Assembly: GCA_029001845.1 (NCBI GenBank)
Contig: JAREWP010000033.1
Span: 248,001-312,000, forward strand
DNA from: Candidatus Magnetocorallium paracelense
GTDB taxonomy: Bacteria > Nitrospirota > Thermodesulfovibrionia > Thermodesulfovibrionales > Magnetobacteriaceae
Direction of reading: 5' to 3'
Length of the DNA: 64,000 bases
Position numbers and translations under genes: made by a program. Positions 1 to 64,000 of the stretch are shown here, piece by piece (the first letter of the stretch is position 1; every line of letters begins with the position of its first letter). Below the pieces are notes generated by a model that was given only the letters and a program-made list of their open reading frames with translations, was not told the DNA's origin and made no database searches.

Positions 1-18
1 TATATGTTATCCTGATCA

Positions 19-516
19 ATGCATATCAAGAAGCATATAAGCTTTGGAAGTCTGAGAGCAAAGCTGTCTCAGAGATTTTTGGAGATATCTGATTGGCGAA
101 AGAGCGAGAGCGTGAAATATGATATCCATGATGTATTAATGAGCGGCTTTGCGATGATGTATTTTCAGGATCCGTCGATATTGGAATTTCAGAAGAGATT
201 TCAGGATGGAATTCAATGAAACAATCTTACCACCCTGTTTGGAGTAAAGGATATCCCTAAAGATAGCCAGATGAGGGATATAATAGATGAGATAGACAGC
301 AGGGAGCTTGAGGGGTTGTTTGGAGAGTTCTTCAAGCCCCTTCAGAGGGGAAAGTACCTTGAGATGTACCATGTATTGGGCGGTAAATATGTAATAAGTA
401 TAGACGGAACAGGTTATTTTGGTTCTGACAAGATACATTGTCCGGGTTGTTTAACGAAGACAACGAAGAAAGGGAAAGTAAGATATGGTTCGAACCTGGC
501 GCTGGTTCATTGTTGA
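19..516 (+). pseudogene. DDE transposase remnant, copy 1
   Basis: The N-terminal part of an insertion-sequence transposase is readable in one frame, starting MHIKKHISFGSLRAKLSQRF. An in-frame TGA at 217-219 interrupts it, where copy 2 (10981 onward) has AGG. Reading resumes in the same frame and reaches DGTGYFGSDKIHCPGC, a motif I associate with a DDE transposase family carrying a DGTxYFxSxxIHC segment. Homology stops near LALVH at about 510, where unrelated DNA begins, so over half of the protein is missing. The upstream bases (tatatgttatc) match those before copy 2. The exact IS family is uncertain. The gene is non-functional. Confidence 0.75.
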
Positions 517-900
517 GAGGGAGCGAGTAGAGCAAGCCCTCCCGGATAAGGAATAGTCAACTGTCCGGTAGTATACAATCCTACAAATAGGACGATATAC
601 GAGTCTATCGAGGTGAAGGGTGTAGGCCCTGAATCTGCCCCACAGCTCCGAGAAACTTATATTTTGGGAGAGAGCCGATCCTTTCATATCAGGCGCAGGC
701 AACACGGTGGGCGCGCTATAAAGACGAGTGTTCACTGCCCCCCGGGGTCTCAGACAGCATCGAGTAAGACAACGACAACGAAGTAACCGGGCAAGCATCG
801 GAAAGGCCCAAAGGTTTTTGGCGAAACTTCCCGGATCGATGGGATAGTAGCCGAGTATGATTATCCGACGTAAAAGGAGGAGATCAAATTATATACCTGC
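517..900 (+). other. non-coding segment interrupting the transposase; possible group II intron 5' remnant
   Basis: This stretch breaks the transposase at about 510 and ends beside the NuoM gene. It has no credible ORF and is richer in GC than the nearby gaps. It contains several short complementary blocks. It ends in a purine-rich stretch (aaaaggaggagatc, about 871-884) like the ribosome-binding region before an intron-encoded reverse transcriptase, but no RT gene follows. A truncated group II intron ribozyme in the transposase orientation is my best guess. The usual GUGYG 5' end is not evident, so the identity stays weak. Confidence 0.3.
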
Positions 901-915
901 GATACCAGTACATAC

Positions 916-2409
916 CTAAAATCTTGCAACCCAAAACCGAGTGGAGGTGTCAAGAATATTCAATATAGCAGTAGGGTAGAAGCCGCCTATGATAATCAGG
1001 ACTGCGAATATGAATATGATGATATACTCACCTTTGCGTAAATCGATACTCTCCGCCACTACGGGGTTCGTGAGTGGTCCCATGAAACACTTTCTGTATA
1101 TCGTTACAAAATAGGCGGTCCCTAAAATGACCGTGGACAGAGCAGCCAGACCGGCGCCTGTATGATTATTTATAACGCTGAAGAGCAGTAAAAATTCAGC
1201 GGGGAAACCGCTTGTTCCCGGTATTCCCATGCTCGCCAGTCCGAAAAGAAGGAACATAGCGGACAATAAAGGCATTTTCTTTGCAACGCCGCCAAGGGAA
1301 AGAACATCTGTCGAGCCTGTACGCTGATGAAGAAAACCGGTTAACAGAAATAGTCCGCCTGCTACGACCACAAAGTTGAGTAATTGAAAAACTGCGCCCT
1401 GAAGTCCCTCCAGGCTCAATGTTGCAATTCCCAAAACCACAAGCCCCACATGGCTGATTCCGGAGAAGGCCAGCATTTGTCTTAAATTGGTCTGAGCCAG
1501 GGCGGCAATGGCGCCATAGAGAACTCCCGTTAAGCCTAATATTACCAAAAGCCACTGTAATTCGTTCGCCGCATTCGGTGCAAGGGGTAAAACGAAACGA
1601 ATCAGACCGTATACCCCAAGCTTCAAGCCGACAATAGTGGCGGCTACAGGAACGCAGCCTTCCAAAGTGATAACCGGCATCCAGGTATGTAAGGGCACGA
1701 CAGGCGTCTTTACTGCAAAACCAAGGAGGAGCAAAACAAATATCAATGTTTCCGTTTTATGATTTACAGGCGTATTAAACCAGGTCAGATAATCGAAAGT
1801 GAGGCCTTCCGGGAAATTTCCGGTATAGGCCGCATGATTGAGGGCAAGTAAAACGAAGCCGAACAAAAGAGGTACTCCGCCCACCATCATGAAGAGAGTG
1901 TATTTGACTGCCCCGTAACGACGGTTGGGGCCTGTTCCCCAAAGACTGTTCAGGAGAAAGAGAGGCAGAAGAATAAGCTCCCAGAAAAGGAAGAAAAGAA
2001 GACCGTCAAGGGAGCAGAAGATACAGAGAGTCGAGCTTTCGAGCAGAAGGAGAAGGCTGAAGTAGAGACGAGGCATGTGGCGCTTTGTTCTCCATGAAGA
2101 GATTATAACGCCAACAAACAAAATTGTGGTTAACGGTAAAAAGAGCACTGAAATTCCATCTACTCCCATAACATAGGCGGCATTTATGGTCGGTATCCAC
2201 TCTGCCCGTTCGACAAACTGAAATCCCTGCACATTCGGATCGAAGTTGAGCAAAATATATAATGAAAACACAAGATCCAGAAGAGCGGTAAAGAGGGCGA
2301 TCCACTTGGCGTGGTCTGCTTTGGGCCATACCCATGTCAATATCGCACCCAATGGGAGAGAAATAATAAATAGACTGATAATGGGAAATGTCGAAGGAAT
2401 CATCTCCAT
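916..2409 (-). CDS. NuoM-like proton-translocating subunit (third NuoM-like of the Dab-type operon)
   Basis: This 497-residue polytopic membrane protein belongs to the NuoM/MrpD antiporter-like family. Two residues essential for proton transfer in NuoM are present at the E. coli numbering: Glu144 in FWELILLPL and Lys234 in FAVKTPVVPLHTWMP. It is the last gene of the minus-strand operon. Its start lies 2 bases after the stop of the preceding NuoM-like gene, with a strong GGGAGGAG ribosome-binding site inside that gene's end. It probably forms part of the membrane arm that powers DabA, rather than a respiratory complex I, because no other nuo genes are present. Confidence 0.9.
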   Translation of the reverse strand: MEMIPSTFPIISLFIISLPLGAILTWVWPKADHAKWIALFTALLDLVFSLYILLNFDPNVQGFQFVERAEWIPTINAAYVMGVDGISVLFLPLTTILFVGVIISSWRTKRHMPRLYFSLLLLLESSTLCIFCSLDGLLFFLFWELILLPLFLLNSLWGTGPNRRYGAVKYTLFMMVGGVPLLFGFVLLALNHAAYTGNFPEGLTFDYLTWFNTPVNHKTETLIFVLLLLGFAVKTPVVPLHTWMPVITLEGCVPVAATIVGLKLGVYGLIRFVLPLAPNAANELQWLLVILGLTGVLYGAIAALAQTNLRQMLAFSGISHVGLVVLGIATLSLEGLQGAVFQLLNFVVVAGGLFLLTGFLHQRTGSTDVLSLGGVAKKMPLLSAMFLLFGLASMGIPGTSGFPAEFLLLFSVINNHTGAGLAALSTVILGTAYFVTIYRKCFMGPLTNPVVAESIDLRKGEYIIIFIFAVLIIIGGFYPTAILNILDTSTRFWVARF

Positions 2410-2411
2410 GT

Positions 2412-3941
2412 TTAGTGCGCTCCTCCCGTTTTTTCCGAAAAACCATAAATTTCATTTAATGGTTCCAATGATTTTTCTATCAACTCCAGCCATGGCTCGG
2501 AGAAAAAGCCCGTACCCACAATAATGACAAACAGAGTCGCAGTAATGACAAACTCGGGACCTGTCATTTTGGCGATCGTCCGGGGTTTCATTTTTTCGTC
2601 TGAAGGAGCCAAAAAAGCGCGCTGAAAGGCCCATAACAGAAATCCGGCGGCAATGACATTGCCAAGGGCTGCTGAAATCGTTACCACAGTACCGAAACGC
2701 TCGATTGCGCCTTCCATTAACAGATGGGCAGCGTCAAAGCCCGGTGTGCCCGGCATCCCGACGATTGCAAGACCGGAGACAAAAAAAGTAACTCCTATAA
2801 AAGGAATTCTGTCGAACAAACCTCCTAACTGTTTAAACATTGTTGTCCGTGTGCGTATGTAAATGAGACCTGTCATGAACAAAAGGGACGAAGTGGCCAG
2901 GCCGAAATTGATGGTGAGAAGTACTCCTCCCTGAAAGGAAAAGGGGTGGAGACTTAAAAGACCTATCATTACGATTCCCGTGTGGCTGATTACGGCAAAG
3001 GCCATCATACGACGGAGGTTCTCCTGCAAAATAGCGATTAATGCAGCGTAAAAGATACCAACTACGGAAATAATCAAAAGAAAGGTCTGCCAGTCCACCA
3101 CTGCTTGAGGGAGTAAGGGATATACAAAACGAAGCAAGCCGTATATACCTGTTTTTAAGCCGAGAAGTATTGTCGGGGCGACTGCAACATTTCCGAACTC
3201 CGCAGCAAGAGGCAACCATCCGTGCAACGGGAACAAAGGAATACGGATGGCGAAACCATAAAAAAGCATAAAAAATATCCAAGGCTGATAAAAAGTTGAA
3301 ACCGTGCTTTTCTGCAACTCGATGAGATCGAAACTCCATACACCGTTATGAGCCTGCGAATACTGCCACCCCATTAATAAGGTACCTAAAAAAAGCAACA
3401 ACATTCCGCTGCCCATAAACTGCAGGTAACGGATAAAGGCCAGATCCTTCTCTTCCGAAGTCGCCCAACGCCATAGCAGATAGCCGCAAAGCACCAGTTG
3501 CGCCACTGAAATCAGAACAAAAAGCATGAGGTCAAGAGTGACAAAAAGAGCTATCAGATTGCCCTGGAGAGATGTCAGTATGCTTTGAAAATTATAGTGC
3601 GGCTTCAGGCTTCGCACAGGGCCGTAAATGGAAATTATAAAAATCAGAAAGTTGCCCAAAAGCAGAAACAACACACTGATACCGTCGACGGCGGCATGGT
3701 AATTAATGGCCCCGAACAATGGCAGGAACTCACGAAACTGGAAAGCGATCGTCTGGTGGTCATAAGTTCGATAGAGAATGAGAGTCAATAACAGTTCGAT
3801 AAAAGTCAGAGATATGGCCGGTACAAGGATCCATTTGCTGTTTTTCATGATTCGCAGCACGACCAATCCTATTACAGGCAATACCTGCATAACGCCCAAT
3901 ATGGGAAAACCAATCTGTAAATGCCAATCAATAATCTGCAT
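2412..3941 (-). CDS. NuoM-like membrane subunit with degenerate proton-channel residues
   Basis: This 509-residue polytopic protein belongs to the same NuoM-like family, shown by YHAAVDGISVLFLLLG and the segment IPLFPLHGWLPLA. The functional residues are changed. The TM5 segment reads LFVLISVAQLVL, so Val146 sits where the conserved Glu of FWE is expected. The TM7 lysine is replaced by Arg233 in FAIRIPLFPLHGW. It may be a structural or regulatory subunit, or may couple a different ion. No strong Shine-Dalgarno precedes the ATG. A 75-base gap with a short repeat fragment separates it from the NuoL-like gene upstream in the operon. Confidence 0.85.
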   Translation of the reverse strand: MQIIDWHLQIGFPILGVMQVLPVIGLVVLRIMKNSKWILVPAISLTFIELLLTLILYRTYDHQTIAFQFREFLPLFGAINYHAAVDGISVLFLLLGNFLIFIISIYGPVRSLKPHYNFQSILTSLQGNLIALFVTLDLMLFVLISVAQLVLCGYLLWRWATSEEKDLAFIRYLQFMGSGMLLLFLGTLLMGWQYSQAHNGVWSFDLIELQKSTVSTFYQPWIFFMLFYGFAIRIPLFPLHGWLPLAAEFGNVAVAPTILLGLKTGIYGLLRFVYPLLPQAVVDWQTFLLIISVVGIFYAALIAILQENLRRMMAFAVISHTGIVMIGLLSLHPFSFQGGVLLTINFGLATSSLLFMTGLIYIRTRTTMFKQLGGLFDRIPFIGVTFFVSGLAIVGMPGTPGFDAAHLLMEGAIERFGTVVTISAALGNVIAAGFLLWAFQRAFLAPSDEKMKPRTIAKMTGPEFVITATLFVIIVGTGFFSEPWLELIEKSLEPLNEIYGFSEKTGGAH

Positions 3942-3953
3942 ATTTTATAAGTA

Positions 3954-3987
3954 AAGCTGTCAGCCCTTAGCCCTCAGCGTTCAGCTT
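3954..3987. repeat. short GTCAGC-type inverted repeat inside the operon
   Basis: A short segment bounded by aagctg and cagctt, with internal CAGC motifs, lies in the 75-base gap between the NuoL-like and second NuoM-like genes. It resembles the ends of the ~155-bp element family seen elsewhere in the window and may be a relic of one. On the mRNA it could fold between the two cistrons. Confidence 0.45.
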
Positions 3988-4016
3988 AAATTTACTTCAA
4001 AGTCAATCGATAATCG

Positions 4017-5582
4017 TTAATTACTATATTGTATAACCACTATCAGGGTTACTACAATAATTAGCCAGAGATATCTTGGCTGACTTAACAGTCCATCAAT
4101 GCGATGGAGATAACGTCCTGTTTTTAACAATACGTTGACCAGTCCTTCACCGCTGCCTTTTAGTACAAGCTGATCTTCGAACCAGTGAAGTATAATGGCT
4201 AAACGTTCCATCGCAGCCCCCAGTATGCCACGGCCCTGTGGCAAAATCGCGCCCGATGGCGCATGCCCTCTTTTACGCTCTTCGTAATCGGAGAGAGAGG
4301 TAATTGCATTGATTTGGGCAGGCAGACCGACAATTTTGTTGATAACTCTTTCGTCGAACTGCTTCAATTCAAGGGAGAGAGACTCTACCGGTCGCACAAC
4401 CAGCCAATCGGAAATATTATCGAGCCAGAATCGCTGTAAAGCCGCAGTCAGGATCAGCTTACGATTACGCAGCCATGGAGGTACTATTCTGGAGGGACGA
4501 CTCACCAGGTGATTGAATGAGGGAGCGCTCAACATCTGATAACTGCGCCAAACAGCATGGGCCAACATATGTATAAAAGCGAATAAATACCATCCCATCG
4601 AGATTGAAATAAACATAACTGCTACATGAGCGATAGTCGAAAAGATCAGAGCGGTTTTAATATCGGTTTGAACCATGCCTCCGAGCCAGCCGTATAACAG
4701 AGTGAGAGAACCTGTCATCAGCAGAACCATCTGTATTCCGACGAGAGGCTCTGCTGCTCCATGTAAACGGAGCAAGAGAAAAACGCCTGCGTGAATCAGC
4801 AAAGCGCCGTAAAAAATCGCGCTCGACGGCGTAGGCCCTTCCAGGGCGCGAGTAATCCATGAGGTGAAGGGTATCTGCGCCGATTTTACAATTGCGGCAA
4901 GAACAAAGCCAGAGAGAATCATACTGCTCTTTACAGGCGACAGAGTCACTGCTTTCTCTGTAAAGCCGGCCCAATCGGTATCGCCCAACCAAAGATAAGA
5001 AAGAATCAGGGAGAGTATAAATCCGGCGTCTCCGATACGATTGGTGATAAACACACGTGTGGCCTGTCTGCCGGGAATGGGGCGGTCATAGGCATAAGCA
5101 ATAAGGAGATAAGAACACAGGCCCGCCAGTTCCCATCCGACAAAGGCAGTCAATGCGTTACCTGAGAGCGTAATAAAAAGCACTGCCGACAGAAAGAGAT
5201 TCAGGAGCATAAAAAAACGCTGAAATCCGGCCTCGCGATGCATATATAATGTAGAAAAACGCATCGTCAGAAACAGGAGCAGGCAAAAAAGCGCGGCCGT
5301 CGTTATACTGAAGAGATCTATAAGTATCGCCAGAGTTATATTCAAATCTCCGCTTTCAAACCACCGATATATCTCAATGTAGCCGGGCCATTGATCTTTG
5401 AAGCCCTTTAAAGCGGCCCAGGCAAGAATGAGCAATACAACAGCGGCATTGATCAACGTAATCGTGCCGGTAGGCTTCTCTCCCGATTCGCCGCGATTAA
5501 ATCCGAACCATATGCTCAAACCAATGAGAATACCTGTAAACAGGGGCAAAAACAGAACGATTTCAAATAACCGGTCAAACAT
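4017..5582 (-). CDS. dabB: NuoL/DabB-like proton-conducting membrane subunit
   Basis: This 521-residue membrane protein of the NuoL/MrpA/DabB group directly follows dabA and overlaps it by 8 bases. It has a perfect GGAGGT ribosome-binding site inside the dabA end. The channel residues are intact: Glu151 in FVGWELAGLCSYLL and Lys233 in IVKSAQIPFTSW. In known DAB systems the DabB subunit is of this family and supplies the cation gradient that drives bicarbonate or CO2 capture by DabA. The C-terminal third is mostly soluble and ends in one further hydrophobic helix. The assignment as DabB rests on its place next to dabA and its family. Confidence 0.85.
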   Translation of the reverse strand: MFDRLFEIVLFLPLFTGILIGLSIWFGFNRGESGEKPTGTITLINAAVVLLILAWAALKGFKDQWPGYIEIYRWFESGDLNITLAILIDLFSITTAALFCLLLFLTMRFSTLYMHREAGFQRFFMLLNLFLSAVLFITLSGNALTAFVGWELAGLCSYLLIAYAYDRPIPGRQATRVFITNRIGDAGFILSLILSYLWLGDTDWAGFTEKAVTLSPVKSSMILSGFVLAAIVKSAQIPFTSWITRALEGPTPSSAIFYGALLIHAGVFLLLRLHGAAEPLVGIQMVLLMTGSLTLLYGWLGGMVQTDIKTALIFSTIAHVAVMFISISMGWYLFAFIHMLAHAVWRSYQMLSAPSFNHLVSRPSRIVPPWLRNRKLILTAALQRFWLDNISDWLVVRPVESLSLELKQFDERVINKIVGLPAQINAITSLSDYEERKRGHAPSGAILPQGRGILGAAMERLAIILHWFEDQLVLKGSGEGLVNVLLKTGRYLHRIDGLLSQPRYLWLIIVVTLIVVIQYSN

Positions 5583-8500
5583 TATGACCTCCGGCCGTTT
5601 CGATTAAAGCAGGCGGCAGTGGATTGCGGATTCCATTATACCACTGTACGGAATTTTGTACTTTCTCCATGGGGCGTAACTCGGATTCCCATTTTACGAA
5701 TCCCTTCCCTGCAACAAACAGACTGATTTCCCCTGTCTGTGGATCCATGACAGCTACATGGAGCCACTCGTTCCCGACCAACTCCTTTATGACAGGCTGT
5801 TTATTATATATCGCTCCAATACAGTCTGTGGTTTGTTCAACAATAACCAGAAGGCGCATGGCTTCATGAATTTCTATCATCTGACGGGGTAAGCCTGTCC
5901 GCAGATCGGAACCTGCGCCTTCCATTACGCCAAACATACCTGTCAGGTTATGCATTATTTTGGTTCCGCAGCCAAACTGATCATTATTTACAGTGGAAAA
6001 GTAGTACTCCAGATTTATTCCCGCTCCAACGGGGCCCGCAGCCAGCAAAATTCCCTCCACTATGGAACCTTCGGGATCTATGGTGGGATCGTAAGAAATC
6101 AGGAACATTCGTCTGTCAAAAAAGGCGCCCTGTGTATTGGCGCGTCTGCCGATAAAGGCCACGGCATTCGTCGCATGACCAAGCTCGGGACGGGCCTGGC
6201 TGAAATCCATTGAACGGTCCAGTACATGATGAAAAGCTGTATCGGGCTTCATGTTCACAGAGGCCGAAGCGAATCGTCGACTCCGTTCATGGGCCGATAA
6301 GGCGCAGGCGCGATCGAGTTTTTTTCTCAGCACATGAAAAGATTCCTGAAAGGTCTTCGGAATCTTATCTAAATCGAACCATGAGATTCGGTCATGGCAG
6401 GTATTGTGTTCGGACCCGACAAACCAGGTGTCATCAGGTATTTCGATCCCCCGCTCGTTCAATATTCGGCGAACCTCTTTACGATTCGCCATTGCGGCAA
6501 AAACCCTTGCATTGGGACCGCCGTGTCGACCACTGCAGGCGCCGCAGTCGTAAGCACCCAGATGGGGATTGTTCTGGCTGTTCGATCCGTGGCCCGCTAA
6601 AACAACAAAAGGGGCAAACCCTTTTGTCAAACCTATTAGTTTTAACAAATTGCCTATCCGGTCCGCCTGCTCTGTATCGGTAAATCCTTCTCGCGGTGCC
6701 TCAACGGTTGCAGGAACATCGGTCTCGGCCGTTATCTTTATATCGGTAAGCAATATCATGTCAAACCATTGCTTCAGTTTCTCGCTCAAACTCCCCAATC
6801 GGCCCGGAGCAAATAACTTTCCCATCAGGATGAACAGTACGAAAGGCGACAGCAACAGTATCAGGAAAACGGAGCTCACAAGATTTCTCCTGATTTCCTG
6901 ATGCAACATATCTTTTAATCTGATTCTGTTGGAACGTCTTTTGTCGTGCAGCTCTTTTAAGCTCTCCGTTTGGGCGACTTCATTTACCTGGTGAGAAGGT
7001 GTAACAACGATGGGACAAAGCGGGGTGACTCCCTTATCGTCCAGACCTTGCCAGTTCATAGCCACTCCAAAGAATCCCGCAGCTCCCATAGTCTCAACAT
7101 TCGGATCCAGCTCTTCCAGATGCCGCCTTATACCCTCTTCACGATCGTCCATGCAAAATACGATTTGTCCGCTCGGTCTCGATTCGCGAACTCTCCATCG
7201 TCCCCGCCCCCTGTTGTTTGCAAGGGCGTTAAAAATCTCTTCCCTGTAGTTGCGTTCATATGCTCGGAGCCAGATGTAACTGCCCTCTTCCGACTGCATA
7301 CGATCTATACAAAGGAAAATCTCCTCTATTTGGCTGCGATTCAAAGCCGAAATAAAACAGGCGGGCAGTCCCAAATGCTGGGCCAGTCGAAACAGACGCC
7401 AGGCGCTTCTATATACACTATAGCCATCAGGTTTGTCCGCGGAAGGCGATTGCCGCCACGTCCAAATCATGTCCGCAAGATTTCTCCACTCTTCGCTTAC
7501 TCCGGTATCGCTTGCAGTAACCTCCAATAAACTGCCGGCAAGATTAATTAAATATTCCGGTAAAGGTTCATTGAACAGACTGTAACGCACCATGAACTCG
7601 GAACGGTTATGCCTGAAGTACCAACGTAAAACATCAAGACGAGCTTCGATACGCCACGTTCTGCTGCAAAGTCTCTGGGCGTATAAACGTTCCAGAATCA
7701 AACGAACGGCAAGATAGTCGGTCATATTGACTCTGGCGTTAAATCCCTGATAACCGGGATGCCCGGCATGCCAGTTAAACATACCACTCCAGCCGGGAAG
7801 CTCCAGCGCCAGAAGTTGTAAATAGTGGGCCTGAGATTTTTTTGGAACTCCGATACGCTTTAACTCATATATAATCGTATCCAAAGGATCCTCGGGGAGA
7901 TTCGATATTTCATCGTACCAGTCCCATATATCTTCGAGAAACCATGCAGGATCGTTGATCACATGGGAGCGCCAACAGTCATAAAAACCTCTGTTCTCCT
8001 CACCCGGATGCCAGCTTGCAAGCCCCAGATCCAGGAATAACGCCAAATGGCGTATCAGTGCAGGTCGCAGTTCATCGAATATATCTTTGCCGGTAACTGC
8101 CTGGAGAAAACCTCTTAGTGTGCTCTTTGTTCCCACCTTATCGATTAACTGTGACAAGAGGCGTTCCGATTCTTTACGTACCAGTTGGCGTATTAATAAC
8201 TGATCCGGCTGACTGACCTGTTCCTTTTGCAACAGTTCGCTCAACATCCGATCTGCACGTTCCGCAGAAAGATCGGTAATGTCTTCGGGGTGCAGTATAA
8301 AATGTTGAAGGTCAAGTGATTGCAGACAGGCCTGCCACAAATCGCTTATTACATTATATTCCTCTTCCGATTCGCCACAGTTACGGGCGTTTTCAAAAAG
8401 AAGCTTCGCTTTCTCTTCAGGCACGTCGTTATGAACGGTAGTAAGGGCCTGTTGTTCTTCTATTTCCCAAGGGAGTTGTTGGGCGTTAATGGCTCTAATG

Positions 8501-8862
8501 TCATAGAGCAAAACAGCAATATAAATATCGATACGGTAAAGCTGAATTCTTTTGTAATGTAAAACGCTCTTCTCCGAATCCAATTCATCGTCGCCGGTAA
8601 GTACGGTTTTCAGATCGTCTATATTGATACGCTCCTGTCGAAAATACTCCCGAAACTGCTCTACAGGCAAATAACCTCGTGCTCCCGTTACTTTATAAGC
8701 TTCTTCTATCGCCTTTGGGAAGGGAAAATGCTGAAAACCGTGAAGCGTGTTGTGGTGGACAAAATCTTTTATAGGCGCCTGACCTGGAAGGATATGGTCC
8801 AAATGTTCTATCGCTTCGATTATTTCTTCACGAATATCTCTCTTTTCGTTGGTTATTTCCAT
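5575..8862 (-). CDS. dabA: DabA-type DUF2309 zinc protein, inorganic carbon uptake
   Basis: This 1095-residue protein is of the DUF2309/DabA family, which resembles beta-carbonic anhydrase and works with a NuoL-like partner to trap inorganic carbon in the cell. The expected zinc-site residues are visible: Cys570 and Asp572 in FCMDDREEG, His758 in LAGHGSNSQNNPHLGAYD and Cys773 in DCGACSGRHGG. The Cys-x-Asp pair and the 15-residue His-Cys spacing match the characterised Halothiobacillus DabA (C351, D353, H524, C539). It is longer than that protein by about 250 residues, with the extra length mostly N-terminal. The start ATG is 2 bases after the stop of the upstream NuoM-like gene. Confidence 0.92.
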   Translation of the reverse strand: MEITNEKRDIREEIIEAIEHLDHILPGQAPIKDFVHHNTLHGFQHFPFPKAIEEAYKVTGARGYLPVEQFREYFRQERINIDDLKTVLTGDDELDSEKSVLHYKRIQLYRIDIYIAVLLYDIRAINAQQLPWEIEEQQALTTVHNDVPEEKAKLLFENARNCGESEEEYNVISDLWQACLQSLDLQHFILHPEDITDLSAERADRMLSELLQKEQVSQPDQLLIRQLVRKESERLLSQLIDKVGTKSTLRGFLQAVTGKDIFDELRPALIRHLALFLDLGLASWHPGEENRGFYDCWRSHVINDPAWFLEDIWDWYDEISNLPEDPLDTIIYELKRIGVPKKSQAHYLQLLALELPGWSGMFNWHAGHPGYQGFNARVNMTDYLAVRLILERLYAQRLCSRTWRIEARLDVLRWYFRHNRSEFMVRYSLFNEPLPEYLINLAGSLLEVTASDTGVSEEWRNLADMIWTWRQSPSADKPDGYSVYRSAWRLFRLAQHLGLPACFISALNRSQIEEIFLCIDRMQSEEGSYIWLRAYERNYREEIFNALANNRGRGRWRVRESRPSGQIVFCMDDREEGIRRHLEELDPNVETMGAAGFFGVAMNWQGLDDKGVTPLCPIVVTPSHQVNEVAQTESLKELHDKRRSNRIRLKDMLHQEIRRNLVSSVFLILLLSPFVLFILMGKLFAPGRLGSLSEKLKQWFDMILLTDIKITAETDVPATVEAPREGFTDTEQADRIGNLLKLIGLTKGFAPFVVLAGHGSNSQNNPHLGAYDCGACSGRHGGPNARVFAAMANRKEVRRILNERGIEIPDDTWFVGSEHNTCHDRISWFDLDKIPKTFQESFHVLRKKLDRACALSAHERSRRFASASVNMKPDTAFHHVLDRSMDFSQARPELGHATNAVAFIGRRANTQGAFFDRRMFLISYDPTIDPEGSIVEGILLAAGPVGAGINLEYYFSTVNNDQFGCGTKIMHNLTGMFGVMEGAGSDLRTGLPRQMIEIHEAMRLLVIVEQTTDCIGAIYNKQPVIKELVGNEWLHVAVMDPQTGEISLFVAGKGFVKWESELRPMEKVQNSVQWYNGIRNPLPPALIETAGGHNV

Positions 8863-8864
8863 AA

Positions 8865-10310
8865 TTATTGAAAGAGGCGACTTAATTCTTCCACTGCGGG
8901 GTTAATAATATGTAACAATCCCGCCGGGAATATGCCGATAGACACAGTAAAGGCCGTTAAGGCGCCTGCCGTAAACATCTCTGTCTTTCCAAGGTCGCGA
9001 ACATGGAGCATCTTCTCACTGACAGGGCCGGTAAAAAGGCCTACGATTGTTCGAATAGCATAAGCAGCACTGATTAAGACTCCCACACTTAATACAATAA
9101 CCACCCAGCCCCAACGCACAAAACCGCCCAACAGGGCGTGCAGTTCCGCAACGAAACCGGCAGTGCCGGGCATTCCCACGGCAGCGAATAACGCTAGTAT
9201 TGTAAAAAAGGCAAAGCGGGGGGTGGTTCGTACAAGGGAACTATAGTCCCTGATATCGCGAGTATTAGTTCGTTCGTATAATAAACCGATCAGAAAAAAT
9301 AAAGCTCCTGCTACAAAACCGTGCGCAGCCATCTGCATAACAGCACCGGTCAGACCGGTAACATTTAGGGTTGCTATACCCAGCAGAACGACTCCCATAT
9401 GACTTATCGATGAGTAGGCGATCATCGCCTTAAGGTCGCTCTGCCTCCATGCAAGAAGCCCTCCGTATATGAGGCTGATCAAAGCCAGAGCCGCCAGTGG
9501 GTTCTGCAAGCTCATTACACCGGCGGGCAACATTTCCGCAGCTCTCAGTAAACCGTAGGAACCCATTTTCAACAATATTCCGGAAAGAAGAATACTTACC
9601 GGACTGGGCGCCTCAACATGAGCCAAAGGAAGCCAGCCGTGAATAGGGAAAACAGGCATCTTTACGCCAAAACCAATCAGGAAACCCAAAAATATCCACA
9701 ACTGTTTATGCTCTGTCAGAAGTCGCGCCCCCTGAGCCATTGCTTCCATTTCGAATGTGTGAGAGGGAAGGCTGTCATACAAGACAAGCATGGCGATCAG
9801 TAAAAAGACGGACCCCCCGAAGGTATATAAAACAAAGTTCAATGCAGCACCGTGACGACGGCGTCCGCCCCAGCGGTCGATCAGGAAAAAGAGCGGAATC
9901 AGAGTCATTTCCCAGAACACATAGAACAGAACCCAGTCCTGAGCCAGAAAAACGCCGAGCATGGCTGATTCGAGAAAGAGCATTAAGAAGTAATATCCCT
10001 TCACACGCTCCGAAATACTCGATGATGCCAATATGGAAACAAGACACAGCAGGGCCGCCAAGATAATCATTGGAAGAGAAAAGCCGTCTACTCCCACGAT
10101 ATAGGCCATTCCCATTCTGGGATTCCATTTCACATGCTCCGTCAGGCTTGTCAGGTCGGGAGTGTTTATAAGAGATAATGTCAGTACAAGAGTCAGCGAA
10201 GAGGTCAGTAACGCCACGGCGCGCACCCAATTCGGCCGCTGCGACGGTATCGATATAATTACGAGAGCCCCTAAAAGGGGTAACACGATTAGTGTGGATA
10301 GAAAATGCAT
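8865..10310 (-). CDS. NuoM-like proton-translocating subunit (first gene of the operon)
   Basis: This 481-residue polytopic protein of the NuoM/MrpD family opens the minus-strand operon. Channel residues are intact: Glu134 in FYVFWEMTLIPLFFL and Lys217 in FGVKMPVFPIHGWLPLAHV. The gene ends 2 bases before dabA, so the two are almost certainly translated from one message. No clear Shine-Dalgarno precedes the ATG at 10310, and an alternative ATG lies 5 bases further upstream in another frame. A gap of about 140 bases with no recognisable feature separates it from the 181-bp repeat upstream; the promoter should be there. Confidence 0.9.
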   Translation of the reverse strand: MHFLSTLIVLPLLGALVIISIPSQRPNWVRAVALLTSSLTLVLTLSLINTPDLTSLTEHVKWNPRMGMAYIVGVDGFSLPMIILAALLCLVSILASSSISERVKGYYFLMLFLESAMLGVFLAQDWVLFYVFWEMTLIPLFFLIDRWGGRRRHGAALNFVLYTFGGSVFLLIAMLVLYDSLPSHTFEMEAMAQGARLLTEHKQLWIFLGFLIGFGVKMPVFPIHGWLPLAHVEAPSPVSILLSGILLKMGSYGLLRAAEMLPAGVMSLQNPLAALALISLIYGGLLAWRQSDLKAMIAYSSISHMGVVLLGIATLNVTGLTGAVMQMAAHGFVAGALFFLIGLLYERTNTRDIRDYSSLVRTTPRFAFFTILALFAAVGMPGTAGFVAELHALLGGFVRWGWVVIVLSVGVLISAAYAIRTIVGLFTGPVSEKMLHVRDLGKTEMFTAGALTAFTVSIGIFPAGLLHIINPAVEELSRLFQ

Positions 10311-10451
10311 GTCATAGATTTTACAGAGCTCACCACAATAAAATTAAGTATTTTAAAGTACTCGCTATGATACCAGGCAAATGGGAAAAAAGGCAATCGA
10401 TTCGCCAAGTTAAATTAATGTAAATTCGAATATCTCCTATGTTGAACCTTA

Positions 10452-10632
10452 AGGGTTGACTCAAAAATAAATTCGCATTAAAAGGTGACACCCTCACATC
10501 ATCTTTGATTGCACTTCAATCGCAAAATCCTCAACATAGCGCTGCTATGCCTGCGGTTTTGCTCATTCAGTGCATCCAAATATAATGCAAATCTGTCTCT
10601 TTTAATTATGAATTTATTTTTGAGTCAACCCT
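10452..10632. mobile_element. 181-bp MITE-like element, copy 1
   Basis: The element has 24-bp terminal inverted repeats (agggttgactcaaaaataaa...), with one mismatch in this copy. It recurs nearly unchanged at 32092-32272, with the same length. The interior is also roughly palindromic around tagcgctgcta, so the whole element could fold into a long hairpin. There is no coding capacity. It lies upstream of the carbon-uptake operon. A clear target-site duplication is not visible. Confidence 0.8.
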
Positions 10633-10980
10633 AAAGACTGTATGCATGAGTGGAAAGGTAACATCATTTACCAACATAAAAACCTGAATGGTAATAGTTA
10701 GCCCAACTTCCGCATTGAAAAAGCAGAAATAGCCCTCAAAGGCAGAATATTTGACCTGTAATCCAATAAAAACAAGCAGTTAGAGATGCGAATTTTATTA
10801 TAGGGACGAAAAAATAATCAGCAATTTCCGGTAAAAAAAGGAAAGCATGAGTATCAAGGATTTGCGTAGAAACTAAAAATAATTTTTCGTAAAGAGCAGT
10901 TCTGAAATTAGCAGGAGCCGGGCGAGTGACAAATTTTGTCACATCTAGATTTTTTAAACCCTTATATGTTATCTTGATCA
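10633..10980. other. intergenic stretch before transposase copy 2, with an IS-type inverted repeat
   Basis: No credible gene is seen in these 348 bases. A perfect inverted repeat, gtgacaaattttgtcac, lies at 10926-10942, about 40 bases before the transposase ATG. It is a candidate operator or part of the IS left end. The last bases (tatatgttatcttgatca) match the sequence upstream of copy 1. Confidence 0.5.
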
Positions 10981-11334
10981 ATGCATATCAAGAAGCATGT
11001 AAGCTTTGTAAGTCTGAGAGATAAGCTGTCGGCGAGATTTTTGGAGATACCGGATTGGCGAAACAGAGAAAGTGTGCAATATGAGATTCATGATGTGTTA
11101 ATGAGCGGATTTGCGATGATGTATTTTCAGGATCCGTCGATATTGGAATTTCAGAAGAGATTTCAGGAGGGTTTGCAGAGGAACAATTTAGGTACGCTGT
11201 TTGGAGTAAAGGAAATTCCTAAGGATACTCAGATGAGGGAAATAATAGACGAGATAGACAGTAAGGAGCTTGAGTCGTTGTTTATGGATTTCTTCAGGCC
11301 GTTACAGAGGGGCAGGTTTGCCTGTTTATCATGA
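10981..11334 (+). pseudogene. DDE transposase remnant, copy 2
   Basis: This is the same transposase as copy 1, in the same orientation, 117 residues long. It begins MHIKKHVSFVSLRDKLSARF and has no internal stop. Similarity to copy 1 ends abruptly after PLQRG at about 11312, and the frame then runs into a stop at 11332-11334. The catalytic region is lost. Together the two remnants bracket the carbon-uptake operon. Downstream DNA to about 11520 shows no recognisable gene. Confidence 0.75.
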
Positions 11335-11524
11335 TTTCTTTGAAATTGTTTACTCGAAATCGGAGGGTTTTGACCTAAAGGAGACAATTTTTAGCCGATT
11401 GCATGATTTTGTTATAGCCTTTGCCTTGTAAAAAAATTTATCCCGGCCTTTTCAGGCTAATTTCTATATCCATCGAGAATTGCTGAGGAACAGGCAGATG
11501 TCTTGATTTTTCTCTATAGCTTAT

Positions 11525-11596
11525 CTATAATATTTCACTGATCTATAATATTCCACTGATCTATAATATTCCACTGATCTATAATATTCCACTGAT
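11525..11596 (+). repeat. four tandem 18-bp repeats, each with TATAAT
   Basis: Four back-to-back copies of ctataatattccactgat are present; the first has one change (ttt for ttc). Each unit carries a perfect TATAAT hexamer. The array ends just before a strong hairpin and 67 bases before a small ORF. It could be a set of tandem -10 elements, a protein-binding iteron array, or a neutral tandem repeat. Confidence 0.85.
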
Positions 11597-11597
11597 A

Positions 11598-11637
11598 ACG
11601 AAAGAGATTTCATATTAAAACATGAAATCTCTTTCGT
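11598..11637. promoter_or_regulatory. perfect 16-bp hairpin upstream of a small ORF
   Basis: The arms acgaaagagatttcat and atgaaatctctttcgt pair perfectly around an 8-base loop. The hairpin lies between the TATAAT repeats and the ribosome-binding site at about 11651. No T-run follows on the plus strand, so an operator or mRNA leader structure is more likely than a terminator for that strand. Confidence 0.65.
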
Positions 11638-11663
11638 ATAACTTCCATTAAGGAGTCTATTAT

Positions 11664-11984
11664 ATGGCAGAGAACCACGATACCGGTGCGCCGGCAGAAA
11701 AGAGCGAACAGAAACAAAATGTCAATAAAATGGAAAGTGAGAATATAGCCGTTCCTGCCCTTACTACAACAACAGGCGCAATAGTAGGCGGAGTGGCTAC
11801 GGCGGGGCCTGCTATAACGGTTGCAGGAACAGGCGGATTGACCGGTTATGCAGCAGGTCTTTCCACCTTGATTGCACATGCCGGCTGTAAAATAGCGGCC
11901 GCAAGCACACTGTCCGTTGTTGCGGCAGGGCCTGTGATAGGAGGGATTGCAGGTTATACCCTTTACAGAGCTTTAAAGAGATAG
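11664..11984 (+). CDS. small glycine/alanine-rich membrane protein, unknown function
   Basis: This 106-residue protein has a hydrophilic N-terminus of about 35 residues. The rest is Ala/Gly-rich and hydrophobic, forming two or three likely membrane segments with closely spaced glycines (for example GAIVGGVATAGPAITVAG and VAAGPVIGGIAGYTLY). This pattern resembles glycine-zipper membrane proteins, but I do not recognise the family. An aaggag ribosome-binding site lies 8 bases before the ATG. The gene stands alone behind the tandem TATAAT array and hairpin, which suggests its own regulation. Confidence 0.6.
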   Translation: MAENHDTGAPAEKSEQKQNVNKMESENIAVPALTTTTGAIVGGVATAGPAITVAGTGGLTGYAAGLSTLIAHAGCKIAAASTLSVVAAGPVIGGIAGYTLYRALKR

Positions 11985-12004
11985 GTTTGGGATTTACAAT
12001 CAAT

Positions 12005-12162
12005 TAAAAAACAGCAGTCAGCTATCAGCGGTCAGCTAAGGAAAGAATTGATGTTATGCTAATAATAAGCTTCACCTTATGGGTGAATCTGTTTTGAACC
12101 ATAAAGTGTTTCAATGAAAGAGCTGACAGATGATGGCTGACAGCTAAATGCTGTTTTTAGTT
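12005..12162 (+). repeat. ~155-bp GTCAGC palindromic element, copy A
   Basis: A non-coding element bounded by taaaaaacagcagtcagc and its inverted end gctgacagctaaatgctgtttttag. It has a central palindrome of the form ttcacc-n5-ggtgaa. It is the first of six full copies in the window (the others are at 12284, 27292, 28408, 31873 and 53294), plus a half copy at 39280. Confidence 0.8.
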
Positions 12163-12283
12163 ATTTACTATTGACGATTGACTATTTTGGGGGAAGGGAC
12201 ATACAATATAAAACTGGTCAGATGGATTGAGTACAAATGCTCGTGGTCCGGAGTCTGCTTTAAAAGGAGCTTATTTATTATCC

Positions 12284-12443
12284 TAACTAAAAACAGCTAT
12301 CAGCGGTCAGCCTTCAGCTAAGGAAAGAATCGATGTGATGCCAATAATAAGCTTCACCTTACAGGTGAATCTGTTTTGAAACCTAAAGTGTTGCTAATGA
12401 AAGAGCTGACAGCTGATGGCTGACAGCTAAATTCTTTTTTTAG
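12284..12443 (+). repeat. ~155-bp GTCAGC palindromic element, copy B
   Basis: Same layout as copy A and same orientation, only about 120 bases away. The left end is slightly shorter (aaaaacagctatcagcggtc) and the right end has drifted. The bases between copies A and B hold no gene. Confidence 0.8.
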
Positions 12444-12567
12444 GATCATTTTCTGTGAACCTCTTTTTGTCCTAAACCATCCTCTGACCGCAAGTTGCTG
12501 TGAATTTATACAAAAAACTATCCACGGAATCATTTTATTCATAAAGGCAAATCAGGGAGGTTTAATA

Positions 12568-13263
12568 ATGGATGTAAATGAAATCGCTAAACTCAAACGT
12601 CTTGTTAATGGTATTGGAACTGACGAGAAAAAAGAACCTGTAACCGAACCGCCTTCAGGTTTGGAAACAGACCGTCAGGAATATTCAGAGGTATTTAATG
12701 AAAAAACTGATTCCATAATGGAAGCTCTCTCAAATACAGAAAGAGGAATCAGGAGCGCCATAGATGAGAAATTTCAACTCTTATCGGAAAAATCGGACAA
12801 ACCGCCGGAAACAGGTGTTCAGGAAGATGTAAAAGTTTTTATGGACCAAATAAAGGGGCTTCTCCATGAGCTGACTGACAAATCAGAGGCAGTACCTAAA
12901 TCCGAACTCGAAGAAATTCATAATTATGTGATAGAAAAAACTCTGAAAGAGGTGGATGAAAGCATACAAAGAAGTTTTGGCTCCTTTACGGAAAAAATCG
13001 ACGCCCTTTTGGATAAAATCGACAAACTGTCAGAACAGAAGGCTGCGATACAACCAAAACCCGGCGATGAATCTGAGCATACATCCGAAACAAAGGGAAA
13101 ATTAGATGAAATAGAGAGCAGAATGAAAGCTTTAGAGAGCAGATTGGATAATAACTTTCAAAGTCTGGCCTCGGAAATAAAAGGGGACATTCAGTCACAG
13201 GCCGCTTCTATAAGGGAGGGAATAACGGCAATGATTCATTTTCTCATCGCACTGAGCAAATAG
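12568..13263 (+). CDS. coiled-coil protein of unknown function, upstream of a histidine kinase
   Basis: This 231-residue, highly charged protein has long helical heptad-like stretches (around residues 40-75, 95-150 and 175-220) and no signal peptide or membrane segment. A good ribosome-binding site (ggaggtt) precedes the ATG. It ends 6 bases before the kinase gene, so the two are almost surely co-transcribed with the response regulator that follows. I do not recognise a family. A role as a signalling partner or scaffold for the kinase is inference from the operon. Confidence 0.7.
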   Translation: MDVNEIAKLKRLVNGIGTDEKKEPVTEPPSGLETDRQEYSEVFNEKTDSIMEALSNTERGIRSAIDEKFQLLSEKSDKPPETGVQEDVKVFMDQIKGLLHELTDKSEAVPKSELEEIHNYVIEKTLKEVDESIQRSFGSFTEKIDALLDKIDKLSEQKAAIQPKPGDESEHTSETKGKLDEIESRMKALESRLDNNFQSLASEIKGDIQSQAASIREGITAMIHFLIALSK

Positions 13264-13269
13264 GTTGAC

Positions 13270-14823
13270 ATGAAATCTTCCGAGAGACGTCAGGAAAATA
13301 TATTCAGAAATTTTTTCGAGTTCAGCCCTATAGGCATGGCTCTGGTCGATTTTGACTTTAAACTGAGAAGAGTCAATCCAAAAATATGCGATCTCTTTGA
13401 ACACACTTTTCAGGAATTTACCGCCCTCGCTGTCTCAGATATAATTGATGACCAATATTCAGATTACTACATCTCACAGCTCGATAAACTTTCAAAAGGA
13501 GAGATCGAAATATTTAAAACAGAGAACCCTTTTATAAGGAAAAACAAGGGGATATTCCATGGCGTTTTTACTGCCATGGTCATTCGTGACGAAAGTGGTG
13601 TTATAACGAACATTTTAATATTAATTGAAGATATAACCGACAAAAAAGTTTCCGAACTCAGATTGGAGTCCATAAATAATCTCAATGCCGTTATAAACGA
13701 TCTCCTTCAAATCCCCATGCAAAACATTCCTTTACAGGACCAACTGGACCAGATACTATCCATTCTCATTAACACTCCTCATTTCCCTACAAAGGAGATG
13801 GCTGCCGTTTTTCTTGTTGACGAAGGGAGTGACAATATGACAATGCAGGCATCGGCAGGTCTCTTTAAAGAACCGAAAGAGAAGTGCTCCAACCTGCCGG
13901 TCGGTGCATGTCTCTGTGGAGAGGTGGCGAAAAATGGTAAGGCTCTCTTTACAGGCATTGAGGATTATATACCGGGAGAAAATCACTGCAACGTCGAGCC
14001 TCACGGTAAATATATTGTTCCCGTTAAATCGAAGGGCATGGTTCTCGGGGTTCTTTCTGTTTATCTTAGTAAAGATCGAAAAAGAGAAGATTATGAAATG
14101 GAGTTCCTCCAGTCCGTAGCCAATATAATAGCCGGCATTATTGAGCATATGCGGTCAGAAGAAATAATTAAAACCTCTCTTAAAGAGAAAGTAGTGCTTT
14201 TAAGAGAGATTCACCACAGGGTGAAAAATAATCTACAGATTATTTCAAGTCTTCTTGGTCTGCAATCGAAAAAAATTACAGATGAGGCTGCCTTTAATAT
14301 GTTTTTGGACACTCAGAGCAGAGTCAAATCCATGGCCTTAATCCACGAAAACCTCTATCAGTCCAATGACCTGGCCGGATTGAGGTTCGACAGATATATC
14401 AAGGAGCTGGCCGGGGATCTCTTTGCAACCTACAAGCTGCCGGCGACGACGATAAAATTCGACGCTCAAATGGAACAGATATCCCTCGACATAGACACTG
14501 CCATTTCATGCAGCCTGGCGATTTGCGAAATTATCTCGAACGCCCTTAAGTACGCCTTTTCTCAAACAAAAAACGGCGTAATAAGCGTACATTTAAAACA
14601 AATGGCGCAAGACGAGTTTTCTTTAATAATTAAAGACAATGGTGTCGGCTTACCCGATGATTTCGATATAAAAAAAACCAAATCACTGGGCCTGCAATTG
14701 GTGAACGATTTAATCGTAAGGAAATTAAAAGGCGCCTTGGATATCGATGGCAAAGACGGAACAACATTCAATATGACATTTAAGGCATTAAAGTACAAAA
14801 AGAGATTGGATATAAATAATTAA
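13270..14823 (+). CDS. PAS-GAF sensor histidine kinase (HisKA_2 type)
   Basis: This soluble 517-residue kinase has a PAS domain (about residues 12-125), a GAF domain (about 140-295), a HisKA_2 phosphoacceptor box (LREIHHRVKNNLQIISSLLG, with His315 or His316) and a C-terminal ATPase domain with the N-box EIISNALKYAF and DNGVGLPDDF. The GAF domain carries an unusual set of cysteines (C206, C214, C216, C240) with a nearby His; a similar set is present in the GAF domain of the next gene. No membrane segments are visible, so it probably senses a cytoplasmic signal. The response regulator 73 bases downstream is its likely partner. Confidence 0.88.
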   Translation: MKSSERRQENIFRNFFEFSPIGMALVDFDFKLRRVNPKICDLFEHTFQEFTALAVSDIIDDQYSDYYISQLDKLSKGEIEIFKTENPFIRKNKGIFHGVFTAMVIRDESGVITNILILIEDITDKKVSELRLESINNLNAVINDLLQIPMQNIPLQDQLDQILSILINTPHFPTKEMAAVFLVDEGSDNMTMQASAGLFKEPKEKCSNLPVGACLCGEVAKNGKALFTGIEDYIPGENHCNVEPHGKYIVPVKSKGMVLGVLSVYLSKDRKREDYEMEFLQSVANIIAGIIEHMRSEEIIKTSLKEKVVLLREIHHRVKNNLQIISSLLGLQSKKITDEAAFNMFLDTQSRVKSMALIHENLYQSNDLAGLRFDRYIKELAGDLFATYKLPATTIKFDAQMEQISLDIDTAISCSLAICEIISNALKYAFSQTKNGVISVHLKQMAQDEFSLIIKDNGVGLPDDFDIKKTKSLGLQLVNDLIVRKLKGALDIDGKDGTTFNMTFKALKYKKRLDINN

Positions 14824-14849
14824 CAGGCAATGATTTTTTTTGGCAGACC

Positions 14850-14874
14850 AACGATCCCTGTGAACAGTGACGAG
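14850..14874 (+). repeat. solo end of the amt-upstream inverted element
   Basis: The bases around gatccctgtgaacagtgac match one arm of the inverted element at 29927-30096. No second arm is visible here. It lies in the gap between the kinase and response regulator genes. Confidence 0.4.
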
Positions 14875-14896
14875 ACTTTAATTAAGGAGGTAACAA

Positions 14897-15757
14897 ATGG
14901 CTAAAGCCGGAGGTGTGAAAGTATTAATTGTTGAAGACGAAATCATAATAGCAAGGGAGATAGAGGATAACCTGACAGATATGGGTTATACTGTTCTCGA
15001 TATAGTTTCAAATGGTAAAGATGCCGTTGAAAAGGCGGAAGAGCTGCAACCGGATATAATATTTATGGATATTATTCTGGAAGGCGACATGACAGGCATA
15101 GAGGCCACAATTGAAATAGAGAAGCGAATGAGCGTGCCTGTGATATATCTTACCGCTCATACGGACTTGGGTACATTAATGGAGGCCAGGGAGACGGAAC
15201 CTTACGGATATATAACAAAGCCTTTTAACAGAAAAGACCTATTGGTGTCGATCGGCATGGGACTTTATAAGCACAGATCCGATATGAAAACAAATGCAAT
15301 GAGTTCGACAATTAAACTGTTGTTGAGCTCGCAACCGGTCAATGAAAGGCTGGATCTGTCGCTGGATTATATATTTTCCGTTCCAAATCTCGTTATTAAA
15401 TCAAAGGGCGCTGTATTTGTGGTGAAGGACGAACCTGATACGCTTATCCTGGCGACTCATCAAGGTCTCAACGAAGAGACACTGAATAAAATCAACAAAA
15501 TCCCCTTTGGAAAATGCCATGCAGGAAAAGCCGCTTCAGAAGGCGCCATTATACAAACCGAGGAGACTGACGAATGCTTTGGCCCCGGTCAGGAAGAGGG
15601 AGAGTCCTGCGGTCACTATTGTGTTCCCTTTATCCATCATAACAGAATCATCGGCGTGATGCATCTTTTCATGGAAAAGGGTGTAAAAGCAAGTAAAAGG
15701 GACGATGAATTTTTTACATCGATAGCGGATATACTGGCGATTTTGTGTCAGATGTAG
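14897..15757 (+). CDS. response regulator with REC and GAF domains
   Basis: In this 286-residue protein, the N-terminal receiver domain has the acidic pocket VEDE and phosphoacceptor Asp58 in DIIFMDIILEGDMTG, plus the conserved Thr and Lys in YLTAHTD and ITKPF. From about residue 135 a GAF domain follows. It has a Cys-rich loop (GKCHAGKAA, DECFGPG, ESCGHYCVPF) that echoes the GAF domain of the preceding kinase. There is no DNA-binding or enzymatic output domain, so the output is probably by protein contact. A strong taaggaggt site precedes the ATG. It is likely the cognate regulator of the kinase at 13270. Confidence 0.88.
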   Translation: MAKAGGVKVLIVEDEIIIAREIEDNLTDMGYTVLDIVSNGKDAVEKAEELQPDIIFMDIILEGDMTGIEATIEIEKRMSVPVIYLTAHTDLGTLMEARETEPYGYITKPFNRKDLLVSIGMGLYKHRSDMKTNAMSSTIKLLLSSQPVNERLDLSLDYIFSVPNLVIKSKGAVFVVKDEPDTLILATHQGLNEETLNKINKIPFGKCHAGKAASEGAIIQTEETDECFGPGQEEGESCGHYCVPFIHHNRIIGVMHLFMEKGVKASKRDDEFFTSIADILAILCQM

Positions 15758-15820
15758 TGATCACCTGAAAGTGGCGACAAAGGGAGTATAATCAAAAAAC
15801 CGGCAGGAGAAGCGAATTAT

Positions 15821-15988
15821 ATGAAAAAAAACGACAAATATGTATGCCTTGGTTGCGGATATATTTACGATCCTGCAAAGGGCGACAGGAAACAGGGCGT
15901 TCCCGAGGGGGTAGGTTTTAACGATCTTCCGCCGGAATGGAAATGTCCCCTATGCAAAATAAGAAAAGAGGCTTTCAGGGTCTGGTAA
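15821..15988 (+). CDS. rubredoxin
   Basis: This 55-residue protein has the two rubredoxin iron-binding knuckles: Cys9 and Cys12 in YVCLGCGYIYDP, and Cys42 and Cys45 in EWKCPLCKIRKEAF. It carries single electrons on one Fe(Cys)4 centre in the cytoplasm. The length and spacing match the family. The gene is close behind the response regulator and runs toward the GlcD-type flavoprotein on the other strand. A GGAGA site precedes the ATG. Confidence 0.93.
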   Translation: MKKNDKYVCLGCGYIYDPAKGDRKQGVPEGVGFNDLPPEWKCPLCKIRKEAFRVW

Positions 15989-16059
15989 GCCTATCGGTTT
16001 CGTCTTAATCGTACTCTTTAAGATTACAAAAACAAGATGCTCTTTGTCGAATACCCCGC

Positions 16060-17418
16060 TTAAACAAATATTTTCCCGGGGTTCAGTATATTTTTGTGGT
16101 CAAAGAGTTTTTTTATGGCCCTCATTAAGTCGAGCACGCCTGAGTCCAGTTCCATCTCTATATACTTCGCCTTTGTCAATCCCACCCCGTGCTCGCCGGA
16201 TATCGTTCCGCCAAGAGCAAGCGTTATTTCGAAAACCTTTCTTACAAGCTTTTCCGCCTTTTCAAAGCCCTCGGAGTCATCTTTGTCGGTTAGTATATTG
16301 ACATGTATGTTTCCGTCTCCTGCATGACCGAAGCAGGCGATCGGAATTCCGCTCGATTTTGATAGTTTGGATATTTCCATAAGGGCGTCGGGGATTTTAC
16401 CAATGGGCACGACAATATCTTCATTGATCTTGGTAGGGCTGATTTTATAAAGGGCCGGCGATATACCCCTTCTCGCCTCCCAAAGTACATCCCTTGACGC
16501 CTCGTCTTCCGCCAGCCTTACACTTCCCCGGAGCTCATTACAAATTACGGATATTTTCTCGGCTTCCTGCATGATGGCCTTATTGTTTCCGTCAAGCTCG
16601 ATCAACAGGGCGGCATCGGCGTCGGAGGGCAGACCGATCGGTCTGTATTGATTCACCACACGTATGGTTGTCCTGTCCATAATTTCCATGGTCCTGGGAA
16701 TTGCGCCCGATGCAATTATCTTAGACACGCTCCTGCCGGCGTCTTCCAGACTTTTATAAAAGACCAGAAGGGCGACAACCGATTCCGGTATTGGGAGTAT
16801 TTTTAGTCTTATCTTGGTAATCAGAGCAAGCGTTCCTTCCGAGCCGATAAGCAGACGCTTCAGGTCGTATCCGACAACTCCTTTGGCTGTTTTTATACCG
16901 GTTTTGATCACCCTCCCGTCGGGCAGCACGGCTTCCAGTTCCATCACATAATCTCCTGTAACACCGTATTTCAGAGATCTTGCGCCTCCTGCATTTTCGG
17001 CCACATTGCCGCCGATTGTGCAATAATTCATGCTCGTCGGGTCGGGCGGATAAAAATACCCGAATGGCGCCAGTTCCTTCTGAAGCCTCCCGTTAATGAC
17101 ACCCGGTTCGACAACGACATTCAGGTTTCCTGTATCGATGTCCAGTATCCTGTTCATTCTCTCCATACTTATAAGAATGGACTTACCTGAAGAAGGCGTG
17201 GAACCTCCGGTCATACCCGTGCCGGCGCCTCTTGGTACGAGCCTGAAATTGTTATCATAGGCGAATGCGCAAATTGCCGAGACATCGTTTACATCGGCAG
17301 GCCACACAACGGCAGCAGGCGAGAGATTGATTCCCGATGCGTCATAACCGTAACAAAGGAGATCCTCTTTATCCATTGAAAACTTGTCCGGTGCAAGTAT
17401 TTTCCCCAATCTTTTCAT
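16060..17418 (-). CDS. FAD-linked oxidase of the GlcD/D-lactate dehydrogenase family
   Basis: This 452-residue protein has a PCMH-type FAD-binding domain (LVPRGAGTGMTGGSTPSSG near residue 60, then GGNVAENAGGARSLKYG) and an FAD-oxidase C-terminal domain with the histidine-containing FGHAGDGNIHVNI and SGEHGVGLTK. The family oxidises D-2-hydroxy acids such as glycolate or D-lactate; the substrate here is not known. Its ATG overlaps the smc stop by 4 bases, so it is translationally coupled to smc. No partner iron-sulfur subunit (GlcF) is nearby. Confidence 0.9.
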   Translation of the reverse strand: MKRLGKILAPDKFSMDKEDLLCYGYDASGINLSPAAVVWPADVNDVSAICAFAYDNNFRLVPRGAGTGMTGGSTPSSGKSILISMERMNRILDIDTGNLNVVVEPGVINGRLQKELAPFGYFYPPDPTSMNYCTIGGNVAENAGGARSLKYGVTGDYVMELEAVLPDGRVIKTGIKTAKGVVGYDLKRLLIGSEGTLALITKIRLKILPIPESVVALLVFYKSLEDAGRSVSKIIASGAIPRTMEIMDRTTIRVVNQYRPIGLPSDADAALLIELDGNNKAIMQEAEKISVICNELRGSVRLAEDEASRDVLWEARRGISPALYKISPTKINEDIVVPIGKIPDALMEISKLSKSSGIPIACFGHAGDGNIHVNILTDKDDSEGFEKAEKLVRKVFEITLALGGTISGEHGVGLTKAKYIEMELDSGVLDLMRAIKKLFDHKNILNPGKIFV

Positions 17419-20400
17419 GCTGCCTCCTCAGCCATCTCCATGGAGACGACACTGGACACGCCTGACTCTTCGGCCGTTATCCCATATATGTAATCTGACG
17501 CCTCCATCGTTATCCTGTTGTGCGTTATCACAATAAACTGTATGTTCCTGGAAAGCTCCTTTAACATATCTTTGAATCGTCGTGTGTTGGATTCGTCCAG
17601 GGCGGCGTCCGCCTCGTCAAGTATACACAGTGGAGTCGGTTTTATCAAGAAGCCGGAAAAAATAAGCGCTAAAGCGGAGAGCGTTTTTTCACCTCCTGAA
17701 AGAAGGTTTATATTTTGCAACTTCTTCCCCGGCGGTTGAACGACGATATCGATACCTGATTCCAAAATGTTGTTAGGTTCCAAAAGCACCAGCTCAGCCT
17801 TACCGCCTCCAAAGAGCGATTGGAATGTCTTGCCAAATGTTTCATTGAGTATCGTAAAGGCGTCTCTAAGTCTCTTTCTCGTGGTGGAGTTGATCTTTGC
17901 AATCGCCTCTTCCAGTTCTGCAATAGATTTTGAGATATCCTCCTGTTGGGTCAGGAGAAAGTCGTATCTCTTTTTTAGCTCGTCATACTCCTGAATACTT
18001 GCCATATTGACAGGCCCCATGGCGTCTATCTTCTTCTTCAACTCGTCCAGCTCTTCCTCTTCACCCTCCTCAAGGGGAGGAACCTCAAAAGAAGCGATCT
18101 CCCGACCAAAATGATCTTGCACGTTTTTTTCTATAGCTTCCATTCTGACTCTGGCTTCGGCCAGGTGTATTTCGACCTCGTTGGCCTTCTGCTTCAATGT
18201 ATCTGTCTCGTTTCGCAAATTCTTTATGTTCTGATCTTTATCATAAAGAATCGTAGACTTGTTATCGAGGAACTCTTTCTCGGACTTTATTGTACTCTTT
18301 TGATTGTCTGCCTCCTTTATTCGGTCCTTAACTTCTATGTTCTTCGCCTCGATAACCTCTCTGTTTTCCTTCGACTTATTCTTTAAGCTCTCTGTCTCCA
18401 TATCTATTTTCTCGATTCTCTCCCTGGTAAAATCGATTTTCCTGTTTAGAGATGTCTGCTCGATTCCGGCGGCCCTCAACCTTTCCTTCTCTTTGGTAAG
18501 TGTCATCTTTATGTCAGTAAAAGCGGAACGTAACTTTCCGGCAAGAGCGCTTTTTTCCGAAATATCGTTGCGAAGCTTTTCAGAGGCATTCTCGATTTCC
18601 AGTTTATTTTTTCCGATTCTGTCAAGGGCTGCTGCTCTCTCTTTCCTCCTTTCGCTGTAAACGTTCATATCTTTTTCAGCCTCGCCGATTTCTATGGTAA
18701 GGTATCCGATCTTTTTTTCCAGCCTCCCCTTTTCGTCTGACTCCTTGTCCATCTTCACCTTGAGCCCGGAAGCCTCTTTTACAATAACGGCTCTTTTCGT
18801 CTCCACCTCCTGAAGCTTCTCTCTTTTGTCATCTCTTTCGGAATGGAGGTCCGCAAGCTTCTCCTCTATCTCCTGAACTCCCTTGGATTGTGATGTAACA
18901 GCGGCTTCGAGCTCCCTGATTTCTCTGATATGTCTCAATATATTGGTTCCTGTTCCGGTAAAAACCATTCCCGACGGCTCGATGACATCTCCCTCTGTTG
19001 TAACATAACATAAGGAGGAATTCCCCTTTGTCGAGCCGGCCATATGAAATTCGATCGCTTCGTCAAGACTGTCGACAATTCTGATGTTTTCGAGAATAGA
19101 GGCGATAATTTCAGGAAACCGGCCTTTGACTTTGTCCCCGATTTTTACTCCCAAAGGCGATGAACCATTTCCTCTTTTTTCAGCCGCCATATCGGGAGCG
19201 GTAAAAGCTCTTCTCTCTTTGGAATGCTTCTTGGAGTAGCCGACAACCGCTTTGAGAGCTTCCCTGTCTTTTACGACTACGCCTTTGAGTCTGACTCCCA
19301 GGGCGCTTTCCACAGATACTTCATACTCTACAGGCACATCCATAATCTCGGATATAAGGGCAACGACCTCTATATCGTCGGGCATAGAGAAGGTTCCTCT
19401 TTCATTCATCTTAATCTCGCGCAACGATTTCAGCCTCGCTTTATTAGACGCCAGCTCCTCCCTTGCTGCCGATATAGTGTTTCTAAGTTCCTCTACGGAG
19501 TCATCGAGTTCGTCTATATCGGAGGCAAGAGATTCTCTCTCCTCATTTGAAAGAGAGATCGCCCTCTCCTTTTCGTTCAGTTCCTTCCCGATCGTATCGA
19601 GTCTTTCGTCCAGTTCCTTTAATGTATTCGAAGCCAGGGACATTGATGTTTCAGAGGAACTCTTTTTGTTTTTCAATGAAGTTATATGCGTTTCACATTG
19701 AGATATCTCGTTTTTAATGGAACTTATATCTTCAGAGACCTTGAACAATTCGCGATGTTTCGTTCTAAGTTCCTCTTCAGCGGATTTTATAAATTTTTCC
19801 ACCGACTGAATACGATCCTCTTCCTTCCTTATCTCTGTTGTAAGGGTTTCTATACTTGCTGCGAGCTCTGCTTCGCTTTTTTGCAATGCTTCCATTTTTG
19901 ATGCCGTTGAATCCAACTCTTCATGAAACTCCCCCCTCTGACTGTTCAGCCTCTCTATATGGCCTTTAATATTATTGATTTCAGCCTCTCTCAGGGCGAT
20001 ATCTTTTTCAATGGCTGCGATCTCTCGTTCAGCTGTTTGCAGGGCCGCCGTCTTCTCCTCAAGCGTTTTTTCTCTATCCAGCAATTCCAGCCTGCCGCCT
20101 TCGGTATCACTCTCCATTTGTGATATAATTGCCGTTTTTCCTGTAATAAGGGAAGAGAGTTCGGCGTTTTCTTTTTCAAGAGACTCATAAAGGGTGAGCA
20201 GGTCGGTAAACTCTTTTTTGGCGCTCTTTAACTCGATCAGGTTTCGCCTTTCCGTGAGTTTTTTATATTTCTCGGCCTTTTTGGCCTGTCTGTCCAGAGA
20301 GTTGATGGAGCGTCTGACTTCATGGATAATATCATTTATCCTGTTCAGATTGTCTCTTGAACGTTCCAGCTTACCAAGGGCTTCGTGTTTTCTTATTTTA

Positions 20401-20921
20401 TACTTCATTACGCCGGCGACTTCTTCTATTAAAAATCTGCGATTCGTCGGGTTCGCTATTAAAACCTCGCTGATCTTTTCCTGTTCGATAATGGAATAAT
20501 TTCTCACTTCTAGACCTGTGTCGAGAAAGAGGTCCCTAATGTCCTTCAGGCGATTTCTCTGCTTATCGATATAATACTCACTCTCGCCTGATCTGTACAG
20601 CCTTCTCGATACCGTTGTTATCTGATGCCTGTTCCTGCCGTTTTCGGACTCGATGTGATTCATTCCGCTTATATGTAAAACAACCTCGGACATTCCCTTC
20701 TGTTTCTTGCCGGCCGTTCCGTTAAATATCACCTCCTCCATTTTCGATCCCCTGAGAGTCCTGGCGTTTTGCTCGCCAAGGACCCACCTGAAAGCGTCAA
20801 CAACATTGCTCTTTCCGCATCCGTTGGGCCCTACGATACAAGTCATTCCTGGATGGAGAGAGAATGTCGTCTTTTCGGCGAAGGATTTAAATCCGTTTAA
20901 TACGAGCTTTTCAATTTTCAT
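17415..20921 (-). CDS. smc: chromosome segregation protein SMC
   Basis: A 1168-residue SMC ATPase that organises the chromosome with ScpA and ScpB. It shows the N-terminal Walker A GPNGCGKSN (about residues 32-39), two long coiled-coil arms, a hinge (about 515-680), the C-terminal signature LLSGGEKTLSALALIF and Walker B PLCILDEADAALDE. The ATG at 20921 (MKIEKLVLNGFKSFAEKTTF) matches family starts. The frame is open further upstream, but that part lies in a palindromic repeat (20958-21052) and is not credible as coding. Confidence 0.93.
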   Translation of the reverse strand: MKIEKLVLNGFKSFAEKTTFSLHPGMTCIVGPNGCGKSNVVDAFRWVLGEQNARTLRGSKMEEVIFNGTAGKKQKGMSEVVLHISGMNHIESENGRNRHQITTVSRRLYRSGESEYYIDKQRNRLKDIRDLFLDTGLEVRNYSIIEQEKISEVLIANPTNRRFLIEEVAGVMKYKIRKHEALGKLERSRDNLNRINDIIHEVRRSINSLDRQAKKAEKYKKLTERRNLIELKSAKKEFTDLLTLYESLEKENAELSSLITGKTAIISQMESDTEGGRLELLDREKTLEEKTAALQTAEREIAAIEKDIALREAEINNIKGHIERLNSQRGEFHEELDSTASKMEALQKSEAELAASIETLTTEIRKEEDRIQSVEKFIKSAEEELRTKHRELFKVSEDISSIKNEISQCETHITSLKNKKSSSETSMSLASNTLKELDERLDTIGKELNEKERAISLSNEERESLASDIDELDDSVEELRNTISAAREELASNKARLKSLREIKMNERGTFSMPDDIEVVALISEIMDVPVEYEVSVESALGVRLKGVVVKDREALKAVVGYSKKHSKERRAFTAPDMAAEKRGNGSSPLGVKIGDKVKGRFPEIIASILENIRIVDSLDEAIEFHMAGSTKGNSSLCYVTTEGDVIEPSGMVFTGTGTNILRHIREIRELEAAVTSQSKGVQEIEEKLADLHSERDDKREKLQEVETKRAVIVKEASGLKVKMDKESDEKGRLEKKIGYLTIEIGEAEKDMNVYSERRKERAAALDRIGKNKLEIENASEKLRNDISEKSALAGKLRSAFTDIKMTLTKEKERLRAAGIEQTSLNRKIDFTRERIEKIDMETESLKNKSKENREVIEAKNIEVKDRIKEADNQKSTIKSEKEFLDNKSTILYDKDQNIKNLRNETDTLKQKANEVEIHLAEARVRMEAIEKNVQDHFGREIASFEVPPLEEGEEEELDELKKKIDAMGPVNMASIQEYDELKKRYDFLLTQQEDISKSIAELEEAIAKINSTTRKRLRDAFTILNETFGKTFQSLFGGGKAELVLLEPNNILESGIDIVVQPPGKKLQNINLLSGGEKTLSALALIFSGFLIKPTPLCILDEADAALDESNTRRFKDMLKELSRNIQFIVITHNRITMEASDYIYGITAEESGVSSVVSMEMAEEAA

Positions 20922-20957
20922 TATCTGTGCCGGGAATTCCTCATGTAGTCCCAATGT

Positions 20958-21052
20958 CATTAACTTAAGGAGCAAAGCACCATATCCGCCTTCAGCGGCT
21001 AAACTCGAAGGCTCCGCTTCCGTCGGAAGGTGCTTCACCCCTTAAGTTAATG
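20958..21052. repeat. palindromic element with cattaacttaagg ends
   Basis: Inverted ends (cattaacttaaggagcaaag at the left and its near complement at the right) bound a 95-base element just upstream of smc. Related pieces occur at 44669-44717 and about 58460-58498. It may carry leader structure for smc or be a short mobile palindrome. Confidence 0.65.
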
Positions 21053-21583
21053 GTATTATCTGTCATCCTGTAAATTAACGATTTTGGCTGATACTCTCTA
21101 TGCTATATCGTCCTTGTAAATTCCGAGTAAATTTTCAGTCCCTGCACAAATCGCCCAAACCGAATTGTTTACATACGCTTGTCAGCATGCGCAAAACTTT
21201 TGCAATGGGCCGTCCGCTCTGTAATCGATGCAAGCGTGTCAGCGGTGCAGGCAAGGATTTATTCTTAATATAAAAGTTGTTGTCGAACCTGTATTTACTT
21301 GGTCCCGACTGTACCGGGCCGGAAGGTAGGGTTATGATCAATAACCGATTTTTGACCTTAGGAGTCGATTTCGTTTGCAGGTCAGTTTTCTCTATTATAC
21401 TCCTGCACGAAAATAATATACAACCTGCCGATTAAATAAATTTTTGCTTGAATTAATTCTATAGGATAAATTAATATATATGCCAACGGCTTTCTGAAAA
21501 GTCCAATTTACTTTTTCAATCCTTAACGTTCTATATCTAAACACAAACTTATTTTTTAAACTACACTAATCCAGGAGGTACTT
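21053..21583. promoter_or_regulatory. intergenic region upstream of dsrA
   Basis: This 531-base gap between the divergent smc and dsrA genes has no convincing gene. A minus-strand frame at 21135-21341 has no recognisable product. A weak sigma-70-like promoter can be drawn: ttgctt at 21444-21449, a 17-base spacer and taaatt at 21467-21472, about 110 bases before dsrA. The real dsr promoter and any regulator site should be in this gap. Confidence 0.3.
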
Positions 21584-22768
21584 ATGGGTAAAAAGTATGA
21601 CACACCCTTGCTTGACGATCTTGAAAGTGGTGTATTCCCGAGCTTTGTCACTGAAATGAAAAGAGCAGCGGAACAATCCGAATATGCAAACGATCTGCTG
21701 GGCCAGTTGGAACTCTCTTTTAAAGAGAATCTGACCCACTGGAAGCATGGCGGTATCGTCGGCGTCAGAGGATACGGCGGAGGCGTTATCGGAAGGTATT
21801 CCGATATTCCCGATCAGTTCCCCGGAATCGCTCACTTCCATACGGTCAGAGTAAACCAACCTTCAGGCTGGTTTTACACGGCAGACGCTCTCAGAGAAAT
21901 TTGTGACATCTGGGATAAATACGGAAGCAGACTTACCAACATGCACGGTTCGACAGGCGACATTATTCTCCTTGGCACAAAAACAGAAAATCTGGAACCA
22001 ATTTTCGCCGAACTCTCCTCAAGGGGCTGGGATCTCGGCGGCTCCGGTTCGGCAATGAGAACACCTAACTGCTGCGTAGGTCAGGCCAGATGCGAATGGG
22101 CCAATATCGATACAATGGCCATTACAAACGAGATTACACAGCACTACCAGGACGAAATGCACAGACCTGCTTTCCCTTATAAGTTTAAGTTTAAAATAGC
22201 AGGTTGCGCAGTCGACTGTATCGCATCCATCGCACGCGCCGACATGTCCGTTATCGGAACATGGAAGGGCGATATACAGATAGACGCCGCAGAAGTCACG
22301 AACTACGCCAAAGGCGGTATGGATATTGCCGAAGAGATCGCAGGCCTCTGTCCTACAGGATGTATCACCTGGGACGGCAGCAGCCTCACAATAGACAATT
22401 CGAACTGCAGCAGATGCATGCATTGTATCGCAAAGATGCCAAAGGCTTTAAGACCGGGTAAAGAAAAGGGCGCAACCATATTGCTCGGCAGTAAGGCGCC
22501 GATCGTAACCGGTGCTCTTTTGTCATGGGTAATCGTACCTTTTATTAAAATGGAGCCCCCATACGACGAGTTCTTCGATCTCGTTGACAGAGTATGGGAA
22601 TGGTGGGATGACCATGGAAAGAACCGTGAAAGAATCGGCGAACTCATAGAAAGACTCGGATTCCCTGCATTTATCAAGGCTACCGAACTTGATCTCCATC
22701 CTCAAATGATCAAGGAACCGAGAAGAGATCCTTTCTTCTTCTGGTCTGAAGAAGATATCATAAAGTAA
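21584..22768 (+). CDS. dsrA: dissimilatory sulfite reductase, alpha subunit
   Basis: This 394-residue subunit of the cytoplasmic siroheme enzyme DsrAB reduces sulfite with six electrons in sulfate or sulfite respiration. Siroheme/cluster cysteines are visible: C164 and C170 in NCCVGQARCEW, and C208 and C212 in KIAGCAVDCIASIARAD. A ferredoxin insert follows with C256, C275, C278 and C281 (NCSRCMHCIAKMPKAL). It is somewhat shorter than the roughly 430 residues usual for DsrA. Its substrate-loop cysteines resemble forms outside Desulfovibrio. An aggaggt site precedes the ATG. It is the first gene of dsrA-dsrB-dsrD-dsrN. Confidence 0.96.
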   Translation: MGKKYDTPLLDDLESGVFPSFVTEMKRAAEQSEYANDLLGQLELSFKENLTHWKHGGIVGVRGYGGGVIGRYSDIPDQFPGIAHFHTVRVNQPSGWFYTADALREICDIWDKYGSRLTNMHGSTGDIILLGTKTENLEPIFAELSSRGWDLGGSGSAMRTPNCCVGQARCEWANIDTMAITNEITQHYQDEMHRPAFPYKFKFKIAGCAVDCIASIARADMSVIGTWKGDIQIDAAEVTNYAKGGMDIAEEIAGLCPTGCITWDGSSLTIDNSNCSRCMHCIAKMPKALRPGKEKGATILLGSKAPIVTGALLSWVIVPFIKMEPPYDEFFDLVDRVWEWWDDHGKNRERIGELIERLGFPAFIKATELDLHPQMIKEPRRDPFFFWSEEDIIK

Positions 22769-22804
22769 TAACGATTTTAAAAATTCTATTATATAGGAGG
22801 TATT

Positions 22805-23881
22805 ATGTCAGATTTACCGGAAAGACAAACAGATATCGGACCACCCCATTACGAACAGTTTTTACCGCCTGTAATAAAAAATAACTATGGCAAGTGGAAA
22901 TATCATGAAGAGATAGACGCAGGTCACATGGTTCACGTCTCCGAGACCGGAGATAAAGTGCATACCGTAAGAGTTGCTTCTCCAAGGCTTATTTCAACCG
23001 ATTTTATAAGAGACCTCTGCAATATAGCAGAAAAGTATTGCGACGGACATCTCCGTTTTACAACAAGAAATAATGTAGAATTTATGGTAGATGACGAAAG
23101 CAAAGTCGCTCCCCTCGTAAAGGGTCTGAAAGACAGTGGCTTTTTAGTGGGCGGCATAGGGCCCGGTATCAGTAATGTCGTCCATACACAGGGATGGGTG
23201 CACTGCCATTCGGCCGCTACCGATGCATCGGGTCTTACCAAAGCTCTTATGGACGAATTCCACGAGTATTTCACAGGAGCTAAGACACTTCCTAACAGAG
23301 TAAGACTTGCCGTTGCCTGTTGCGTGAATATGTGCGGCGCAGTTCACTGTTCCGATATAGCACTCGTTGGCGTTCATAAGACTCCTCCGAGGATCGATCA
23401 TGACAATATAAAGAATTTCTGTGAGGTTCCCTCCACCATTGGCTCTTGTCCTACAACGGCGATCAGCCCAGATCCAGCCAAAAAGAGCGTTAAGATTAAG
23501 CTCGAAAAGTGCATGTACTGCGGTAACTGCTACTCCGTATGTCCTTCCATGCCTATTGCAGACGCCAAAAACGACGGTGTTGCAGTTGTGGTAGGCGGAA
23601 AAGTCGCCAATCTCAGAAAACCCCCGAAGTTTTCGAAACTCGCAGTGCCCTGGCTTCCCAATAACGCCCCAAGATGGCCTGAAGTGGTGCAAGCTGTCAA
23701 AACCGTTTTAGAAGCATATGAAGCCGGTGCCAAGAAGCATGAGAGAGTAGGTGAATGGGTAGACAGAATCGGCTGGGAAAAGTTCTTCGAGGTAACCGGA
23801 TTCGAGTTCATGATACAACATGTTGACGACTTTACATTTGCTCGTGAAACATGGAGAACGGCTGCTACATTTAAGTGGTAA
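22805..23881 (+). CDS. dsrB: dissimilatory sulfite reductase, beta subunit
   Basis: This 358-residue partner of DsrA holds the catalytically active siroheme-[4Fe-4S] site. Cluster residues lie in WVHCHSAATDASG and LAVACCVNMCGAVHCSD. A ferredoxin domain follows (Cys236, Cys239, Cys242 and Cys246 in KCMYCGNCYSVCP). It begins 36 bases after dsrA with its own aggaggt site, so both are made together. Length and motif order match the family. Confidence 0.96.
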   Translation: MSDLPERQTDIGPPHYEQFLPPVIKNNYGKWKYHEEIDAGHMVHVSETGDKVHTVRVASPRLISTDFIRDLCNIAEKYCDGHLRFTTRNNVEFMVDDESKVAPLVKGLKDSGFLVGGIGPGISNVVHTQGWVHCHSAATDASGLTKALMDEFHEYFTGAKTLPNRVRLAVACCVNMCGAVHCSDIALVGVHKTPPRIDHDNIKNFCEVPSTIGSCPTTAISPDPAKKSVKIKLEKCMYCGNCYSVCPSMPIADAKNDGVAVVVGGKVANLRKPPKFSKLAVPWLPNNAPRWPEVVQAVKTVLEAYEAGAKKHERVGEWVDRIGWEKFFEVTGFEFMIQHVDDFTFARETWRTAATFKW

Positions 23882-23895
23882 TCAATTTATATATC

Positions 23896-23918
23896 GGGCG
23901 CGGTTTACTGCCGCGCCC
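23896..23918 (+). promoter_or_regulatory. GC-rich hairpin between dsrB and dsrD
   Basis: A perfect 8-bp stem (gggcgcgg paired with ccgcgccc) closes a 7-base loop 14 bases after the dsrB stop. No T-run follows, so it is more likely an mRNA 3'-end stabiliser or processing signal that sets dsrAB level above dsrD than a full terminator. Confidence 0.6.
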
Positions 23919-23950
23919 CTACAACTTTCATAGAGTAAGAGAGGAGCTAA

Positions 23951-24166
23951 ATGGAGACAGAAGATATCAAAAAAGCCATATACGAACTTGTGGAGAAATC
24001 CATGGGAAAAAAGTTGCTGAAACCTGGTGACGTATTTAAAAAGGTGTCAGCCGATAATGGTATCGATAAAAAAGAGGTAAAAAACGCCTTAAAAGAGCTG
24101 ATAGACGAAGAAAAGCTGGTATACTCTTATAAAGGCGGAAGCTATGTAGAAATACCTCCGAAGTAA
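23951..24166 (+). CDS. dsrD: DsrD, allosteric partner of sulfite reductase
   Basis: This 71-residue winged-helix-like protein has the family pattern, including VEKSMGKKLLKPGDVFKKVS and a C-terminal SYKGGSYVEIPPK. DsrD is found in organisms with reductive-type DsrAB and has been shown to stimulate DsrAB activity. It sits 69 bases after dsrB with a gaggag site. Its presence supports sulfite reduction rather than sulfur oxidation as the pathway direction. Confidence 0.9.
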   Translation: METEDIKKAIYELVEKSMGKKLLKPGDVFKKVSADNGIDKKEVKNALKELIDEEKLVYSYKGGSYVEIPPK

Positions 24167-24204
24167 TACCGGAATCTGTTAGTACCGTTTCCGGACTTTT
24201 ATAT

Positions 24205-25632
24205 ATGAAATATCACAGACCAAGGGTGGTTATAGCCGGTCTAAAAGGCGGTTCAGGAAAAACCACCCTTTCACTCTCCCTTCTAAAGCTTTGGACAAAT
24301 AAGAAACGTTCCGTTATTCCTTTTAAAAAAGGTCCCGATTACATTGATGCCGCATGGATGTCCCTGGCCTCGGAAAACAACTGTTATAACCTCGATTCAT
24401 ACATCATACCTGAACAAGACATTATCAAGTCATTTATATCCGGATCCCATTCTGCTGATTGTTCTCTTATTGAAGGTAACAGAGGAATTTTCGACGGCAT
24501 GGACTCAAAGGGTACCTACAGCACTGCTTCTCTTGCAAAACTACTGGATGCGCCCGTTATTTTGATTGCCGACTGCATAAAGGTTACGACAACAATGGCG
24601 TCTGTTATTAAAGGTGTTTGTGATTTTGACAAAGATGTCAGGATTTCAGGTGTTATTCTCAATCACATAGCGAACAGGAGACACGAAGGGGTCATAAGAG
24701 AGGCTGTAGAGTCCTATACAGGAATTCCCGTATTGGGTATAATCGAAAAACAGCGTGAACCAATGTCAAGAGAGAGACACATGGGGCTGGTAAGCTGCTA
24801 CGAATATCCCGATGTAGAGGGTAATATCTCCTTTATCGCCGAAAAATTGAAAAACACCATCGATTATGAGAAGATTTGGGATATTGCGCAATCCGCCCCG
24901 CCTATAGAGCATACCGAATTAGAGAGAGATGTAAAGTGCAAGCCGAAAAAGGTCAGAATAGGCGTTATAAGGGACAGGGCTTTTCAGTTTTATTATCACG
25001 AAAATATTGAAAGCCTGAAGAATCTTGGTGGTGAAATTGTAGAGTTCAGTTCCTTTGAACATAACAAACTTCCTGATATAGAGGCCCTTTATATCGGGGG
25101 GGGATTTCCTGAAACGAACGCTATAAATCTTGCATCCAATCAAGGCTTAAGAGAAGAACTGAAAGAGGCCATTGAATCGGGCCTGCCCGTTTATGCGGAG
25201 TGCGGCGGACTTATGTTTCTTGGAAGGACTTTGAGTTATGAAGGCCGCGATTACGCAATGGTAAATATCTTTCCTATGGACTTTGTTCTGGAAAACAAAC
25301 CAAGCGCCCACGGTTATACAAACCTTGAAGTCACGGAAGACAACCCTTTTTATGTAAAGGGAGCCAACATCAGGGGGCATGAGTTTCATTACTCCAGAGT
25401 AGTGACAATCGAAAAGAGGGAGAATACAAAATTCGTTTTCAAAATGAATCGAGGCCGGGGAATATCGGACGGATATGACGGGATAACCTATAAAAATGTA
25501 TTGGCCACATACACGCATGTACACTCACTGGGTTGTAAGGAGTGGGCAAGCGGGGTAATAGAGGCTGCGTTGAGATATAGGGATTTGAAAATTAATTTAG
25601 GAATTCACCAATTTAGGAATTCACCAATTTAG
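24205..25632 (+). CDS. dsrN: DsrN/CobB-type siroheme or cobyrinate amidotransferase
   Basis: This 475-residue enzyme is of the cobyrinic acid a,c-diamide synthase family. It has an N-terminal P-loop domain (AGLKGGSGKTTLSLSL, residues 11-26) and a C-terminal class-I glutaminase domain (YIGGGFPETNA, then the nucleophile in VYAECGGLMFLG and the motif HEFHYSR). In dsr clusters this protein is thought to amidate siroheme for DsrAB, and the position after dsrD supports that over a cobalamin role. The last residues (FRNSPI) and the stop codon are encoded by a 16-bp tandem repeat, so the C-terminal tail is probably a repeat-derived extension. Confidence 0.88.
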   Translation: MKYHRPRVVIAGLKGGSGKTTLSLSLLKLWTNKKRSVIPFKKGPDYIDAAWMSLASENNCYNLDSYIIPEQDIIKSFISGSHSADCSLIEGNRGIFDGMDSKGTYSTASLAKLLDAPVILIADCIKVTTTMASVIKGVCDFDKDVRISGVILNHIANRRHEGVIREAVESYTGIPVLGIIEKQREPMSRERHMGLVSCYEYPDVEGNISFIAEKLKNTIDYEKIWDIAQSAPPIEHTELERDVKCKPKKVRIGVIRDRAFQFYYHENIESLKNLGGEIVEFSSFEHNKLPDIEALYIGGGFPETNAINLASNQGLREELKEAIESGLPVYAECGGLMFLGRTLSYEGRDYAMVNIFPMDFVLENKPSAHGYTNLEVTEDNPFYVKGANIRGHEFHYSRVVTIEKRENTKFVFKMNRGRGISDGYDGITYKNVLATYTHVHSLGCKEWASGVIEAALRYRDLKINLGIHQFRNSPI

Positions 25633-25642
25633 GGATTCACCA
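25595..25642 (+). repeat. three tandem 16-bp repeats over the dsrN stop codon
   Basis: Three units of atttaggaattcacca run in tandem (the third has ggg for gga), followed by a partial fourth. They cover the last 12 codons and the stop of dsrN. Repeat-number change would alter the C-terminal tail only slightly, because an in-frame tag appears within the units. Confidence 0.85.
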
Positions 25643-25734
25643 ATTTAGGGATTTAGGTATTCAAAAGTTTATCATTCAATTCCTTAATTCCTCAATTGGT
25701 AATTATTACTGTAATTATAAATCTTTTATTATTC

Positions 25735-26994
25735 ATGCCAACTGTATTAATTGTAGAAGACAGTAAATCCGTTGCCTCTATCATTGACAGCAAGGTGAGA
25801 TCCGTTCTCGGGTTCGATACGGTTGTTGCACATACTTATGCTCAGGCCGCAGAGCTTATTCATGGAGAGAGCGACAATTTTTTTATCGCACTCCTCGATT
25901 ACCACCTGCCAGATGCTCAATATGGAGAGATCGTGAACCTGGCTATCTCCAACGATATCCCATCCATCGTTTTTACAAGCGATATAAAAGACGATATAAG
26001 GCAAAAAATATGGTCAAAGAGGGTTGTCGATTATGTTTTAAAAGAGGATATACACAGTGTCGAGTACATACTCTATCTAATAAAGCGTATATATCTGAAC
26101 AGCTTTTTAAAGGTCCTTGTAGTAGACGACTCTGTCAGTTCTAGAAAGTATATTTCCAATCTTCTCAAAGTTCACAGATATACTGTGTTTGAAGCGGCCA
26201 ATGGTCGTGAGGCTTTACAACTAATCGATTTGCATAAAGATATTAAAATGGTGGTAACGGATTTTAATATGCCTGAAATGGACGGCTTTCAACTACTGAA
26301 AGAGTTACGTTCCAAATACTCCAGAGAGGAGCTGGCTGTAATCGGTATTTCCTCTCATAGGGAGAGTAACAACATTCTGGCGGCAAGATTTATAAAGAGA
26401 GGCGCCAACGATTTCATTAAAAAACCCTTTCTCAGTGAAGAATTCTACTGCAGAATAACACAAAATATCGAAATGCTCCATCAAATACAAACAAACAAAG
26501 ACGCTGCAAACATGGATTTTTTAACAGGGCTTTATAATCGCAGATATTTCTTCACAGAGGGTAAAAAACTCTACCAAAGAGCAAAGAGAGAGAAGTCCGA
26601 CCTTGCCATCGCTTTATTGGACATAGATCACTTCAAAAAAATTAATGATACCTATGGTCATGACATAGGAGATTTGGTGTTAAAAGAGATCGCTTATCTT
26701 TTGAGTCGAAAATTCAAAGGCAAAGGGATCGTTGCAAGATTTGGCGGAGAGGAATTCTGCATACTCACGGAAGGTGTAAAAAGAGAAAATATTTTCGATC
26801 TCTTCGATAAGTTGAGAACAAGCGTGCAGGACAAGATCATAACCAACGGAGATAACGCTTTCTCCATAACCGTCAGTATTGGCCTGTGCCATATGTTTAA
26901 TGACTCTCTCGACGAGATGATAAAGACAGCAGACCTCCTTCTGTATGATGCAAAAGGCAGTGGGAGAAACAAGGTGATTGCATGTGAGGATTAA
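25735..26994 (+). CDS. double-receiver diguanylate cyclase
   Basis: The 419-residue product has two receiver domains (about 1-120, phosphoacceptor in LLDYHLPDA; and 130-250, phosphoacceptor in VVTDFNMPEMDGF) and a GGDEF domain (about 260-415) with the active motif RFGGEEF near residue 336. It should make cyclic di-GMP when activated. The RxxD inhibitory site expected 5 residues before GGEEF is absent (KGKG instead), so product inhibition at that site is unlikely. I chose the ATG at 25735 (MPTVLIVEDSKSV), which starts at the receiver fold; the open frame before it is AT-rich repeat DNA. Confidence 0.9.
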   Translation: MPTVLIVEDSKSVASIIDSKVRSVLGFDTVVAHTYAQAAELIHGESDNFFIALLDYHLPDAQYGEIVNLAISNDIPSIVFTSDIKDDIRQKIWSKRVVDYVLKEDIHSVEYILYLIKRIYLNSFLKVLVVDDSVSSRKYISNLLKVHRYTVFEAANGREALQLIDLHKDIKMVVTDFNMPEMDGFQLLKELRSKYSREELAVIGISSHRESNNILAARFIKRGANDFIKKPFLSEEFYCRITQNIEMLHQIQTNKDAANMDFLTGLYNRRYFFTEGKKLYQRAKREKSDLAIALLDIDHFKKINDTYGHDIGDLVLKEIAYLLSRKFKGKGIVARFGGEEFCILTEGVKRENIFDLFDKLRTSVQDKIITNGDNAFSITVSIGLCHMFNDSLDEMIKTADLLLYDAKGSGRNKVIACED

Positions 26995-27007
26995 GAATGC
27001 CGGCGCC

Positions 27008-27229
27008 TTACAGTTTCTCGAATTTTAAATCCGGGATATCTTCTATTTCAGGAAAAACAAGGTTCGGCGCATTGGGTATGTTTCCTTTTTCTATATCGGG
27101 AATATCAGGTATCTCAACAAACAATAATTCAGCCATATCCTCCATTTTTTGAAATTCAAGATCAGGCAAATCCGGTATCTCCAAAACTATAAGAACAAGA
27201 AAGAAAAAGAATCTGATATAAAATTTCAT
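27008..27229 (-). CDS. small secreted or anchored protein with IPD repeats, unknown
   Basis: The 73-residue protein has an N-terminal hydrophobic segment (KFYIRFFFFLVLIVL) that could be a signal peptide or anchor. An acidic, proline-rich tail follows, with repeated motifs such as EIPDLPDLEF, EIPDIPDIEKG and EIEDIPDLKFEKL. A good agaggt site precedes the ATG at 27229; an upstream ATG at 27268 has no such site. It converges on the diguanylate cyclase gene, 13 bases away. I do not recognise the family. Confidence 0.55.
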   Translation of the reverse strand: MKFYIRFFFFLVLIVLEIPDLPDLEFQKMEDMAELLFVEIPDIPDIEKGNIPNAPNLVFPEIEDIPDLKFEKL

Positions 27230-27291
27230 ATGACCTCTATCTGTTACTATATATATTATATCGTACATTTCTCAACTATCTTAAACAACAA

Positions 27292-27448
27292 TTAACTAAA
27301 AACAGCAGTCAGCTATCAGCGGTCAGCCTTCAGCTAAGGAAAGAATTGATGTTATGCCAATAATAAACTTCACCTTACGGGTGAATCTGTTTTGAACCAT
27401 AAAGTGTTGCAATTAAAAAGCTGACAGCTAAATGCTGTTTTTAGTTAA
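27292..27448 (+). repeat. ~155-bp GTCAGC palindromic element, copy C
   Basis: Full copy with ends ttaactaaaaacagcagtca and tgctgtttttagttaa. It ends 16 bases before the chosen start of the M23 peptidase and supplies an upstream in-frame ATG that is probably not used. Confidence 0.8.
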
Positions 27449-27464
27449 TGACATTGAAACAACA

Positions 27465-28373
27465 ATGATAAATGCAACCATAAATCCAGGCAGCAAAAAT
27501 TCATTACGCTCCCACTTTTTGACAGCTTTCCCCATAGTGCTGTGGCTAATCCTCTCTATCTGCTTTCCCGACACGGAAGCATCGGAAATATTCTCTTCTC
27601 TCTCCTCCAACACGGTCTCTCCGGGCGACGCCTTCATCTCGGAAATCACAACCCCTCATAGACCGACAGGGGAATTCAAAGGTGACAGAATCATCTTTTA
27701 TCCCTTTACAGAGAAAACATTCATTGCCTTTATTCCTGTAAGTCTTCATACCAAGCCGGGATCGTATACACTTCTAATAAATTACGGAAACAAAAAAAAT
27801 CATCATACAATTTCCGTTTCACCACAAAATTTCCCTGAAATAAATCTCTCCCTGCCTGGGGGGAAGGTTTTTCTCAGCCCTGAAAATGAAGCAAGGGCGG
27901 AGAGAGAGAGCAGGGTTCTCTCTATGATTTGGGAAAAATCGACAAAACTGCAATGGAAGGAGGACGACTTTCTTCCTCCTATGAATACTCCGATATCTTC
28001 CGGCTTTGGCCTTGTGAGAATAATGAACGGGAAGAAGAGAAGCATCCATAAGGGAATCGATTATAAGGGACGAACAGGTTTTCCCGTTAAAAGCATTAAC
28101 GCAGGAAGAGTCCTGTTTAGAGGAGACCTTTTCTTTGGAGGGAATACCTTAATCATAGACCACGGCGCCGCATTGTATTCATATTATATGCATCTCTCGA
28201 AATTCAGGGTCAAGGCCGGAGAGTCGGTAAAAAGAGGAGAGACGATAGGCTATGTGGGCGCTACAGGCCGCGCCACGGGCCCCCATCTTCATATGGGCGT
28301 TAAATTAAAAGGATTTAGTATAAATCCGGAATCGCTCTTTAAGATAAATTTTCAGGAGGTTAGCAAAAACTAA
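27465..28373 (+). CDS. M23 family (LytM-type) peptidase, exported
   Basis: A 302-residue protein with a hydrophobic export segment near residues 17-34 (HFLTAFPIVLWLILSICF), an N-terminal beta-rich domain, and a C-terminal M23 metallopeptidase domain. Zinc and catalytic residues are present: His and Asp in SIHKGIDYKG (near residue 195), YYMHLS, and GPHLHMGV (near residue 273). The intact set suggests an active endopeptidase that cuts peptidoglycan cross-bridges in the periplasm. No clear ribosome-binding site is visible, and the frame is open into the preceding repeat, so the start is uncertain. Confidence 0.85.
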   Translation: MINATINPGSKNSLRSHFLTAFPIVLWLILSICFPDTEASEIFSSLSSNTVSPGDAFISEITTPHRPTGEFKGDRIIFYPFTEKTFIAFIPVSLHTKPGSYTLLINYGNKKNHHTISVSPQNFPEINLSLPGGKVFLSPENEARAERESRVLSMIWEKSTKLQWKEDDFLPPMNTPISSGFGLVRIMNGKKRSIHKGIDYKGRTGFPVKSINAGRVLFRGDLFFGGNTLIIDHGAALYSYYMHLSKFRVKAGESVKRGETIGYVGATGRATGPHLHMGVKLKGFSINPESLFKINFQEVSKN

Positions 28374-28407
28374 TATATAAGTCCCTTTTATGCCCCGGGG
28401 ATTTATC

Positions 28408-28564
28408 AAAAAAGCATTTAGCCATCAGCTATCAGCTTTAAAATTGCAACACTTTACAATTCAAAACACATTCACCTATAAGGTGAAGCTTATTATTGGC
28501 GGAATATCAATACTTTCCCAAGCTGAAGGCTGACCGCTGATAGCTGACTGCTGTTTTTAGTTAA
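28408..28564 (-). repeat. ~155-bp GTCAGC palindromic element, copy D
   Basis: Full copy in the opposite orientation to A-C. Its end (ctgtttttagttaa) contains the stop codon of the amt gene read on the minus strand, so the element sits exactly on the amt 3' end, between amt and the M23 gene. Confidence 0.8.
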
Positions 28565-29901
28565 TACCTCGAATCGGAATGTATAAGCCCGTAGCCGTGT
28601 TCGCTGTGGAGCGACTGGTCAAGGCCCATTAACTCCTCATTATCACTGATTCTGAATCCCGTAGTTTTTTCTACAATTATACAAATAATCAATGTTCCCA
28701 GAGCTGCCAACACAATTGTCGCTCCCATTCCCATTAACTGAACGAGAAGCTGATTCCACATGGTCCAGCCGGCGCTTCCTGCTGCCTTGGCTGCATCGTT
28801 CATCCAGCTTTCTCGAATAAAAAAGGAAAGTAAAATCACTCCGGCGCCGCTTCCCACGCCGTGAATACCAAAACAATCGAGACTGTCGTCATACTTAAAC
28901 TTGTTTTTTGCAGCCAGGGCATAGAAACACAAAAAAGACGAAATCGCTCCCAGCGCAAGCGCTCCTGTAGGATAAACAACACCGGCGGCAGGAGTAATCA
29001 CAACCAGACCGGCCAATATTCCTGAGGCAAACCCTAAGGAAGTAACTTTTCTGAATTTTACCCCTTCGATCAACATCCACGTCAAAGCGCCGCTTGCAGC
29101 TGATATCTGAGTCATAGTGAGGGCGCGAGCCGTATCCAGACCGCTTTGAACTGTAGAACCGGCATTAAAACCGTACCAGCCGACCCAAAGAAAACCCGCT
29201 CCCGTAAGAGTCATAACGAGATTGTTGGGATGCATGGCGGTTTTGGGATAACCGTGCCTGGCGCCAAGAAAAAGAGCGACCACAAGAGCACTGACGCCGG
29301 CTGAAACGTGGATAACAAGACCGCCGGCAAGGTCGATAACACCGGCTGCGCCGGCATTGAACAACCACCCGTCCGAAGCCCAGACCCAGTGGCAAAGCGG
29401 ACTGTAAACGAATAAAAACCAAAGGGAGATAAAGAAACAATACCCTCTGAAATAAACACGCTCTGCAAGCGCGCCGCTTATCAGGGCAGGCGTGATAATA
29501 GCAAACTTACCCTGAAACATGGCAAGAACATATTCCGGCACCCCGTCTGTTATCATGTCATCAATACCTTTCAGGAAAAAATAATCACTGTTCCAACCAA
29601 CAAAACCTCCCAGAATATTACTGCCAAATGTAAGGGAATAACCGCATATCACCCAAAGCACTCCGATTATCGCCATAGCGGCGAAACTGTGCATCATTGT
29701 TCCAAGAACATTCTTGGTCCTTACCAGACCGCCGTAAAACATGGCAAGTCCCGGAATCATAAACAAAACCAGCGCCGTGGAAATCAACATCCAGGCAGTC
29801 GTACCGGAATCCACCTCCTGCCCTTCTGCGGCAATTAATAAATTAGGAATTAATAACAAAAAAACAAAACCAATAAAACCTGCCAAGACTCTTAATTGCA
29901 T
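28561..29901 (-). CDS. amt: Amt family ammonium channel
   Basis: This 446-residue inner-membrane ammonium/ammonia channel has a cleavable-looking N-terminal segment and about 11 membrane helices. The two pore histidines are visible: His198 in DLAGGLVIHVSAG and His347 in DCFGIHGVGSGAG. A GGAGG site lies 4 bases before the ATG. No glnK/PII gene adjoins it, which is unusual, so control by a PII protein encoded elsewhere must be assumed. The stop codon lies at the boundary of a palindromic repeat. Confidence 0.93.
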   Translation of the reverse strand: MQLRVLAGFIGFVFLLLIPNLLIAAEGQEVDSGTTAWMLISTALVLFMIPGLAMFYGGLVRTKNVLGTMMHSFAAMAIIGVLWVICGYSLTFGSNILGGFVGWNSDYFFLKGIDDMITDGVPEYVLAMFQGKFAIITPALISGALAERVYFRGYCFFISLWFLFVYSPLCHWVWASDGWLFNAGAAGVIDLAGGLVIHVSAGVSALVVALFLGARHGYPKTAMHPNNLVMTLTGAGFLWVGWYGFNAGSTVQSGLDTARALTMTQISAASGALTWMLIEGVKFRKVTSLGFASGILAGLVVITPAAGVVYPTGALALGAISSFLCFYALAAKNKFKYDDSLDCFGIHGVGSGAGVILLSFFIRESWMNDAAKAAGSAGWTMWNQLLVQLMGMGATIVLAALGTLIICIIVEKTTGFRISDNEELMGLDQSLHSEHGYGLIHSDSRY

Positions 29902-29926
29902 ATAACCTCCATTATGAAAAATAAAG

Positions 29927-30096
29927 GTAACCGTTCACAGAGATCGGGTATCTGAGGTCTGTTTACAGAGATTTGTCTTATTCTTCACGGTAAAGACTCC
30001 GAAAAGTGTGGAAATGCCAATTATGCTCTTGAAATTCATAAAAAATCTCTTTTACCTTCAACTGACCTCTGACCTCATATCCCTGTGAACAGTTAC
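29927..30096. repeat. inverted element upstream of amt
   Basis: Arms of about 35 bases (gtaaccgttcacagagatc... and ...ccctgtgaacagttac) flank a 100-base interior. It sits 26 bases upstream of the amt ATG, so it must overlap the promoter or 5' leader. One arm also occurs alone at 14850-14874. Confidence 0.6.
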
Positions 30097-30150
30097 GAAT
30101 AAAGAATGTAAAACATTACCGGGAAATTTGCACCTCAAAACATTATTGCT

Positions 30151-30196
30151 TAAAAAACAGGCATTGAATGCCTTTAAAAGAGGCATTCAATACCTG
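30151..30196 (-). terminator. rho-independent terminator after the radical SAM gene
   Basis: On the minus strand a 16-bp stem (one mismatch) with a 7-base loop, caggtattgaatgcct and its partner, is followed directly by six Ts. It is about 170 bases after the stop of the radical SAM gene and is the natural end of that transcript. Confidence 0.75.
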
Positions 30197-30362
30197 AAAA
30201 TAATATTAGAAAACAATGAATAGCAATGGACTTCCGCTTTTATAGTGGTGTTTCTCCGGCTTTTCAATGCATAGTGAGACAACAGGGAAGAAGCAAACAC
30301 GGTTTAGTAAAGCAAAATCTGTTCCAGAGAATTGTTTATCAGCCTTCAGTCTATAGACCTAA

Positions 30363-31802
30363 TTAGTAACCAATTCTTGCGATTAACCGCTTTATCAGAG
30401 GAAAAAGGACGGAACCAACGGGGTAAACTCTTTTAGAGGCCAAAAATCTGATCAAAAATTTCATAAACCCCGGAGTATTGCGATGTTTCTGAAATTTTCT
30501 GATCAGCCATGTGGCGAAATTATTCTGATAGATATCGGGAGTGTTGTCATAGGCTCTATAGGCGCTGTAATCCTGGGGTTTAATGAAACCGTCATTCACT
30601 GCGCGGGTATATATGGGAGTACCCGGATAAAAGGCCAGATTAAAAATGTTGAGTTTAAAAGATTCCGGCAGGTCGAGCATAAAAGAGAGGGTGCAATAAA
30701 TATCCTCCTCCCTTTCATAGGGATTATCAACAATAAAGTCGGCCAATACATCTAGCTGCGAATTTTTTACATATGGCGCCAGGAGATGTACAGTCTTTTT
30801 GGCTTTGTTGATTGAAATGTTACGATTATAAACATCTTTGAGTACTCGTTCGCTTGCACTCTGTATCCCCAGCTCTATAACTTTTAAACCTGCATCAAGA
30901 AGGATATCTGTCTTTTCGGCATTAAATGTATTCGCACTCATTTCTATGGCAAAGGGAAGATTTATTTCTCTTTTGTAGATATCTGCGAATTCTCTTAAAT
31001 CCTCGCTTTTTCTGATTAAAAAGTCGTCGTCTCCAAAGAGAATTTTACTGCAACAGGTATAGACCTTTAAAAGCGCCTTCAATTCTCCTACAAAGTGAGA
31101 GACACTTCTGAAGCGGAGCGTGTTTTTACCGTAAATTTTAATATATCTGATATTGTTACAATAGCTGCATTTATGGGGACACCCCCTGGAGGTAAGAACT
31201 GTCAGAGTTGGTTCGCCAAAGGGATAGAGAGAAAAATGCCCTCCCATATCGATATCTGTCGCTCTGTACAGATCATCGCTTAATATATAATGAGTGAAAA
31301 GGTCATTGTCGGCGCAGGGCAGGGAATCCAGATCGTCGATTAGAGGTGCGGCTCTGCTTTCACGACTTTTATCTTTACCGTGATAATCGAGATTGGGAAT
31401 GTCGTCGTAGTTCACACCCCTTTCAATCCTCTCCGCCAAATCACACACAACAGGCTCCCCTTCACCGTAACAAACGATGTCTGCATACTCTGTACTCAAT
31501 TCAGGCTCTGCAAAGCAATGGGGGCCTCCCCAGACAACCTTGATGTCCGGTTTAATCTCTTTGACCATTTTCGTTATATCGATCGCTCTGATTACGTAAA
31601 AGCTGAAAACAGAGATCATAACCAATTCGGTTTGCTCTATTAATCCCTTTAACTTATATATTGTGTCACGAGAATATCCGAAGTTGTCGGTCAAAGTTAC
31701 GGTCACCACCTCATGACCGCAACGCTTCAACAAAGCAGCAATAAGATTCGCGCCGCGAGCCCCCGAAACAGGGCCATTTACATCTGTCATTAAAATCTTC
31801 AT
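30363..31802 (-). CDS. B12-binding domain radical SAM protein
   Basis: This 479-residue protein has an N-terminal cobalamin-binding-like Rossmann domain (MKILMTDVNGP, ISVFSF, VWGGPHC) and a radical SAM core with the cluster motif CPHKCSYC (Cys208, Cys212, Cys215). The family includes methyltransferases and ring-forming enzymes; the substrate cannot be told from sequence. Its C-terminal part is basic (FLASKRVYPVGSVLFPLIKR). I chose the ATG at 31802 because homology begins there; the frame is open to 31838 without better signals. It stands alone and has its own terminator. Confidence 0.85.
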   Translation of the reverse strand: MKILMTDVNGPVSGARGANLIAALLKRCGHEVVTVTLTDNFGYSRDTIYKLKGLIEQTELVMISVFSFYVIRAIDITKMVKEIKPDIKVVWGGPHCFAEPELSTEYADIVCYGEGEPVVCDLAERIERGVNYDDIPNLDYHGKDKSRESRAAPLIDDLDSLPCADNDLFTHYILSDDLYRATDIDMGGHFSLYPFGEPTLTVLTSRGCPHKCSYCNNIRYIKIYGKNTLRFRSVSHFVGELKALLKVYTCCSKILFGDDDFLIRKSEDLREFADIYKREINLPFAIEMSANTFNAEKTDILLDAGLKVIELGIQSASERVLKDVYNRNISINKAKKTVHLLAPYVKNSQLDVLADFIVDNPYEREEDIYCTLSFMLDLPESFKLNIFNLAFYPGTPIYTRAVNDGFIKPQDYSAYRAYDNTPDIYQNNFATWLIRKFQKHRNTPGFMKFLIRFLASKRVYPVGSVLFPLIKRLIARIGY

Positions 31803-31872
31803 TGAGCCGTTTAAGAAAGTCTTGTAAAGATAGCACATGGGAATTATGAAAATTCCTATGTGTTGAATTCAT

Positions 31873-32025
31873 CTAAAAAAAAACAGCATTTAGCTGTCAG
31901 CTCTTTAATAGTAACACTTTATGTTTATAACAGATTCACCCATTAAGGTAAAGCTTATTATTGGCATAACATCAATTCTTTCCTTAGCTGAAGGCTGACC
32001 GCTGATAGCTGACTGCTGTTTTTTA
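31873..32025 (-). repeat. ~155-bp GTCAGC palindromic element, copy E
   Basis: Full copy, same orientation as D, in the gap upstream of the radical SAM gene. It is 67 bases from the 181-bp MITE copy 2, so two different elements have gathered in the same gap. Confidence 0.8.
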
Positions 32026-32091
32026 TATGAAATATCAAGTTTTATAAAATCCCCATATTCTACAACAATAAGAAATTAAAATTCTTACTTA

Positions 32092-32272
32092 AGGGTTGAC
32101 TCAAAAATAAATTCGCATTAAAAGGTGACACCTTCACATCATCTTTGATTGCACTTCAATCGCAAAATCCTCAACATAGCGCTGCTATGCCTGCGGTTTT
32201 GCTCATTCAGTGCAACCAAATATAATGCAAATCTGTCTCTTTTAATTACGAATTTATTTTTGAGTCAACCCT
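32092..32272. mobile_element. 181-bp MITE-like element, copy 2
   Basis: Terminal inverted repeats of 24 bp are perfect here (agggttgactcaaaaataaa... and its complement). Apart from a few substitutions it equals copy 1 at 10452-10632. Such identity over 181 bases suggests recent movement or gene conversion. The transposase that would move it is not in the window. Confidence 0.85.
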
Positions 32273-32464
32273 AAGTGGGATTGACAATTTTTCTTGATTA
32301 AACTATATTATCAACAATGTAATTACCGGTTAACATGAAATGTTAAAAAACGATAGCTGACAAACACCGGTTATAACAAAGAAGTTTCGGAAAACAGTCA
32401 AAATAAACCAAGTCAGTAAGCATAAATAAGTTGTGCAGCTTGTGCTTGGATTAAGGTTGTCTTT

Positions 32465-32734
32465 AGACAAACTGTCGGTTACAGATTTTATGGCGCCGAT
32501 ATAACCTGGGTTTATACAAAGGCCAACATAGCAGGCATGGCCAATATTTATATAGACAGCGCCCTGCATGAAACTGTCGATCTCTACAGCAGTGAGTTTC
32601 AAGACAGGTCATCTACGGTAATAAGCGGTCTTGAACCTGACTGGCACACAATCCGGATTGAAGTATCGGGAACAAAAAGCGAGTTATCCCAAAATACTAT
32701 TGTCAATATTGACGCCTTCGAGATTCTTGAGTAA
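32465..32734 (+). pseudogene. C-terminal fragment of a surface or binding-domain protein
   Basis: An open frame without a start reads GYRFYGADITWVYTKANIAG, then MANIYIDSALHETVDLYSSE, ..WHTIRIEVSG.. and NIDAFEIL. This resembles a beta-sandwich domain seen repeatedly in large extracellular bacterial proteins, in which a wvy-k-n-G-aniYIDg-TVDLYS pattern is common. The upstream part of the gene is missing; the MITE ends about 190 bases earlier. It is probably a dead 3' end. Confidence 0.5.
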
Positions 32735-32777
32735 ACGTCCATGAACCTTCTGTTCACCGCAAAGCATGAAAATCGTT

Positions 32778-32865
32778 GGAAGTAGCAGTGATGTCCTGCC
32801 AAAACAAGGTGGTGTTTGAGTTTACGAGTTTCAGCTTGTTTTGGCAGGACATTGCTGCTACTTCC
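32778..32865. repeat. inverted repeat with 30-bp arms
   Basis: The arms ggaagtagcagtgatgtcct.. and ..aggacattgctgctacttcc pair at 28 of 30 positions around a 28-base loop. It lies 94 bases before the RHS gene start. It may be a leader structure, a bidirectional terminator lacking T-runs, or a miniature element. The open RHS frame extends into it but need not start there. Confidence 0.75.
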
Positions 32866-32959
32866 GGTTCGCATTTGTTTATTTACAGAGCAAAGTAAAA
32901 ACACATTACAGAAAAATAAAAAAATCGAATATAAATTTCACGGGAGGTTACTTAGACTA

Positions 32960-35900
32960 ATGAAAAGTAAAATAATAACATCCGTCTTTTGCTTAATCGC
33001 TCTCTTTACACCAATATTCAATTTGGAGGCAGAGGTCGATATGGACAAAATCTACTACTTATATGTAACCTGCAATAGCGAAGAAATTATGTTGAAAAAT
33101 GACAACGGTCGTTTTTCAGGTTCTGACCTGCTGTTGAACGTTAACTGGTGCAATAATGATGGTACGAGTAGTTGCAATGGCTGGTGTGATTATATCAGTC
33201 ATAAAAACTATGATTGCCCATCCGATCCTTCATGGCATATACAGTTTTTCAATAATCTCGACAAATACAAAGGACCCTCCTCGGAAAATAACCCATATGG
33301 TACGTTCACCTGTTATGGAGCTCTTGACTCGGATTTCGATGATATGGAATGTGCATGTGGAACAACAATGGAAGTAACTCCCGTCTATTCTACTTTAGAG
33401 ATTCGAACCATACCGGAAAGCGGAGGTTCCGTCATTATAGAGGCAGACAGGGCGACAGAGGTATCGAATGACATCAGTGGTGCTTATTCAACGAATCAGG
33501 ACTTCACTTTGGCAAGCGGAGATTCCGTAACCATGACGGCTGTTGCACATGAAGGGTATGCTTTCGATGATTGGCTTCCGATATCTTCATTGGAATCACA
33601 AACATTTACAGCAACCGGCGCGAATACAAGCACCTATACGGCTTATTTTAATCCTCAAGTTGCAGAAGTATCGGAGGGTGAAGGGAATCCCAATAACTCT
33701 CCCGTACTTTTAGACAATGAAGGTGAGAACATGGTGCTTGTTAACCATTTGAAAATTGCTGCTAACAATACAAATGAAGATACAATCATCATTAATGATA
33801 TGCTTTATGAAGTTACGGTTAAGGATTCTCTCTCATCTGAGACATACCCGCACGGAATGGAATTGTCTTTATATAGAGATCCGTACTGTACAGCAGGAGA
33901 GAATTTAGATTTAGTTAAAACTGGTCAAATATACCACAGTAAATACCTGGAGTTTTATCCTATAGATGAAAGATTCAAGCCGGGTGAAGTGAGATGTTAT
34001 TCCCTCTATGCCAATATTTCACAGGAGAGGTATTGTAATGAGATTACGACAAGTATCTCTCCTGACGGTCAAATAAATGCTGAATACGAAAGTCTTGATA
34101 AAGACGATAATACACAGCTCGAGTTTCAGGGTTCAACAATAAATGGAAGCGTTTTTATTGTTGGCGATAATTGTGACGTCACCTTACATGTTGACATAAA
34201 CCCGCCTGAGGGTGGCACGGTACAGATTAGCCCTGAAAAAGAGGTCTATGACCTGGGAGAAACCGTTACATTAACTGCTTCCCCAAATGAAGGGTATGTG
34301 TTTAACGGGTGGACAGGCGACTATACAGGCGATTCAACAACAATCACTATAAGGATGAAAAGTTTGTTGGATATTACGGCTAATTTTAGCGCATTGGAAA
34401 CCTATAAGTTATCCCTCACGGTCAAACCGGAGGAGGCTTCGGATTTTGTCTCTGTTGCGCCAAATAAAACAGAGTATTATGCAGGTGAAAATGTAACACT
34501 ATTCGCCACATCCACATTAGGATATAAGTTTTCAAAGTGGAGCGGCATCGATAACGGAGATGCCATGTCCGCCATAGCATCATTTCCAATGAACAGCGAT
34601 AAATTGGTAACAGCCTTTTTCAAGGCCCCGCCACCGTCGGGAGAAGAAGAACACGGGAAAACTGAAGACCCGGTTAACACGGCGACAGGAGAGTTCTACT
34701 TTGTTCAACCCCTCTTTGACCTGGGAGGCCCCATGAATCTCTCTCTGGATATTTATTATGGAAGCGGAACCTCCAATAAACAGGCAATCACCACGGCCTT
34801 TGGGGATGATCTCGGTAAAAACCTGGTCCACAATTTCCATATAAAAATAGATTCCGCCACGGATTCCAGAGTGGATATTCTCTATGACAACGGTAAAATT
34901 TTAACCTTTGAATCCAATGACGATGAGTGGGATCTTATTACAATGGAACAAAATCCTTTTCAACTGAAAAAAGGCGATTCCGGGAAATTTTACCTTCTTG
35001 ACCCGCTAAAGGCTTATGTGTATGTGTTTTCTACCGATCTCACTCTGGAAAAGATCACGGACAGAAGCGGAAACGCCCTGTTGCTGTCTTACGATGCAAA
35101 TGCAAACCTTTCCACGGTTTCTGACGGTTTGGGAAGAACGATCCTTTTTACATACTCCGATGATCGTTTAACAACGATAAGCGACGGATACGGCAGAAGC
35201 TACAACCTGACTTTTGATAACGGTTCGCTCCTTGCCATAACCGATCCAATGGGCTACGTCACATCCTATACATATAATTCCGAGGATTCCGGGCTGATCG
35301 AAAAGATAACGTTACCAAAGGGAAACCACCACTATGTACAGGAATATAATGCTGACGGCAAAGTCTCTGCTCAGATTGACGCCTTTGGTAATGTAATGAC
35401 AATCGATTATATGGAAGACAAAACAGTAATCACCTATCCCGACGCCAATCAGACTGTTCATGAGCACTATAATGAGCAATTTCTCCGTTCCATAACGGAT
35501 CCGAATGGAGTGGTTGTTTCTCTGGATTACGATGAAGCAGGAAGAAGAACGGAGCTTGTTGATCAGACAGGGGCCGTTACACAGGTCTCATACGACAGTA
35601 ATTCAGGGAAAAAGACATCTGCGTCAAATCCGCTGGGAGACACCATGACCAATGAGTTTAACACAACAGACCAGACCTTTGAAGAAGTAACTTTCACTTT
35701 TCACGATATGGCGAAAAAGATGTTCCCAGGCGGAGAAAGCGAATCCTATGAGTCGGACAGCGCCGGTCGGGTCATAAAAAAAATCGATCCTGCCGGAAAT
35801 GTCCATACACAGACCTATAACGAAAAGGGACAGCCCCTGGTTATGACTTTACCGGGTGGAGATACGTTGACCTTCACATATAATGACGACGGCGCCCTTG

Positions 35901-38638
35901 CAACGGCGCAAAATTCGGATTCCGGCCTATCCACCTACGTATATGACACATATAAACGTCCGATCCAAAAAATATCGCCTGACGGAAGCGTATTGCGTCT
36001 GAATTACGATCTGAATGACAGGCTGACGGAAGTGACCGACCCCCTGGGCAGAACCACTTTATTCTCATATGACGAAAACGGCAATATGATAAGCGCAACA
36101 GACGCCGGAAACAGGAAAACAACTTATACCTATGATGCAATGGACAGGAAGATCACTGCAACAGACGATCTTGGCAAAGTGTCTGCATACGGCTATGACA
36201 ACATGGGAAGAATGGAAAGCATAACCTTCCCCACCGGAGAAACGACACGTTTTCAATTTGGCAACACAGGCTATTTAACTTCAATGACGGACAGTGGAGG
36301 AAACAGATGGGAATATGATGTCGATGCCTCGGGCGTACCGCTGTCCCTAACTAAACCCGAGGGAGAAAGGAAAACAAAAACCGTTGATTCTCTGGGCAGG
36401 GGAACGGGAATAAGTGACGATGAAGGCAATCAATGGATCAACAGCTTCGATAAAAACGGCGCCCTTACATCAATGAGTGACAGCCTGGGAAGAAGCGCTT
36501 ACTATACTTACGATCCGAGAGGAAACCTCTCTGCAATTTCCTGGGATGAAGGACTGTCAGCTTCCTATATATGGGACTCCAATGGAAAACTGACCGGTAT
36601 AACAGATCCGAATGGGAACCATTGGTTCTATAATATAAGCGGATGGGGAAGAGCCCTGGAAAATACGGATCCCCTTGGTAACCAATGGTCCTATTCTTAT
36701 GACAGCAAAGGGAGACTTACAAATACCGTCTTCCCTGACGGCGCATCGGAAACATATACCTACGATCTTGCCGATAATATAACGGAGATTGCATATTCAA
36801 CGGGCAAAACGATCCACTATACCTATAATGATGCGGACTGGATGACATCTACAGAGGGCCTGTCCCTGGAGTATAATGCAGTCGGTAATATAACGGGAAC
36901 CATAGATAGGGAAATACTCTTTGGTGCGGAATATGACAGCGGAGGAAGACTCCATAAAGCATCCTATAATAATAACGAATTCTTGGTAACTTATTCATAC
37001 GATGAGAGAGATTTGCTGACAAAGGTAAGTGATGACCTGACCGGAACAATAATGGAGTTTATCTACAATGCAAACGCCGAATTAACAAAGATTATCCGGT
37101 CAAACAGTATTCATACGACTTATATACGGGACAGCAAAGGAAGAATCACGGCTGTTTACGATGAGGGTGTTGCTTCACAGGAATATATATTAAACAGTGA
37201 GGGAGAAGTGATTCGTTCTTCATCGAGCCTTCCTTTTGGAGACAGCCTTGCTTTGAGCTCAAAGAGTGAAGAATCGGCATTCGACTCTGCAAACCAGATA
37301 AGCGGCTCTCAATGGAGTTACGATCGCCTTGGAAATACACTGACATCGCCTGAGCACAGCTTTGCCTGGGATATGACAGGTAAACCCGTAACTATAAATG
37401 AAGCAACAATGACATACAACGGTGTCAGAGAATTAAGAACCCGCACACAGGAAGACGGCGCAATACACTACTATTATAATTACGCCTTTAACGGCCAACC
37501 GCCCATGGCTGAACAGAACGAGACAACAGGAAGCTTTTCCAAATATTATGTGTGGAGTCCCAATGGTTATTTGCTTTATATGATCGATGCGGAAAAGGAT
37601 AATGACCTCTCTTTTTATCATTTCGATCGTCTCGGGTCCACTGCCTTTCTTACAGACAAAAACGGAACGGTTACTGATCAATATGAGTATCTGCCATACG
37701 GCGAACTTGTCTCCCATCTTGGCGGTTCAACACAGCCCTTTACTTTCCTGGGCCGACATGGTATCAGACAGGAGGGCGACAGCGGTATGTATCATATAAG
37801 AGACCGCTATTATGACAGTAAAAGAGGAAGATTTCTCTCCCGTGACAGTAAGGCCGCCAATATCTACGATCTGGAGAGCCTTAATCCCTATATCTATACG
37901 ACAAATCCTGTTAAATATATAGATATTACTGGAAACTCAAAGGAGGAGGTCTTTGTTGTCCTGATCAATACAGCTAAAAAAGGCCCGAAAGTTCTCAAGG
38001 CCACCGGTAAAGGTGCTTCAAAAACAGGCTCCACCGTCGGCACAGCGATGGATAAATCTTCAGGCAAGGACAGTAACCGATTTATCGCCGAAGTTCTTTC
38101 AGCGCCTACTCCCGGGTCATCTGAGGCGATTAATGCAGTAGAAAATTTTGGCGACAATATGGATGAATCATTTAAGAACATTGTGAACATGCCGGGAAGT
38201 ATTGTGAGAGACACGATTATAACCCCTCTTTCGCTGGCGAGAATGGGAATTGACCTCGGCGTACCGGAGCCTGAGAAAACGATTCAAAAGCTCATGAACG
38301 ACCCCAACGACATTTACGGTAAACTCAAAGCAGACACATTGCAGCAAATCATCGGAATAAGAAACGCTATCGAGGCTTCTGAACAGGGATGGGGAGAAAG
38401 CGGATACAAAGTATACTCTCTTTTAGGCGCCGCCGGAGCAAATCCCCTTGAAATCGGCCCCTTTTATGACAGAAAGAAAAAATTCTACAGTTCCGTAATT
38501 TCGAGCCAGGTCGGAAAAGATAAAAGCAGTGATGCAAACCCCGTTGTCAGATGGTCATCGGAGCTTGGTTACAGCTTTGCCGAATGGTGGTATTCCGATA
38601 CAGACGCAAAATTGTGCGGAGGCGGACCCGGTTGTTGA
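32960..38638 (+). CDS. giant secreted RHS/YD-repeat protein with variable C-terminus
   Basis: The 1892-residue protein begins with a signal peptide (KSKIITSVFCLIALFTPIFN). Two InlB B-repeat-like modules follow (GGTVQISPEKEVYDLGETVT ... YVFNGWTGDYTG, and a second), then a DUF6531-like entry (VNTATGEFYF). Next come some 20 YD repeats and the RHS core signature DRYYDSKRGRFLSRD with LNPYIYTTNPVKYIDITGN. The last ~235 residues have no motif I recognise; in RHS proteins this position holds a toxin or effector tip. A gggaggt site precedes the ATG at 32960. No obvious immunity gene follows on the same strand. Confidence 0.88.
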   Translation: MKSKIITSVFCLIALFTPIFNLEAEVDMDKIYYLYVTCNSEEIMLKNDNGRFSGSDLLLNVNWCNNDGTSSCNGWCDYISHKNYDCPSDPSWHIQFFNNLDKYKGPSSENNPYGTFTCYGALDSDFDDMECACGTTMEVTPVYSTLEIRTIPESGGSVIIEADRATEVSNDISGAYSTNQDFTLASGDSVTMTAVAHEGYAFDDWLPISSLESQTFTATGANTSTYTAYFNPQVAEVSEGEGNPNNSPVLLDNEGENMVLVNHLKIAANNTNEDTIIINDMLYEVTVKDSLSSETYPHGMELSLYRDPYCTAGENLDLVKTGQIYHSKYLEFYPIDERFKPGEVRCYSLYANISQERYCNEITTSISPDGQINAEYESLDKDDNTQLEFQGSTINGSVFIVGDNCDVTLHVDINPPEGGTVQISPEKEVYDLGETVTLTASPNEGYVFNGWTGDYTGDSTTITIRMKSLLDITANFSALETYKLSLTVKPEEASDFVSVAPNKTEYYAGENVTLFATSTLGYKFSKWSGIDNGDAMSAIASFPMNSDKLVTAFFKAPPPSGEEEHGKTEDPVNTATGEFYFVQPLFDLGGPMNLSLDIYYGSGTSNKQAITTAFGDDLGKNLVHNFHIKIDSATDSRVDILYDNGKILTFESNDDEWDLITMEQNPFQLKKGDSGKFYLLDPLKAYVYVFSTDLTLEKITDRSGNALLLSYDANANLSTVSDGLGRTILFTYSDDRLTTISDGYGRSYNLTFDNGSLLAITDPMGYVTSYTYNSEDSGLIEKITLPKGNHHYVQEYNADGKVSAQIDAFGNVMTIDYMEDKTVITYPDANQTVHEHYNEQFLRSITDPNGVVVSLDYDEAGRRTELVDQTGAVTQVSYDSNSGKKTSASNPLGDTMTNEFNTTDQTFEEVTFTFHDMAKKMFPGGESESYESDSAGRVIKKIDPAGNVHTQTYNEKGQPLVMTLPGGDTLTFTYNDDGALATAQNSDSGLSTYVYDTYKRPIQKISPDGSVLRLNYDLNDRLTEVTDPLGRTTLFSYDENGNMISATDAGNRKTTYTYDAMDRKITATDDLGKVSAYGYDNMGRMESITFPTGETTRFQFGNTGYLTSMTDSGGNRWEYDVDASGVPLSLTKPEGERKTKTVDSLGRGTGISDDEGNQWINSFDKNGALTSMSDSLGRSAYYTYDPRGNLSAISWDEGLSASYIWDSNGKLTGITDPNGNHWFYNISGWGRALENTDPLGNQWSYSYDSKGRLTNTVFPDGASETYTYDLADNITEIAYSTGKTIHYTYNDADWMTSTEGLSLEYNAVGNITGTIDREILFGAEYDSGGRLHKASYNNNEFLVTYSYDERDLLTKVSDDLTGTIMEFIYNANAELTKIIRSNSIHTTYIRDSKGRITAVYDEGVASQEYILNSEGEVIRSSSSLPFGDSLALSSKSEESAFDSANQISGSQWSYDRLGNTLTSPEHSFAWDMTGKPVTINEATMTYNGVRELRTRTQEDGAIHYYYNYAFNGQPPMAEQNETTGSFSKYYVWSPNGYLLYMIDAEKDNDLSFYHFDRLGSTAFLTDKNGTVTDQYEYLPYGELVSHLGGSTQPFTFLGRHGIRQEGDSGMYHIRDRYYDSKRGRFLSRDSKAANIYDLESLNPYIYTTNPVKYIDITGNSKEEVFVVLINTAKKGPKVLKATGKGASKTGSTVGTAMDKSSGKDSNRFIAEVLSAPTPGSSEAINAVENFGDNMDESFKNIVNMPGSIVRDTIITPLSLARMGIDLGVPEPEKTIQKLMNDPNDIYGKLKADTLQQIIGIRNAIEASEQGWGESGYKVYSLLGAAGANPLEIGPFYDRKKKFYSSVISSQVGKDKSSDANPVVRWSSELGYSFAEWWYSDTDAKLCGGGPGC

Positions 38639-38677
38639 AGGATTTCAATTTTTTTTAACCGTTTAACATGCATATTC

Positions 38678-38872
38678 TTAAAATCGCTTAAACAATCCTG
38701 CTTGCTTTAATGCACCATTTGCAGTGTGACGGGATTTAATTTTGCTATCAACAGGAAACCGAATGTTTGTTATTGGGCTATACCAAATTTCATGATCGCC
38801 TTTACCTCGACGTTCAAAATAGCAACCTGATTGACTTAGTATTCTTTTCAACTCCGGTGTAAAATCAGCCAT
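38678..38872 (-). CDS. hicA: HicA-type toxin
   Basis: A 64-residue protein of the HicA/YcfA family, an mRNA-cleaving toxin with a double-stranded RNA-binding fold. It has the catalytic-His context GKGDHEIWYSP and the C-terminal HTANGALKQAGL. It begins 2 bases after the stop of the antitoxin gene, in antitoxin-toxin order. The pair runs against the RHS gene. Confidence 0.85.
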   Translation of the reverse strand: MADFTPELKRILSQSGCYFERRGKGDHEIWYSPITNIRFPVDSKIKSRHTANGALKQAGLFKRF

Positions 38873-38874
38873 TG

Positions 38875-39123
38875 CTAAGCACTACAGATTGCTGTTTCAG
38901 TTCTTTCGCTAAGCAGTTGAAAAGAAACTTCTTTTTGATGACTATCACTCATCATTCCGTTGGCTTCCAGCAATTCAGGAATCACTATTTTTAGTTTCAT
39001 TACAAGCTCCTCAAAAGTTTCCGATTCTGTTATGAGGCCGGGTATATCGTCACTCATTGCAACCCAGACATGTGCTTCATTGTCCCATAGCGCCTTTACC
39101 TGAAAAATTTTATTAGTTGTCAT
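38875..39123 (-). CDS. hicB: HicB/DUF1902-type antitoxin
   Basis: An 82-residue protein with FQVKALWDNEAHVWVAMSDD and IPGLITESETFEELVMKLK, typical of the DUF1902 branch of HicB-like antitoxins that bind and block HicA. It lacks the C-terminal DNA-binding domain of larger HicB proteins. I chose the ATG at 39123; an ATG four codons earlier (39135) is also possible. Confidence 0.82.
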   Translation of the reverse strand: MTTNKIFQVKALWDNEAHVWVAMSDDIPGLITESETFEELVMKLKIVIPELLEANGMMSDSHQKEVSFQLLSERTETAICSA

Positions 39124-39279
39124 TATTTTCTCCACAAAGGTGTTTTCTTTTAAAAAACATTCAAAAATTTTATCTTTGCAAGTAACCTGTCGCTCATTTC
39201 CAACAAATTCCTCCTTTGTCTTTTATTTTGCCCTGCATTCACTATTTTACAACGCAAACACATACAGAAGCAAATTCAT

Positions 39280-39354
39280 CTAAAAACAGCAGTCAGCGGT
39301 CAGCCTTCAGCCATGGAAAGTATTGATGTTATGTTAATAATAAACTTCACCTTA
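39280..39354 (+). repeat. half copy of the ~155-bp GTCAGC element
   Basis: Only the left half, from taaaaacagcagtcagcggt to the central cttcacctta, is present. The element stops at its centre, and 9 bases later the patatin fragment begins. The right half is not found near the other end of the fragment, so a rearrangement has cut the element. Confidence 0.75.
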
Positions 39355-39363
39355 GGTTTTCAA

Positions 39364-39690
39364 ATGAACTCAACAAAAAACCATACTAAAGAAACCTCCC
39401 CCAAACGTATCCTTTCCATTGATGGCGGTGGTATTCGTGGCTGTTTAACACTTGGATACCTGAAAAGAATAGAAGATATAGTACGGGAACAGCGTAATAA
39501 GGAAAATGCTGTGTTGTCTGAGTATTTTGACTTGATCGGTGGAACGAGCACCGGCGCGCTTATTGCTGCGCAGTTGGCTCTTGGATTTGATGTAGACACC
39601 GTAAGAATGAACTTTGAAAAATTATGTCCAAAAGTCTTTTCCAAACCTGCTCATCGGAATATAGCTGCCTTACCCGGAACCTGCCTGTGA
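39364..39690 (+). pseudogene. truncated patatin-like phospholipase
   Basis: About 100 residues of a patatin-family lipid hydrolase are readable: the oxyanion loop SIDGGGIRGCLTLGYLKRIE and the nucleophile motif GGTSTGALIAAQLALG (Ser in GTSTG). Homology ends near KPAHRNIAALP at about 39667. From there the frame reads the complement of the efflux adaptor's 3' end to a stop at 39690. The catalytic Asp region and most of the protein are gone. It is a dead fragment, joined directly to the efflux operon. Confidence 0.8.
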
Positions 39691-40836
39691 AGCAATCCTG
39701 ACCTTCATTCCCGGAAGCGGAGACCTGAGCTTACCGGAAATAACTTTTAGACCAGGTGTTAAATCCCCTCTCACAAGCACTTCCTCTTTTTTTCTCCAGA
39801 GAATATCTATTTTTTTAATCTTAAGCGTACTGTTTTCATCTACTGTCCACAATACGGCGCCCTCTCTCACAACCTCTCTTGGTATCGAATAAACGCCATG
39901 TAACGTTCCTGCCGATATCTCCACCATAACATAGCTGTTAAGGAGTATTCTGTGTCCGCTGTTATCTATATCGAGGTTCAAAGGGTCTTCTATCTCTATA
40001 AGCACCCTGGCCATCCTTCCCTTCGGATCGAGATCGCCGAGAAGACTAAGAACCCTTCCTTTATATATTATTGCCCTGTCGCCTTCATGATCAAAAACAA
40101 TTCTTGTTTCAGATGAAGAACCGCTGTTGCTGTCAGGGAAGGAAATCCTTGAAATCTTGTCAGCGGAAATTGAGGCTTTTACCCTGTAATGGTCTGTTCC
40201 GGCCAGTACTGCCAGTACAGACTGTCTGCTCACAATCTTTCCGACATCGACAAATTCGTCTATAACAAGAGAGTTAAAGGGGGCTCTCAATTCCGTACGA
40301 TTCAGGTCCAATTCCGCCTGACGAAGCCTGTTTTCAGCAGCTTCAAGCCTGGCCTGAAGCCTCTTTGAATGGGGTTCTCTCAATACAAGTCTCTGGTTTG
40401 AGGAATAGCTGCGGACCTCCTCTCCCAGCAATTCCCATTCCCGTTTGGCAATGACCTGTCTCCCCTGCTCGATCTCCAACTCATATAGAGCCTCTTCCAT
40501 ATCGGCTTTTCTTTCCTTTACAGCCATTATATAATCTGAAGGATCGATTCGAAGGATTGGTTCGCCTCTTTTAATTAATCCGCCTGGTATAAGATTACTA
40601 CTGACTTCGATAACTCTGCCATCGACCTCTGATTGAAGAGAGACCTCTTTGGCGGGTATTACCGTTCCATAGGCTTTTATAAATATTTCTTCATCGTCAG
40701 GTTCGACGATAATCGTATCAACAAGGGGTATTAGCCGCTCAGGTCTTGATTTTCCTGTTACAGGGGCCTTTTCATACAAGATATACACAGCCGTTGCGGC
40801 AAGAATAAGTAACAACAATGTTATAAAATATCGCAT
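39670..40836 (-). CDS. efflux membrane-fusion protein (HlyD/RND adaptor)
   Basis: A 388-residue periplasmic adaptor with one N-terminal membrane anchor (YFITLLLLILAATAVYILY), a biotinyl-lipoyl-like hairpin (LQSEVDGRVIEVSSNL ... ELRAPFNSLVIDEFVDVG), a coiled-coil hairpin (about residues 105-170) and beta-barrel domains. It links an inner-membrane pump to the outer-membrane channel encoded just upstream. A gggggat site precedes the ATG inside the end of that gene. The pump gene expected downstream is missing, replaced by the patatin fragment. Confidence 0.85.
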   Translation of the reverse strand: MRYFITLLLLILAATAVYILYEKAPVTGKSRPERLIPLVDTIIVEPDDEEIFIKAYGTVIPAKEVSLQSEVDGRVIEVSSNLIPGGLIKRGEPILRIDPSDYIMAVKERKADMEEALYELEIEQGRQVIAKREWELLGEEVRSYSSNQRLVLREPHSKRLQARLEAAENRLRQAELDLNRTELRAPFNSLVIDEFVDVGKIVSRQSVLAVLAGTDHYRVKASISADKISRISFPDSNSGSSSETRIVFDHEGDRAIIYKGRVLSLLGDLDPKGRMARVLIEIEDPLNLDIDNSGHRILLNSYVMVEISAGTLHGVYSIPREVVREGAVLWTVDENSTLKIKKIDILWRKKEEVLVRGDLTPGLKVISGKLRSPLPGMKVRIASQAGSG

Positions 40837-40840
40837 AATT

Positions 40841-42262
40841 TTATAATCCCCCGCCGATAGCTTTATAAAACATGATTCGAATCGATATCAATTCCTTATT
40901 TCTTTTGATTATATCATGTTCCAGTTCCTGTAATGACTGTAATGCATTCAATACAGGGAGATAGTCGGTAAGACCCTGAAGGTAGCGGTTCCTCGTCTCT
41001 CTCAGATTCGCCCTGGCTATTTCCGTGCGCTCTTTAAGAATATCTATCAGCTTAATCTGCTCCGCCTCGAGCCAAAGTGCGTTTTCAACTTCCTCGAAAG
41101 CTGTCAGATAGGCATGGGTGTATTTGTAAAGTTCCTCCCTTAAACGGGATTTTTGTTTTTGCACCTCTGCTTCCCGTTTGCCGTGATCCATAATATATTG
41201 AGATATTTCGCTAAGGAGAGATATAAATATACCGTCAGCAGAAAAACTACCGCCTCTGGCCCCTACTCCCCCTCCTACAATGAGAAGGGGGAGTTTTTCC
41301 GCAACAGCAGCTCCGACTTTATGGTCAAGCGAGCGTAAGGCTGCATGCATTATCCTCAAGTCAGGCCTTCCTGTAAGAAGATCGGAAGGAGTACTGACAC
41401 CTGTAATCTCCGGTAATTGAGGGAAATTATCGGATGTAGTTAACATATATACTCCCGGAGACCTTCCTGTCAAAACATCGATACGGTTCTCCAAAGTCCT
41501 GATTTGCGCGCGTATCACGGGCAATTGCGTCTTAAGGAAAGCGAGATGACCTCTCTGTTGATAAACATCCGCCGGCGACGCCTCTCCGTAAGCAAAACGC
41601 AATTCAATAAGTTCAAGAAGTGTTTGATTCGAAGCGATTTGTCTCTCAAGAAGAGCGAGTTGCTGTTTATCTTCAATAACAGTAAAATATGTCTCTGCTA
41701 TGTCGGCGGAGACGATTAGTTTCATTGCAATGAGGGACTCTCTTTCCGCCAACTCGTCAAAGAAAGCGGACATTTTTTTATGTGTCAGCCGCGACCGGAG
41801 ATCGATCTCCCATGACAGCCTCAAATCTGCTTCAACTGAATCGCGATTTTCATCACCCTTTCTCCATTCCTTGTCACCGAAAAGGCCTGCTGTGATTTCG
41901 GGTAACATGTCAGCTTCATCCTGTTTCCTGACCTCTTCAGCGTGCCTGATCCTTTCAACAGCCTGTTTTATTGTAAAATTCCCGGACATCGCTGACATTA
42001 TCAGATTATTTAAACGATTGTCCTTAAAAGACTCCCACCATGGCGATATGACTCCATCCTCTTTAATGGAAATTGAAAAACCCCCATCCCCCATTTCCAC
42101 CTTCGGCTTAAAAGAGTCCTTTACCTGATAGTGCTCACAACCGGAAGAAATAAACAGTAACGCAGCAGGTAACAAAAAAACAGTGATAAACAAATCAAAC
42201 AAGCCCGGAGCGAAAGAAAGAGTAAAAAAAACAGATATTCGCTCACTTACGTTTTTATGCAT
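40841..42262 (-). CDS. outer-membrane efflux channel (TolC/OprM family)
   Basis: A 473-residue outer-membrane factor, with a hydrophobic export segment and a possible lipid-attachment Cys42 (ISSGCEHYQ; the lipobox is not perfect). It has the two structural repeats of the family, with helical hairpins such as ESLIAMKLIVSADIAETYFT and STPSDLLTGRPDLRIMHAAL. The latter (GRPDLR) is a hallmark of NodT/OprM-type proteins. It is followed 4 bases later by the adaptor gene. Together they make two parts of a tripartite exporter. Confidence 0.87.
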   Translation of the reverse strand: MHKNVSERISVFFTLSFAPGLFDLFITVFLLPAALLFISSGCEHYQVKDSFKPKVEMGDGGFSISIKEDGVISPWWESFKDNRLNNLIMSAMSGNFTIKQAVERIRHAEEVRKQDEADMLPEITAGLFGDKEWRKGDENRDSVEADLRLSWEIDLRSRLTHKKMSAFFDELAERESLIAMKLIVSADIAETYFTVIEDKQQLALLERQIASNQTLLELIELRFAYGEASPADVYQQRGHLAFLKTQLPVIRAQIRTLENRIDVLTGRSPGVYMLTTSDNFPQLPEITGVSTPSDLLTGRPDLRIMHAALRSLDHKVGAAVAEKLPLLIVGGGVGARGGSFSADGIFISLLSEISQYIMDHGKREAEVQKQKSRLREELYKYTHAYLTAFEEVENALWLEAEQIKLIDILKERTEIARANLRETRNRYLQGLTDYLPVLNALQSLQELEHDIIKRNKELISIRIMFYKAIGGGL

Positions 42263-43080
42263 TAAATGTATCTACTCAGTGAATAGACTGAAGGCTGAAG
42301 AGTGTCAGGCAGGAATATGCGTATAAACAAAATCTTAGGCTTTTATTGGCCTGCGAACCGGGAATATTGTTTTTTTTTGCTTCAGCATCCAGTCTGCAGC
42401 CTTGTATGCCTAAGTAGTTACCATAAAAAAAGAGGTAACAGCTCAGGCAGTTAAGTATCTGCTTAAAAATAAATTGGGTTTTTAGCGCATGGAATTATAC
42501 CATATTAAACAGAACCGATTGAGTAGAAACAGAGGAACAGCAAAGTTCCTTTGAGCATTTTACGATCGAGGTTCCATTGGAAAGGGTCTGAATACGCAGT
42601 GGGAATGATGTTTTCGCTGTATTTGTATCTCTTTCATCGGAATGTTCGGGCTTTATGCCGTTATCGGTACGACTTTGAGAATCTCTGTTGTTGGTGTGAT
42701 TTTTTTAAGCAATTAATGTATCCTGGGATACATCTTTAAAGCGATCGTTTGATTTATCGTAATATGAATAACTATTCTGCAATAGTTGACTTTTGGGGAT
42801 ACAAATGTTATATTTCATCAATATCTATCCTTCAAAATGACAGTACAATTCTACTTCATATTCATCACAGAATAAATGATTATAGGCAAAAAGATTTACC
42901 CCACAGCGTTAAGGATTTAAAATAGATGAGCTTTCGTCGAAAATTTCGTCAATGAAAAACACTAAATACGCACTCTTTTTAAACTATATTCCATACCACC
43001 CGCTCAACAACAAATCCTGCGTGGCAGGAAATACAAATCCGCTCTGCTAAGCGGAGCAATATCTTTTATGAGGAGGAGAC
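42263..43080. other. 818-base intergenic region
   Basis: An inverted repeat remnant, agactgaaggctgaag at 42285-42300 and its near complement at 42380-42395, lies next to the efflux operon. A 62-residue plus-strand frame at 42551-42739 looks unlike a stable protein and is not called. A small hairpin (tccgct / agcgga, 43038-43055) precedes the strong gaggaggag site of the Cys-rich protein. The promoter of that gene must lie here; I see no clear consensus. Confidence 0.5.
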
Positions 43081-44268
43081 ATGAAAAAAGGCATCTTAAC
43101 TATTTTTCTTTTATTATTAACCCTGACTTTTTTTATTCAAAACAGTTTCGGAGTGCAGGAGAGCGACTGCGGACCTGCCGAATTGACAACATTCCCGCCT
43201 GAGGAATTTAATATCTTTCTTCCATGTGTCATTGCCAATAATAATACCGACAGAGTATATGCCGCACGTGTGAACGGTTTTGAAATTACCGACCTGGGTG
43301 AAGTCTCGATGGAAGAGTGCACCGGAAAGTTTTCCAACTACACCAGTTCAACCGATACCCTGGATGCGCCATGCGTCTTGATTGACGGCGGAGCGGTTCA
43401 TACGAATATGGTTGCAAAGGGTCCCTTTAATCGTCTGGAAATTACCCTTCTAGGAGACTGCCCTCTGGACAAACCGGAACAGTGCCCGGACGGCACCTGT
43501 ACGGCTGACGCGGAGTTTGGCTGTAACGATAATGAGGATCAGTGTCCGCCTAGACTGCCTGTCATGTGTGATGACGGTTCTTGTGTAAGCGATGAGGCTT
43601 TATGCGACGGCGGAGGGAACGAATGTCCGCCTAGACTGCCTGTCATGTGTGATGACGGTTCTTGTGTAAGCGATGAGGCTTTATGTGACGGCGGAGGAAA
43701 CGAATGTCCGCTTTTTCAGGTAATGTGTGAAGACGGCTCTTGTGTGGATGATGCATCCCTCTGTGAAGATGATGGTGATGCTTGTCCGTCTGATGCGCCT
43801 GTAATGTGCGATGACGGCAGATGCGTTGAAGATGAAGCGTTATGCGACGGCGGATGCCCCTTGGATACGCCTTATGAATGTGACGACGGCACATGTGTAG
43901 AAAGTGAAGACCAATGTGACGATGGAAAATGTACTTCAGACGCACCTTACAAATGCGGTGATGGCAGATGCGTTGAAGATCCCGATATCTGTAACTGCCC
44001 GGAAGGAACGCCTTACCAATGTCCCGAAGGCACTTGTGTCACCGATGAGTCTTCTTGCCAATGCACCGACGCCCAACCTTATCTCTGCCCTGAGGGCACA
44101 TGTGTATATGATGAAACATTTTGCTATTGCACGGAAGCGGAGCCTTATTTATGTGACGACAACACCTGTGCAACCGGCGCCGATGAATGCAAAGAGTGCC
44201 CTGACAATGCACCTATCCTTTGCCCTGACGGTTCCTGCACCAATGATGCGGAATTCGGTTGTGTATAA
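43081..44268 (+). CDS. secreted cysteine-rich repeat protein
   Basis: A 395-residue protein with a signal peptide (KKGILTIFLLLLTLTFFIQN), an N-terminal domain of about 110 residues, then roughly eleven repeats of the form CP-x-x-x-P-x-x-C-x-D/E-G-x-C-V-x-D-x-x-x-C. The pattern resembles small disulfide- or calcium-stabilised modules such as LDL-receptor class A repeats, but I cannot assign a family. Aspartates flank the cysteines. Two neighbouring 81-bp units (43543-43623 and 43624-43704) are nearly identical in DNA, a recent duplication. A strong terminator follows. A surface or envelope role is inferred. Confidence 0.75.
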   Translation: MKKGILTIFLLLLTLTFFIQNSFGVQESDCGPAELTTFPPEEFNIFLPCVIANNNTDRVYAARVNGFEITDLGEVSMEECTGKFSNYTSSTDTLDAPCVLIDGGAVHTNMVAKGPFNRLEITLLGDCPLDKPEQCPDGTCTADAEFGCNDNEDQCPPRLPVMCDDGSCVSDEALCDGGGNECPPRLPVMCDDGSCVSDEALCDGGGNECPLFQVMCEDGSCVDDASLCEDDGDACPSDAPVMCDDGRCVEDEALCDGGCPLDTPYECDDGTCVESEDQCDDGKCTSDAPYKCGDGRCVEDPDICNCPEGTPYQCPEGTCVTDESSCQCTDAQPYLCPEGTCVYDETFCYCTEAEPYLCDDNTCATGADECKECPDNAPILCPDGSCTNDAEFGCV

Positions 44269-44339
44269 ACGAATTTACTTGTAACTCCCGATAGCGGAAC
44301 TTAAACTCTATCGGCGATAAAACCTTCCATTCAGACACA

Positions 44340-44373
44340 AAAAGGGATGTCCCAACCTTGGGACATCCCTTTT
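44340..44373. terminator. strong bidirectional terminator
   Basis: A perfect 15-bp stem (aaaagggatgtccca / tgggacatccctttt) with a 4-base loop. T-rich runs follow on both strands. It can end the Cys-rich protein transcript on the plus strand and the small lipoprotein transcript on the minus strand. Confidence 0.85.
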
Positions 44374-44463
44374 GTATTTTTCACGATGATCTGAAGTCAG
44401 TACCGTGTTTAAAAAGTCTTAAAGCAAACGATCAATCCCTGACTATTGCGAACAATTACTCTT

Positions 44464-44622
44464 TTAGTAATCTAAATAAAAAATTGACTTATAACAAGGA
44501 GAAACCTTTACACCGGCGCAGGCTTCGTCTGATGTTTTATAACCTGTCCATTCATTACGCGTCTCAATCGACGAACAGGCCGTCATTAACACTACTATCA
44601 CAGATATAAAAAGAAACTTCAA
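44464..44622 (-). CDS. small lipoprotein with TTG start
   Basis: The 52-residue product begins at a TTG codon with a GGAGGG site 6 bases upstream. It shows a short lipoprotein signal (KFLFISVIVVLMTAC) with lipid-attachment Cys16, followed by SSIETRNEWTGYKTSDEACA and a tail with two further cysteines (Cys35 and Cys43). The size suggests an envelope lipoprotein of unknown role. It is easily missed because it lacks an ATG. A bidirectional terminator follows its stop. Confidence 0.7.
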   Translation of the reverse strand: MKFLFISVIVVLMTACSSIETRNEWTGYKTSDEACAGVKVSPCYKSIFYLDY

Positions 44623-44668
44623 ATTATCCCTCCTTTTTTAATTTTCGTAAAACTTCCGTTCTTTATAA

Positions 44669-44717
44669 CTACTTAGGTGGAAAGGCGGAAGGTGCTTTGC
44701 TCCTTAAGTGAATGACA
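44669..44717. repeat. fragment of the cattaacttaagg element
   Basis: The bases ggcggaaggtgctttgctcc and the following ttaagtgaatgacatt match one arm of the 20958-21052 element. It lies just beyond the stop of the FHA gene. Confidence 0.5.
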
Positions 44718-44721
44718 TTAA

Positions 44722-47475
44722 TCAGTAAAGATTAATAAGTCTTTTTATGGTATCTCCCTTTAAAGCGGCGCCATCGAATACTTTCACCTGTTCCTTGCTA
44801 CCCAATCGTGTGTCCTTATAGAAAAAAACAGCGTCATAACCCTGTTTTATAAGTTGGTAGTCCTGGGGAAGCTTGTTTTCGGCAATATTCGAACCGTCGT
44901 ATACCCTGAATCCCTCTATCATTATATAAACCTGCTCATCTATGCCAAGCGTATCCAGAGCAGGCGGCATTAAGTCGAACAATACCGGCTTGGAGGCTGT
45001 ACTGCCGTCTCCCTTCATTGTGGTAAAGCCTTCCCTCTCGATTAAGGAAAGATTTTCATCATCCTCCATTCGCCTGAAAAGCCTTAAGGGTTTGCTATTC
45101 AAAAGCTCTTCTATTACAACTTTAATATCGTCGGGATGTCTGTAACCTCTGTAAAAAGCATAATCCTCATTCCCGGTGCCAGCGGATTGCTTCTCAAAGC
45201 CATCGATCTCTTCGGGATTGAATAGTTCCTGCTTTTCGTCAGGCAACTGTAACGCTATTTTATATAACCTTTTTCCCCCGCTTTTTACTTCGACGATACC
45301 ATTATAGATATACTCAGTTGGCTCTTTCTCTATTCGTTTTACAAGGACTCTGTCTTTCCGTAAAATATTGTGCTCTACACCGATCAGCTCTCTGATATAG
45401 AGTGCGAATCCCGTATTTTTGCTCTTCTCTTCCAGAATTTCCTCCAGCCTGCCGGGTTCCTTGCTAAAAAGACTCTTTACGTTTTCTTTGAAAGCCTCGG
45501 CGTATTGGAAAGGCAGAGTATTTATATCTTTGTTTGGCATGTCCATTGCTTTTAAATTTGCAAGAATATAATATCCTCTGTCCCCGGACTTTGTTTCCAC
45601 CCATACCCTGTCCTTTTCGGCTTTGCAAAAAGAAACGTTTAGCGATATATTTTTAATATTGGTGAGTATAAGCTCCGCGCCTTGTTCCAGTTCATAATCA
45701 ATGCGAATGATCTCGTTGGCAAGTATGTTTCTGGCGTCTTTCTTTACTCTGCTGAAAATATCCTTCAGAATCTCATTGGGATCACGTTTTATATACAGCT
45801 TAATATCGTCTGTAACTCTGTTGGAAAGTACTTTCTCCGCACTTATACCGGGATTGTTTTCAAAAAATTGGGAGAGAGACTCCACAAGCTCTTTCTCTCT
45901 TTCGCTTGCTTCAGACTCTTCATCGCTATTCAGGTTCTCAATAAAGCCCTCTTTCATCGTCTCTTCGAAAAACTCCTCAGCCTGGTCGATCTCCTGCGAT
46001 TTAATTAAATCATCGATTTGATTGTAAGTTAGCTCCTTCTCCTGCCCCATCATCAACTCACCGGCTTTTTCCCATAAGGCTTCCAAGGCGGTGCCTTTTA
46101 ATCCGAGCAATGGAGATTTAACTGCCCCTGCTCTTTTGTTTACTTTGTCGTCGATAGCCTTAATTATATCTTTAGGGAAATATCGATCGCTCCCCATATT
46201 TATAATACCGACATGTCTTATATATGCAAAAAGCATTTCCCAGTTCATGACCTCATCAAGTTCTATGTGAGGGATAAATAATTTTCTGCCGTCATTTAAA
46301 GCGTCGGAAAGAAAGGGGTAAAAGAGCAGTGTTTTACCTGATTTTTCAATGGCTGCCATTTCCGGCCAGGAGGTATTAAGAAAACAGGCGTGAGAACACT
46401 CCTCGGACATAAGGATCAGTCCCTTATTTACATATAAATCGAACTCCTGCTTATGTCCGGCTTTCATTTCAGCCGGCGAAGTTTGCGCCTTACTCTCAAT
46501 ATACACTCCCGGCAGATCGAGTCTTTCTATATCCAGCACCTGGGCGTTTGTGAGATTCTTTGCAGGAATTAAAAACTCCCTGCCATGAAGCATGGCGGCA
46601 AAGTCTCCGGGCAGATAATTCAGAATGCGGGACAGCTTGGATATCGCCTCGTCACTGTCTCTGACAGAAATCGTATGAATTAACAGAAATTGAATTACAG
46701 GTGTTATGAATTCGTCGAGAATAAACTCTTTCTTTTTCAGCGATTTCGCTATGCTGTCGTGATAAAAAAAATAAACACAAATCTCTTCGTTACACTTCAT
46801 AAGTTGTTTCTTTAAATATCTGTCTACACTTTTATAAGCAGTTTGTAACGAGAGTTCCGAAATTTTCCTGACACTATAATACTTTTCCCATTCCGCGACA
46901 TAGTCGGTCAACAATGCATTATCCGGTATTTGAGGTAATTGAGTTCTTTCCGTTAACACTTCGATCGCCGAATCGAGGATTCTGTCTCCCACACCTGCAT
47001 CCTTTGAGAGCGTCCCTGAAATACCAATCGCCCTGGCTATTATCAGCCTCAACTGATCCAGCGTCAAGCTGTGCCTGGAAGGTTTAAAAAAGCGTTTTTT
47101 TCTCTTTTTTTGCAGATACGATGTATGATTGTCGCCTCTTTTGTCTTTCTTGATTTTCGTACCCACTTTAGTCGGTGCTTCCGAAATGTCGTTTTTATAG
47201 AATTTAAATATCGTATGGCCTATATGTATCTTGTCCCCATCAGTCAGCGCTGCTGTTACGCTCTTTTTTTTATTTATATAAGTTCCGTTACTGCTGGACA
47301 TATCGTAGATGATGGGAACACCCTCTCTTATTTCAATTTTACAATGTTCTCTGGACAACCGTTTATCTTTCAATACGATATCCGACTTATCCGAGCGACC
47401 GATCACATATACAGAGTTGTCTGAGAGAGTAAACTCATTTTTGTCTGCATTACCTTTTAACAGTTTTAATAACAT
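44722..47475 (-). CDS. large FHA-domain protein of unknown function
   Basis: In this 917-residue protein, an N-terminal FHA phosphothreonine-binding domain (about residues 1-95) shows IGRSDKSDIVLKDKRLSREH and DMSSSNGTYINKK. A basic linker (KKRKKRFFKPSRHSLTLDQL) follows. The remaining ~750 residues are soluble, mostly helical and charged, with no motif I recognise. No kinase, phosphatase or secretion gene adjoins it. FHA proteins often work with Ser/Thr kinases or type VI secretion; neither is in the window. The start ATG has a weak ribosome-binding site but places the FHA fold at the very N-terminus. Confidence 0.8.
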   Translation of the reverse strand: MLLKLLKGNADKNEFTLSDNSVYVIGRSDKSDIVLKDKRLSREHCKIEIREGVPIIYDMSSSNGTYINKKKSVTAALTDGDKIHIGHTIFKFYKNDISEAPTKVGTKIKKDKRGDNHTSYLQKKRKKRFFKPSRHSLTLDQLRLIIARAIGISGTLSKDAGVGDRILDSAIEVLTERTQLPQIPDNALLTDYVAEWEKYYSVRKISELSLQTAYKSVDRYLKKQLMKCNEEICVYFFYHDSIAKSLKKKEFILDEFITPVIQFLLIHTISVRDSDEAISKLSRILNYLPGDFAAMLHGREFLIPAKNLTNAQVLDIERLDLPGVYIESKAQTSPAEMKAGHKQEFDLYVNKGLILMSEECSHACFLNTSWPEMAAIEKSGKTLLFYPFLSDALNDGRKLFIPHIELDEVMNWEMLFAYIRHVGIINMGSDRYFPKDIIKAIDDKVNKRAGAVKSPLLGLKGTALEALWEKAGELMMGQEKELTYNQIDDLIKSQEIDQAEEFFEETMKEGFIENLNSDEESEASEREKELVESLSQFFENNPGISAEKVLSNRVTDDIKLYIKRDPNEILKDIFSRVKKDARNILANEIIRIDYELEQGAELILTNIKNISLNVSFCKAEKDRVWVETKSGDRGYYILANLKAMDMPNKDINTLPFQYAEAFKENVKSLFSKEPGRLEEILEEKSKNTGFALYIRELIGVEHNILRKDRVLVKRIEKEPTEYIYNGIVEVKSGGKRLYKIALQLPDEKQELFNPEEIDGFEKQSAGTGNEDYAFYRGYRHPDDIKVVIEELLNSKPLRLFRRMEDDENLSLIEREGFTTMKGDGSTASKPVLFDLMPPALDTLGIDEQVYIMIEGFRVYDGSNIAENKLPQDYQLIKQGYDAVFFYKDTRLGSKEQVKVFDGAALKGDTIKRLINLY

Positions 47476-47546
47476 TTGCGATATCTGTCCAACTTTAAAT
47501 TCTTTGACAGGATTATAAGATAATTCGTAACTATTCAGGTAATTAT

Positions 47547-47668
47547 GCTGAAGACTGAAGGCTAAAGACTATTAGGTAAAACATACGTTGATCAATAAAA
47601 ATTTAAGCTTTTTATTGATCAACGCACCAAATTCATTTGATTTTTTCCTTCAGCCTTTAGTCTTCAGC
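47547..47668. repeat. palindromic element with inner 16-bp hairpin
   Basis: Outer arms gctgaagactgaaggctaaag (47547-47567) and its near complement (47648-47668) enclose a perfect 16-bp hairpin, cgttgatcaataaaaa / tttttattgatcaacg (47586-47624). It lies between the FHA and fliG genes. The outer arms resemble the pair at 42285-42395. The inner hairpin could also act as a terminator. Confidence 0.7.
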
Positions 47669-47847
47669 CTAAAAACCGGAGTAGTTACTATTATTATAAA
47701 TGAAACAGCCTTCTCTTTGCGCTCTTGCAGCAAAGAACTCCCATTATTTAAATCACCGAATTTTTGATGTTGCAGGCCGGGGTTTGTATTTATTATAATA
47801 AGAGTAACTATCAGGTAATTATAAATTTTTTAACAGGGGGTTCTGAA

Positions 47848-48849
47848 ATGGCCGGATTAAAAAGTCTTTCAGGTTACCAAAAATCAGCGCTTTTTTTAAG
47901 TGTCATTGGAGATGAGGCAGCTTCTGAGGTGTTGAAATTACTCGATAAGAGAGAACTTGGAAAGATAACTCAGGAGATGACTAAAATTAGTGTAATCAAA
48001 GAGGAGGAGAAAGAGGAGATTCTCGAAGAGGCGAGTAGAAATATATCCACCGGCGATATCCACATGAGGGGTGAAGATTATGTGAAGCAGGTATTGTCAA
48101 AGGGCTACGGTATGGACAACGCCGACAAAATTCTGAAACAGGCATCAGAAGAGAGTCCTATCGAATCCTTGAGATATTTGGATCCAAAAACGATAGCCGG
48201 ATTTCTCTCAACCGAACATCCGCAAACAATAGCACTAATTCTCTCATTACTCGATGCCGGACAGGCATCTGAGGTTCTCGGACTGATGCCTATGGAATTA
48301 AGAAAGGATGTGGCATACAGAGTAGCCTCCATGGAGAGCATACCTGAAAGCGCCGTGGCGGAGATAGAAATCGTCTTAAAAGAGCTTGAACAAAGCAAGG
48401 GCATATTCACCAAAGGTCAGTCAGTGAGTGGTAAAAAAATAATAGCGGAAATACTCAACCAGGCTGACAAAAATACTGAAAAAGCAGTTATGGAAAAAAT
48501 CGAAGAAGAGGACGGTGAGCTGGCTTCTTCTATAAGGCAATTAATGTTCGTATTTGAGGACCTCAATAAGATCGATGACAGAGGAATCCAGATGATTATG
48601 AAGGAGATCAGCACCGAGGACCTGACAATAGCAATGAAAACGGCATCGGATATGCTGAAGGAAAAGATATTCTCCAACATGTCACAAAGAGCGGCGGATA
48701 TACTTAAGGAAGAGATGGAAGGCAAAGGACCTGTGAGAGTCACTGAAGTCGAAAAAGCGCAGCTTAATATTATCGGAGTAGCCAAGAGACTTGACGAGGA
48801 AGGAAAAATAGCAATAGCAAAATCCGGAGAGGAAGTTCTTGTCGTTTAG
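47848..48849 (+). CDS. fliG: flagellar motor switch protein FliG
   Basis: This 333-residue flagellar rotor protein sits between the MS ring and the switch and takes torque from MotA. The N-terminal (SGYQKSALFLSVIGDEAASE), middle (STEHPQTIALILSLLDAG) and C-terminal (QLMFVFEDLNKIDDRGIQMI) domains are all present, with the charged torque helix ending in KLAQLNI-like residues. The ATG at 47848 follows a gggggt site; an earlier in-frame ATG at 47764 gives an unlikely N-terminus. No other flagellar gene is in the window, so it is a lone copy. Confidence 0.92.
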   Translation: MAGLKSLSGYQKSALFLSVIGDEAASEVLKLLDKRELGKITQEMTKISVIKEEEKEEILEEASRNISTGDIHMRGEDYVKQVLSKGYGMDNADKILKQASEESPIESLRYLDPKTIAGFLSTEHPQTIALILSLLDAGQASEVLGLMPMELRKDVAYRVASMESIPESAVAEIEIVLKELEQSKGIFTKGQSVSGKKIIAEILNQADKNTEKAVMEKIEEEDGELASSIRQLMFVFEDLNKIDDRGIQMIMKEISTEDLTIAMKTASDMLKEKIFSNMSQRAADILKEEMEGKGPVRVTEVEKAQLNIIGVAKRLDEEGKIAIAKSGEEVLVV

Positions 48850-48872
48850 AGTATTCCAGGCAAATCGATTAC

Positions 48873-48961
48873 TTTTCAAGCCACAGATTTTCGAGGATAC
48901 TCTCAGATTTTGGTGGGAATCAGTGATATCCCGTTAAAAATCTGCGGCTTAAAGTTGAAAA
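48873..48961. repeat. imperfect inverted element between fliG and the HDAC-like gene
   Basis: The arms tttcaagccacagatttt and its loose complement aaaatctgcggcttaaag(ttgaaaa) face each other over about 50 bases, between the convergent genes. It may serve as a shared terminator or be another short palindromic element. Confidence 0.45.
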
Positions 48962-49010
48962 TACACAGAGGCATCTCATTTATAGTGAGAGAAGGACTCA
49001 CGATAATGCG

Positions 49011-49754
49011 TTATAAATCCATACCTTCGATAAGGGCCATAACGTTTTGACCCAAAACATCATGGTTATAGCCTCCCTCAAGAATCGCAAAACACCCACC
49101 GCCGATGCGCTTTGAAGCACTTTTGGCCATTTCACCGATCTCGTGATAATCTTCAGTCTTCAGTACACCTCCCCAGTCCTCTTCATGGTTGTCAAAACCT
49201 GCAGAAATTCCAATAATATCGGCATTACAATTTGCCAACTCGCTTTTTACCTCTTTTAAATACTCGACCCGATTATGGGTATCAATATTACGTACCGTTA
49301 CATAATCCCTGTTTCCAAGGATATCGACATTTCCGTCTCCATAGTGCAGATCGATATCCAACACGAATGCCGTTTTTATCATACCCCTTCTCTTAAGTGA
49401 CTCTATTGCAACGGCCATGTTATTGAAGTAACAAAATCCCCATGAAGACTCCTTTGAAGCATGATGACCGGGAGGTCTGATAAGGGCGAAACATGGCTCC
49501 TTCAGTCCGATTTCGGCAGACTGCAAAGCACCGCCGGCAGCCAATGCCGCAATATCATACAAATCGTTTCTGCGCACGTAATCCACCTGAGATTGGGAGT
49601 GTACCGCCAGAATATCCTCTTCTGAGGCAGGTTCGGCTTTTAAAAATTCCGTTCGTTGTTCGATAACTTTTACAACAGCCTCCATCCGACCGGCCGAAGC
49701 CGCCGGATCGGCTGTATAAACATGATAAAAATTTTCATGAAAAATTACCTTCAT
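49011..49754 (-). CDS. histone-deacetylase/AcuC-family hydrolase
   Basis: This 247-residue zinc hydrolase of the HDAC superfamily has the active His pair His97-His98 in RPPGHHASKE, zinc ligands in FVLDIDLHYGDGN (Asp135, His137) and SAGFDNHEEDWGG, and the late motif LEGGYNHDVLG. Bacterial members deacetylate acetyl-lysine, acetylpolyamines or related amides; the substrate here is unknown. It is shorter than most (about 300 or more). A gaggt site precedes the ATG. Confidence 0.88.
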   Translation of the reverse strand: MKVIFHENFYHVYTADPAASAGRMEAVVKVIEQRTEFLKAEPASEEDILAVHSQSQVDYVRRNDLYDIAALAAGGALQSAEIGLKEPCFALIRPPGHHASKESSWGFCYFNNMAVAIESLKRRGMIKTAFVLDIDLHYGDGNVDILGNRDYVTVRNIDTHNRVEYLKEVKSELANCNADIIGISAGFDNHEEDWGGVLKTEDYHEIGEMAKSASKRIGGGCFAILEGGYNHDVLGQNVMALIEGMDL

Positions 49755-49952
49755 ATTTATACCTCGAATTTCATATTAAAATCTCTTTGACAATCTGCCT
49801 GAAAGATAACACAAAAAATAAAAAAAATCAATGAAAAGCAGCAATTTTCGATAGATATCGAGAATTACCGGGCTGAAGATGGTGTTATTATGAAAACAAA
49901 AATGGTAATATATTTTTGTAATCCCTAAGCCCGATGTAATGGAAGATGGTCG

Positions 49953-50918
49953 ATGATGAACCGTTCAATTTGTACCCGATTGGAAGTGTTGTGTAACAAA
50001 TATCGCATAATTTTAATTATTAGTGTGCTATTCTTTTCTATTGTTATTTGGGGTTGTATTGACAACAAACAATCGCCGGAAACCACGGTCTCCTATAAAA
50101 AGAGTATCGTTCCTCAACAACATGACCTGAAAACTTACCGGGAACCTTTAACAGACATGGAGTTCGCTTACATTAAAGGCGGTTGTTTTAAAATGGGAAG
50201 TCCGGAATGGGATAAGGAAAGTGAAAATGATGAAAGGCCGGTACATGAAGTTTGTTTAGAGGATTTTTATATTAGTATATATGAAGTGACGAATAAAGAT
50301 TACAAAATGTTTCGCCCCAATCATGATAGTGAAAAATACGGGGATTATTTATTGAACATGGAAAAACAACCTGTCGTTAATGTCTCCTGGGATGACGCTG
50401 TAGCTTATGCAGAGTGGCTCTCTCAAAAAACAGACAAAGAATACAGATTGCCAAGGGAATCTGAATGGGAGTACGCAGCCAGAGGAGGAAACGAAATGAG
50501 CCGTTACTGGGGGAACGATTCTGCTGAGGCGTGTAATTACGCGAATGTATATGATGTGATAGCAAAAAATACATTCAACTGGATATGGGACCACCATCAT
50601 TGTGAGGACGGGTATGCCGCTTCCGCCCCTGTCGGGCGCTTTCGTCCAAATGTTTACGGTGTCTATGATATGCTGGGCAATGTCTGGGAGTGGGTCTATG
50701 ATAAGTATGAGACATATCCTTTTGATAAATCCTCCCTTAAAGCTTCATTTAAGACTCACCCTTTAAACGACAGAAGTCTTCGCGGAGGCTCCTGGCTAGA
50801 TGAGCCAAAAACGGTACGCTCCTCAAACCGGAGATACATAACCCCGTCTTTTAAAAGCTTTGCCATAGGTTTTCGAATAGTAAAAAGCATTGAAGAAAAC
50901 AACAACCTGCAATATTAA
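49953..50918 (+). CDS. FGE/SUMF1-family lipoprotein lacking the catalytic cysteines
   Basis: The 321-residue protein has a membrane segment ending in a lipobox-like VIWGC (Cys35), then a formylglycine-generating-enzyme fold (FAYIKGGCFKMGSPEWDKES, PVVNVSWDDAVAYAEWLSQK, YRLPRESEWEYAARGG, MLGNVWEWVYDKY). Where true FGE has two cysteines after GGSW, this reads LRGGSWLDEPKTVRSSNRR, so it cannot be a canonical sulfatase-activating enzyme. An envelope-anchored ligand-binding or structural role is more likely. No sulfatase gene is near. Confidence 0.82.
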   Translation: MMNRSICTRLEVLCNKYRIILIISVLFFSIVIWGCIDNKQSPETTVSYKKSIVPQQHDLKTYREPLTDMEFAYIKGGCFKMGSPEWDKESENDERPVHEVCLEDFYISIYEVTNKDYKMFRPNHDSEKYGDYLLNMEKQPVVNVSWDDAVAYAEWLSQKTDKEYRLPRESEWEYAARGGNEMSRYWGNDSAEACNYANVYDVIAKNTFNWIWDHHHCEDGYAASAPVGRFRPNVYGVYDMLGNVWEWVYDKYETYPFDKSSLKASFKTHPLNDRSLRGGSWLDEPKTVRSSNRRYITPSFKSFAIGFRIVKSIEENNNLQY

Positions 50919-51095
50919 GTAAAAGGGACATCCTTTAGAAGGTCAAATATAAAGTAGTAAAAACGATTCCTCTCAGAAAAGAGGTCACAAACTGTCAACA
51001 CAACTCCTGACTACCCCAGGTTAGTTGTAAAAATGTAAAAAAAGTGGGGTTTTTTGATATTTTCACCACCCCACCTGACTATCCCCACATATCTC

Positions 51096-52994
51096 CTACC
51101 CTGCATCACCTGTTTTGAAAAAAGAAATTGTCTTTTTAAGCTGATCGGCCTGGGCATTCAATTCCTCTGAAGTAGAGGCCATCTCCGCGGCTGCCCCGGC
51201 ATTTTGCTGGATTACCTGATCGAGCTGTTGAATAGCTTTGTTTATCTGCTCTGCACCTATATTTTGTTCATTACTGGATGCACTGATTTCCTGAATTAAC
51301 TCTGCAGTCTTCTGAATATCGGGGACCAGTTTATGCAACATCTCTCCGGCTTTTTCAGCCACCTGTAAGCTGGAACCTGATATCTCATTGATTTCGCCTG
51401 CTGCCAACTGACTCCTCTCCGCCAACTTTCTTACCTCAGAAGCTACAACTGCGAATCCTTTGCCATGCTCTCCGGCTCTGGCAGCCTCTATGGCGGCATT
51501 TAAAGCCAGGAGATTGGTCTGCCTGGCAATCTCTTCGATTACAGATATTTTTTCCGCAATCTGTTTCATGGCCTCAACAGCCTTTACAACAGCCTTACCA
51601 CTCTCACGAGCATTTTCAGCAGCCATATTGGCAATTGTGTTGGTCTCGTTGGCGTTATCGGCATTCTGTTTGATATTTGAGGCCATCTGCTCCATAGAGG
51701 AGGACGCTTCTTCTGCTGCTGCGGCCTGTTCCGTGGCGCCCTGGGACATCTGTTGAGAGCTCGAGCTCAACTCCTGACTGCCTCCTGCCACATTCTGAGA
51801 GGATGTGGTGATTTCAGCTACAATACGTTCAAGATTTGATACCATTAAATTCATTGCTTCGGCAAGCTTTCCAACTTCATCTTTTTGCTGAATGTCAAGT
51901 TTACTGCTTAAATCTCCGTTAGATACTTTTCTTGCATAATCGACACCTCTTCTAATCGGCTCTGTTATGGATTTAGAAATAAATATTGCCATTGCAATAC
52001 CTACGATAACTGCCAGCAAGCTGAAATAGATAACCTGATTTCTTGTGTTCTGGGCATTATTCACCATCTGATCTATATTCAAAATACTTGAAGCCGCTTT
52101 ATGAATCATTGTTTTCAGAAGCTTCTGTACATCCCTGAGATTGGCAGTTGTTTCCGTAGCGAAAATGCTCTCTGCTTCATATTTGCCATTCAGTTCTTCC
52201 TTTGCATGTGTATGTATCTCTGACAGAAAGCCTCTTACCTCATTAAGAGCGGGGACGATTTGACTCCTGTACAGCTCCATTGCCATAGCCTGATCTCCGT
52301 TTTTCAGATAGTTCTCAACATCATGGCCAAGTTGGTGGAGGTGTTTGTGGGGAATCTTCATTGCTTCTATTAATTTTCCCGTATCTGCGTCGCCTTCCAT
52401 GAGCTTTTTAACTTTATCACCGTAAAGAAATTGTCCCAAACCGCATTTGGTATAATCCAGTTGTACACCAAGGTTGTCTTTTCCATCAATTATAGCGTCT
52501 TTGACTTTATCACTCCAAATCAGGTGATCGATCTCCTTTTGAGACAAAAAGCCGGGCAACTCTGAATCCGCATCTGTGTGAACATAGACATCTTTTATCT
52601 TTGCTGCCGATGCATGGAGTTGCTTGTGAGGTTCCTCAATTTGAACCAGATAAGGTTTAAGGGAAGGCAACAGCTCTTCAGCCTCTTTTCGCCCCTGACC
52701 GTAAAACCACTTACCAAAGCCGCACTTGGTATGATCGAGCTGGACTGCAAGCTGTTTATCAGGATTTTTTTCGTTGATAAAATTGCTTACGGCTCCGGCC
52801 CAGTTTAAATGATCAATTTCTCTTTGAAGAAGCTCTCCTCTAAGACCGTTGCCCGATGCCACTTCCTTGCCGTCATCAACGGCACTGCCCAAACCTGTTA
52901 CCGATCTGTAAACTACAAAAATCAGAAGTATAAGAATACTGCCGACTCCTATTGCCATTTTCCCGCTTAGCCTAATGTCTTTCCATCGAAACAT
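51096..52994 (-). CDS. methyl-accepting chemotaxis protein with two periplasmic CZB domains
   Basis: In this 632-residue chemoreceptor, TM1 is near residues 12-30 ([17 protein letters not shown]) and TM2 near 318-342. Between them lie two CZB-type zinc-binding modules: His62, Cys91, His123, His127 (LNWAG ... [12 protein letters not shown] ... EPHKQLH) and His157, Cys184, His216, His220 (LIWSD ... [12 protein letters not shown] ... IPHKHLH). A HAMP domain follows, then the signalling hairpin with [23 protein letters not shown] domains are more often cytoplasmic; here they sit on the sensing side. A strong aaggaggg site precedes the ATG. Confidence 0.9.
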
Positions 52995-53603
52995 GATTCC
53001 CTCCTTCTGTGTAGATATCCTTTTTAATATTAGTTATTCGGGCAAATGTGAAGGTATGTACAATTCTCTATCAATAAGCAAAAGATATTCCAGAGTAAGA
53101 ATTTTTCTACAATATCTCCTTTAACGGATTAGATGCTTGAATATAAAAACTGAAAGTGAAAACAAAGACAGGAACAAATTCAAATGTAGCTTTACGCTCA
53201 CATCCATAATTGCATATTTGCAATCCATTTAAACTTCTCAATTGCAGAGATGCATTCTTTTATTAACAGCTCTACGCTCTATTTTTTAAATTATCTAAAA
53301 AAGCATTTAGCTGTCAGCCTTCAGCTATCAGCTTTTAAATTGCAACACTTTACAGTTCAAAACACTTTCACCTGTAAGGTGAATGGCATAACATCAGTTC
53401 TTTCCTTAGCTGAAGGCTGACAGCTGATAGCTATTTTACGGCTTAACGGCCGTTTTAGGATTATTGAAAATACAAAATATTTTATCAAGATAATGTAGAG
53501 TTAATCAGTCGGCAAGATTCAAGGAGTATTCTATCATGAGGAAGCAAATAGCAGTGAATGATAATGTAGTATCCGGGCAGGTAAAAGCCATAAAATTTGA
53601 GAT
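52995..53603. other. intergenic region upstream of the chemoreceptor
   Basis: The chemoreceptor promoter should be near 53000-53150. The rest is AT-rich, with one palindromic element (53294-53438). A plus-strand frame at 53536-53718 has an aaggag site but overlaps the kinase end in antisense for 115 bases and has no recognisable product, so it is not called. Confidence 0.5.
53294..53438 (-). repeat. ~155-bp GTCAGC palindromic element, copy G
   Basis: Sixth full copy, in the same orientation as D and E. It is slightly shorter at the centre (gcttattatt is missing) and its outer right end has decayed. Confidence 0.75.
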
Positions 53604-56252
53604 TTACAAAGATTTTATGATATTTATTTCTGACGACCGGCCAGGTGATGATGAACCTTTATCGGCCGGAGGCAGCTCTATAGTAAACAGGGCTCCGTCG
53701 CTTATATTATCTACATAGAGTTTCCCTCTCATATTGTTTTCAATAATAACCTTTGACATATACAACCCGACACCTGTTCCTTTGCCCTCTTCCTTTGTTG
53801 TAAAGTAGGGTTCAAAAATACGGTCAATAATATCTTTGGCAATGCCACCGCCGTGATCACCAATTGAAACAACGATCTTATTACCTCTATTACAGACACT
53901 GATGGTTATGGGTTTGTTAATGTAACTTTGTCGCCTCCGATTCTTGAGCTCTAATACAGCATCTCTCGAATTATGTAAAAGATTCATTATAACCTGCATA
54001 AACTCGTTTAAATATCCCTTAATCCCGAGGCTCACATTTTCCTCGATAACAAGCTCTACGTTGATATCCGCACTTCCCAACTGAGACGACAACAAAGCGA
54101 TTACCTCTTTTATCGCAGTGTCTACAGGAAAATATGTTTCCTCTATCGTCGGTTTGAAAAAATTTCTAAAATCATCTATTGTTTTTGACATAAAATGTAT
54201 TTGCGCCACGGCCTCCTGTACATTATTACTCAGATATTTTCTGTCCAGTTCGCCATGATTATAAGCATCCTTGATGTCCTGAACGATTAACCCTAAAGCA
54301 GTCAGCGGCTGCCTCCACTGGTGAGCGATGACTCCGATCATCTCTCCCATGGAGGCAAGCTTCGATTGCTGGATTAATAACTGTTCCTGTTGTCTTCTTT
54401 TATCTATCTCTTCCTTAACTCTGCTTTCAAGGTTCTTATTCAGTTCAATTAGAGTTTCTTCCATTTTCTTACGTTTTGTAATATCGACGATTATTCCTAT
54501 AATCCCTGCTACCGTACCGGTTGTGTCTTCATATGTGGCTTTATTAAAAATTACATCCCTTCTCTTTCCTCTACTATCATTAACCACCCATTCATAAGAT
54601 TGTGTTCCCGGATTTTCAAGTAACTCTCTATCCTTTCGATAATACTCCTCTGCTATCTTTAATGGCGCCATGTCATAAACTGTTTTTCCGATTATCTCGT
54701 TACCCGGTTTACCTGTAAACTCTTTGAAGGCCTTATTGCAACCCAAATATTTACCCTCTCTATCTTTAAAAAAGATCGGATTGGGAACTGCATTTATTAA
54801 AGATTCAAGGAATAAATAATTCTGTTCCAGTTTTTTCTCTTTCTCTAACCTGTCGGTTATATCGAGACAATACTCTATAATTCTTACCACGTCTCCTTTG
54901 CTGTCGAAAACAGGATAAGCGTTGACCTCGACCTGAATCTCTTCTCCCAAGCCGCCTTTGTGAGTATGTCTTAAAATAACGGGCTTTCCTGTTTTCTTAA
55001 TCTCCTCAATTGGACAGGGGTGAGTATCGGAGCATGGACTTATTTCTCCGTGAGACACCTCATAACACTTTGCATTCTCCGATAACCTCTCTGAAGATGC
55101 CGCCGAGTTCGCTAATTTAATTGTATAATCCGATATATCAATTACATAAAAGGGATGATTTAAGGATTCAATAATGTTATACATAAAATCGTTTTGATTT
55201 TTTAACTTTTCCTCAAGCTGCTTTCGTTCGGTTATATCTCTTACCACTCCTACCGACCCCGTTAAATCTACACAGTCGGATTTAATTATCCCCAAACTGC
55301 CGATAAATTTATCCTTATTGGTGGTGGAACAAGTTTCATATACGCCTGAGCTGTTTACTTCAACAACTAATGGTTCCTTGTGTTTTTCCGATAGTATGTC
55401 ATTGTTTTCATCTCCGGGCTTTATTCTCATTTCAAGTCCCTGTGTTATTCTGTCCCCGGTTCTTCTCTCATCAAAAAGTTTGGGTTGTTCTTTATCCTTT
55501 CCTCCAACTCCAAGAATTGTTGGCAGAACTCTATCGCGGCTGACCTTTTCTATATCGTCAGGCAGGATCAATTTACTGAAATGCTCGCCAATTAAATCTT
55601 TCGGTTCATATCCTATCTTTTTTATGGCGCCGTTAATGTAAATAAAACGGCCGTTGTCGTCGATTTTATACACAATATCGGGAATCGCTTCCATTAAGCT
55701 TCTAAGATTTCTCTCGGAATCGTGAATTTTATTTATTTTCTTTTTTAACTCTTTGTTTAATTCCTCCAATTTCTCTTCGGTTTTAGCACGCCGGTCTATT
55801 TCAAGTTTCAGCTCCTTTGTTCGTTCCTCCACCAATTCTTCAAGGTGATTTTTATGTCGTTCAAGCTCTTTTTCTTTTGCATACAACTCAATGGCGACTT
55901 CGATGGCAACATGTAAATCTCTCTTCGTAAAGGGTTTCAGCAAATAATTAAAAGGTTTTGTAGCCTTTATTTCGGCAAGCAATGACTCATTATAGGTACT
56001 GCTCATATAAATAATCGGGATATCCACGGATTTATTATGCATTCTGTTAACCACCTCGATTCCGCTTGTGTCGTCTTCCAGATTAATATCCATTAATACA
56101 ATATCAGGATGTTTTTCTGTCATTATTTTATTTAACGCCAGATTGCCGGAGTTAACGATCGCATAAATGCCAAAACCCAATTCCACTATCCAGTCCCTTA
56201 TTTGAATAGCAAGAGATTTGGAGTCTTCGACTATCATCACATTGCTTTTCAT
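53604..56252 (-). CDS. REC-PAS-PAS-PAS sensor histidine kinase
   Basis: An 882-residue soluble signalling protein with, in order, an N-terminal receiver domain (VMIVEDSKS, Asp in IVLMDINLEDDTSG), a coiled coil, three PAS domains (starting near SLMEAIPDIVYKID, IIESLNHPFYVIDI and LINAVPNPIFFKDR), a HisKA box with phosphoacceptor IGVIAHQWRQPLTALGL, and an ATPase domain (NLLHNSRDAV, DHGGGI, GTGVGLYMS). The middle PAS holds cysteines in ISPCSDTHPCPIEE. The ATG at 56252 overlaps the TPR gene stop by 4 bases; the earlier in-frame ATG at 56273 is less likely. Confidence 0.88.
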   Translation of the reverse strand: MKSNVMIVEDSKSLAIQIRDWIVELGFGIYAIVNSGNLALNKIMTEKHPDIVLMDINLEDDTSGIEVVNRMHNKSVDIPIIYMSSTYNESLLAEIKATKPFNYLLKPFTKRDLHVAIEVAIELYAKEKELERHKNHLEELVEERTKELKLEIDRRAKTEEKLEELNKELKKKINKIHDSERNLRSLMEAIPDIVYKIDDNGRFIYINGAIKKIGYEPKDLIGEHFSKLILPDDIEKVSRDRVLPTILGVGGKDKEQPKLFDERRTGDRITQGLEMRIKPGDENNDILSEKHKEPLVVEVNSSGVYETCSTTNKDKFIGSLGIIKSDCVDLTGSVGVVRDITERKQLEEKLKNQNDFMYNIIESLNHPFYVIDISDYTIKLANSAASSERLSENAKCYEVSHGEISPCSDTHPCPIEEIKKTGKPVILRHTHKGGLGEEIQVEVNAYPVFDSKGDVVRIIEYCLDITDRLEKEKKLEQNYLFLESLINAVPNPIFFKDREGKYLGCNKAFKEFTGKPGNEIIGKTVYDMAPLKIAEEYYRKDRELLENPGTQSYEWVVNDSRGKRRDVIFNKATYEDTTGTVAGIIGIIVDITKRKKMEETLIELNKNLESRVKEEIDKRRQQEQLLIQQSKLASMGEMIGVIAHQWRQPLTALGLIVQDIKDAYNHGELDRKYLSNNVQEAVAQIHFMSKTIDDFRNFFKPTIEETYFPVDTAIKEVIALLSSQLGSADINVELVIEENVSLGIKGYLNEFMQVIMNLLHNSRDAVLELKNRRRQSYINKPITISVCNRGNKIVVSIGDHGGGIAKDIIDRIFEPYFTTKEEGKGTGVGLYMSKVIIENNMRGKLYVDNISDGALFTIELPPADKGSSSPGRSSEINIIKSL

Positions 56253-57181
56253 TGACTTACCCGCCCTTTCCACTTGTTGGCTTTTTTCAGTAATCCATGA
56301 AGATGCTTTGCTGAGGGATTTCTGCCAAGGGCCTCGTTAATAATATTTTCAAAGCCCGTAAAATCTTTCTCCCTCTCGAAAATTTTTAAAATAGTAGAAC
56401 TCAAAAAATGATCATCCGGATATTTTAAAAAAATATCTCTCAGATATAACAAGGCTTTATCATGATCGGCGACTTTGTAATATGCGTACCCTAACATCTT
56501 TCTTGCAAACTCATCGTCCCTGACCTTTAACAGATACTGATATACTTCTATCGCCTTATCTACATCGTTGATTTTTTTATACAGTTCGGCAAGGTAAATA
56601 AGCAGTTGATGATCATTTTCGAACTTTGGAAGCATCCTGATATTCTCAATCTCTTCGATCGCCTCATTCGGTTTTTTCCCTTTGAACTTCTCCTTATAAA
56701 AATTGTAACCCGATCCGGAAGAGCCTGTTTTTTCAAGCTTGTCCGAAAATTCCATCAGACTCCTGCTTTTCGGAAAGAGAAAAAGACCTCTTTTTAAGAC
56801 CTCATCACCTTTCTCTTTGCCTAAATTTCTGGATGTAAGCTTAAACAGAAAAACATAAAAATCCTCGCTTCCGAATCTCCTGTTAAGAATATTCCTTTCC
56901 AGAATCTGCTCGATATCATCTTTTGCCTTCCTCTTTTCAAGTATAGAAAGATAGGTCTTTAAAAAAAACTCATCATCCCTGAGTAAACTAATCCTCTCTT
57001 CAGCCTTATCTCTTGCAGCCTTAATCTTATTCAGCCTGAAAAGAATAAATACTTCGCTTCTCAAAAAAAAAGGATTCCCGGGATAAACATCGAGCGCTTC
57101 CTTTACAAGTTCATATGCAGCTCTGTAATCTCTCTGCCTTTGCAGTTCAATAATCCTGCTTATATACTCTTTGGACGTCAT
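56249..57181 (-). CDS. TPR-repeat protein, coupled to the histidine kinase
   Basis: A 310-residue helical protein with several tetratricopeptide-like repeats (YELVKEALDVYPGNPFFLRS, IYLAELYKKINDVDKAIEVY-like, MLGYAYYKVADHDKALLYLR). No signal peptide is seen. Its stop overlaps the ATG of the histidine kinase (ATGA), so the two are translated together, and a scaffold or adaptor role in that signalling pathway is a fair inference. The ATG at 57181 is preferred; a TTG at 57193 is also in frame. Confidence 0.8.
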   Translation of the reverse strand: MTSKEYISRIIELQRQRDYRAAYELVKEALDVYPGNPFFLRSEVFILFRLNKIKAARDKAEERISLLRDDEFFLKTYLSILEKRKAKDDIEQILERNILNRRFGSEDFYVFLFKLTSRNLGKEKGDEVLKRGLFLFPKSRSLMEFSDKLEKTGSSGSGYNFYKEKFKGKKPNEAIEEIENIRMLPKFENDHQLLIYLAELYKKINDVDKAIEVYQYLLKVRDDEFARKMLGYAYYKVADHDKALLYLRDIFLKYPDDHFLSSTILKIFEREKDFTGFENIINEALGRNPSAKHLHGLLKKANKWKGRVSQ

Positions 57182-57379
57182 AGTCAGCACCAATATTTAA
57201 ACATATAAAACTCTTTATAGACAAATATCAATCATCTGCTCAGACATAAAAATTACATTAACTGAGGCTACAAAATTGAATACAAGACAGCACCATGCTT
57301 TCCTGTTGTTTTCATTACTACTTTGATTGTATAATAAATATTATGACAACGACTACTTTGACACACATGCCTGCGTTGA

Positions 57380-57478
57380 AAAACAAAGGCGGAGCTTAAA
57401 GTAGAAATAATTAAATGGATTGCAGGTATGCTCTTAGCCCAAGCCGCTGTCATATCCGCCATAGTCAGACTCCTTTAA
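57380..57478 (+). pseudogene. C-terminal remnant of a DUF1640-like coiled-coil/membrane protein
   Basis: An open stretch after a TGA reads TKAELKVEIIKWIAGMLLAQ and AAVISAIVRLL, then stops. A charged helix followed by a single C-terminal membrane segment is the pattern of DUF1640 proteins. The rest of the gene is missing, and the surrounding gap (57182-57654) holds nothing else I can name. A minus-strand frame over the same bases (57268-57462) is a shadow. Confidence 0.45.
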
Positions 57479-57654
57479 TTTTTAACCATTTCTCCTCATC
57501 TTATCAATACACTTATAAAGGGCAATTGATACATTTTAGATAACTACTCTGGTACAAGACTGAGGACTGAAGCAAAAAAATCTGATGACTTGGGAGTGTC
57601 TGTGTGAATCTGCAGCAAAATAAATGAATATTATATATAGAGGGGGATATTATT

Positions 57655-58302
57655 ATGAAAGTACTCGGCGTTTCAGGTTCTCCAATTAAAAACAGTAATA
57701 CCGACAGGGCAGTAAAATCCGCGCTCAATGCAACCGGCCTGGAGACTGAATTCATAAAATTAACCGATTATTCTGTTTCACCCTGTAAGGCTTGCCTGGG
57801 GTGTGTGAAAACCAATGTCTGCGTTCAAAAGGATGACGGTATATTGCTTGCTGAAAAGGCGAAAAAGGCCGATGCGCTGATAATCGGGGCGTATACTCCC
57901 TATTCATCAATAGATTCGAGAACAAAGGCTTTTATCGAAAGGCTTTACCCCTTAAGGCACAGAAAGGGCTATATGGTCGGGAAGCCCGGCGGGGCAGTTG
58001 TCACTAACAGCGTACCTGCCGGTAATGAGGCTCTCCCTCCTGCCGGCGATCTGACAGCGAACGCCATAATGTATTATATGATGGAAGAGGGAATGAATTT
58101 CGTGGGGTCCGTTAAGATTCTCGGTAATGTTCCCTGTGTAAAATGTGGTGAACCTGACTGTAAATTAAGTGGTCTTAAGATGATATTCGGGCCGGAAGCC
58201 ACAACTGATTCAGTAGGAATTCATACCTATGAAGATCAGCCTTTGGCAACGGACTCGGCAAGGGAGTTGGGAAGAAAAATCGCCGAAGCATTAAAAGCTT
58301 AA
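57655..58302 (+). CDS. iron-sulfur flavoprotein-like NADPH-dependent FMN reductase
   Basis: This 215-residue flavodoxin-fold protein has the FMN phosphate loop GVSGSPIKNSNTD at the N-terminus and a Cys-rich segment SPCKACLGCVKTNVCVQKDD (Cys at four positions), as in iron-sulfur flavoproteins. Four more cysteines lie later (VPCVKCGEPDCKLSG). It probably moves electrons between a reduced carrier and an unknown acceptor in the cytoplasm. A gggg-rich ribosome-binding region precedes the ATG. It stands alone. Confidence 0.82.
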   Translation: MKVLGVSGSPIKNSNTDRAVKSALNATGLETEFIKLTDYSVSPCKACLGCVKTNVCVQKDDGILLAEKAKKADALIIGAYTPYSSIDSRTKAFIERLYPLRHRKGYMVGKPGGAVVTNSVPAGNEALPPAGDLTANAIMYYMMEEGMNFVGSVKILGNVPCVKCGEPDCKLSGLKMIFGPEATTDSVGIHTYEDQPLATDSARELGRKIAEALKA

Positions 58303-58514
58303 ACGGTATTTCAGCTGTTTACTGTGATCTGAAGTCAGAGATCAGTAAAGATGAAAGAGTGTTTTATTTCTGCAAACGAATAAGCCTGTTTTGTTGCACC
58401 AGGCTCTGAGGCAACTATTCCATTGACTTCGAATCTACGATAAAGTTACAATTAATCCCCTGACTTAAGGAACAAAGTGCCTTAAGTTAAAGGCGAAGAG
58501 GTATATATTTTATT

Positions 58515-61500
58515 ATGACACATTCCGATTTCGTTCCGTTACACATCCACACCAAATACAGCCTGCTCGATGGCGCTATAAGAATAAGCGAACTCACTGA
58601 AAAGGCTCTTGAGTACAAAATGCCTGCCGTGGCTATAACGGATCACGGTAATCTCTTCGGCGCCGTGGATTTTTATAAAAAGGTTTCAAAAGCGGGAATT
58701 AAGCCTATCATTGGCTGCGAAACCTATGTCGCATACAGGAGCAGAACCGACAGATCTAGGGTCGAGGGCGCTCCTCTGCATTTCCACCTTATTCTTCTCG
58801 CGAAAAACGCCGATGGTTACAGAAATCTGGTCGCCATGATCAGCAAAGCCTATACTGAGGGTTTTTATTATAAACCGAGAATCGATAAGGATTTGCTGGA
58901 ACAATACAGCGGCGGTTTGATCGCGCTGTCTGCATGTTTTAAAGGGGAAGTACCCCATTATCTCCACAGGGGAATGACAGATAAGGCAAGGGAAGCCGCA
59001 CTCTGGTACAAATCTGTTTTCGGGCCGGATAATTTCTACCTTGAGATACAGGACAACGGCCTTAAAGAACAGGAAGAGGTCAATAAACAGCTGGTGGAAC
59101 TTTCTAAAGATGTCCACCTGAAGCTGGTAGCCACCAATGATTGCCACTACCTGAGAAAGGAAGACGCAGCAGCCCACGATATTTTGCTCTGTATTCAGAC
59201 AGGAAAAACCGTAAACGATCCAAACAGAATGAGATTCGGCACAGACAAGCTTTACTTCAAATCTCCTGATGAGATGAAAGTCGCCTTCTCGGAACTGCCC
59301 GAATCTATTCTAAATACCAGAGAGATAGCGGAAAAGTGCGGATTCGAGTTTAAATCCGACACTTTTCTTCTGCCAAAGATAACCATTGACAACGATATGC
59401 GCCCAAGCGAGTATTTGTGGAAGCTGTCACACGACGGTTTGCTGAGAAAGACCGGAGAGAATCCCCCTGAGGAGTATGTAAAAAGGCTGGAGACCGAATT
59501 CGATGTGATTAAAAACATGGGCTTCTCTTCTTATTTTCTGATTGTATGGGATTTTATAAATTATGCGAGAAAAAAGAATATTCCCGTCGGTCCCGGCAGG
59601 GGCTCCGCAGCAGGCAGCCTGATTGCCTATTCTCTGGATATAACTGAAATCGATCCTATTCGGTATAACCTCCTCTTCGAGAGATTCCTGAATCCCGAGC
59701 GAATCAGTATGCCCGATATAGACGTCGATTTTTGCAGAGACAAAAGGGGAGAGGTAATCAATTATACTGCCGAAAGATATGGAAAGGATCATGTATCTCA
59801 GATTATTACTTTCGGAACAATGGCGGCGAAAGCAGCCATCAGAGATGTAGGAAGAGCTCTGGGAATGCCCTACGCCGAAGTGGACAAAATAGCAAAACTG
59901 ATCCCCAATACTCTGAACATAACGATAAAAGAGGCTTTGGAGTCTGAAGAGGATTTAAAGAAAACCTGTGAAGAATCCAATGAAATAAAGAATATGGTGG
60001 ATATTGCAATGCGTCTCGAAGGATTGTGCCGCCATGCCTCCACTCATGCGGCGGGAGTCGTGATTTCACCAACGCCTCTGACTGACTACGCTCCTTTATA
60101 CAAAAGCCCTAATGAAGATACGATTACTACTCAGTACGACATGAAATCCGTTGAATCTATCGGCCTGTTGAAATTCGATTTTCTCGGCTTGAAAACATTA
60201 ACCGTTATTCAGAAAACAATAGATTATCTCGCTGACAGAAATGTTTCCCTGAAATCTGAGGATATCCCCCTTGACGATAAAACGACCTATGACCTCCTGA
60301 GCTCCGGCGATACGACCGGCATTTTTCAGCTTGAAAGTTCCGGCATGCAGGATATTCTTGTAAAGATGTCTCCTAACAGGTTCGAAGATTTGATCGCCCT
60401 TGTGGCCCTGTACAGACCGGGTCCGATCGGAAGCGGAATGATAGACGACTTTATTCAGAGGAAAAAGGGACTCAAAGCAGTTAAATATGAACTTCCTCAG
60501 CTAAAAGAAATCCTCGACGAGACCTATGGAGTCATTCTCTATCAGGAGCAGGTTATGAGAATCGCCAATAAACTGGCCAATTTTTCCATGGGCCAGGCCG
60601 ATATTTTGAGAAAAGCGATGGGTAAGAAGATCCTCGGAGAGATGGAGAGGTTAAAAGAGGAGTTTGTAAAAGGCGCCGTTGAGAATAATCTGGACGAAAA
60701 GAAGGCAGTAAAAATTTTCGATCTGATGGCGATGTTCGCTAAGTACGGGTTTAATAAATCCCACTCTGCAGCATACGCTCTTATTGCCTATCAGACAGCC
60801 TATCTGAAAGCTCAATTTCCTGTCGAATTCCTTGCAGCCAACCTTTCCATAGAAGATAATACAGACAAAATAGTTACATTTATCAAAGAATGCAGGCAGA
60901 TGTCCATAGATATTCTTCCCCCTGATATTAATCTCAGCGACAAAGTGTTTACCGTAGTAGGCTCTTCCATCAGGTTCGGACTGGAGGCGGTGAAAGGCGT
61001 GGGAGCCTCGGCTCTGGAATCGATAGTAAAGACAAGAGAAAGCGCTCCTTATAAATCTTTGGAGGATTTCATTGACAGAGTCGATTCCAGAAAAGTAAAC
61101 AAAAAAGTCATCGAAAGTCTGATAAAAGCCGGCGCATTCGACGCCATAACGGAGACAAGAGCAATGGCTGCAGAAGACATAAATGACCTTATCGCCAACA
61201 GTCGTTCAACGCCTTCTCTCTTTGGACCCAACAGCTTTCTCGGTAACGATGTATCAGGGAGAGAGGTAAGAGAATGGGAAGAAAGAGAACTTCTGAGATA
61301 TGAGAAGGAGTCTCTTGGTTTTTATATTACAAGTCACCCTCTGAAGCATTTCGAAAACGATTTGCGCAGTATCGGTACAACCAAAACATCCAAACTTAAC
61401 GAAACCGTTAATAACAGTGAAGTAAAAATCGCCGGCATTGTATCTGCCGTTAAAAAGAAAGTGCTTAAAGACAATAAAGGAACAATGGCGAGGGTATGGG

Positions 61501-62015
61501 TTGAAGACGACGAAGGTACGGTGGAAGTTATTATTTTCCAGGATCTCTTTTCAAAGGTCAAAGATATTGTACAAAAAGAAGCGATTCTTTATATTAAAGG
61601 CACTGTAGATACATCTGAGAAAGGAGCGACGGTAAAGTCCCAGATAGTGACGAATCTCAAAGAGGCGATAGAAGCATTTGGTAATCAGCCCGTACCGAAA
61701 CCGATGCAAAGAGCCGCGCCCAAACCCGGACCTGCCCCGGCTCCTGACTCGGTAAACACGGTTGTAAACGGAATCAGGAATTCATCGGTTATAATAAACC
61801 TGGAAAATTCTTTATGCAACACAGAGACTTTTATGGATATTAAAACTGCAATCGATATATCAACAGGCAGTTTTCCCGTTTTTTTAAAACTCTTCTGTGA
61901 CGGCTATGAGACAACGATAGCTACCCCTTTCAAAATATCCGACGATCCCGATATTATGGGCAAAATAGAGTCGATCGCAGGTAAAGGCGCCGTACATCTC
62001 GGAAGGCAGCCTTAA
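58515..62015 (+). CDS. dnaE: DNA polymerase III, alpha subunit
   Basis: The 1166-residue catalytic subunit of the replicative polymerase. It has an N-terminal PHP domain (PLHIHTKYSLLDGAIRI), the palm with GPGRGSAAGSLIAYSLDI and the catalytic Asp motif SMPDIDVDFCRDKRGEV, fingers and a tandem helix-hairpin-helix region (FGLEAVKGVG). A C-terminal OB domain follows (VKIAGIVSAVKKK), then a short tail. Length and order match DnaE1. A gaagagg site lies upstream. It is followed by accA, a common pairing. Confidence 0.96.
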   Translation: MTHSDFVPLHIHTKYSLLDGAIRISELTEKALEYKMPAVAITDHGNLFGAVDFYKKVSKAGIKPIIGCETYVAYRSRTDRSRVEGAPLHFHLILLAKNADGYRNLVAMISKAYTEGFYYKPRIDKDLLEQYSGGLIALSACFKGEVPHYLHRGMTDKAREAALWYKSVFGPDNFYLEIQDNGLKEQEEVNKQLVELSKDVHLKLVATNDCHYLRKEDAAAHDILLCIQTGKTVNDPNRMRFGTDKLYFKSPDEMKVAFSELPESILNTREIAEKCGFEFKSDTFLLPKITIDNDMRPSEYLWKLSHDGLLRKTGENPPEEYVKRLETEFDVIKNMGFSSYFLIVWDFINYARKKNIPVGPGRGSAAGSLIAYSLDITEIDPIRYNLLFERFLNPERISMPDIDVDFCRDKRGEVINYTAERYGKDHVSQIITFGTMAAKAAIRDVGRALGMPYAEVDKIAKLIPNTLNITIKEALESEEDLKKTCEESNEIKNMVDIAMRLEGLCRHASTHAAGVVISPTPLTDYAPLYKSPNEDTITTQYDMKSVESIGLLKFDFLGLKTLTVIQKTIDYLADRNVSLKSEDIPLDDKTTYDLLSSGDTTGIFQLESSGMQDILVKMSPNRFEDLIALVALYRPGPIGSGMIDDFIQRKKGLKAVKYELPQLKEILDETYGVILYQEQVMRIANKLANFSMGQADILRKAMGKKILGEMERLKEEFVKGAVENNLDEKKAVKIFDLMAMFAKYGFNKSHSAAYALIAYQTAYLKAQFPVEFLAANLSIEDNTDKIVTFIKECRQMSIDILPPDINLSDKVFTVVGSSIRFGLEAVKGVGASALESIVKTRESAPYKSLEDFIDRVDSRKVNKKVIESLIKAGAFDAITETRAMAAEDINDLIANSRSTPSLFGPNSFLGNDVSGREVREWEERELLRYEKESLGFYITSHPLKHFENDLRSIGTTKTSKLNETVNNSEVKIAGIVSAVKKKVLKDNKGTMARVWVEDDEGTVEVIIFQDLFSKVKDIVQKEAILYIKGTVDTSEKGATVKSQIVTNLKEAIEAFGNQPVPKPMQRAAPKPGPAPAPDSVNTVVNGIRNSSVIINLENSLCNTETFMDIKTAIDISTGSFPVFLKLFCDGYETTIATPFKISDDPDIMGKIESIAGKGAVHLGRQP

Positions 62016-62202
62016 TAAAAAAACATAACCAAAGAATGAACGAATTTTATAGATTATGAGACAATGTCATCGGATTATGAGAAATAAAAACTGAGTACAT
62101 CTGTATTCATAAAAACCGTTGTCGTAGTCAGCAGTTTATTTAAAAGACATAAATCCCTGAATTACTAATTAAAGAATTCCTGAATTATTTTGTCTATTTA
62201 TC

Positions 62203-63168
62203 ATGAGAGTATACCTTGATTTTGAAAAGCCCATAGAAGAGATCGAGCTTCGGATCGAAGAGTATGGTCAGGGTGAAAAAGAAAACGACCCTGAACTAAG
62301 CTCTCTGGAGAAGAGCGCTCTAAAACTCAAAAAGGATATCTATTCCAACCTCACATCCTGGCAGAAGTGTCAGACTGCCAGACACCCGGACAGACCCTAC
62401 ACGATGGACTATATTAAAAGGATCGCCAATGATTTTATAGAACTCCACGGCGACAGAAGGTATGCCGACGACCCGTCTATCATTGGCGGCTTAGCCTCTG
62501 TTGAAGAGGAGAGTCTCATGATTGTGGGACATCAAAAAGGCAGAAGTACAAAGGAGAGAATACATCGAAATTTCGGCCAGCCCCATCCCGAAGGATACAG
62601 AAAAGCCATGAGGCTTATGAAGATGGCGGAGAGGTTTCAACTGCCCGTTGTAACGCTTATAGACACTCCCGGTGCTTTCCCGGGTGTCGGCGCCGAGGAG
62701 AGAGGTCAGTCCGAGGCGATAGCCACAAACTTGATGGAGCTTTTCTCCTTAAAAGTTCCTGTTATATCGATCGTTATTGGGGAAGGCGGCAGCGGAGGGG
62801 CGCTTGCCCTCAGTGTTGCAGACAGAATTTATATGCTAGAGCACTCCGTCTATTCGATCATCTCTCCTGAAGGTTGTGCTGCCATTCTATGGAAAAAAAG
62901 CAACGACAACTTGACGCAAAACGAATTTTCAAAGGCCGCCACCGCTCTGAAACTGACTGCCAATGACCTCATGGAATTTAAGATTATAGACGGTATTATA
63001 GAAGAACCCTTGGGCGGTGCTCACAGAAACCCCGACGAAATGGCCTCTGCTATTAAGACGTGTATACTGGAAACTTTAAAGGAATTAAAAACAATCGATA
63101 TTTCCGAACTCCCCTCAAAAAGAATGGAAAAGTTCAGGGGGATAGGGGTTTTCAGTGAAACGAAATAA
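62203..63168 (+). CDS. accA: acetyl-CoA carboxylase carboxyltransferase, alpha subunit
   Basis: This 321-residue subunit of the carboxyltransferase makes malonyl-CoA for fatty-acid synthesis. It has [19 protein letters not shown] and the oxyanion-forming [20 protein letters not shown], then the signature [16 protein letters not shown]. It is full length and follows dnaE by 187 bases. Its partner accD is not in the window. Confidence 0.95.
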
Positions 63169-63456
63169 TCCTGGATAGTCAGGAATAGTTTTATCGTTTG
63201 AAAGTATTTTTCAATTACAACTTAATAATCATTCTCAAAAGAATTCTGCGTCCCTGTCAGAAACCAAATTTTAATAATCTCATTTTCCGGAATATCCATT
63301 TCAGTGGAAAGCCATAATCAGTATATAACAAGAAAGAGCAACAAGAGCCCGTTTTTCCCCCTTCCCGATACCGGACGCCGGATCCGGCGCCAAGATAAAC
63401 GCCTTTTGTTCAAGAGGCTGCCAATGAAGTTTCAAAGAGGATCTGTATAATTAACC
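63169..63456. other. intergenic stretch with a GC palindrome
   Basis: Between accA and mqnE lies a GC-rich palindrome, ggacgccggatccggcgcc, at 63373-63391, unlike the AT-rich surroundings. It has no T-run. It may be a protein-binding site or a short repeat. No gene is seen. Confidence 0.45.
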
Positions 63457-64000
63457 ATGCTTTATTATATTGCAGATAAATTGGACAGAAAGGAGCGCCT
63501 TGACAGGGCGGACGCCCTTGCGCTTTTTGAGTGGGACGACATTTTTGCTCTTGGTGATATGGCCGAAGCAGCGGCTTTGCGTCACAATGGAGACAATGTC
63601 TACTTTGTGAGAAATCATCATATAAACCCTACAAATATCTGCCTTAACAGGTGCAGGTTCTGCGCTTTCAGCCGCTCTGAGGGAGAGGAGGGTGCATATG
63701 AGCTTTCGATCGAAGAAATACTCCATAAGATTGGAAAGCAATATACGGAGCTTCACATCGTTGGAGGTTTGCATCCGGAATGGTCTTTCGACTATTACCT
63801 GGAGCTGATTTCCTCGATAAAAGGAGCTTTCCCAAAAACGCATATAAAGGCCTTTACCGCCGTAGAGATAGATCATTTTTCAAATATAAGCGGATTCTCC
63901 TTAAAAGAGACCTTGACACAACTTAAAGACCATGGTCTGGACGCAATGCCCGGCGGTGGGGCGGAGATATTCTCCGAAGAAGTGAGAGAGAGGTTGTGCC
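63457..64000 (+). CDS. mqnE: aminofutalosine synthase MqnE (5' part; runs off the window)
   Basis: The first 181 codons of a radical SAM enzyme that joins 3-carboxyvinyl-oxybenzoate to an adenosyl group in the futalosine route to menaquinone. The sequence has FVRNHHINPTNICLNRCRFC with the cluster cysteines and CAFSR, then ELHIVGGLHPEWSFDYYLEL, IKAFTAVEIDHF and LDAMPGGGAEIFSEEV. These match MqnE rather than MqnC. The gene is cut by the window end, not broken. It indicates that the organism makes menaquinone by the futalosine pathway. Confidence 0.93.
   Translation, partial: MLYYIADKLDRKERLDRADALALFEWDDIFALGDMAEAAALRHNGDNVYFVRNHHINPTNICLNRCRFCAFSRSEGEEGAYELSIEEILHKIGKQYTELHIVGGLHPEWSFDYYLELISSIKGAFPKTHIKAFTAVEIDHFSNISGFSLKETLTQLKDHGLDAMPGGGAEIFSEEVRERLC

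What the first reader, a model, noticed from the sequence alone, without database searches (positions are those of the whole stretch)
916..10310. Expanded DabA operon: one DUF2309 protein with four antiporter-like subunits
The sequence shows a tight operon NuoM-DabA-NuoL-NuoM-NuoM on the minus strand. Characterised DAB systems need only DabA and one NuoL-like DabB. Here there are three extra NuoM-like subunits, two with an intact Glu/Lys channel pair. The DabA zinc residues (C570, D572, H758, C773) keep the C-x-D pair and 15-residue H-C spacing of the known enzyme. Inference: a multi-channel, ion-driven CO2/bicarbonate pump, possibly a stronger or differently coupled machine than DabAB, in a sulfite-respiring organism.
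Basis: partly seen in the sequence, partly recalled or inferred. Interest (0 to 1): 0.82.

Follow-up and report, generated by a model that had tools for sequence, protein, structure and literature searches.

The report
Five-gene DAB-type CO2-capture operon
Five adjacent genes encode an enlarged, horizontally acquired version of a known bacterial machine that uses the membrane ion gradient to turn CO2 into bicarbonate; the layout is widespread in Proteobacteria, but key residues differ from those of the one solved member, so it may couple ions to CO2 differently.

Summary
In detail: five tightly spaced minus-strand genes, M1(NuoM)-DabA-L(DabB/NuoL)-M2(NuoM)-M3(NuoM), with an intact DabA zinc site and two NuoM-like subunits with intact channel residues. 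It is not peculiar to this genome. The same order occurs in all 60 loci that carry all five genes (Gamma-, Betaproteobacteria, Magnetococcales), half of the longer loci having SulP, SbtA or carbonic anhydrase genes nearby; COGNAT (2017) had already noted NuoM next to ybcC (dabA). In this host it is an import: the only DabA among 230 class genomes, closest to a gammaproteobacterium, flanked by transposase fragments. What appears new is a residue signature relative to the solved two-subunit DAB2: DabA Leu658 is His (81/81), the essential finger Glu444 is absent and a Lys/Arg lies one turn away (81/81), and L keeps the NuoL Glu144 ion-pair residue (71/72) that DabB2 lost, plus a NuoL-like lateral helix. 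M2 has lost its channel glutamates but has other invariant charges. Most likely a vectorial carbonic anhydrase docked on a complex-I-like row of antiporter subunits: a new variant of a known kind. Stoichiometry, strength and even the physical complex are inferred. The host lacks complex I and beta-carbonic anhydrase.

The parts
8865..10310 (-). M1: NuoM-like antiporter subunit, 481 aa, first gene; channel residues intact (E134, K217, K248, E389)
   Evidence: probably the direct neighbour of L (inference: the only NuoM gene kept in the M1-A-L loci L047 and L108)
5575..8862 (-). DabA (PF10070), 1095 aa; zinc site C570-H758-C773 with D572/R574; H896 at the Leu658 position; finger helices 633-659, 661-684, 686-701 with K682
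   Evidence: best structural match beta-carbonic anhydrase CsoSCA 2fgy, Z 10.5, rmsd 4.3 over 310 residues
4017..5582 (-). L: DabB equivalent, NuoL-like, TM1-11 then lateral-type helices and a final TM (502-520); E151, R182, D185, K233 kept
2412..3941 (-). M2: divergent NuoM-like subunit, 509 aa; TM5 Glu and TM12 Glu lost, K234 to Arg; conserved D403, H406, E410
916..2409 (-). M3: NuoM-like subunit, 497 aa; channel residues intact (E144, K234, K263, E405)
1..500 (+). transposase-like gene remnant at the downstream end of the operon
   Evidence: 1-300 is 87% identical, direct orientation, to 10963-11262; called transposase-like from reading the sequence, not from a family search
10963..11334 (+). 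transposase-like gene fragment at the upstream end of the operon
   Evidence: four matching places in the genome

Best explanation
A horizontally acquired five-subunit vectorial carbonic anhydrase of the DAB/DAC superfamily. DabA binds CO2 at a beta-carbonic-anhydrase-type zinc site on the cytoplasmic side and inserts a helical finger into L, replacing the missing TM12-14 of that NuoL-like subunit. L is joined through its intact terminal ion pairs (E151/R182, D185/K233) and lateral helix to a row of NuoM-like subunits: M1 next to it (inferred from the M1-A-L variant), with M2 and M3 as a further module. Protons entering through the L/finger channel and through M1 and M3 drive hydration of CO2 to bicarbonate inside the cell and keep it one-way. 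M2 is a rewired subunit without the standard channel glutamates, probably structural or gating. Shown: genes, order, co-inheritance, residues, predicted folds of DabA and L, horizontal acquisition. Inferred: physical complex, proton as the ion, direction, more than one proton per CO2. In this host, without complex I or beta-carbonic anhydrase but with an acetyl-CoA synthase (CdhC) gene, it would supply bicarbonate or raise internal inorganic carbon.
For: Conserved order in 60/60 five-gene loci; L032 is the nearest relative by identity for A, L, M2 and M3 and second nearest for M1, and window and L032 are sisters in all four antiporter clades, support 0.992-1.0. Zinc ligands and Asp/Arg dyad kept; alanine changes of each impair DAB2 (PMC13144422). 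DabA model resembles CsoSCA carbonic anhydrase, Z 10.5. L model superposes on E. coli NuoL 7p62_L, Z 40.2, 2.2 A over 387 residues, model 2-401 on chain 1-554, so an internal block of NuoL is missing. DIC genes near 26 of 52 long loci: SulP, SbtA in Nitrosospira, beta-CA plus SulP directly after M3 in Methylomonas LW13. Glu at the NuoL144 position is kept where extra NuoM subunits, or a His-type DabA, are present, and not in the other DabBs aligned. Host lacks beta-CA and complex I.
Against: The finger glutamate essential in DAB2 (E444A/Q abolish activity) is absent, K347 of DabB2 is Arg and H260 is Tyr; the proton path must differ. M1-A-L loci without adjacent M2-M3 show that all five are not always kept together. 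Tree signal and gene order cannot prove a physical complex. No co-folding was possible. Alpha- and gamma-carbonic anhydrases of the host were not searched. SulP-family genes can also carry sulfate.
Confidence: 0.62

Rival explanations
1. DabA and L alone are the working DAB pair; M1, M2 and M3 form a separate antiporter (for example Na+/H+ or K+/H+) that balances ions or pH during CO2 hydration and is merely co-transcribed.
For: Two-subunit DAB2 works alone (PMC13144422). M2-M3 can be missing next to M1-A-L. Genomes of the host's phylum pair DabA with an Mrp-type antiporter cluster.
Against: No small Mrp subunits seen in the operon. L keeps the interface ion-pair Glu and a lateral helix with final TM, expected if it sits in a row; the two-gene DabB proteins aligned have lost that Glu.
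Confidence: 0.22
2. The complex runs the other way under some conditions: bicarbonate dehydration or another exergonic reaction in DabA drives ion export and conserves energy, as COGNAT (2017) proposed for ybcC operons with several membrane subunits.
For: Multi-subunit, complex-I-like membrane part; His at the position where beta-CAs have Gln/His (81/81); host has no complex I.
Against: Relatives sit beside inorganic-carbon uptake genes; DAB2 is one-way towards bicarbonate (PMC13144422); the energy yield of bicarbonate dehydration is small (general knowledge).
Confidence: 0.1
3. The NuoM genes belong to respiratory complex I or a hydrogenase and lie here by chance.
For: M1 is closer to complex I NuoM than to M2/M3.
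Against: Conserved operon in 60/60 five-gene loci; no NuoH or other PF00361 gene in the host.
Confidence: 0.02

Closest known systems
DAB2 (DabA2-DabB2) of Halothiobacillus neapolitanus, PDB 9rd0, PMC13144422
   Same: PF10070 subunit with Cys2His zinc site and Asp-Arg dyad, helical finger, NuoL-like partner with changed TM12-14
   Different: three extra NuoM-like subunits; His for Leu658; no finger Glu444 but Lys/Arg one turn on; Glu for Ile151; Tyr for H260; Arg for K347; long NuoL-type lateral region
ybcC/nuoL operons with NuoM and SulP, 'clade C' of COGNAT 2017, PMC5700660
   Same: ybcC (dabA) upstream of nuoL with NuoM genes and SulP nearby; idea that subunit number may reflect ions moved
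   Different: the main text gives no five-gene order, no channel residues and no CO2 function
Cyanobacterial NDH-1MS (NdhD3-NdhF3-CupA), PMC6981117
   Same: zinc CO2-hydration subunit on a NuoL-like end subunit that keeps its interface ion pairs with a NuoM-like neighbour
   Different: NDH-1MS is driven by electron transfer and uses CupA with an unrelated fold; no redox module is found here
MpsAB of Staphylococcus aureus
   Same: DabB/DabA homologues that supply inorganic carbon
   Different: two subunits; argued to use sodium (PMC13144422)
Respiratory complex I membrane arm
   Same: NuoL- and NuoM-like subunits in a row (here inferred)
   Different: no NuoH and no antiporter-like gene other than these four in the genome

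Membership tests
DAB/DAC superfamily (PF10070 + NuoL-like DabB) | PF10070 subunit with zinc ligands Cys, His, Cys and Asp-Arg dyad | tested here: met
   796 bits; C570, H758, C773 in 81/81; D572, R574 in 80/81
DAB/DAC superfamily (PF10070 + NuoL-like DabB) | adjacent PF00361 partner lacking the normal NuoL TM12-14 | tested here: met
   PF00361 match ends at 224/294; model lacks the block
DAB/DAC superfamily (PF10070 + NuoL-like DabB) | helical finger extension in DabA | tested here: met
   predicted helices 633-659, 661-684, 686-701; hydrophobic 661-679
DAB/DAC superfamily (PF10070 + NuoL-like DabB) | inorganic carbon accumulation, rescue of CA-null E. coli | not testable with these tools
   needs an experiment
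DAB2 type (two-subunit) | finger Glu444 | tested here: not met
   hydrophobic or small residues in the five-gene DabAs (a few Asp in the second alignment, where the finger aligns less firmly); acidic in 43/45 other DabAs
DAB2 type (two-subunit) | Leu658 (conserved in 150 DabA2 homologues, though replaceable in vivo) | tested here: not met
   His in 81/81; Leu in 43/45 others
DAB2 type (two-subunit) | DabB lacks the NuoL Glu144 equivalent (Ile151) | tested here: not met
   Glu in 71/72; His, Val, Ile or Gln in the two-gene DabBs that align there
DAB2 type (two-subunit) | a single PF00361 subunit | tested here: not met
   four in the operon; five-gene order in 60/60 loci
Complex I (NDH-1) | NuoH and further core subunits | tested here: not met
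   no PF00146, no PF00361 outside the operon in the host genome
Mrp antiporter | small subunits (MrpB, C, E, F, G) in the operon | tested here: inconclusive
   no room for them between the five genes, and none evident among the neighbouring ORFs read, but no family search was made for them in the genome
NDH-1MS | CupA and redox core | tested here: inconclusive
   NuoH absent, so no NDH-1 core; CupA itself not searched

The most novel reading that the evidence does not exclude
The five-gene systems are a separate mechanistic class: a redox-free functional counterpart of NDH-1MS, in which a carbonic anhydrase with a canonical-type His is coupled through an intact complex-I-like ion-pair relay to two or more proton channels, so that several protons are spent per CO2 (or, in reverse, pumped), allowing steep bicarbonate accumulation at low membrane potential.
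Probability: 0.3. Interest if true: 0.82.

Novelty: new variant of a known kind. Interest (0 to 1): 0.6.

Why it matters
How proton flow is coupled to one-way CO2 hydration in DAB complexes is open. Here nature has made a widespread series of changes at the very residues that the DAB2 study mutated, together with a change in subunit number. Comparing both types in a carbonic-anhydrase-null laboratory E. coli would test directly whether the number of channel subunits sets the number of ions used per CO2. It also shows that this module can move between phyla as a unit, and it enlarges the toolkit for engineered CO2 capture.

Tried and rejected
NuoM genes as stray complex I parts: rejected. M2 as simply dead: softened, as it has conserved D403, H406 and E410 next to the lost TM12 Glu. 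A real RuBisCO as partner: the only hit is a RuBisCO-like protein with KDDH where I would expect KDDE, so Calvin-cycle use in this host is unsupported. Strict monophyly tests printed False only because the five-gene proteins of L102 had been labelled as context; they fall inside the clades. Foldseek alone found no significant match for DabA; VIA-align on the same list found CsoSCA. DAB2 (9rd0) did not appear in the fold-search results, so no direct structural comparison with it was made. Plasmid search with M2 gave only matches of about 30% identity, annotated as NuoM where annotated. No paper found in the open library describes the five-gene form beyond COGNAT; subscription papers, such as work on one- to three-subunit DACs that I recall, could not be read.

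Full report
What is there. Five minus-strand genes, spaced 2, -8, 75 and 2 nt apart, run M1 (8865-10310), DabA (5575-8862), L (4017-5582), M2 (2412-3941) and M3 (916-2409). DabA matches PF10070 over the whole profile; the others match PF00361, and L only up to profile position 224 of 294.

How common it is. A scan of species genomes with the window DabA returned 80 loci, nearly all from Gamma- and Betaproteobacteria and Magnetococcales: sulfur oxidisers and their symbionts, Nitrosospira, Nitrosomonas mobilis, methanotrophs. All 60 loci that carry all five genes have the order M1-A-L-M2-M3 on one strand. Most of the remaining 20 are cut by contig ends. An exception is one subclade (L047; L108 on a short contig end) with M1-A-L followed by a different, transporter-like gene. 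Thiothrix L060 has M1-A-L-A-L-M2-M3. A gene of M2 type was found in 17 of 369 sampled genomes of the class of L032, two of which (G459 and G462) were already known to carry it. So the architecture is conserved and not a curiosity of this genome. The 2017 COGNAT paper had already reported NuoM and SulP genes near ybcC (dabA) and suggested that subunit number reflects the number of ions moved, with no knowledge of the CO2 function.

Acquisition by this genome. The window's genome (6.0 Mb, 99.6% complete) is the only one of 230 in its class with DabA. DabA proteins sampled from its phylum are 29-31% identical to it, the gammaproteobacterial ones up to 57%. The window and L032 are sisters in all four antiporter subunit clades, support 0.992-1.0. 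Transposase-like fragments in the same orientation, 87% identical, lie at both ends, the operon sitting downstream of genes that read as lysyl-tRNA synthetase, peptide deformylase and rsmG.

Origin of the subunits. In a tree of 129 antiporter-like proteins, M1, M2, M3 and L each come from one clade found only in these operons, once five-gene members labelled as context (L102) are counted. M2 and M3 are sisters (0.992); M1 is nearer to complex I NuoM; L is sister to the DabB of a second, His-type, two-gene DAB found in Nitrosomonas mobilis and a Methylococcaceae MAG. Pairwise distances of the five subunits correlate at Spearman 0.67-0.86, which fits shared inheritance but has no control for species relatedness.

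Residues against the DAB2 structure. The cryo-EM study of Halothiobacillus DAB2 gives tested residues (PMC13144422). Numbering was checked on sequence printed from the PDB match. In five-gene DabA the zinc ligands are invariant and Leu658 is His in 81/81 (Leu in 43 of 45 other DabAs). In DAB2 replacing Leu658 was tolerated and did not give free carbonic anhydrase activity, so this His alone predicts little. The finger Glu444, essential in DAB2, is absent; the finger instead carries a conserved pattern around A-P-x2-L-x2-L-x2-K/R-x3-P whose Lys/Arg (K682, 81/81) lies four residues on, one helical turn. In L there is Glu at the NuoL144 position in 71/72, where DabB2 has Ile151 and the two-gene DabBs that align there have His, Val, Ile or Gln; some rows are gaps or are five-gene L, M1 or His-type DabB proteins, and these account for the Glu rows. 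His254 of NuoL is Tyr (72/72) and Lys342 is Arg (71/71). M1 and M3 keep the full NuoM channel set. M2 has lost the TM5 and TM12 glutamates and has Arg for K234 (65/65), but has conserved D403, H406 and E410.

Predicted structure. L (pLDDT 82, pTM 0.75) has 11 TM helices by position, then a 35-residue helix, further helices and a final TM. It superposes on E. coli NuoL with an internal block of NuoL missing. The C-terminal helices beyond about 420 are of low confidence. DabA (pLDDT 82.6, pTM 0.83) has the finger helices and, by VIA-align, best matches the carboxysomal beta-carbonic anhydrase CsoSCA (Z 10.2-10.5, about 310 residues, 4.3-4.5 A) and, over 558-838, ordinary beta-carbonic anhydrases with lower Z. 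The zinc loop around 766-775 is of low confidence.

Function. DIC genes (SulP, SbtA, beta-CA) lie near 26 of 52 loci longer than 15 kb; SbtA in Nitrosospira NpAV and beta-CA plus SulP after M3 in Methylomonas LW13 were confirmed with Pfam. SulP members also carry sulfate, so this is supporting, not proving. The host has CdhC, a RuBisCO-like protein only, no beta-CA, no NuoH and no PF00361 genes other than these four. Of the 18 other genomes of its family, 17 have 5-9 such genes, and the one without any is only 56% complete. So DAB may be its main source of bicarbonate; alpha- and gamma-CAs were not searched.

Mechanism. In DAB2 the DabA finger fills the place of NuoL TM12 and supplies Glu444; DabB2 lost the Glu that in complex I forms an ion pair near the subunit interface. 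Here that Glu is kept, the finger has a basic residue near the position of NuoL Lys399, the lateral helix is kept, and NuoM neighbours are encoded. [quoted passage not shown] With n protons per CO2 the limiting accumulation scales as 10^(n x pmf/59 mV) (general bioenergetics), so extra channels could serve cells with low proton-motive force. All of this paragraph beyond the residues is inference.

Verdict. Real, conserved, widespread, and a new variant of a known kind; function as a DIC-accumulating complex likely; multi-proton coupling possible and directly testable.

Noticed in passing
whole genome G000 (window = C39:248001-312000): The host appears to lack complex I altogether: no NuoH and no antiporter-like genes outside the DAB operon, while nearly all genomes of its family have more antiporter-like genes, at scores typical of complex I.
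   Followed up: partly
L127:4727-17712 and L123:8257-19001: In genomes of the host's phylum a DabA gene lies in an Mrp-type antiporter cluster (in L127 Pfam-confirmed MnhE, MbhD/E, MnhB, with NuoM/NuoL-like genes and SulP upstream); PMC7784846 describes a similar Mrp-NuoM/L-BicA region in Nitrospira, without the name DUF2309.
   Followed up: partly
L105:18772-23225 and L102:3163-7643: A second His-type, two-gene DAB with a longer NuoL-like DabB (626 aa in L102) lies near the five-gene operon; its DabB keeps Glu at position 144 and is sister to L, and the DabA finger has Gln for Glu444.
   Followed up: partly
L060:8439-23123: Thiothrix carries a second A-L pair inside the operon: M1-A-L-A-L-M2-M3.
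   Followed up: no
L129:1150-2733: RuBisCO-like protein with a C-terminal extension that looks cupin-like, KDDH in the active-site motif.
   Followed up: no
window 11502-11609: 18-bp tandem repeat (CTGATCTATAATATTCCA, about five units) upstream of a small glycine-rich ORF.
   Followed up: no
window 12007-12443: Two direct-repeat pairs (104 and 48 nt) 282-283 bp apart in the non-coding stretch upstream of the sensor kinase genes.
   Followed up: no
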